A DNA stretch of 23,823 nucleotides, from IMG/VR virus record IMGVR_UViG_3300046463_000442, positions 1-23,823 of that record; one strand, given 5' to 3'. Source of the DNA: a virus. The notes below the pieces were generated by a model. The model ran no database searches, had not been told where the DNA came from, and worked only from the letters and a program-made list of their open reading frames with translations. This document shows positions 1 through 23,823 of this stretch, piece by piece; within the stretch, counting starts at the first letter, position 1; each line of letters opens with the position of its first letter. Position numbers and translations under genes: made by a program.

Positions 1-27
1 TAGTTTTGCGCGGGTTTTGCTCAGACA

Positions 28-55
28 CAAAAAAGCCGATCTAACTGATCGGCTT
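28..55 (-). terminator. Intrinsic terminator of the tRNA-Pro gene
   Basis: On the minus strand a 9-bp perfect stem (33-41 with 47-55, loop TAACT) is followed by a run of six U (29-34, the last two lying in the stem base). It sits directly downstream of the tRNA 3' end, so it is probably the original chromosomal tRNA terminator. An outer 8-bp perfect inverted repeat (TCAGACAC at 21-28, GTGTCTGA at 58-65) encloses it. Confidence 0.85.
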
Positions 56-81
56 AAGTGTCTGATTTTACTCAGGAATAA

Positions 82-129
82 TGGTCGGGACGGAGTGATT
101 CGAACACTCGACCCCTAGCACCCCATGCT
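82..129 (-). other. attL: Prophage attachment site: 3' part of tRNA-Pro(GGG)
   Basis: Read on the minus strand this is the 3' part of a tRNA: anticodon loop ATGGGGT (anticodon GGG), stem strand GCTAG, variable loop, T-arm GAGTG-TTCGAAT-CACTC, acceptor strand CGTCCCG, then A and CCA ending at 82. The expected 5' stem strand CTAGC is replaced by CAAGC, and no D-arm or 5' acceptor strand follows to the right, so the gene is cut near the anticodon stem. That is the normal result of tyrosine-recombinase integration into a tRNA gene. The prophage supplies or displaces the 3' segment, and the intact tRNA should lie at the other end of the element. Calling it attL is a matter of orientation; it could equally be named attR. 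Confidence 0.85.
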
Positions 130-243
130 TGCAGGGGCTATAAAAAGCTATACGGAACAGTCCTTTGGAACGGCGCCCACTGCAATCGATGCCCAACCGT
201 GACTAACCGTGTTTTACGAATCCCCGCAAAAGTCCCTGCAAGC
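127..243. repeat. Candidate integrase or excisionase arm-type sites
   Basis: Just inside the attachment core, GCTTGCAGGG (127-136) recurs as its exact inverse complement CCCTGCAAGC (234-243), with further matches outside the 10 bp. Between them AACCGTG occurs twice in direct orientation 10 bp apart (195-201 and 205-211). Paired short repeats beside the core are typical of tyrosine-recombinase arm sites; the function here is inferred from position only. Confidence 0.35.
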
Positions 244-699
244 TTTCGACAAGAAAGCCCCTTCATTCCGGCGTCCCGCCGACTTAACCCAACGCCAACC
301 CCCACGCCCTGTCCAAGAATAGTTTCCAGAATATTCCGCGTCTGTTTTGTAGTGACCGGCTCCAGTAAACAAGCTACGAAACAGGCGCTTAGGGTTTATC
401 GCAAGTGCCTATTGGGTGCCTGAATGGGTGGTTTGGGCTACACACTGCCAGTGTTAACCTCAGCTTCTCAGGAGCGCGATCAGCAGATCGGGTTTCGCGC
501 AATACCCTACATCTGGACTGAATTGTAAAAATCTCGCTGAGAAGATGGGCAGATACAAAACGTTTTGGTAGAGTCGCGGCTCGTTCGAGTCCCTCATCCC
601 GTGACAAGAGAGATTCGAAGCCGAAAGCTGCTGACGGTACTTGACGCGAATCGATTGGTAGCCTAATCCTATGTACATGAGCGAGAGGCCGGAACATTA
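244..699. other. Stretch without a supported gene
   Basis: No reading frame here has a ribosome binding site, a plausible composition or a recognisable product. A possible -35 TTGACG lies at 641-646, followed 17 bp later by a poor -10 (TAATCC, 664-669); this could serve the RNA candidate downstream but is weak. The inverted pair GCGCGA/TCGCGC around 475-512 could fold, without a T-run. Confidence 0.4.
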
Positions 700-799
700 G
701 AGGCCCCGCATGATCAGATTTTTAGCAACTGATCGAGATCGGTTGCTGGTGAAGCACTACGATTGCTTCAGCCAAGGTAAATAGAGGAGCGTAAGGGAA

Positions 800-835
800 A
801 TGAAAATGTTGAAAACTGGTGTTGGTGAAGGTTAG
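800..835 (+). CDS. Possible 11-residue peptide (leader-type ORF)
   Basis: ATG at 800 opens MKMLKTGVGEG and then TAG. It is preceded by AGAGGAGCGTAAGGGAA, which holds a strong Shine-Dalgarno-like purine tract. The terminator begins 16 bases after the stop. The frame is too short to judge by composition. It may be a leader peptide, a peptide carried by a dual-function small RNA, or chance. Confidence 0.25.
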   Translation: MKMLKTGVGEG

Positions 836-851
836 TAAGCCCCTGTCAGAC

Positions 852-880
852 AAAAGGCCCCTCTGGGGCCTTTTTTAATT
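852..880 (+). terminator. Strong intrinsic terminator
   Basis: AAAAGGCCCC-TCT-GGGGCCTTTTTT on the plus strand: a GC-rich stem with a 3-nt loop and six U. It separates the upstream RNA candidate from the gene starting at 904. GCCCC at 838-842 could pair with GGGGC of the stem and act as an antiterminator, which is speculative. Confidence 0.85.
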
Positions 881-903
881 TTCTAACCCTAGCAAGGCAT
901 CCC

Positions 904-1839
904 ATGAGCAAATTCTGGATCGGCGTCAGCGCTACCTGCTTCATTCTTGGAATCATAATACGACTGGTTCTGCTTTATTCGTTTCCCGCACCTCTGCCCT
1001 TTCCGCTAGACATTGTCGACGCATTCATCGTAGGCACCGGTGCGCTGACCGCCGTCATGGGTGTGCATCAATTTATAAAGTCGAAATACCCTGACACGGG
1101 AGAAATGCTACCTCTATTCAGTACAATCATTTGGACAGTGATCGCATCCAGCTATGTGATCCTTCGGTACGCTCCTACATACCAGACATCTCTTTCAATA
1201 TTGGTCACGGGTACGTTTGTGGGCATGGGATGGTGGATTCAAGCGATCACAACAGCGGCAAACACGCGCCGAACTCATACCCTCAACATCATCATGGCGT
1301 CCCGGACTAGTAGCGAGTACCAAGACCAGACCCGGAATAGCGGAAAAATCTACCGGGCAAGTGTGGTATGCGCGGAGCTGGCAGAGTGGCGTTTCAGCCC
1401 CAACAAAGATGACTACAGATACACCGAGGTGCCGGATTCAATCGACAAGGCCATAAGCGGCACTATTTATGTTTTGAACTATTTCGAATTTCTGGCTCAA
1501 GGGATCAAGTATCGGGATCTGGACGATTGCCTGCTTCGAGAGTGTTTCTCTGCGATATTAGCGGGAATCGAGCGACGCGGCTTTCACCTCATTATCGAAG
1601 CACAAAAGGGTTCACCGACGGCGTTTGAGGGAGTCATTAGGCTCACCAAAGAATGGAACGGCGAGTCCTGTGTTGAAAAGTACAGATCAAACCCTGATAA
1701 CTCGGCAATCGGAGTGCGCTATCCAGCAGGCGCGGAGCTCCAGAGTATGCTGGTAGCAAATAAGCAGCTGGACACCGCGGACGTACCAGTCGTACCGCCA
1801 ACGCTAGTAGCGAACGATGGGGTTGTCTTGAACCCCTAA
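904..1839 (+). CDS. Four-helix membrane protein, probable DUF4760
   Basis: 311 residues. Four hydrophobic stretches (about 5-27, 36-57, 70-90 and 95-116) would place the rest in the cytoplasm. The soluble part, residues about 120-230, resembles the DUF4760 family: a helix with LNIIMASRTSSEYQD, then VLNYFEFLAQGIKYRDLDD and LLRECF. Family function is unknown to me. The last 45 residues look disordered and end in a proline-rich tail. The ATG at 904 has no strong ribosome binding site. The gene is on the opposite strand from the late operon, follows a terminator, and lies next to the attachment site, as expected for a lysogenically expressed moron gene. A role in superinfection exclusion or host defence would fit the place and membrane topology, but nothing in the sequence proves it. 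Confidence 0.75.
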   Translation: MSKFWIGVSATCFILGIIIRLVLLYSFPAPLPFPLDIVDAFIVGTGALTAVMGVHQFIKSKYPDTGEMLPLFSTIIWTVIASSYVILRYAPTYQTSLSILVTGTFVGMGWWIQAITTAANTRRTHTLNIIMASRTSSEYQDQTRNSGKIYRASVVCAELAEWRFSPNKDDYRYTEVPDSIDKAISGTIYVLNYFEFLAQGIKYRDLDDCLLRECFSAILAGIERRGFHLIIEAQKGSPTAFEGVIRLTKEWNGESCVEKYRSNPDNSAIGVRYPAGAELQSMLVANKQLDTADVPVVPPTLVANDGVVLNP

Positions 1840-2138
1840 TGGCTCGTATGGCACATCGTCGGAGACCGCGTGATAACTCCTGCGCTCAGGATAATCGGGC
1901 GGCCGAAATTTGGCTTGAGCATATACTGTAGCAATATTACAGGTCTTGTATTTCAACGGTATGCATTGGCGACTGTCTAAAAACCCTTCCCCGACTTGAG
2001 CACCTTTTGGACCAATGAAACCGAGCAAGGTCGAGGTAGTTCTAGACAGCGTTTCACCCCATCCCCGGCGTCCTGCCGACCGAATAGCAATCCTTCTTTT
2101 GACTGCTACGCTCTCCTCTTTCACGGAGGAAAATCACG
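1840..2138. other. Intergenic stretch before the two decayed genes
   Basis: No convincing gene. It contains a CTGTA-N7-TACAG palindrome overlapping a good -10-like TATACT (1922-1927), described separately. The final bases hold GGAGG, the ribosome binding site of the pseudogene starting at 2139. Confidence 0.4.
1926..1942. promoter_or_regulatory. LexA-like palindrome, one base too long
   Basis: CTGTA (1926-1930), seven bases, TACAG (1938-1942). The LexA operator of gammaproteobacteria is CTGTA-N6-TACAG-like (CTG-N10-CAG, 16 bp); this one is 17 bp. It overlaps TATACT (1922-1927), a near-consensus -10, but no -35 is visible at the right distance. It may be a mutated SOS operator or a different regulator's site. 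Confidence 0.25.
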
Positions 2139-2348
2139 ATGCCCAACTCAGACCTGCTTCCTTCCCTACTTTTCAAGATCAACGAGAACCAACTCGCCCT
2201 CAAGGCCGCCATCATGGAGCTGACAAATTGGGTCGAGCAGTGAGGATATGCCGAGGTTTCCGACAATGTGCGCGGCGCCCTGGAGGCGATCGATCGTAAC
2301 GAGGAGTTCATCAAGATCACGCTCGCGATGCTCATGACGCCGGAGTGA
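2139..2348 (+). pseudogene. Small prophage protein gene with in-frame TGA
   Basis: ATG at 2139 follows a strong GGAGG. The frame gives MPNSDLLPSLLFKINENQ... and reads to TGA at 2241-2243 (codon 35). It then continues in the same frame without another stop for 34 more codons (GYAEVSDNVRGALEAIDRN..., ending TLAMLMTPE) to TGA at 2346-2348. Both halves have normal coding character and join into one 69-codon frame, so a CGA or TGG codon has probably become TGA (the context LTNWVEQ*GYAEV suggests an original arginine). Only a 34-residue N-terminal fragment would now be made. The function of the intact small helical protein is unknown to me. Confidence 0.75.
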
Positions 2349-2425
2349 CAGTTCGTCGCCTGCCCCTCGCCCAACCGCATCGCCTCGATTACTGCATATC
2401 CAAACAGTATTCATAAGGCGTGACA

Positions 2426-2769
2426 GTGGATCCCCTCGAAATCGAATATACCAGCGGCTGGCTCGGTTGCCCGACGCCGCTCGAAACCTGCCGACATCAA
2501 CTCCGCATGCTTGAAAACGAAGTCGAGGAACTGACACTGCAACTGCGCCAGGCGCGGCAAAACATCTTCAAGCTAGTCGAGATCACGCAGAAGCCATCAG
2601 GCAGCGGGATGACGCGATGGGGAATTTACGGGAAAGATCCGGAGAATCGGCGACCCTGCGCAAGCAGTTGCATGACCTGGACATCTCGGCGAGATTTCAT
2701 CAGTGTGAGTATGAGCGACTACGCGGGATACTGGATGGCCTAGCGTTTCAGCCTAAATCGTTCATCTAA
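2426..2769 (+). pseudogene. Coiled-coil small protein gene with -1 frameshift
   Basis: The best start is GTG at 2426, seven bases after AAGG (2415-2418); GTG at 2420 is too close to it. The first frame reads MDPLEIEYTSGWLGCPTPLE... then a heptad-like stretch (ENEVEELTLQLRQARQN) up to about 2562. From 2563 the coding character moves to the next frame: HLQASRDHAEAIRQRDDAM..., then RKQLHDLDISARFHQCEYER and on to TAA at 2767-2769. Restoring one base (AAAAC-C-ATC near 2563) joins them into one 114-residue mostly helical protein. Continuing in the original frame gives a composition-poor tail. Role unknown. It lies 77 bp after the other broken gene on the same strand, so the two probably formed one operon. 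Confidence 0.75.
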
Positions 2770-2786
2770 GCTCACACTTTGAGCTT
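2768..2786. other. Hairpin between converging genes
   Basis: A 7-bp perfect stem, AAGCTCA (2768-2774) with TGAGCTT (2780-2786), lies between the plus-strand pseudogene and the minus-strand gene ending at 2825. Neither strand has a proper T-run after it, so it is at best a weak terminator. Confidence 0.3.
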
Positions 2787-2824
2787 GAAAAATTACTCAT
2801 CCAAACCAAATTGTCTATTAATCT

Positions 2825-3376
2825 TCAATCACCACCCCAGACTCGTGGCATTCCCAGACTGTCCTTATCGGGGTTACATTTAGCTTGAGATATGGAGTAT
2901 CGCTTATTTGTCACCAACCAACATTCATCATATAAAGAACAATAACAACACTGCAGCTCCACCCTCCTATCAGTTTCGGGCGCACGCAGTTGTTTCGCTA
3001 CACTCTCATCTTTAGTTGAAAACATATTAACGACAGCAGCGGGCAAGTAATAGGCACCTGTTGGAACCCCAAAAACGAAAGTTGCTGGCCTACCAACATT
3101 AAGCGCGAGCAAAAAATCATCCCAATTTTTTTGCGGCACTCCATCAACTAGCGCCTTTAGCCAGACGACTCTAGCCGGCCCGAGCCCTTCATTAGACAGC
3201 CACCAGCCATAGCCTTTTGTTTCGTCATAGGTAAAATAAAGCGATATAACTGGTTTCACACTAAGCCTGTCATGTTCACGCTGCTGAACTGCAGACCAAA
3301 TAGATAGAAACAATCCAACCAAAGCTATAAATGTCGCACAGATTGCCAACCACGCATCTGGTTTGATTCTATTCAT
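2825..3376 (-). CDS. Single-pass membrane protein, unknown function
   Basis: 183 residues. One N-terminal membrane helix (about residues 9-29, AICATFIALVGLFLSIWSAV) follows a short basic segment. The remainder is a soluble domain beginning VKPVISLYFTY and containing the turn LSNEGLGPARV, a pattern seen in many small uncharacterised membrane-anchored proteins. Six cysteines lie in the C-terminal third, including CCYC. The start at 3376 is supported by GAGG eight bases upstream. By eye the gene is clearly more AT-rich than the late genes, which suggests separate acquisition. It sits just past the lysis genes in the same direction, a usual place for morons. It is not a typical holin, because it has only one helix and a large soluble domain. 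Confidence 0.65.
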   Translation of the reverse strand: MNRIKPDAWLAICATFIALVGLFLSIWSAVQQREHDRLSVKPVISLYFTYDETKGYGWWLSNEGLGPARVVWLKALVDGVPQKNWDDFLLALNVGRPATFVFGVPTGAYYLPAAVVNMFSTKDESVAKQLRAPETDRRVELQCCYCSLYDECWLVTNKRYSISQAKCNPDKDSLGMPRVWGGD

Positions 3377-3415
3377 TTCATCACCTCAGAACCAGCTTGC
3401 CAAAGCACAGTCACC

Positions 3416-3931
3416 TCATTTGATCAGGGAAGTATAGGCAGCTTCGCAGGTCACTCCCCTGACTCTGGCTTGGTCAACTGCTTCAGCCAAATCGCCCGCT
3501 CGCTGGTCAATGCGCTTGAGCACGTCGGCGAGCAATAGGGCGGCGCGAGTAGCTGCCTTGCTTGCGGCGGCAGTGCAGGAATTGCCGCTGGCTTCACTGG
3601 CTGCGAGTCGAGAGGCAAGGTTGTCGGCTGCCCCGCGCAGGCTGTCAGCAGAAGTGCGAGCGGCAACAGCATCAGCCGTCGCTTGATCGATGATACGTTG
3701 GCCATCTTGCACCGCCTTGTCGATTGAGTGTTGGTAGGACTGCTCCAGGGCGCGCGCCGCGGCCTCGTTGGCGGCCTTCGCCGCTTCGTCACGGGTATCG
3801 CGGGCATCCCACTCGGCCTGCCATTTGTCGTCCGTGACGTTCACGCCATGGTGATAGGCGCCGAACAGCGCGGCGGCCACCAGTGCGATCGCAGCTATAT
3901 AAGGAAGGATTCGCAGCCAGATGGAAGTCAT
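3416..3931 (-). CDS. Rz-like inner-membrane spanin (DUF2514 type)
   Basis: 171 residues with an N-terminal signal-anchor helix (about 7-26, ILPYIAAIALVAAALFGAYH) and then a long alanine-rich, charged helical region to the end, as in i-spanins. The sequence WQAEWDARD followed by repeats of A/E/R/Q resembles the DUF2514 Rz-like group. It is anchored in the inner membrane with its coiled coil in the periplasm, where it would pair with Rz1 and fuse the membranes in the last step of lysis. Its start overlaps the endolysin stop by ATGA, and the o-spanin gene lies inside it in another frame. Function is inferred from topology, location and the nested partner. Confidence 0.85.
   Translation of the reverse strand: MTSIWLRILPYIAAIALVAAALFGAYHHGVNVTDDKWQAEWDARDTRDEAAKAANEAAARALEQSYQHSIDKAVQDGQRIIDQATADAVAARTSADSLRGAADNLASRLAASEASGNSCTAAASKAATRAALLLADVLKRIDQRAGDLAEAVDQARVRGVTCEAAYTSLIK
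3451..3705 (-). CDS. Rz1-like outer-membrane spanin lipoprotein, nested in Rz
   Basis: The chosen start, ATG at 3705, has AAGGCGG upstream and gives 84 residues. MANVSSIKRR is followed by a hydrophobic signal LMLLPLALLL and lipobox LLTAC with Cys23 as lipidation site. The mature part is short and proline-rich (QPVKPAAIPALPPQARQLL), as in Rz1 proteins. A longer frame begins at 3807, but its first 34 residues are a proline/arginine shadow of Rz. The whole gene lies inside the Rz coding region in a different frame, the nested arrangement known from lambda. The product would sit in the outer membrane and bind Rz across the periplasm. Confidence 0.85.
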   Translation of the reverse strand: MANVSSIKRRLMLLPLALLLTACAGQPTTLPLDSQPVKPAAIPALPPQARQLLAPPYCSPTCSSALTSERAIWLKQLTKPESGE

Positions 3932-4353
3932 GGCACATCCTTGAAGAAAATGTGGTGTCCGAGCTTTAGAGTCTGCTTGGCCTTCACAGCCCAGTCCGGA
4001 GCCTTCGGCATGGAGGTCGCGTAATAATGCGTGGCGCCCCCAGTGGGATCTGGAAGCTTGCCATCGATCACTTGGTCAGCTGCAATCCGCGCCTGGGCCA
4101 GCTCGCGGAAAGGGATCGGTTTCGCGTCGCTCAGGTAGGCGTAGTTGGGGTCGCTCTTGTTCCAGCAACTGAACTGATACGGCGCCTGGCAGACACCGGC
4201 ATAGCCCTCCCCCCACCACGATCTTTCCTTGCCGTCGTTCACCCGGTTGCGAATGGTCCAGGCCACTGCGATCTGGCCGGCCAGAGCTTCGCCTCGGGCC
4301 TCACCCCATAACGTGCGGGCGAGGATGTCTCGATCTTTTTCAGTGACAGGCAT
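3928..4353 (-). CDS. Endolysin, SleB-type cell wall hydrolase
   Basis: 141 residues from ATG 4353, chosen because GGAGA lies seven bases upstream; a start at 4383 would add ten residues from the leader hairpin. It is a Hydrolase_2/SleB domain throughout: LARTLWGEARGE with the conserved acidic residue Glu18, GQIAVAWTIRNRVN, then VCQAPYQFSCW, a DPTGGATHYY motif near 102-111 and GHHIFF at 132-137. Members cleave peptidoglycan glycan strands; in this position it is the phage endolysin. There is no signal peptide or SAR helix, so it should need a holin, and none is recognisable nearby. The stop overlaps the Rz start (ATGA), forming a lysis cassette. Confidence 0.85.
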   Translation of the reverse strand: MPVTEKDRDILARTLWGEARGEALAGQIAVAWTIRNRVNDGKERSWWGEGYAGVCQAPYQFSCWNKSDPNYAYLSDAKPIPFRELAQARIAADQVIDGKLPDPTGGATHYYATSMPKAPDWAVKAKQTLKLGHHIFFKDVP

Positions 4354-4366
4354 ACTTTTCTCCAGG

Positions 4367-4391
4367 CAAAAATAAACCCGCACTTGGCGGG
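4367..4391 (-). terminator. Terminator-like hairpin in the endolysin leader
   Basis: On the minus strand CCCGC-CAAGT-GCGGG (4377-4381 with 4387-4391) is followed by UUUAUUUUU, then directly by the ribosome binding site and start of the endolysin. It could reduce transcription into the lysis genes unless antiterminated. Confidence 0.5.
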
Positions 4392-4411
4392 CATCAGAGT
4401 TGCAGTCTCTG

Positions 4412-4870
4412 TTACGGGGAGGTCGGCCACGTCAGAACTGGCAGACTGCACTCAGGGAAACCATCAGCTGTTGGCAGATCGCGTAGCGCTTGACGATAAT
4501 CCAATACGGCTTTGAGTTTAGCGGCTGTGAGTGTTGGTGTTGCACCGCCCAGTAACTCATCCTGATGCCTGATTATTATCCAGTCCGACGAATACAGATG
4601 TTGTACGCGTCCATTCAAAAGGGCGGACACCTTTGCCGTATGGATTTCTTCTGGCGTTTGGACCGGATCTGGCTCTGGCAACGGACGGTCAGTAAGCGTC
4701 CAGTCAGTACCGTTGAATGTGCAGATTTGAGTGACGTTATCAAAGTCGGGCGGGGCGATTTCTGTAGAGTTTGCCGGAAGAAGAAAAACACCTGGCTCTA
4801 GGGGAGATTCAAAGGCGTCTGTTACTCCGACAAAATCCATACTTGTTGGGTCAAAGCTGTAAACAATCAT
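4412..4870 (-). CDS. Tail fibre assembly protein
   Basis: 152 residues with the layout of tail fibre assembly chaperones: an N-terminal beta-rich part that begins MIVYSFDPTSMDFVG, a middle with FNGTDWTLTDRPLPEP, and a C-terminal helical region where VSALLNGRVQHL precedes a long helix ending VLDYRQALRDLP. It lies directly after the fibre gene, the constant place of such chaperones, which help the fibre trimerise and are generally not part of the virion. The start at 4870 has GAGG ten bases upstream. The family is divergent, so the call rests on pattern plus context. Confidence 0.75.
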   Translation of the reverse strand: MIVYSFDPTSMDFVGVTDAFESPLEPGVFLLPANSTEIAPPDFDNVTQICTFNGTDWTLTDRPLPEPDPVQTPEEIHTAKVSALLNGRVQHLYSSDWIIIRHQDELLGGATPTLTAAKLKAVLDYRQALRDLPTADGFPECSLPVLTWPTSP

Positions 4871-4882
4871 TTTTCTTTGTCC

Positions 4883-6079
4883 TCAATATTTGATGCAAGG
4901 CAGCAACGCAATGTTCTTCACCCGCGTTTCTGAACCACTACCCGATAACCCTGTACTGCCAGCAGACCAAGCGGCCACTGTAGTGGACCCACCGCCAGTT
5001 GCTGTAGTGAAGAATGTCGCAGAGCCATACGTGTGGCCGTGGGAAGGAAATTGATCTCCCTGCAGGCTACCGAACACGCGACTAGGGTCGAGGCCGGCGC
5101 CACCATCCCAGCCGCGAGGAGTCCTGCCACGAGCGTCGGGAACGTTAAACGTGGTTGATCCATCCCCCACACCAAATGGGCAGATAACCACGATTGCTGT
5201 AGAGGTGGCCGTGGCGTTTGCAGAGAGCGTGATGGTACTGGCACCAACAGCCGTGATAGTCGCACCAGCGGGAATTCCCGGGCCGCTAATTGGCATGCCG
5301 ACCCACATAGCTTGCGGGCTGGCCACGCTTGATATGCTGTTGCTGCCTGATGTAACAGTACCCGTTACTTGTGCCGTTATCGCGGCGAACAGCGTAGCGT
5401 AGGTGGTGCGCGATACGGCGGTACCGGACGCTGCCAAATATCCACTGGGCGGAGACATTGTTGCAAACCAGTCAACCTTTCCTGGCAGACCAATCAAAGT
5501 CGTCGCTTGACCAAGCGTCAGCGCGTGCTGGCTTTGTGTGGCATTGGCCACTTGCCTGGCGGCCCCGGAACAGAACAGCAAGATGTAAGAGCCTCCGCCA
5601 ACGGAGCTATTCCACTGAGCCCATGCCTCGCCGTTAGCAACAATCTCGCCCCCCTGGAGAGCTGAGTGAGCGCCCCCGACGAGCGCGACAACACCAACGC
5701 CATCATTGATTGTGCAGGGGCCATTATTAGCGTTGGCCGCTTTGAAACGGATCGGAACGCTTTCACTACGGATAGTGATGGCGGGCGTAAAGTTGCACAC
5801 ATAAGCATTGGCCGCTCCGGTATCGACGGCAAAAAAACTCGCACTGACGGCATCCCGCAGCGTGGAGTCAAGCGCCCCCATATCCAGCCAAGCTGTATTC
5901 GCGCTGTTGCGCTTTTTCGAGCGATTCGTGCCGGTATCCGCCCAGACCTGGCACGGGAATGTCGGGTTTGGCGTTGCAGCCCCGCTACTCTGAGATACGA
6001 GCGCCTGCAGTGCGGCGTTCATATCGGTTCGGAACGTTAGGCCAGGACCATTGGCAACGTCCATATCATGCTGCGACAT
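4883..6079 (-). CDS. Tail fibre with interrupted collar domain
   Basis: 398 residues. The N-terminus (about 1-75) probably attaches to the tail tip: FRTDMNAALQALVSQSSG then PCQVWADTGT..WLDMG. A beta-rich middle leads to a phage tail collar domain: LPGKVDWFATMSPPSGYLAASGTAVSRTTYATLFAAI at about 198-234 and FGVGDGSTTFNVPDARGR at 302-319. Between these two halves is an extra module of about 65 residues (236-300) with GSNSISSV, VGMPISGPGIPAGATITAV and STITLSANATAT. The C-terminus has a GDQFPSHGHTY histidine motif and ends ETRVKNIALLPCIKY, the usual fibre tip ending. It would bind the host receptor. It lies four bases from the J stop and is followed by its chaperone. Confidence 0.85.
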   Translation of the reverse strand: MSQHDMDVANGPGLTFRTDMNAALQALVSQSSGAATPNPTFPCQVWADTGTNRSKKRNSANTAWLDMGALDSTLRDAVSASFFAVDTGAANAYVCNFTPAITIRSESVPIRFKAANANNGPCTINDGVGVVALVGGAHSALQGGEIVANGEAWAQWNSSVGGGSYILLFCSGAARQVANATQSQHALTLGQATTLIGLPGKVDWFATMSPPSGYLAASGTAVSRTTYATLFAAITAQVTGTVTSGSNSISSVASPQAMWVGMPISGPGIPAGATITAVGASTITLSANATATSTAIVVICPFGVGDGSTTFNVPDARGRTPRGWDGGAGLDPSRVFGSLQGDQFPSHGHTYGSATFFTTATGGGSTTVAAWSAGSTGLSGSGSETRVKNIALLPCIKY

Positions 6080-6082
6080 AGG

Positions 6083-9000
6083 TCAGTATCCCTTTGAGAT
6101 GTAGTCGATAGAGCGGCCCGACTGGGCCACTCCGCCGGAATTGCGGATGAAGACGGTTAAACCGGTAGCCGTCTTTGCCGAGACGTCCAGGTAGTCGCCA
6201 GGGGAAAGCCCTTGCGCGGTAAGGCTGACAGAAGGGGCTGCGTTGAACGGCGGCGAATAGCTGATGACCAGCCCGCCCACGGGAACCGGAAGGTCATTCC
6301 CGCTATCAATGCGATCGGGCATGTCGATCACCACCTCAAGTTTGGATACTTCGATCCAATGCGAGGTCAGCTGTACGGATCCGCGCAGCTGGAAGTCGAA
6401 CAGTCGTGCGCGATAGTCGCCGACAACAAATGGCTTCCAGGCCGACCATACTGCGGGTGAAACGTCCGATGTACGCACCCAGAGCGAAAGCGAGGCGCCG
6501 CTAGGCGGATCGCCATCAATACCGAGCAGTGCATCGAAGTCCACCACTGAGTCGATGTAGGTGCCGTCATCATAAAGCGAGGCCTCTACATCAGCGGTCA
6601 GGCGGCAGTCATAGACGTAGCCGAGGTCCGACGGCGCAGCGAAGCTGTACGTCGCCGATAGCAACGAACCTCCGTACTTATCAATCTCGCCGAGCAGCGC
6701 ATCGATATCCGTTACATCATCCACGAACCCAGCACCCGACAGCTTCAGCACTCCATCTGCAGCGGCTGCATTGACAGCCACCCCGGTGAAGGCAGGCGAC
6801 TCAGTAACGGTCAGTACCACGTTGGATGGCAGAGTTGCCTGCGCATCTGACCAGACCTCGGTGATTGGCCCGCCGACTCCAGATGAGTCGACCGCACGCG
6901 CCAGGTACTTGCCCGGCAGCAACGCCACTACGGATGATGTGGAGCGCCCCGCTACCTCGATCAGCGGTAAAGCAGCTTCCCAATTTGCAGAGGTATTGCG
7001 CGCCTGGCGAATGGCGATACTGCCGCCAAGCTTCACGTCAAGCTCTGGAACGGGGTCCCATGCCAGTGTTGCTACGCTGTTGATGACATCCAGCCTCAGG
7101 CCAATTAATACCGTCGGTGGCGCCAGTAACGCCTGAGCGGTGTAGGTCTGGATCGATGCATTGCCGGATAGGCCGAGTACGGACTTTGACGTAACACGAA
7201 CGGACCACAGACCCGAGGATGCAGAATCGAAGTCGATGCTGGGTGTTGATATCTCGCCGACATACTCCCAGTTCCCTCCCGGCTTCATTACCTCGATCTG
7301 ATAGCGCATTGCCCGCGCAGAAGGTGTCCAGCTGACTGTCAGTCGTGCGGCGGCAAGCCCAGTCCCTGTGTCATATAGCGACTCAAGGAATGTCAGTTGG
7401 CCCACAGCGTCTGGTGCTGCGAGATTGACGATGCTGGTAGGCGCATCAACGTCTGGAGTACCGAAATCGACCTGGTCGAACTTGTCAGGGTCATAGGCAA
7501 TGGCGCTGATGGCGTAGGTTCCGTCGTCACCCTCTGAAATTCCTACGACACGAAACTTCTGCGTATCCAGCGCCGCACCAGCGAAGGCCCACGGCGCAGA
7601 GGCCAGCGGCGCGGATGGCAGAGCGGGCGAGACGGCTACCGATGTTGCGCCGGTCGAGACGGTGACACTACGGCTGGCATAGCTGCCATCTGACAGGATG
7701 ACGCTGATTACACCAGTCCCACCAAAGCCCAGCGGAGCATCGAGGAGCAAAGTGGTTGTAGTGCTTCCGGACAGGAGCCTGCCACCATTACGCGCCCCTG
7801 CGCGGTTGGCATCAGCGATATCGATGACGTCGCCTGGCATCGGGATTGCTCCGTCAGCGCCAGTGGCAAAGGTTACAGCCTCGCTTTCTGCGTAAAGCAG
7901 CCAGCGCCCCAGGCGACGAGCCTGGCCCTTGGATGTGCAGCCAACAGCAATCACATCGCTCTGCTGGATACGACCCCATTTGGCGATCAACTCAGGCCGC
8001 TCGACGAGCTCGACCGCCTGCTTGTATTGCTGGAATGGGTTATTCCAGGTCACCGCCGCAACGTTAAAACGCTGATCCGAGGCGACCGATTGGTAGCTGA
8101 AGTCGCCGCCAACCACATTCGAGTTGTTGAACAAGTACCGGCTGGAGCGCGGCGCGTCCTGCACGGCGGTCAGCGTGCCGCCAGCCCAGAAGCAGATCGC
8201 CCGGAAGACCGATACCATGTCATTGACTAGCTTCCACGCGTCCTGCTGGGTGGTCAGGGCCATATCGCAGACAAATCGCGGTTCATAGCCACCGGTACCA
8301 TAGCCATTCGGCACCATCACATCGCAGTATTGGCCGATGCTGTACAACGCGTATTTGTCGATCAGGGTCGAATCGAGCAGACCGCCAAGACCGTAGCGGG
8401 TGTTGGTCAGCATGTCGTACCAGACCCAGGCCGGGTTGTTACTCCACGCACGCTTGAACGTTCCGTCCCATGACCCCGAATAGGTCCGGGTGACGGTGTT
8501 GTAGTTCGTCGGCACCAGGACCTTGATCCCCTGGACCATGAACGACATGCGGGGGATGCTGGCAAACTGCTGGGCATCGATCGAGATGCCAACCATCGCC
8601 GTGTTGGGGTAGCGCAGCTTTTCATCCCACAACAGCGTCAGACTGTCGAAGAATGTGCGGTTCTGATTTGTCGAAGTGGTCGAGTCTCCACCCATGCGGG
8701 TTAGGCGGACGTACCTAGGCAGGCCGCCAGATACGGGCAGGCGCAGGTAATAAGAAAACTGTGTACGACTCATCGTCTTGCCATTGATGAGGATGTCTTC
8801 GCACAGTTGCGACCATGCGCCGCTCCCGACTTTCGCCTCGACTCGGAACAGCACGGAGTTTCCGCCCGTGTCTCCGTTAGTTGGGTTCTGTATATAAAGC
8901 TGGGGCACGCTGACGGTTACCCGCACCGCATCAACATCGGTGTCGGTGATGGCGCGCTCGATAGGAATCCAGCCTTTCATCTCCACACCAACTGCCTGCT

Positions 9001-9301
9001 CGGCCTCTAGCCCAGTCATCGGCATGTACGGCTGCCACTGCGTGCCGTAGCGAATATCAACGCTGACGTTCGAAAAGTTCAGGCTGTAATCAGGGTTCTG
9101 AAGCGGGACATCGTCAAAATAGATGCCCATCCAGCCGTAAGGGATGCCGTTGATCTCCCCTTCGCTGATGGCGTTTAGGACGCGGACGTGCTGCCTAGAG
9201 CGAAGGCTGTCAGGCGCTTCCACGGCGGCCCGAGTAGTGCTGCCGCCGCCTGTGTCGCCACTCTTCCCACCGCCTTTGCTGCCAATGATGAGTTCGCTCA
9301 T
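6083..9301 (-). CDS. J: Tail tip (host specificity) protein J
   Basis: 1072 residues from ATG 9301, chosen because it overlaps the stop of gene I by ATGA; a start at 9322 adds seven residues. This is a lambda gpJ-like central tail hub: a glycine-rich start (SKGGGKSGDTGGGS), then VRVLNAISEGEINGIPYG, a long central tail-attachment region including VRLTRMGGDSTTSTNQN and FKRAWSNNPAWVWYDML, the motif PGDVIDIADANRAG, and two fibronectin-III-like modules beginning near residues 640 and 735. The end is a beta-rich receptor-facing part. The protein closes the tail tube and contacts the cell. Length is close to lambda J (1132 residues). It follows gene I and precedes the fibre, as in lambda-like tails. 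Confidence 0.93.
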   Translation of the reverse strand: MSELIIGSKGGGKSGDTGGGSTTRAAVEAPDSLRSRQHVRVLNAISEGEINGIPYGWMGIYFDDVPLQNPDYSLNFSNVSVDIRYGTQWQPYMPMTGLEAEQAVGVEMKGWIPIERAITDTDVDAVRVTVSVPQLYIQNPTNGDTGGNSVLFRVEAKVGSGAWSQLCEDILINGKTMSRTQFSYYLRLPVSGGLPRYVRLTRMGGDSTTSTNQNRTFFDSLTLLWDEKLRYPNTAMVGISIDAQQFASIPRMSFMVQGIKVLVPTNYNTVTRTYSGSWDGTFKRAWSNNPAWVWYDMLTNTRYGLGGLLDSTLIDKYALYSIGQYCDVMVPNGYGTGGYEPRFVCDMALTTQQDAWKLVNDMVSVFRAICFWAGGTLTAVQDAPRSSRYLFNNSNVVGGDFSYQSVASDQRFNVAAVTWNNPFQQYKQAVELVERPELIAKWGRIQQSDVIAVGCTSKGQARRLGRWLLYAESEAVTFATGADGAIPMPGDVIDIADANRAGARNGGRLLSGSTTTTLLLDAPLGFGGTGVISVILSDGSYASRSVTVSTGATSVAVSPALPSAPLASAPWAFAGAALDTQKFRVVGISEGDDGTYAISAIAYDPDKFDQVDFGTPDVDAPTSIVNLAAPDAVGQLTFLESLYDTGTGLAAARLTVSWTPSARAMRYQIEVMKPGGNWEYVGEISTPSIDFDSASSGLWSVRVTSKSVLGLSGNASIQTYTAQALLAPPTVLIGLRLDVINSVATLAWDPVPELDVKLGGSIAIRQARNTSANWEAALPLIEVAGRSTSSVVALLPGKYLARAVDSSGVGGPITEVWSDAQATLPSNVVLTVTESPAFTGVAVNAAAADGVLKLSGAGFVDDVTDIDALLGEIDKYGGSLLSATYSFAAPSDLGYVYDCRLTADVEASLYDDGTYIDSVVDFDALLGIDGDPPSGASLSLWVRTSDVSPAVWSAWKPFVVGDYRARLFDFQLRGSVQLTSHWIEVSKLEVVIDMPDRIDSGNDLPVPVGGLVISYSPPFNAAPSVSLTAQGLSPGDYLDVSAKTATGLTVFIRNSGGVAQSGRSIDYISKGY

Positions 9302-9924
9302 GCGGGGATTGCCTCTACCCAAGTGCCGACGCCGACCACACTCGAGCCCACAAGCATTTGCCCGTAGACGATGGGGACCGGAAGGCCCTGCTGTGTTGAG
9401 TTGAACGCACCATTGAACAGGTACGAGGGCTTGTTCTCAGTGCTGGCCTGCTCTTGCTGGCTGCCTGACTTCGATGACGGCACTGGCGTCAGCATCTGTA
9501 CGATGCCACCTGCAACCATAGAGACGCCCATCATGATCAAGGCAGACCCGAAAGGTGCGGCGGAACCAAATGAGCCACCAGTAATAATTGCGCCAACGAC
9601 GATCAGCGCAGCCCCCATTACGGATTGGAAAAGACCACCGTTCTTGCTACCAGCAATGACTGGGACGATGCGGATCTCGGTCGTCCCGCTCAGGGTGAAC
9701 TCGCTTTCGCCGACGTTCTCGCGGTTGCGGAAGATGGCGAAGCGCAGTCCGCGTCTAGCAGAATCAATAATGAAATCTTCAAAGCCGTCGAGCGTGTTCT
9801 TTAGAGCGCTAAATGCCTCAACAACAGCCCCGGTCTCAAGCTGACGGAAGTGCTGGCGTCCGAAGGCTTTAGCCAGGCTGCCAGACAGCAAAATCATGGT
9901 CATGGCCTTGTTGGCAGTGGTCAT
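9298..9924 (-). CDS. I: Tail assembly protein I
   Basis: 208 residues, lambda gpI-like. The N-terminus has the ubiquitin-like fold pattern MILLSGSLAKAFGRQH with an LKNTLDGFEDFI helix. The middle holds two hydrophobic glycine-rich helices (about 105-121 and 130-147) of the kind usual in this family. The C-terminus has SYLFNGAFNSTQQGLPVPIVYGQMLVGSSVV, which is highly characteristic. It acts in assembly of the tail tip together with K and J. The start at 9924 has GGAGA seven bases upstream, and the leader holds a terminator-like hairpin. Downstream, the stop overlaps J. Confidence 0.92.
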   Translation of the reverse strand: MTTANKAMTMILLSGSLAKAFGRQHFRQLETGAVVEAFSALKNTLDGFEDFIIDSARRGLRFAIFRNRENVGESEFTLSGTTEIRIVPVIAGSKNGGLFQSVMGAALIVVGAIITGGSFGSAAPFGSALIMMGVSMVAGGIVQMLTPVPSSKSGSQQEQASTENKPSYLFNGAFNSTQQGLPVPIVYGQMLVGSSVVGVGTWVEAIPA

Positions 9925-9940
9925 ACTTTTCTCCGGGCAA

Positions 9941-9964
9941 TAAAAAACCGCCCGGAGGCGGCTT
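9941..9964 (-). terminator. Terminator-like hairpin before gene I
   Basis: Minus strand: CCGCC-UCCG-GGCGG (9948-9952 with 9957-9961), a stable 5-bp stem with a UNCG-type tetraloop, followed by six U and then AUU. It sits between the lipoprotein gene and the ribosome binding site of gene I. Confidence 0.6.
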
Positions 9965-9980
9965 CATTGTTTTCTATGGG

Positions 9981-10316
9981 TTAGATGCAGGTTTTGGCGG
10001 CATCCTTCCATCCTTGAGTTCCCACCCAGTCCATGGGGAGGAATACGCGAACAGATGACCCGGCGCTGTTTTCGTCAATGACAGCTAGCGCAACGATCCC
10101 GGTGAATGCGGCCGACGCTGCGATCTTGTAGCCTGTTTCGGTTTCGACGGAACTGGTGGATGAGTTGAACTCCTGCCACTTCGGTGAGAGGCATCGCGCC
10201 AGGCTCTGCGGGGTCTTGGTGGACACACCGGAGTAGGCCGGAGTGTCTTGTTGAAGCCCGGCCGTAGTGCAACCAGCCAGAACCATCATGAACAGTGCAG
10301 CAAAGACCATGCGCAT
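9981..10316 (-). CDS. Phage lipoprotein inside the tail-tip operon
   Basis: 111 residues. A signal peptide (MRMVFAALFMMVLAGC) has lipobox VLAGC with Cys16 as lipidation site. The mature domain contains SLARCLSPKWQEFN, a second hydrophobic stretch near 67-79 (AASAAFTGIVALAVI) and a final Cys110, which may pair with Cys42. The start at 10316 has GGAGG seven bases upstream; codon 3 is also ATG. Small lipoproteins carried in tail-tip operons include the receptor-blocking Cor/Llp proteins, so superinfection exclusion is a reasonable hypothesis, but no specific homology can be claimed. It splits the usual K-I gene pair. Confidence 0.75.
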   Translation of the reverse strand: MRMVFAALFMMVLAGCTTAGLQQDTPAYSGVSTKTPQSLARCLSPKWQEFNSSTSSVETETGYKIAASAAFTGIVALAVIDENSAGSSVRVFLPMDWVGTQGWKDAAKTCI

Positions 10317-10374
10317 ATTGAGCCTCCATGTGTTTTGGCGACTCTAGCAGGCAATAGGCAATCAAATACAGGGC

Positions 10375-11082
10375 CTATCCTGCGTAACGCAAGATGTGGG
10401 TCGTGCATTCGCGATACGCGCGGCCGTAGACCTCTTTGCAGCTGAGGCGCCCGTACAGGTGGTGAAGTAGGACATCTCCGTCCAGCCAGATCGCGCCGTG
10501 GCACGGTGTAGGACTGCCGATCGCCATGATGATCACATCACCCTGCTCTGGCGTAGATACCGGGACGAATCCGGCCCGCGCGAAGTTATCGACGTACAGG
10601 TTCTCACCGTTGTGCCACCAGTCATCCTTGCGGTGGAAGTCCAACAGCGTGATGCGGCGCACTTGCCGGTAGTAGTCGCGGACCAGCGTGTAACAATCGA
10701 TTACACCGTGGACAAATACTCGGCCTTCCAGCGCAAGCTCCCCGTTCGCCGGCATCTCATGCCAGGTCGCCACGCCATTGACCAGACCGACAATCCACCA
10801 GGCGGTGCGGCTCACAGCATGGCTGGCCAGATCGTGCAGGCTCGGCTCGGGGCCGGCATCTGGGTGCGAGTGGACAATCACCACGATGTCGCCCATGTCT
10901 TCGGCGGCCGCGTAATCCTCGGGGTGCAGGATGAAGTGATCCAGTTCCTCGGATTGATTGCGGCACGGCACGTACTTCGGCTTGCCGCGAACGTTGACCA
11001 CCAGCCCGACAGCCTCGCGCGGATACTCGGCAAAGGCGTGCGCCTCGGCGTCCACCCGACATTTATTGAACAGTTCGCTCAT
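10375..11082 (-). CDS. K: Tail assembly protein K, JAMM plus NlpC/P60
   Basis: 235 residues with two enzyme-like domains. The N-terminal JAB/MPN domain has Glu23 and a full metal-site motif H71-x-H73-x7-S81-x2-D84 (HSHPDAGPEPSLHD). The C-terminal NlpC/P60 domain has Cys130 in GVIDCYTLVRDYY and His195 in PTPCHGAIWL as likely catalytic pair. This is the lambda gpK architecture; the protein takes part in tail-tip assembly and may process a partner or cut peptidoglycan during infection. All recognisable catalytic residues are present, so both domains may be active. The gene starts just beyond the L stop with a weak ribosome binding site and is probably translated by coupling. Confidence 0.92.
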   Translation of the reverse strand: MSELFNKCRVDAEAHAFAEYPREAVGLVVNVRGKPKYVPCRNQSEELDHFILHPEDYAAAEDMGDIVVIVHSHPDAGPEPSLHDLASHAVSRTAWWIVGLVNGVATWHEMPANGELALEGRVFVHGVIDCYTLVRDYYRQVRRITLLDFHRKDDWWHNGENLYVDNFARAGFVPVSTPEQGDVIIMAIGSPTPCHGAIWLDGDVLLHHLYGRLSCKEVYGRAYRECTTHILRYAG

Positions 11083-11084
11083 GA

Positions 11085-11777
11085 TCAGAATCTCGGGACG
11101 CTGGCAATACCAGGGAAGCCGCCAAAGGGAAGCTCGCCGTTTTCACCGAAACGCAGCTTGCATCCCCGTAGCGTTCTGCTGCACTGGTCTTTGGCTGGAT
11201 CGCTGGTGGGGATGTTCATGTAGTCCGCCACAGGAGCGCCGGCATACCCGCACTCACCAGAGCGGTAAGCCCATAGACACGTCCCCGCAATCACTTGTCG
11301 CCGCGGCAACTTCACGCCCTGCAGGTCAAGTGGAGAACCCAGGTCGAACTCAACCGCTGTCGGCGTCTCGTTGACCTTTCGCGTAATGAACCATGTTTCA
11401 ACCGGGTATTCTTCTGCGGGGTTGGCCGTCGGGTTGCCTGCGGCGAAGTTCGCCGCGTCCAGGTATTTGACCAGTGTGCGACGGCGCTTAAGCTTCGCCC
11501 ACAACAGGTCTTCGTACTGTCGGCATAGCGCCGAGATGGTGCCGCCAAAGTTGCCGACCTGCAGCTTCGGCCTAGCCGGCGAGCCCTGGCTTGGCGTGGA
11601 AAACTCTGAGCCTTTGAGCGGCCAAGGGGTATAGACAACGCCTTTCCAGACGACCGAGCCAAGGCTTTCATTGGTGCCAGCATGGAAGCGAATGGTCTGG
11701 TCCGGGAGGATCAGTTCAAACCCCTCCCAGATGGACATCCCGGTCGCTAGTGACAGCTGACCTTGAAGGGCGGTCAT
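11085..11777 (-). CDS. L: Minor tail protein L
   Basis: 230 residues, lambda gpL-like. The N-terminal half has FELILPDQTIRFHAGTN, VVYTPWPLKGSEFSTPSQG and RRTLVKYLDAANF. The C-terminal half carries Cys167, Cys176, Cys199 and Cys206 (GTCLWAYRSGECGYAG, DQCSRTLRGC), the set of four cysteines that binds an iron-sulfur cluster in the lambda family. The protein forms part of the tail tip below the tube. The start is strongly supported by GGAGG upstream and an ATGA overlap with gene M. Confidence 0.93.
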   Translation of the reverse strand: MTALQGQLSLATGMSIWEGFELILPDQTIRFHAGTNESLGSVVWKGVVYTPWPLKGSEFSTPSQGSPARPKLQVGNFGGTISALCRQYEDLLWAKLKRRRTLVKYLDAANFAAGNPTANPAEEYPVETWFITRKVNETPTAVEFDLGSPLDLQGVKLPRRQVIAGTCLWAYRSGECGYAGAPVADYMNIPTSDPAKDQCSRTLRGCKLRFGENGELPFGGFPGIASVPRF

Positions 11778-12103
11778 TCGTACACCTCCTCAAAGGTTGC
11801 TGAAATGCTGTCAACACGGCGAGCAACGTCAGTCCGCGTCCACTCACGACAAACAAAAACCCCGATCGGGTGACCGGGGTGGGTGTAGTTGAAAGCTTCG
11901 ATTGCGCCGCGGGCGATCAAGAAGGCATCGATGTCGTCGATCTCTGTGTCGATCCGCTTGAACGTCAGCGAGTACTTGCGCGGCTGTCGGTTGATACCGG
12001 TTCCCTGCCGCTGCTCATACCCATCACCGAACTTGATGGCCTTGACCGTCGGGGTGATCACCCGGGAGGCGTCATATGTCGCTCGCCATGTGAATGCCAG
12101 CAT
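11774..12103 (-). CDS. M: Minor tail protein M
   Basis: 109 residues, lambda gpM-like: FGDGYEQRQGTGINRQPRKYSLTF in the first half and FLIARGAIEAFNYTHPG with VCREW after it are the family hallmarks. It is a small tail-tip adaptor joining the tube to L. The Shine-Dalgarno AAGGAGG lies four bases upstream of the start and contains the tape measure stop codon, so translation of the two is probably coupled. A strong terminator-like hairpin is embedded in its coding sequence (11851-11880). Confidence 0.9.
   Translation of the reverse strand: MLAFTWRATYDASRVITPTVKAIKFGDGYEQRQGTGINRQPRKYSLTFKRIDTEIDDIDAFLIARGAIEAFNYTHPGHPIGVFVCREWTRTDVARRVDSISATFEEVYE
11851..11880 (-). terminator. Terminator-like hairpin inside gene M
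   Basis: On the minus strand ACCCCGGTC-ACCC-GATCGGGGT forms a 9-bp stem (11859-11867 with 11872-11880, one G-U) followed by UUUUGUUU. It is entirely within the M reading frame, where it encodes HPGHPIGVFV. By structure it is as good as any terminator in the window. Confidence 0.5.
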
Positions 12104-12112
12104 GCTGCCTCC

Positions 12113-15100
12113 TTAAGTGAGTTGCCCGCCGTTACGACGCGCTGTTGCGATTTCCTGCCGGCAGACGACCTTGATCGCTTCGGCCAGGCGTGCCGGGTCA
12201 GGGGTAGCGCCGCCACCATCCGTAGCATCCACAGTGACACTGACGTTGACCGTACTCGAGCTTCCGCCCGCACCGCCACGAACTCCGAGACGACCTTGCG
12301 AGTCGCGCGCCAGTGGAACGATTGCTTCAGGGCCTGCCTCACCCATCACGCCAGTCTTGCCGTTGGCCATCCCGAATGCGGTCGGCGAACTGACCACGCT
12401 GTCGGAGAACGCACCGCCATTGGCGAACATCTGCACGCCGCCGGACCACGCGCCACCCTTCGCTTGCGGGAAATAGGTCGCGGAGTAGCCGGCTTGAGAT
12501 GCGCCCAGCGCGGTGGATGAGCTGCCGCCGAAGTACGAACTGGCCGCAGTGGCAGCCAAACCGAACAAGCTGCTCAGCGCTGACGAGCTGGCCTGACGCA
12601 AGGCAATCTTGGCCATGTCAGACAATACGGACTTGGCGAAGTCGGAGAACGACAGCTTTCCGGTTAAGGTGAACTGCGTAATGGCATCTTCCATAGAGCT
12701 GAACGCGTTGGTGAACAGGCTCTTCGTCTGCCCAGCCACATCACGCGACGACTCCAGGTAGTTCTCCCAAGCCGACGACGCCCCAGCGGTCCAGCTGCCT
12801 TGCGCCGAGGTCATGTCGTCATAGTTGGCGACCACCACGTTGCGCAGATCCTGCTGACTCTGCGCGACGGCTTTCAGCTTGGCGTTGTACTCGTCGAGGC
12901 TCATGCCCCGCGATCCGTCACCGTACTGGTTGGCCAGGTCAATGCGCTGGGCGTTGGCCTTGTCATCGATGCCGTTGAATTGCCCTGACAGGGCTTTCTG
13001 CCGATCGCCCATGCCAAGCCCGGCGGCATCGCGCTGCCCTTGCTGGCGCAACGTGACTGCCTGCTGCTGCAAGGCATCGGTGTAGGTCTTGATCGCCAAG
13101 GCCTGCTTCTTGACTCGGCCTTCTTCGTTGGTCGCTAGGACTTCAAGCTGGCTGTCAGCATCCTTCTGCGCCTTGACCATGCTCGTGCGTGCGTCGGCGA
13201 TCTTCTGGTCCAGCTGGATGCGCTGAGCTCCAGTCGTGCCCGACTTGTCCTTGAGCGCTTCCAGTGCCGAAATCTCAGCCTGATAGGCACCAGTGACCTC
13301 CTCGCGTTCTGCCCGGATCAGCGCGGTACGCTGGTCGAGGTAGTTTTGCTGCGTGATCAGTCCAGCCTTCTGCTGCGCCTCAAGCTCCTTGGTGGAGTTC
13401 GAGTAGGTAGCCTGCAGATCCTTGATCGCGTTCTGGGCGTCGTTGTAACCGGTCAGGTTGAGCTGATTGGCCTTCCCGGCCGGGTCCTTGTTCTTGTCCT
13501 TGATGTTCTGGATGTTCTTGGCGACAACATCGGCCTGGACCAGTGGATTATTGGGGGCTGCCTTACGCATGTCGTTAACGGTGCGCTGGTACTCTTCAAT
13601 CAGTTTGTTGCGCTTTTGTTCGTTGGTGAGGTTAGCGTCAGAGATCGCTTTAAGCTTGATTGCAGCGTCGATGCCTGCCTTTTGCTTCTCGCCATACAGT
13701 CCTTGGGCCGCCGCGATTGCCGCCTGCGTATCGCGCTGTTTGGTGAGGAAATCCAGCTCCAGCTGGGAGTTTTGCAGCTTCTTTTGCGCGTCGGTATCGC
13801 TCGGGTCGGCGGCTGCCGCATTGCGCGCATAAGCAACCTGCTGGCTGAGGTCTGCTATTTTCTTGGCGGAGTCCTCGGCGCGACCAATGTCATTGAAGGC
13901 GTCCAGCGTCTTCTTGGTTTCGGAGGCGACCCCTTTCCACGCTCGCTCCCAAATACTCAGGTTGGCAGTGACATCAGCCGTACGGGTTTTTATGGTGTCG
14001 GCATAGGTGTCGGTCAGCAGCTTGGCGGCGCCGATGGTGTCGCCATGCTCCTTCAGCGCGACGATCTGCGAGTAGACCGAAGCAGTCAGGAAGTTGTACT
14101 GATCGTTCAGCGTCTTCGCAGCGGCGACTGGGTCTTTGCCGATCGAGGCGAACTCAGCAACCGTATCTTCGATGGCCTTGCCCGTGGCCGATTGCATCTG
14201 AAGCGCGGCCGTGGCCACGACACCGAAGCTTTCACCCGCGATCTTGCTGTTACCAGCCAGTTGAGCCAGCACTTCAGCCGCGGCGCCGGTTGTTCCGATA
14301 GTCGAGCTGATTTGCGTAGCCAGAGAGCCCAGATGATCGGCGGTGGTACCGGCTGCATTACCGGAGAGGATCAACGCCCTGCTGTACGCCGATGACTCTT
14401 CACTGCCCTTGTAATAGGCATAGCCCAGCGCCGCAGCCGCGGCGGATGCAACAGTGAAAGGGTTAACCAGGCCGGCAACGTAGCCACCCAGCGCGCGCGC
14501 AGCAGGACCAATCCCGCCGAACATGTCCTTGAGTTGGCCACCTTGTTGAAGGAGGACCGTCAGCGGAGATTGGCCACCTTGAAGGCTGGTCACGATATCC
14601 GTGAATTGAGCAGGAACACCGCGCAACGCAGCAGCTGTTTGCGCCGCAGAGACCCCGGTCTGAACTGCCACTTTATTGAACGTGGCAAGTCCGGCAGCGG
14701 CCTCGATACCCTGCTTGCCAATCTGCCCGAATACTGGCTTGCCTGCTCCAGACCAAGCCCCGAGCCCTTTCATTCCATCAGAAAGGAACGACAGCTTTTT
14801 GCTCGCGTCAAGGAACGCAGCACCTGATTCTTTGGTCGTGACATTAAGGGATGCAAGCCAGGCTTTGGCTTCTTGAGTTGATTTCAGCGACTCAACAAAG
14901 GTGCCGTTCTTGATCGAATTGCCAAGGGAAAACATGCCAGCTTCAAGCGCGCTGGTCCCACCATACAATGCACGGAAGGATTTTGTAGTGCCGTCGACCG
15001 CTGACTCGGCCGCCTTCGCCTCAGCCGCCATAGCCTTGATAGATGAGCTGGCTTTTTTGCTTCCGCTGGAAAGGCCATCCGTAGCCGTCTCGGCCTTCGC

Positions 15101-15193
15101 GCCAGCCTTAGCGAGCCCATCAAGCTCAGTAATGCCTTTGGCAACTTCGCCTGTGTCAATCTTGATCCCAAGGCTGGCGATGTCTTGTGTCAT
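12113..15193 (-). CDS. H: Tape measure protein
   Basis: 1026 residues, lambda gpH type. The N-terminal part has repeated lysine/alanine coiled coil, then the conserved block FTDIVTSLQGGQSPLTVLLQ followed by GGQLKDMFGGIGPAARALGG and a glycine/alanine-rich hydrophobic segment. The middle (about 330-780) is long helical coiled coil with many glutamines. Near the C-terminus are FTLTGKLSFSDFAKSVLSDM and GEAGPEAIVPLARDSQGRLG, both typical of this family. The protein sets tail length and leaves the tail during DNA injection. By the usual ratio of roughly 0.15 nm per residue the tail would be about 150 nm. The start at 15193 has AGGAG upstream. It follows the chaperone genes as expected. Confidence 0.95.
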   Translation of the reverse strand: MTQDIASLGIKIDTGEVAKGITELDGLAKAGAKAETATDGLSSGSKKASSSIKAMAAEAKAAESAVDGTTKSFRALYGGTSALEAGMFSLGNSIKNGTFVESLKSTQEAKAWLASLNVTTKESGAAFLDASKKLSFLSDGMKGLGAWSGAGKPVFGQIGKQGIEAAAGLATFNKVAVQTGVSAAQTAAALRGVPAQFTDIVTSLQGGQSPLTVLLQQGGQLKDMFGGIGPAARALGGYVAGLVNPFTVASAAAAALGYAYYKGSEESSAYSRALILSGNAAGTTADHLGSLATQISSTIGTTGAAAEVLAQLAGNSKIAGESFGVVATAALQMQSATGKAIEDTVAEFASIGKDPVAAAKTLNDQYNFLTASVYSQIVALKEHGDTIGAAKLLTDTYADTIKTRTADVTANLSIWERAWKGVASETKKTLDAFNDIGRAEDSAKKIADLSQQVAYARNAAAADPSDTDAQKKLQNSQLELDFLTKQRDTQAAIAAAQGLYGEKQKAGIDAAIKLKAISDANLTNEQKRNKLIEEYQRTVNDMRKAAPNNPLVQADVVAKNIQNIKDKNKDPAGKANQLNLTGYNDAQNAIKDLQATYSNSTKELEAQQKAGLITQQNYLDQRTALIRAEREEVTGAYQAEISALEALKDKSGTTGAQRIQLDQKIADARTSMVKAQKDADSQLEVLATNEEGRVKKQALAIKTYTDALQQQAVTLRQQGQRDAAGLGMGDRQKALSGQFNGIDDKANAQRIDLANQYGDGSRGMSLDEYNAKLKAVAQSQQDLRNVVVANYDDMTSAQGSWTAGASSAWENYLESSRDVAGQTKSLFTNAFSSMEDAITQFTLTGKLSFSDFAKSVLSDMAKIALRQASSSALSSLFGLAATAASSYFGGSSSTALGASQAGYSATYFPQAKGGAWSGGVQMFANGGAFSDSVVSSPTAFGMANGKTGVMGEAGPEAIVPLARDSQGRLGVRGGAGGSSSTVNVSVTVDATDGGGATPDPARLAEAIKVVCRQEIATARRNGGQLT

Positions 15194-15217
15194 GCCATTC
15201 TCCTGACAATAAATTCA

Positions 15218-15508
15218 CTACGCCTCAGCCATGACAGCGAGCGCTTCGGCCTCCATTACTTGAAGGTCAGGAAATAGTTCGGGGATTCGCCGCTTTTTGA
15301 TGCCGATGAGGGCTGCCACTTCGCGAATGACCGAGTAGTCCAGCCCGGTCGCGCCGGCAGCACCGGTACGCCACTGAGTGCTGAGCGCATTGAATAGGCG
15401 GAAGACTGGCCAGTTGTCTGGCCAGATCTCCACTTCACCCTCTTCAAAGTCATCTGCATCGAGGCCGAACAACGACAGCGTCTCTTCAGGCGCCCGCGAC
15501 CCGTACAT
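15218..15508 (-). CDS. Tail assembly chaperone, T part of G-GT
   Basis: The frame is open well upstream of the ATG at 15508, up to 15565. That ATG has no ribosome binding site, so the usual product is probably the frameshift fusion: G residues 1-127 read through GGGAAAC and continue LIAAAQAMYGS... to 15218, about 230 residues in all. The T part has an acidic N-terminal stretch (FGLDADDFEEGEVEIWPDNW), then VFRLFNALSTQW and a helical region GLDYSVIREVAALIG, matching tail assembly chaperones of the DUF1799 kind. In lambda the G and GT products bind the tape measure and recruit tube subunits. Translation from 15508 alone cannot be excluded. Confidence 0.85.
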   Translation of the reverse strand: MYGSRAPEETLSLFGLDADDFEEGEVEIWPDNWPVFRLFNALSTQWRTGAAGATGLDYSVIREVAALIGIKKRRIPELFPDLQVMEAEALAVMAEA

Positions 15509-15525
15509 CGCTTGCGCCGCGGCGA

Positions 15526-15909
15526 TCAGTTTCCCCGGCTGGCGAGCTCATAGGCCTTTTTATAGGCATTGAGAATCGCCGCTGGAGCGCCTACACAGGT
15601 CAGCGCCAGTTCGGTCAGTGATTCTTCGCCGAACTCGTCTTCAAAGCCCCAGCCGACAATAATCTCCTTGAGCTGTCCAACTTCAAGCTTCACCTGCGCC
15701 TCGGTCGCATCTTCCCAAGTAGCGCCATCCTTCATGGCTTCTGCAATCAGCGCGTCACGCTCCCTGTTCCACTTGTCGTGGTACTTCGACAACTCTTTCC
15801 GGTCGCGGTACTTGAATTCGATCTCGACCTTGATCGAGTCGAAACCAACGCGAGGGATCTCGACTTCAGCCTTGAATGTGGCGTTCTGAGCAATCTTGAA
15901 GCTGGCCAT
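15526..15909 (-). CDS. Tail assembly chaperone, G part
   Basis: 127 residues, probably the G-type tail assembly chaperone: beta-rich N-terminus (MASFKIAQNATFKAEVEIPR..), then helical KYHDKWNRERDALIAEAMKD and an acidic stretch VGWGFEDEFGEE ending in a helix LNAYKKAYELASRGN. It is located between the tube and the tape measure genes, and its last two sense codons lie inside a -1 slippery heptamer that leads to the T frame. The start at 15909 has AAGGA upstream. It would be needed in large excess over the fusion for tail assembly and is not in the virion. Confidence 0.87.
   Translation of the reverse strand: MASFKIAQNATFKAEVEIPRVGFDSIKVEIEFKYRDRKELSKYHDKWNRERDALIAEAMKDGATWEDATEAQVKLEVGQLKEIIVGWGFEDEFGEESLTELALTCVGAPAAILNAYKKAYELASRGN
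15529..15535 (-). promoter_or_regulatory. Programmed -1 ribosomal slippery site GGGAAAC
   Basis: In the G frame the codons are CGG GGA AAC TGA, so the heptamer G-GGA-AAC has the X-XXY-YYZ form, directly before the stop. Slipping back one base gives GGG AAA and then CTG ATC GCC in the open T frame. Lambda uses GGGAAAG at the same place in G-GT. Confidence 0.85.
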
Positions 15910-15918
15910 GTGGTTTCC

Positions 15919-16566
15919 TTACGACAGGTAGCGAGTAGGGGCGGATTGCAGCGCCAGGGATACTTTGCGCGTCAGGATGTTGCCGCGCGATACCTCGGGC
16001 TGCAGCGAGAACGAGGTGTAGGCGCCGTAGTACAACTTGTCGGTGCCTGGCAGGTTCAGGCGGGCGGCCTGTACGGTCTGAGCGATGTCAGCGGCCTGGA
16101 CAATGGGCACATATGCCAGGGTCGGATCGTCAGCAACCGTCAGCACCATACTGGCAGCAGCCTTGTCGGTTGGGATCTGGCGGCCCTGGGCATCTTCGAG
16201 GAACACGACGTCCTGATAGTTCTGGTCGCCGCCGGAGAACGCCACATCGGTGATCTGCGGAATCTGCACCCAGGTCATGATCTTTTTCAGGCTGCCTACA
16301 CCAGAGCCAGCTGGGTAAATGGTGGTGCTGGTGGTATCGACGCCTTCCAAGGTGATCGCGGTCGCAGTAGCGGCCGAGACGCGTACGACCTTGTTGTTCA
16401 GCGCGGTCCAGCCGGAGGTGACCAGCACAATGTCGCCAACGACCAAGGTCGCGCCAACGACGGTGCAAATCGCCGAAGTGGCATTGGTGATAGCCGAGAA
16501 CGGAAGCGCAGCGGCGTAGGTGGCGGCATGTTCAAACGTGCCGCCGTTAGGAATCTTGTAGCCCAT
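15919..16566 (-). CDS. Major tail tube protein
   Basis: 215 residues. Beta-rich, with GGTFEHAATY at the start, ATAITLEGVDTT near 70-80, the segment VQIPQITDVAFSGGDQNYQDVVFLED, and QIPTDKAAASMVLTVADDP, which recall the TTP_3-type tail tube family of lambda-like phages. No extra Ig-like domain is fused to the C-terminus, unlike lambda gpV. It would polymerise into hexameric rings around the tape measure. Position between the tail terminator and the G-GT chaperones supports the call. A GAGG sequence precedes the start at 16566, and a terminator-like hairpin lies just upstream. Confidence 0.85.
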   Translation of the reverse strand: MGYKIPNGGTFEHAATYAAALPFSAITNATSAICTVVGATLVVGDIVLVTSGWTALNNKVVRVSAATATAITLEGVDTTSTTIYPAGSGVGSLKKIMTWVQIPQITDVAFSGGDQNYQDVVFLEDAQGRQIPTDKAAASMVLTVADDPTLAYVPIVQAADIAQTVQAARLNLPGTDKLYYGAYTSFSLQPEVSRGNILTRKVSLALQSAPTRYLS

Positions 16567-16592
16567 GGGGGTTTTCCTCTATGCAGAAATGA

Positions 16593-16615
16593 CAAAACCC
16601 GCTTAATGGCGGGTT
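16593..16615 (-). terminator. Terminator-like hairpin before the tail tube gene
   Basis: Minus strand AACCCGC-CATTAA-GCGGGTT followed by UU GUCAUUU: a 7-bp perfect stem (16596-16602 with 16609-16615) with a short T-run. It lies between the tail terminator and tail tube genes and may limit or process the message. Confidence 0.45.
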
Positions 16616-16637
16616 CTGGGTTTGCCCAATGGGCGGA

Positions 16638-17060
16638 TTAGTTGGTGGTATCAGCTCGGTACGTGAACGACAGCGGTAGCGAGGTGGTCGTGTCGCCCTG
16701 CTGGGCCGAGGCGGTAGCCATCGGTGAGCGGACATACACGGTGAAAGTCGTCTTGGTCAGCGCCAGGTTGTTCGGGAGCAGCGCAGCGATCTCGTCGGCG
16801 ATCCCTTCAGCGGCACCCCGGCCAATCCCGGCCTTAGTCACCACACTGATCTGGAAGACGCCGCGGTAGGCTATGTGCTTGCCTTCGAGGTCTTCGCTGG
16901 TCGTGTTGGCCGGCAACAGGAATGGGCGCAGGTAAGGCGATCCGTCCGCCGGCGGCGTGAAGGCGACGTCTTCATAGGCAATCGGCAGTGCTGGAACCCT
17001 GGCAGTCGCCCACGTCTTCAAGCGGCCTTCAAAGAGGCTGCGGATGATTTTGTCCGACAT
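16638..17060 (-). CDS. Tail terminator protein (DUF4128-like)
   Basis: 140 residues. Helical N-terminus (IIRSLFEGRLKTWATA), then PIAYEDVAFTPP and YLRPFLLPANTTSEDLEG, followed by YRGVFQISVVTKAG.. and ADEIAALLPNNL; this ordering fits the DUF4128 tail terminator group, equivalent to lambda gpU. It would cap the finished tail and provide the joining surface for the head. It precedes the tube gene, as in other siphophages. The start overlaps the stop of the upstream gene in TAATG, so translation is coupled by reinitiation. Confidence 0.82.
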   Translation of the reverse strand: MSDKIIRSLFEGRLKTWATARVPALPIAYEDVAFTPPADGSPYLRPFLLPANTTSEDLEGKHIAYRGVFQISVVTKAGIGRGAAEGIADEIAALLPNNLALTKTTFTVYVRSPMATASAQQGDTTTSLPLSFTYRADTTN

Positions 17061-17632
17061 TATGGAAGCTCCGAAACAGCCCGGTCTATGAAGGTCTGGA
17101 ACTCGACCACTGAAATTCTCACCATCCCGGCGGGTGCTTGGCTAGACCAGCCCTCAAATTCTAAACGCGGGCCGTAAGGAAGCGCGTTTATCATCCAGAT
17201 GGAGCCGACTTCACTGGTGAAGCCTTGGATCAGCGCGGCACCCTCGCCTTTCGAATCACTGCCCGATGGGTCGATGCGCTCGAGCGTGCCGGTCTTGGTC
17301 ACGTCGAACGACACTTGCCAGTTGCCCCGGAAGCGGCCGCCGACATACCCGGCGCCGGCCGTGAGGTCCATGCCGTCCTTGATCAGTCGCCCGGGCCTCA
17401 TCCGTCCGGCCTTGGTCAGGTTCGACGGATCGTTGCGCAGCTCGGCGTTGAGTTTGGACACTTCATTGTTGTACTGGGTCGCGGTCGCGTTGGCCGCCCA
17501 GAGTTCCGGGTTGCCGACGGGGGATCGATCCACCACAGCGCCCAGCAGGTCGATGGCGACCTTCTTGATGACGGTCTCGGCATTGGCTTCGGCTTTCGCG
17601 GCGAACGCCTTCAGATCCAATGCGAAGCTCAT
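17060..17632 (-). CDS. Neck or tail-completion protein, HK97 gp10-like
   Basis: 190 residues. An N-terminal helix with many lysines and alanines is followed by AIDLLGAVVDRSPVGNPELW, the pattern of HK97 gp10-like proteins, a middle with GYVGGRFRGNWQVSFD, and a terminal region ALPYGPRLEFEGWSSQAPAGMVR. These proteins sit at the head-tail interface or complete the tail before joining. It overlaps its upstream neighbour by ATGA and the tail terminator gene by one base. The exact role (connector, completion) is not decided by sequence alone. Confidence 0.8.
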   Translation of the reverse strand: MSFALDLKAFAAKAEANAETVIKKVAIDLLGAVVDRSPVGNPELWAANATATQYNNEVSKLNAELRNDPSNLTKAGRMRPGRLIKDGMDLTAGAGYVGGRFRGNWQVSFDVTKTGTLERIDPSGSDSKGEGAALIQGFTSEVGSIWMINALPYGPRLEFEGWSSQAPAGMVRISVVEFQTFIDRAVSELP

Positions 17633-18018
17633 TTTCGTGCCTGCACGCTGAAGCCGATGTTGAGGCCGGCGTAATTCCAGGGCTCGACGTTCTGCACCGT
17701 GTAGGTCTCGCCGTCGAACAGGATCTTGTCCTGGCTGACAGGCTTAGGCATATCAGCACCAGTGAGCAGAACCGGCGAGATCAGCAGCTTGACGTCGCCC
17801 TGCTTGATGCGGGAGCCGTCGATATCGTTCTGTTTATAGTTCTCGCGGAAGCCCGAACCGTCGTATTGGGTGGTTGTGTCCGGCGTTGTCCCGGTATCGG
17901 GGTCATATTCACCGGTGGAGATGTGGATCACCGACAGCTCCAGGCCTTTGCCGCCCTTGCTGCGTGGCGCCAGCATACGGGTCGCCGTGGCCTTGGCTCG
18001 ATCATAAATGTCGGTCAT
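17629..18018 (-). CDS. Head closure (head-tail stopper) protein
   Basis: 129 residues. An N-terminal helix (MTDIYDRAKATATRMLAPRSKGG) is followed by a small beta-barrel-like part: LELSVIHISTGEYDPDTGTT, then KQGDVKLLISPVLLTG and DKILFDGETYTVQNVEPW. This order, and its place between the connector-type gene and the neck protein, fit the head closure or stopper family (lambda FII or SPP1 gp16 position). It would seal the filled capsid. Overlaps by ATGA on both sides show tight coupling. Identification is mainly by position, size and beta pattern. Confidence 0.65.
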   Translation of the reverse strand: MTDIYDRAKATATRMLAPRSKGGKGLELSVIHISTGEYDPDTGTTPDTTTQYDGSGFRENYKQNDIDGSRIKQGDVKLLISPVLLTGADMPKPVSQDKILFDGETYTVQNVEPWNYAGLNIGFSVQARK

Positions 18019-18521
18019 GAGCGCACCATGGAAATGCTGCTGCTCGATCCCTCGATGAACTGAGCCATCATTTTGTCAATCTGGCGGTAGCGGACCACGC
18101 CATTGCCGTCCATGTATTCGGTCTTCAACGGGCCAACCGTTTCGGACTTGATGATCCGGTCGATGTCCTGATCCAACTCGCCCTGCCCTGCCTTGAATGC
18201 CATCTCGGCGCAGATCTGAGCCAGCGGGTTGGGAATGGCATCGCTCGGCCAATACTCGCAGCGAGCACCACCATGGCGCCGGACCATGTAGCGCGGCCAG
18301 GCCAACGCCTGAGTCGTTTTAGCCCGGTAGCCGCAGGTCCGCATGGCGTAGGTGCGCTCGAGGTAATCGGTAGACCGGCGCAGCGCCTGCTCTTTCTCGG
18401 TCGTGCTCAGCGTGGCCCAGACTGTATTGCCGCGCGCATCGTGATAGGCGTCGGCATAGGCGACCGTGCACAGGGATTCTGCGTCGGCACGGCCTGTGCC
18501 GTCCTCAGTGATAAGAGCCAT
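18015..18521 (-). CDS. Head-tail adaptor, DnaT-like annotated family
   Basis: 168 residues. The beginning MALITEDGTGRADAESLCTVAYADAYHDARGN matches a family often labelled putative DnaT-like ssDNA-binding protein, in which ADAYH..RGNxxW is the signature. Next come helices with LRRSTDYLERTYAMRTCGYRA, then QALAWPRYMV and a helical remainder. In phage late operons the family occupies the first head-tail connector position, so adaptor is the better guess than DNA replication. The start is not well marked: GGGG eight bases upstream. It follows the repeat protein gene by three bases. Confidence 0.7.
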   Translation of the reverse strand: MALITEDGTGRADAESLCTVAYADAYHDARGNTVWATLSTTEKEQALRRSTDYLERTYAMRTCGYRAKTTQALAWPRYMVRRHGGARCEYWPSDAIPNPLAQICAEMAFKAGQGELDQDIDRIIKSETVGPLKTEYMDGNGVVRYRQIDKMMAQFIEGSSSSISMVRS

Positions 18522-18524
18522 GTG

Positions 18525-19502
18525 CTACCCCAGCGGGAAAGTTTGTGTTTGCCCGGCGAGCGGACGAATATTCGGTTGACCGGTGAGCGGATAGAGCGGC
18601 GCCTGGCCGGAAAGTGGCATCGACAGGTTCACCCCATTCAGCGGGTAGACCTGAGTGATGCCTTCCAGCGGGTGCGGCCTTGAGGTGGCGTCAGTGCCTG
18701 TGGCATCAGCCGTCACCGGTGCAAACGACACTTCGTCGATGGTGCAGGATGTCGATGCAGACCCTGCTGCGTTGGTCGCGGGCGCAGTGAAGACGATCGG
18801 CGCGAATGCCCCATTGGCGGATACCGAAGGCAGCGCCTGGCCTGTGGGAGCGGAAAGCCCCATAAACGCCAGAGAAGCAGCCTTGAACGCACCGCCTAGA
18901 GCGGTCGCACCTGTGGGAGCGAGCGTCACCGATGCGATCGCCGCCGAAGCATTGCCGTTGACCGATGTGCTGCCCGAGGCCGATGCATTCGGCGCGGCCT
19001 GGGTGATGCTGGCGAGCAGTGCCGACTTGGATGCCGACCCGGAACCGGTATATCCCGGCGCGGCCAACGTCACAAGGCTTGGCGCGGCAGACTTCACCGC
19101 AGAGCCCGTGCCGGACGCCAGCGGAGCGCTTGCGGTGATCGCAGCAGGAGCCGCAGACCGTGAAGCGCTACCAGTGCCAGTCGATGCAGGCGCAGACATC
19201 ACTAGCGATGCCACGACAGCACTGGTAGACCCATTGACTACCGTTGCGCCAGTCGCCGAGCCAGATGGAGCCGTCATCGACACCGAAGCGGGAGCAGCAG
19301 CCACTCCAGCACCGGCCAAAACGCTTGCCGATGGAGCAGACATTGCAACTGATGCCGCAACCCCTGCTGCTACCCCGTCGCTTCCAGCCTGCCAGAACCC
19401 TGCGACTATCGCCGCCGCAGCCGGAGACTCAGGCCGAAACGTGTAGAAGTCAGGGGTCGCTACTCGTCCAGAAGGTGCGCTACGCCAAACGTTTTTGGCC
19501 AT
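18525..19502 (-). CDS. Ala/Ser-rich repeat protein with 9-residue tail repeats
   Basis: 325 residues, function unknown. The first 43 residues are ordinary (MAKNVWRSAPSGRVATPDFY..). Residues about 44-270 are some ten degenerate repeats of 19-27 residues, each with a short hydrophobic strand followed by S/T/A-A-P and then a G/S/T/A-rich link, for example SLVMSAPASTGTGSA, AITASAPLASGTGSA, LVTLAAPGYTGSGSA. Residues 277-325 are five consecutive exact-length repeats xPLxGxxxx (HPLEGITQV, YPLNGVNLS, MPLSGQAPL, YPLTGQPNI, RPLAGQTQT) and the start of a sixth. The repeats are diverged in DNA, so they are held by protein selection. Placed between capsid-associated genes and head-tail connectors, it is most likely a virion component such as a decoration fibre. 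Confidence 0.75.
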   Translation of the reverse strand: MAKNVWRSAPSGRVATPDFYTFRPESPAAAAIVAGFWQAGSDGVAAGVAASVAMSAPSASVLAGAGVAAAPASVSMTAPSGSATGATVVNGSTSAVVASLVMSAPASTGTGSASRSAAPAAITASAPLASGTGSAVKSAAPSLVTLAAPGYTGSGSASKSALLASITQAAPNASASGSTSVNGNASAAIASVTLAPTGATALGGAFKAASLAFMGLSAPTGQALPSVSANGAFAPIVFTAPATNAAGSASTSCTIDEVSFAPVTADATGTDATSRPHPLEGITQVYPLNGVNLSMPLSGQAPLYPLTGQPNIRPLAGQTQTFPLG

Positions 19503-19506
19503 GACG

Positions 19507-20304
19507 TCACCCGTTTACGATTTCAAACATCAGCTCAAAGCCGCCAGTTGACGTGCTGTCAGGTTGAACGACCGCCATCAGTGCGCTGTCGGCGAAGACC
19601 TGCGGCATGCCGGTCTTCATGAAGTCGTGCGTGTCACCAGCGTTCGCCAGCAGGACACGCCCAGCCCAGAGGCGGCGCAGCACCAGAACATTGAAGGTGC
19701 CAACGGTAGAAACCGTGCTGGTCACCGACTCGATCTTCTGTACGCCTGTGTCGCCTGTCTGGAGTGGCAGCATAAGCATGCGATTAGCGATCGGCGCGAC
19801 ACCTGTAGCGATGGTGCCCGTCGTGCGGCCCGTCACACCGTCCTGATTGGTGTAGGTGATTGCGATGCTCTGGTTGCCGGTAAAGGCTGTCACCGCCTCA
19901 ATCCAGATATCAGTGCCGGTGAAGTCCGTGCCGCCTGGAACCCGCGACGAATAGCTCGGCTGAGAGGTCAGCGTGGTTGCAGCGTTGAACGCGTAGGCCC
20001 CGGCCTTGAACAGACAGTCAAACAGGTGTAGCCGGCAACTCACCGTCGCGCCAAACGTGATGTTGGTGATGTAGCCTAAATTGCTTCCCGCGAACGCGTT
20101 GATGGTCGGGAAACCACCGTTCGCATCGGTTGGGACCGTCCCGTTTGCCGTGTTGGAGCCAGCCAGCGTGCCAGATCCAGGGTTGCCACCCGCGTTGATC
20201 ACCTGTGTCGGCGCTACCGCTACCGAGGTGATGACGTTGGTCTTGACGATCTGCACCCGCTGCGTCGGTGCCGCAATGAGCTGGTCAAGCGACGTAATAG
20301 CCAT
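19507..20304 (-). CDS. Putative virion protein, function unknown
   Basis: 265 residues. The sequence is beta-rich with many Thr, Gly, Ala and Asn: ITSLDQLIAAPTQRVQIVKT at the start, then NLGYITNITFGATVSCRLHL, FTGTDIWIEAVTAFTGNQS and NVLVLRRLWAGRVLLANAG. There is no signal peptide or membrane helix. I recognise no domain. The location between a decoration-like gene and the repeat protein, all in the structural operon, makes a capsid-associated or neck structural protein likely. The start at 20304 has AGGTG upstream, and the gene ends five bases from the start of its neighbour. It could also be a connector-associated protein replacing one of the missing classical gene products. Confidence 0.65.
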   Translation of the reverse strand: MAITSLDQLIAAPTQRVQIVKTNVITSVAVAPTQVINAGGNPGSGTLAGSNTANGTVPTDANGGFPTINAFAGSNLGYITNITFGATVSCRLHLFDCLFKAGAYAFNAATTLTSQPSYSSRVPGGTDFTGTDIWIEAVTAFTGNQSIAITYTNQDGVTGRTTGTIATGVAPIANRMLMLPLQTGDTGVQKIESVTSTVSTVGTFNVLVLRRLWAGRVLLANAGDTHDFMKTGMPQVFADSALMAVVQPDSTSTGGFELMFEIVNG

Positions 20305-20312
20305 CAGATCAC

Positions 20313-20732
20313 CTAGCGGTTGACGTAGAGCGGAGTGGACAGCGTGACGGTGAAGCTGCCCGCTGTACTGGTGACAGTGCCGCCGAAGTCCACGAAGGTG
20401 ACCAGTTCGTCAGTGGCTGCCGTGCCGACTGACTTGTAGATCCACGCGCCGACAGCCGAGATGGTCGCACCGGTCCAGGCCGCCGGGTTGCCGAAGGTCA
20501 CCGCAACGCGGTTGTTGGCCGTATCGACCGCGCCAACGCTACAGGTCACCGTCGAGCCGCCGGCTGCATACGTACCGGAAGCACCGACCTCGGTCACGAT
20601 GTCGTTGCGAAAGTCGAAGGTGTCCAGTTCGGTCTCGGTCGGAACCGCCGAAACCAGCAGCATCTTGAATGTGCCGGAGAAGTAGGCATCAGCCATACGC
20701 TTCGGCAGGAATAGCGAATTTGCTGATGCCAT
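20313..20732 (-). CDS. Putative capsid-decoration-like protein
   Basis: 139 residues. A short helical N-terminus (SLFLPKRMADAYFSGTFKML) is followed by a compact beta domain: FRNDIVTEVGASGTYAAGG, VTCSVGAVDTANNRVAVTFG, GATISAVGAWIYKSVG and LVTFVDFGGTVTSTAGSFTV. The order, especially AVGAWIYKSVG..ATDELVTFVDF, is reminiscent of small phage structural proteins in which the strand A.VLY...G and DELI.Y.D recur, often proposed as head decoration or tail structural proteins. The gene follows the coat gene and the 52-residue gene, a usual position for decoration proteins. It is translated from GGAG overlapping the end of the upstream frame. Confidence 0.65.
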   Translation of the reverse strand: MASANSLFLPKRMADAYFSGTFKMLLVSAVPTETELDTFDFRNDIVTEVGASGTYAAGGSTVTCSVGAVDTANNRVAVTFGNPAAWTGATISAVGAWIYKSVGTAATDELVTFVDFGGTVTSTAGSFTVTLSTPLYVNR

Positions 20733-20735
20733 GAC

Positions 20736-20894
20736 TTACTCCGAGGCTTTTACGTCTTCTGGCTTGCCCTTGGTCGCTTTGGCTAACTTGGATTCACCCA
20801 GCAGCTCATGCACCTTCGGATCGAAATCTTCCTCGTTGATCTCAACGAAGTCGCCCTGGTCATCGCCCCACGGTTTCACTTGAATAACTTTCAT
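20736..20894 (-). CDS. Small acidic protein after the coat gene
   Basis: 52 residues, from ATG 20894 to TAA 20736-20738: MKVIQVKPWGDDQGDFVEIN, then EEDFDPKVHELLGESK and a lysine-rich tail ending KASE. It has a good ribosome binding site (GGAGA ten bases upstream). The next gene starts three bases after its stop. Small acidic genes are common between coat and connector genes of siphophages, but I know no function; the first 30 residues look like a compact beta-helix fold. Confidence 0.8.
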   Translation of the reverse strand: MKVIQVKPWGDDQGDFVEINEEDFDPKVHELLGESKLAKATKGKPEDVKASE

Positions 20895-20911
20895 GTCTTT
20901 CTCCACTGAAA

Positions 20912-20933
20912 GCCCGGAGCCGAAGCCCCGGGC
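20912..20933 (-). terminator. Very stable hairpin downstream of the coat gene
   Basis: On the minus strand GCCCGGGGC-TTCG-GCTCCGGGC makes a 9-bp stem with a TTCG tetraloop. Only three U follow, so it may act as a weak terminator, an mRNA-stabilising element or a processing site rather than a full stop. It lies between the abundant coat protein message and the small gene. Confidence 0.5.
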
Positions 20934-20940
20934 GTTCCGA

Positions 20941-22113
20941 TTAGCCCAGCAGGATGCCCGAGTGGCGAGGAGCGATCATTTTCACGCCCCATGCCAGGTT
21001 GATCTCGTAGCGGACTTGGCGTTTCTGCTTGTAGATGCAGAACTCGTAGGTGAGGCCCGACACAGGGTCGGTGACCAGCATTACGTCGTCGGCATCGTCG
21101 CCACCTTCTGGCATCGCAGGAGCGCGGGTTGCCAGCTGGATGGCCGAGCGGTGGAAGAACATGTTGCGGGTGGCAGCAGCAACCACGGTGATCGCCTTGG
21201 CAGCAGCGCTCATTGCAACGCGCAGGCCTGGCTCGGCGATGGTGATCGAACCACCGTTGGAGGTGTCGGTGTCGCCCGAGACAACCACGTACTTGTTGGT
21301 ATCACCCGCGAAAGTGACGATGTCGCCCGCGAGGATGGTGCCAGTACCTGCCGAAGCCAGGGTGATGGCGGTCGCGCCGACTGCATAGCCTGCGGCGTTG
21401 GTAGTGGCAGCAGCGCCAGTACCCACGGCAACGCCTTCGCGCACCTGAGCCGAGTTGTGCAGCAGCATGCCTTGGTATTCACCCAGAGCACCTTGACGCA
21501 ACAGCGCCTCGGACTGGACGCCGCCAGTGTTGGTTTGGAACAGGGTGGACATCTTGCCGCGGATGTTCGCAACAGCTGCGCCACCGAGGACCATGTGCAT
21601 GTCGCTCTGCGGAGCACCGTTGTCGTCCAGGATCTTGCGAGCCAGGGCGAAGTCGCTCAGGTCGCCGGAGGTGGCGAATGGCGTGGCGCCGGCGGTGCCG
21701 TATGCGCGCGAGGTGTTGATGTGCAGAGCAGCGAGGTCGCCTTCGACTTCGTTGGTCAGCGTGCGGATGGCTTGGGCGATACGCTGGGCATTGATGTCAC
21801 CCAGGGTGCCGGCGTTACGCAGGCCCAGGGTTTCCTCACCAGTGATGCCGAACGGTACCGAACGCGCCTTGCTGATGGTCATCTGCACGTTGCCGATGGT
21901 CTGGTTTGGGGTATCAGCAGCGTAAGCCGCAGGAACCAGGTCTTCAGCAGCCATCGCGCCAACCACTGGCGAAACGACGGCTTGGCCGACAGCTGCACGC
22001 TCTGCAGTCGAGTCGCGGGATACGGCCGGGATGAAACCGACCAGCTCGCGAGATACAACGTCCATCGCTTCCTGAATGGAAGGGATCAGACTGGTGAGGG
22101 TCAAAGTGCCCAT
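20941..22113 (-). CDS. Major capsid (coat) protein, P22 gp5-like
   Basis: 390 residues. The N-terminal part has LTSLIPSIQEAMDVVSRELV, then a long middle with FGITGEETLGLRNAGTLGDI, IAQAIRTLTNEVEGDLAAL and HMVLGGAAVANIRGKM. A Gly/Ala/Thr-rich segment from about 235 to 310 could be the inserted I-domain of the P22 group. The C-terminus ends AWGVKMIAPRHSGILLG, as in P22-type coat proteins. It would form the T=7 shell in the HK97 fold and be assembled with the scaffold encoded just upstream. No separate maturation protease is seen, which fits the P22 mode. The start at 22113 has GAGG nine bases upstream. Family assignment is by remembered pattern and context. Confidence 0.85.
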   Translation of the reverse strand: MGTLTLTSLIPSIQEAMDVVSRELVGFIPAVSRDSTAERAAVGQAVVSPVVGAMAAEDLVPAAYAADTPNQTIGNVQMTISKARSVPFGITGEETLGLRNAGTLGDINAQRIAQAIRTLTNEVEGDLAALHINTSRAYGTAGATPFATSGDLSDFALARKILDDNGAPQSDMHMVLGGAAVANIRGKMSTLFQTNTGGVQSEALLRQGALGEYQGMLLHNSAQVREGVAVGTGAAATTNAAGYAVGATAITLASAGTGTILAGDIVTFAGDTNKYVVVSGDTDTSNGGSITIAEPGLRVAMSAAAKAITVVAAATRNMFFHRSAIQLATRAPAMPEGGDDADDVMLVTDPVSGLTYEFCIYKQKRQVRYEINLAWGVKMIAPRHSGILLG

Positions 22114-22126
22114 GCGGTGTTACCTC

Positions 22127-22873
22127 TTAATCGACAATCTTGATGTTTGCCTTGACCGCCGCTCGTTGATCGAGGGGGCTCAAGGCTTCGTATTGGGTTC
22201 GTTTCATGGTCTTGGCGCCGTGGGTCGCGTTGCTCTGTTGCGAGCCGCCGCCATTGGCGTTGGCCGGGAACCAGTGCGGAGCCTTTTCTTTCATGTCGCT
22301 GAACCACTCCTTGAGCGTCAGCGGCTTGCCGTCCTTGCCGAATGCGTCCTCTACGGCGACAGGGTTGCCCTCGTCGTCGAGCTTGAAGGTCGCGGTAGCA
22401 CGGAGCAGAGCGTCATCGATTGCGTACTGGTGGAGGCCAGCAGCGGTAGCTTCTGCGCGGATGCCGTTTTCAAGGACGCGGCGACTGAACTTGTCAGCCC
22501 GGGTCTCGGCAGCTTCGCGCGCGGCACGTTCTTTGGCGGTTTCTTGCTCGAAGCCTGCCTTCATGCGCGTGGTGCGCTTGTCGAGCACTTCGTCAATCTT
22601 CCCGGCAGCGATCAGGCCAGCTTCTTCGTCATTGGCAAACTTCGACAGGATGTTTCGAACTGCATCAGGGTCGATGCCTTCGAAGCGAGCGGCTTCCAGC
22701 TTGGCTGCCTTGAGCGAGCCAATCAGTTCACCGTTCTTTGTCTTGAGACCGCTTACAGCTGCTTCAACAGCTGCTGCAACCTTGGCGTCGAAGTCTTGGG
22801 TGTCGTTGCCGCCACCGTTGCCGCCTTCGCCTTCTTCAGCCATCAACGGATACCACTTGCCGAAAATAAACAT
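22127..22873 (-). CDS. Scaffolding protein
   Basis: 248 residues, highly charged and helical. The N-terminus has a Gly/Glu-rich segment (AEEGEGGNGGGND), followed by coiled coil with KNGELIGSLKAAKLEAARFE and long runs of A, E, K and R (about 50-150), and a C-terminal basic end KTMKRTQYEALSPLDQRAAVK that would bind the coat. ATG 22873 is preferred: AAGGGG lies seven bases upstream, whereas ATG 22843 has none. The protein directs capsid assembly and leaves before DNA packaging. It lies 13 bases before the coat gene, the standard order. Confidence 0.88.
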   Translation of the reverse strand: MFIFGKWYPLMAEEGEGGNGGGNDTQDFDAKVAAAVEAAVSGLKTKNGELIGSLKAAKLEAARFEGIDPDAVRNILSKFANDEEAGLIAAGKIDEVLDKRTTRMKAGFEQETAKERAAREAAETRADKFSRRVLENGIRAEATAAGLHQYAIDDALLRATATFKLDDEGNPVAVEDAFGKDGKPLTLKEWFSDMKEKAPHWFPANANGGGSQQSNATHGAKTMKRTQYEALSPLDQRAAVKANIKIVD

Positions 22874-22910
22874 CTGCTAACCCCTTGGGTCTGTTGGCCG
22901 CCTGGCGGCA

Positions 22911-22938
22911 AATAAAAAGCCCCGTCATTGACGAGGCT
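22911..22938 (-). terminator. Intrinsic terminator-like hairpin before scaffold
   Basis: Minus strand AGCCTCGT-CAATG-ACGGGGCT (22918-22925 with 22931-22938) and UUUUUAUUU following. It lies 37 bases upstream of the scaffold start, in the middle of the late operon. Confidence 0.65.
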
Positions 22939-22958
22939 TGTGTGAATCGTTTTCGCTT

Positions 22959-23204
22959 TTAGCCCGCAGGATCGCCGCGACCATGATTGTCGAGCAGTTC
23001 CTTGAAAGAATCCGGCTGGCCGTCAAGTGTTGCGCTGACTCCGCTGCTGCGGTCTAGAGCCACTAGAGCCTTGGCTACCAACGTGGCGCCACCTTCGGAG
23101 ACAAACTCCCCTACTTGGATGCTTCCCGCAGAGTCATCGCTCTTCTCGTAGCGAGTGACGATGAACCGGGTAACTGGACGGACCTTGTATTCGACATATG
23201 ACAT
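22959..23204 (-). CDS. Small conserved-looking phage protein, unknown
   Basis: 81 residues. The first part is a likely beta sheet (MSYVEYKVRPVTRFIVTRYE, SIQVGEFVSEGGATLVAKAL), followed by a short helix with SFKELLDNHGRG. There is no signal or membrane helix. GGAGAG stands seven bases upstream of the start. It lies between the minor head/zinc-ribbon genes and the scaffold, a place where siphophages often carry small genes of unknown use, and is flanked by terminator-like hairpins on both sides. Confidence 0.7.
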   Translation of the reverse strand: MSYVEYKVRPVTRFIVTRYEKSDDSAGSIQVGEFVSEGGATLVAKALVALDRSSGVSATLDGQPDSFKELLDNHGRGDPAG

Positions 23205-23242
23205 AGGGACTCTCCGGCCTGCGCACAGGCTGATTTGCGGGC

Positions 23243-23270
23243 ATAAAAAGCCCCGGCGGATGCCAGGGCT
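23243..23270 (-). terminator. Intrinsic terminator-like hairpin in the late operon
   Basis: Minus strand AGCCCTGGC-ATCC-GCCGGGGCT, a 9-bp stem with one G-U pair (23249-23257 with 23262-23270), then UUUUUAU. It lies upstream of the 81-residue gene. Confidence 0.65.
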
Positions 23271-23329
23271 CTTGTGTTCTCGTCGCGTACGTGATCGCTA
23301 TGTCATGTCGCGGAAATTGTGGTTTTGCA

Positions 23330-23578
23330 TCACATAACGACGCGCTCACCTTTGAGCAGGCATCCAACGCAAAGCAGCGCTTTCGTCCCGCCGGTTGGCT
23401 TGCCGTCCTTCATCATGACGCCAATCTTGGTCTCGATCACTTCCCTGCCCCCGCAGCGATGGCACTGAACCATCGTCGCAGGCTTCGGCATCGCACGTAC
23501 ACGCTTGCGCACCTGCTCGGCCGGAGAGTCTGGCGCCTTTGTGCCCTGTATGAGGTGAAGCTTCGGTTTGTCGGTCAT
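23330..23578 (-). CDS. Small zinc-ribbon protein
   Basis: 82 residues. A basic N-terminal half (PAEQVRKRVRAMPKPATM) leads to a zinc-ribbon with two CxxC pairs, Cys39-x2-Cys42 (CHRCGG) and Cys70-x2-Cys73 (CVGC), 27 residues apart. This probably binds a metal ion and perhaps nucleic acid. Its start overlaps the end of the minor head gene by ATGA, so it is translated with the head genes. Family unknown to me; related zinc-ribbon proteins occur in phage late operons without assigned role. Confidence 0.72.
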   Translation of the reverse strand: MTDKPKLHLIQGTKAPDSPAEQVRKRVRAMPKPATMVQCHRCGGREVIETKIGVMMKDGKPTGGTKALLCVGCLLKGERVVM

Positions 23579-23823
23579 GCGGCCAGCCTAGCGAATATCT
23601 GCGCATCCCGCTCGCGCAACTGATCCAGCGTGAGGAATATGCCATTGGTCGAGTAAAACTCCTCAAGCTTGGCGCCGTCCCGGAGCATCTTGGCTCTTAC
23701 AGGCCCAAGCACTTGCTCCTGTCTGGCCGGTGACTGCCGGCTAAGCCAATCAGAATAGTTCATGTCACCCGGTACCTGCCCGTCCATGCTGGCCCGCTGT
23801 GATGGTGTCATTTCATCAATCGG
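23575..23823 (-). CDS. Minor head (MuF-like) protein, C-terminal part only
   Basis: The frame is open to the right edge (PIDEMTPSQRASMDG...), so the apparent ATG at 23811 is internal and the gene continues outside. The visible 82 residues, MNYSDWLSRQSPARQEQVLG, then VRAKMLRDGAKLEEFYST and LDQLRERDAQIFARL, match the C-terminus of minor head or head-morphogenesis proteins of the MuF/SPP1 gp7 type, where the W-L-x2-Q-x7-VLG-x2-R pattern is conserved. These proteins are packaged in the capsid next to the portal. It would sit directly after the portal gene, which is outside the window. Confidence 0.75.
   Translation of the reverse strand, partial: PIDEMTPSQRASMDGQVPGDMNYSDWLSRQSPARQEQVLGPVRAKMLRDGAKLEEFYSTNGIFLTLDQLRERDAQIFARLAA

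Follow-up and report, generated by a model that had tools for sequence, protein, structure and literature searches.

Why should a phage protein end in a run of nine-residue units whose spacing is exact, when most of the residues between the fixed ones vary from unit to unit? Such a protein, of 325 aa, is encoded on the minus strand of the window (the whole 23,823-nucleotide stretch analysed here, an IMG/VR virus fragment; Table 1), among the head, connector and tail genes of a long-tailed phage. The original prediction, made from the letters alone, saw in this P-L-x-G end either a beta-solenoid or a binding tail, and a search of the literature on nine-residue repeats in phages returned nothing. 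We argue here that the array serves to dock an accessory fibre or tether of the neck onto the virion, the likely ring being head-tail adaptor Ad1, whose gene comes next, and we put the probability of this reading at about 0.5.

Results

The window and its head-to-tail module

Table 1. Features of the module in the window
Feature	Position	Strand	Remarks
325-aa ORF, ATG start	18525-19502	minus	whole ORF is a candidate accessory neck-fibre/tether protein
C-terminal array, 5 x xPLxGxxxx, then FPLG and stop	18525-18674	minus	residues 277-325
Body of the 325-aa protein, imperfect repeats of ~22 residues	18738-19367	minus	period z-score 8.0 at lag 22
N-terminal motif of the 325-aa protein, MAxNxWRxxPSGRx...IxxxFWxA	19383-19502	minus	shared with otherwise unrelated proteins of the same slot
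Head-tail adaptor Ad1	18015-18521	minus	PHROG 477; Pfam DnaT_2 PF20557; starts 3 bases past the array stop
265-aa jelly-roll-like protein	19507-20304	minus	same module; 54 relatives; AF2 pLDDT 89; without specific fold match
139-aa PHROG 644 protein	20313-20732	minus	in relatives, the slot holds a homologue of gp80 (GP4 fibre I, PF23140)
Major head protein (PHROG 283)	20941-22113	minus	upstream end of the module
Scaffold	22127-22873	minus	

Past Ad1, the Pfam and PHROG searches give a tail completion/Neck1 gene and a tail tube gene, followed by an ORF of 1026 aa, the tape measure to judge by where it lies and how long it is. The Ad1 family itself bears two labels, 'putative DnaT-like ssDNA binding protein' in Pfam and head-tail adaptor Ad1 in PHROG, and we favour the adaptor identity on grounds of position and context. 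The fold search with the model of the 265-aa protein gave generic jelly-roll likeness only (best Z 5.4, low Foldseek probability). In four relatives (L026, L036, L041 and L056) a second, similar copy apparently follows the 265-aa gene and replaces the repeat protein.

The nine-residue array

The 325-aa protein ends in S-R-P-[HPLEGITQV][YPLNGVNLS][MPLSGQAPL][YPLTGQPNI][RPLAGQTQT]-FPLG-stop, at the very coordinates where the array had been placed before. The five repeats had been called exact, which is true of the P-L-x-G frame; the other six positions of the unit are variable. The array is far beyond chance: 20,000 shuffles of the whole protein, and as many of its last 50 residues, yielded two PLxG at spacing 9 at the very most. 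At the DNA level the units are much less alike, with a mean identity of 0.46 between them (0.52, 0.60 and 0.26 at the first, second and third codon positions), and Tandem Repeats Finder did not detect the array as a DNA repeat. With 46% of all their bases shared, but 26% at third codon positions, the units are old, neither slipped copies nor the product of recent duplication.

A comparison of repeat numbers among relatives had been proposed, and four of them (L004, L005, L013 and L028) each have exactly five units at spacing 9 followed by FPLG. Across these and the window, the P, L and G columns of the tail are invariant in 17 of 17 cases, as opposed to 13 of the 33 remaining tail columns, and dN/dS in the tails of close relatives is 0.15-0.49. 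The view that selection has preserved the period is thus borne out by the shuffled third positions, the invariant P, L and G and the low dN/dS, and the random loss of period or frameshifts that would speak against it were looked for in the relatives' ends and none were seen. The last ~13 codons (18525-18570) are nearly invariant in DNA in five relatives. The gene ends in GGGGTAG, which resembles a ribosome-binding site for Ad1, and translation of Ad1 is probably coupled to that of the array gene.

Profile searches with the 325-aa protein found no Pfam or PHROG family above the cut-off, the weak low-complexity matches having E-values of 0.28 (Pfam) and 0.034 (PHROGs), and tblastn with this protein alone gave no match among named phages. 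In the AF2 model, which is poor as a whole (mean pLDDT 37), the body shows weak alternating strands, and residues 272-325 are without secondary structure (block pLDDT 25-36).

A three-part design in one genomic slot

The protein is built of three parts: an N-terminal motif of ~40 residues (MAxNxWRxxPSGR...), a body with a period of 22 residues and the nine-residue tail. Since an alignment of the N-terminal motif (A1) was too variable for scanning the collection, the neighbouring 265-aa gene served as the handle, and 54 loci were gathered with it. At many of these the next gene encodes a protein built alike but with another body (period 18-24) and often another array at the C-terminus, mostly of period 9, such as RTYTVKAES (L012), RTYTLGAEQ (L006) or RTISFNELS (L019-L021); many others are without a nine-residue array, some having another gene in the slot and some an array of period 8, 10 or 12. 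A short C-terminal period recurs across loci and is therefore a trait of the slot rather than a quirk of one gene.

PLxG arrays precede the Ad1 gene

A search for the PLxG pattern in phage proteins had also been suggested. Performed on viral contigs at the DNA level, independently of homology, it returned the relatives of the window together with L074 (985 aa), L106 and L127, where unrelated bodies of low-complexity repeats end in the array, and L144, where it sits on an ORF of 46 aa. Many four-unit matches in viral contigs were set aside as simple-repeat ORFs. When the search was started from Ad1 alone it led to L060/L062, whose upstream protein likewise ends in two PLxG units, and this brings the Ad1-coupled set to the window, L004, L005, L013, L028, L074, L106, L127, L060/L062 and L144. 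The number of units varies from 2 to 5 across these lineages. In bacterial genomes, the PLxGQ pattern occurred only in collagen-like and cellular low-complexity arrays, with no recognisable prophage.

A DnaT_2-type Ad1 gene lies downstream of the array in all six PLxG lineages, and directly so in five. The array stop is separated from the Ad1 start by 3 bases in the clade of the window, 2 in L060/L062 and 15 in L144, and overlaps it in L074 (ATGA) and L106 (GTGA). In L127 an ORF resembling a GIY-YIG homing endonuclease (reverse strand, ~550-1432) lies between the two genes. PF20557 is found in 10/10 PLxG contigs as opposed to 3/28 contigs with other arrays; counted by lineage (6/6 against 3/28), the hypergeometric chance is ~6e-5, a hand calculation that is approximate given the relatedness of the contigs and the retrieval of L060 through Ad1.

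Neither gp77 (PF23148) nor gp80 (PF23140), two proteins of the podophage GP4 system discussed below, was matched in the window, itself a fragment, or in the seven other PLxG contigs searched, which come from lineages other than L060/L062. By the same profiles, gp77 was found in five relatives carrying other arrays and gp80 in 7 of 20 records, every one of them outside the PLxG set. The 265-aa and PHROG 644 genes were absent from the other five PLxG lineages, some of whose contigs are short fragments, in searches where the positive controls matched, and so neither is a constant partner of the PLxG tail. With none of the four found regularly alongside, Ad1 is the only constant partner seen here.

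In a relative, Rhizobium phage P106B (L067), the interval between the head genes and Ad1 (7797-10661) holds an esterase resembling lysophospholipase L1 and another large protein, both without nine-residue tails; here the accessory slot is put to a different use.

AExR arrays and the GP4 system

Many phages carry another class of nine-residue units, with the consensus [LYF]x[VI]xAExR[T], on proteins of the same three-part design. A DNA pattern run over viral contigs retrieved 36 ORFs that match the hydrophobic pattern in full, 34 of which have the array within their last 80 residues. In 22 of the 30 cases whose contig reaches far enough downstream, a gp77-like gene comes next; the pairing is missing in the other 8. 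The gp77-like family is named 'Podophage GP4 fiber-tail adaptor protein gp77' in Pfam (PF23148) and matches PDB 8jou. In the window's own family too, gp77 lies 17-53 bases past the array gene in L006, L009, L012 and L031. Of 14 gp77 loci inspected in named phages, 7 show, as judged by eye, a tail of this kind on the first or second gene upstream; none was seen near gp77 in the actinobacteriophages inspected, and gp77 itself was not found in Slicko01. In Lacusarx and Mwe-JY26, AExR-like arrays and an Ad1 of the DnaT_2 type occur in one and the same genome.

One such arrangement is that of Burkholderia phage BcepIL02, where gp55 is a gp80 homologue (Pfam 'GP4 fiber I protein gp80', matching 8jou_a), gp56 a repeat protein with a nine-residue tail and gp57 a gp77 homologue. 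The second of these has 20-residue repeats and ends in RGLRVDHEN-RALRVPRPQ-RELAIAEA; PHROG counts it as a virion structural protein, in the category 'head and packaging'. Set beside this order, with a nine-residue-array repeat protein between fibre I and adaptor genes, the window agrees in slot and architecture and differs in motif. The remark that no named family with this repeat was known stands for the repeat itself, which has no Pfam or PHROG match, but the protein belongs to a wider nine-residue-array design tied genetically to the fibre/adaptor system of GP4.

The slot ahead of the 265-aa gene in the window's family is occupied by either a gp80 homologue or PHROG 644 (one or the other in L009, L010, L012, L024, L025, L031, L047 and L052). 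We rejected the possibility that PHROG 644 is itself a gp80 homologue, as hhalign gives the pair a probability of 0.2%; as there is no detectable relatedness between the two families, one seems to replace the other. A PDB match of the PHROG 644 profile, to the 'tail wing arm gp31' (9d93), is not significant (E 0.16).

Discussion

A proposed docking tail on the neck

If the favoured interpretation is correct, the 325-aa protein would consist of its N-terminal motif, a flexible shaft of 22-residue repeats acting as spacer, and a multivalent tail lying like a comb against a ring of the neck, with one unit per subunit or per groove between subunits. Among GP4/BcepIL02-type phages, that ring would be the Ig-like collar of gp77, and the units there bear the AExR motif; where the units are PLxG, as in the window, the likely ring is the DnaT_2-type Ad1, which, given that gp77 was not matched in the window, is the best candidate for it. 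The distal part of the protein would bear whatever touches the host, so that the C-terminus would be proximal and the N-terminus distal. This polarity, like the contact and the geometry of the ring, is inferred. Two proteins support it: the AExR protein of L229, with LamG lectin domains N-terminal to the array, and gp34 of Alishewanella phage LSH1, an adhesin-like protein that has a lyase-like domain at its N-terminus, is disordered at its C-terminus and shares its module with a gp80-like protein and one of Ig fold (PMC13243795). The GP4 collar itself is described as mismatched 15:12 to the ring of the head-tail adaptor (PMC10925440), and the GP4 fibril as linking an adhesin to the collar (PMC13243795). 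Of the two ideas first put forward, then, it is the binding tail that the genomic evidence favours.

Several observations weigh against docking. The adjacency of the genes can stem from recombination boundaries or translational coupling rather than from contact, and a strict fit of one unit per subunit does not predict a unit number that differs between lineages. Likewise, over a quarter of the AExR arrays and half of the named gp77 loci are without the pairing, and Lacusarx and Mwe-JY26 combine the motif of one class with the adaptor of the other.

It is unlikely, though not to be neglected, that the units lie instead at the distal end of the appendage, where they would assemble into a small beta oligomer for binding the host or capping the fibre. 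The receptor end of trimeric tail fibres is usually their C-terminal tip, and the alternating hydrophobic pattern of the units is compatible with a strand-turn repeat. A receptor end should, however, vary with the host, whereas PLxG is kept on unrelated bodies and tracks the type of Ad1, and the lectin- and lyase-like domains of relatives (L229 and LSH1 gp34) lie at their N-termini. We give still less credit to an appendage of the capsid, held there by the 265-aa jelly-roll protein or by the N-terminal motif, with the tail pointing outward or bound to the shell. The genes are indeed flanked by that of the major head protein on one side and by the connector genes on the other, the N-terminal motif and the 265-aa gene occur as a pair within the window's family, the 265-aa fold is weakly like turret and cement proteins, and PHROG files the BcepIL02 relative with the head. 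Yet there are PLxG tails where both the 265-aa and the 139-aa gene are lacking, the AExR tails are paired with a homologue of a neck adaptor, and what is kept with Ad1 is the tail and not the N-terminal motif.

An array with no role at the protein level, kept merely as host of translation signals or as a recombination boundary beside the Ad1 gene, seems improbable. It would fit the near-invariant final codons, a stop that abuts or overlaps the Ad1 start and bodies that are swapped between phages, but in the array taken as a whole amino acids are conserved while third positions vary, and the nine-residue period stays the same where the DNA differs between lineages. The beta-solenoid of the original prediction, or a similar stand-alone fold, we hold to be about as improbable, in spite of the exact period and the preserved P, L and G positions: nine residues are short for a solenoid coil, arrays of two or three units (L060, L144) would be too short to form one, and the AF2 model, of low confidence in this region, puts no strands in the tail.

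Two motif classes and a possible socket

The two motif classes can be set in one register, Y-P-L-A-G-Q-T-Q-T against [LYF]-x-V-P-A-E-S-R-T, with aromatic or aliphatic residues at position 1, L/V/I at 3, A/P at 4, G/A at 5, Q/E at 6, S/T at 7, Q/R at 8 and T at 9. On sequence grounds, this suggests that both could be versions of a common strand-turn docking element. More tentatively, tailed phages may share an interchangeable plug and socket at the neck, where the class of the comb (PLxG or AExR) is matched to that of the ring (DnaT_2-type Ad1 or gp77 collar); we consider this possible rather than probable. The plug would stay with the gene of its socket, and adhesin and shaft modules would therefore be freely swappable. 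Were the match to hold, it would explain how phages exchange the appendages that contact the host whilst keeping their attachment, and the comb would account for the poor prediction of the C-terminal region of gp34 in LSH1, which the 2026 study left unexplained.

Attachment of fibres in the GP4 manner is already known; what would be new here are the PLxG variant and the rule that relates motif to socket. Accessory fibres of the neck are poorly annotated because their low-complexity repeats defeat both homology search and structure prediction. A C-terminal nine-residue array, placed by its gene context, lets such proteins be recognised from the sequence itself, connects them with GP4, the one solved system, and names a specific candidate partner.

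Likenesses to and differences from known systems

In relatives of the window that follow the GP4 module (gp80, PF23140; gp77, PF23148; 8jou), the order is gp80-like gene, 265-aa gene where present, nine-residue-array repeat protein and gp77-like gene. The window differs from it in having neither gp80 nor gp77, in having PHROG 644 as slot-mate, PLxG rather than AExR units, and Ad1 as the next gene. The array proteins gave no match in searches of solved structures, and a protein in this position is thus not seen as a chain in GP4. The 'extra structural module' of LSH1, gp34-gp35-gp36, combines an adhesin-like protein whose C-terminus is poorly predicted, a gp80-like fibril and an Ig-fold protein, and is proposed to attach the adhesin to the virion (PMC13243795); it differs in its genome position, after lysis, and a nine-residue array on gp34 is a prediction only. 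The DnaT_2/PHROG 477 Ad1, for its part, is a partner gene of the PLxG arrays and not a homologue, the contact being putative.

Similar in build are BcepIL02 gp56 (PHROG 19041) and Itty13 gp15 (YP_010671604.1), which share with the window's protein a body of ~20-residue repeats and short C-terminal nine-residue units, but have two or three AExR-like units and a gp77 neighbour that links these phages to podophage GP4. In BcepMigl (L252), gp27 (4853-6925), annotated with pectin lyase activity, lies between gp28, which has a nine-residue tail, and the gp77 homologue gp26.
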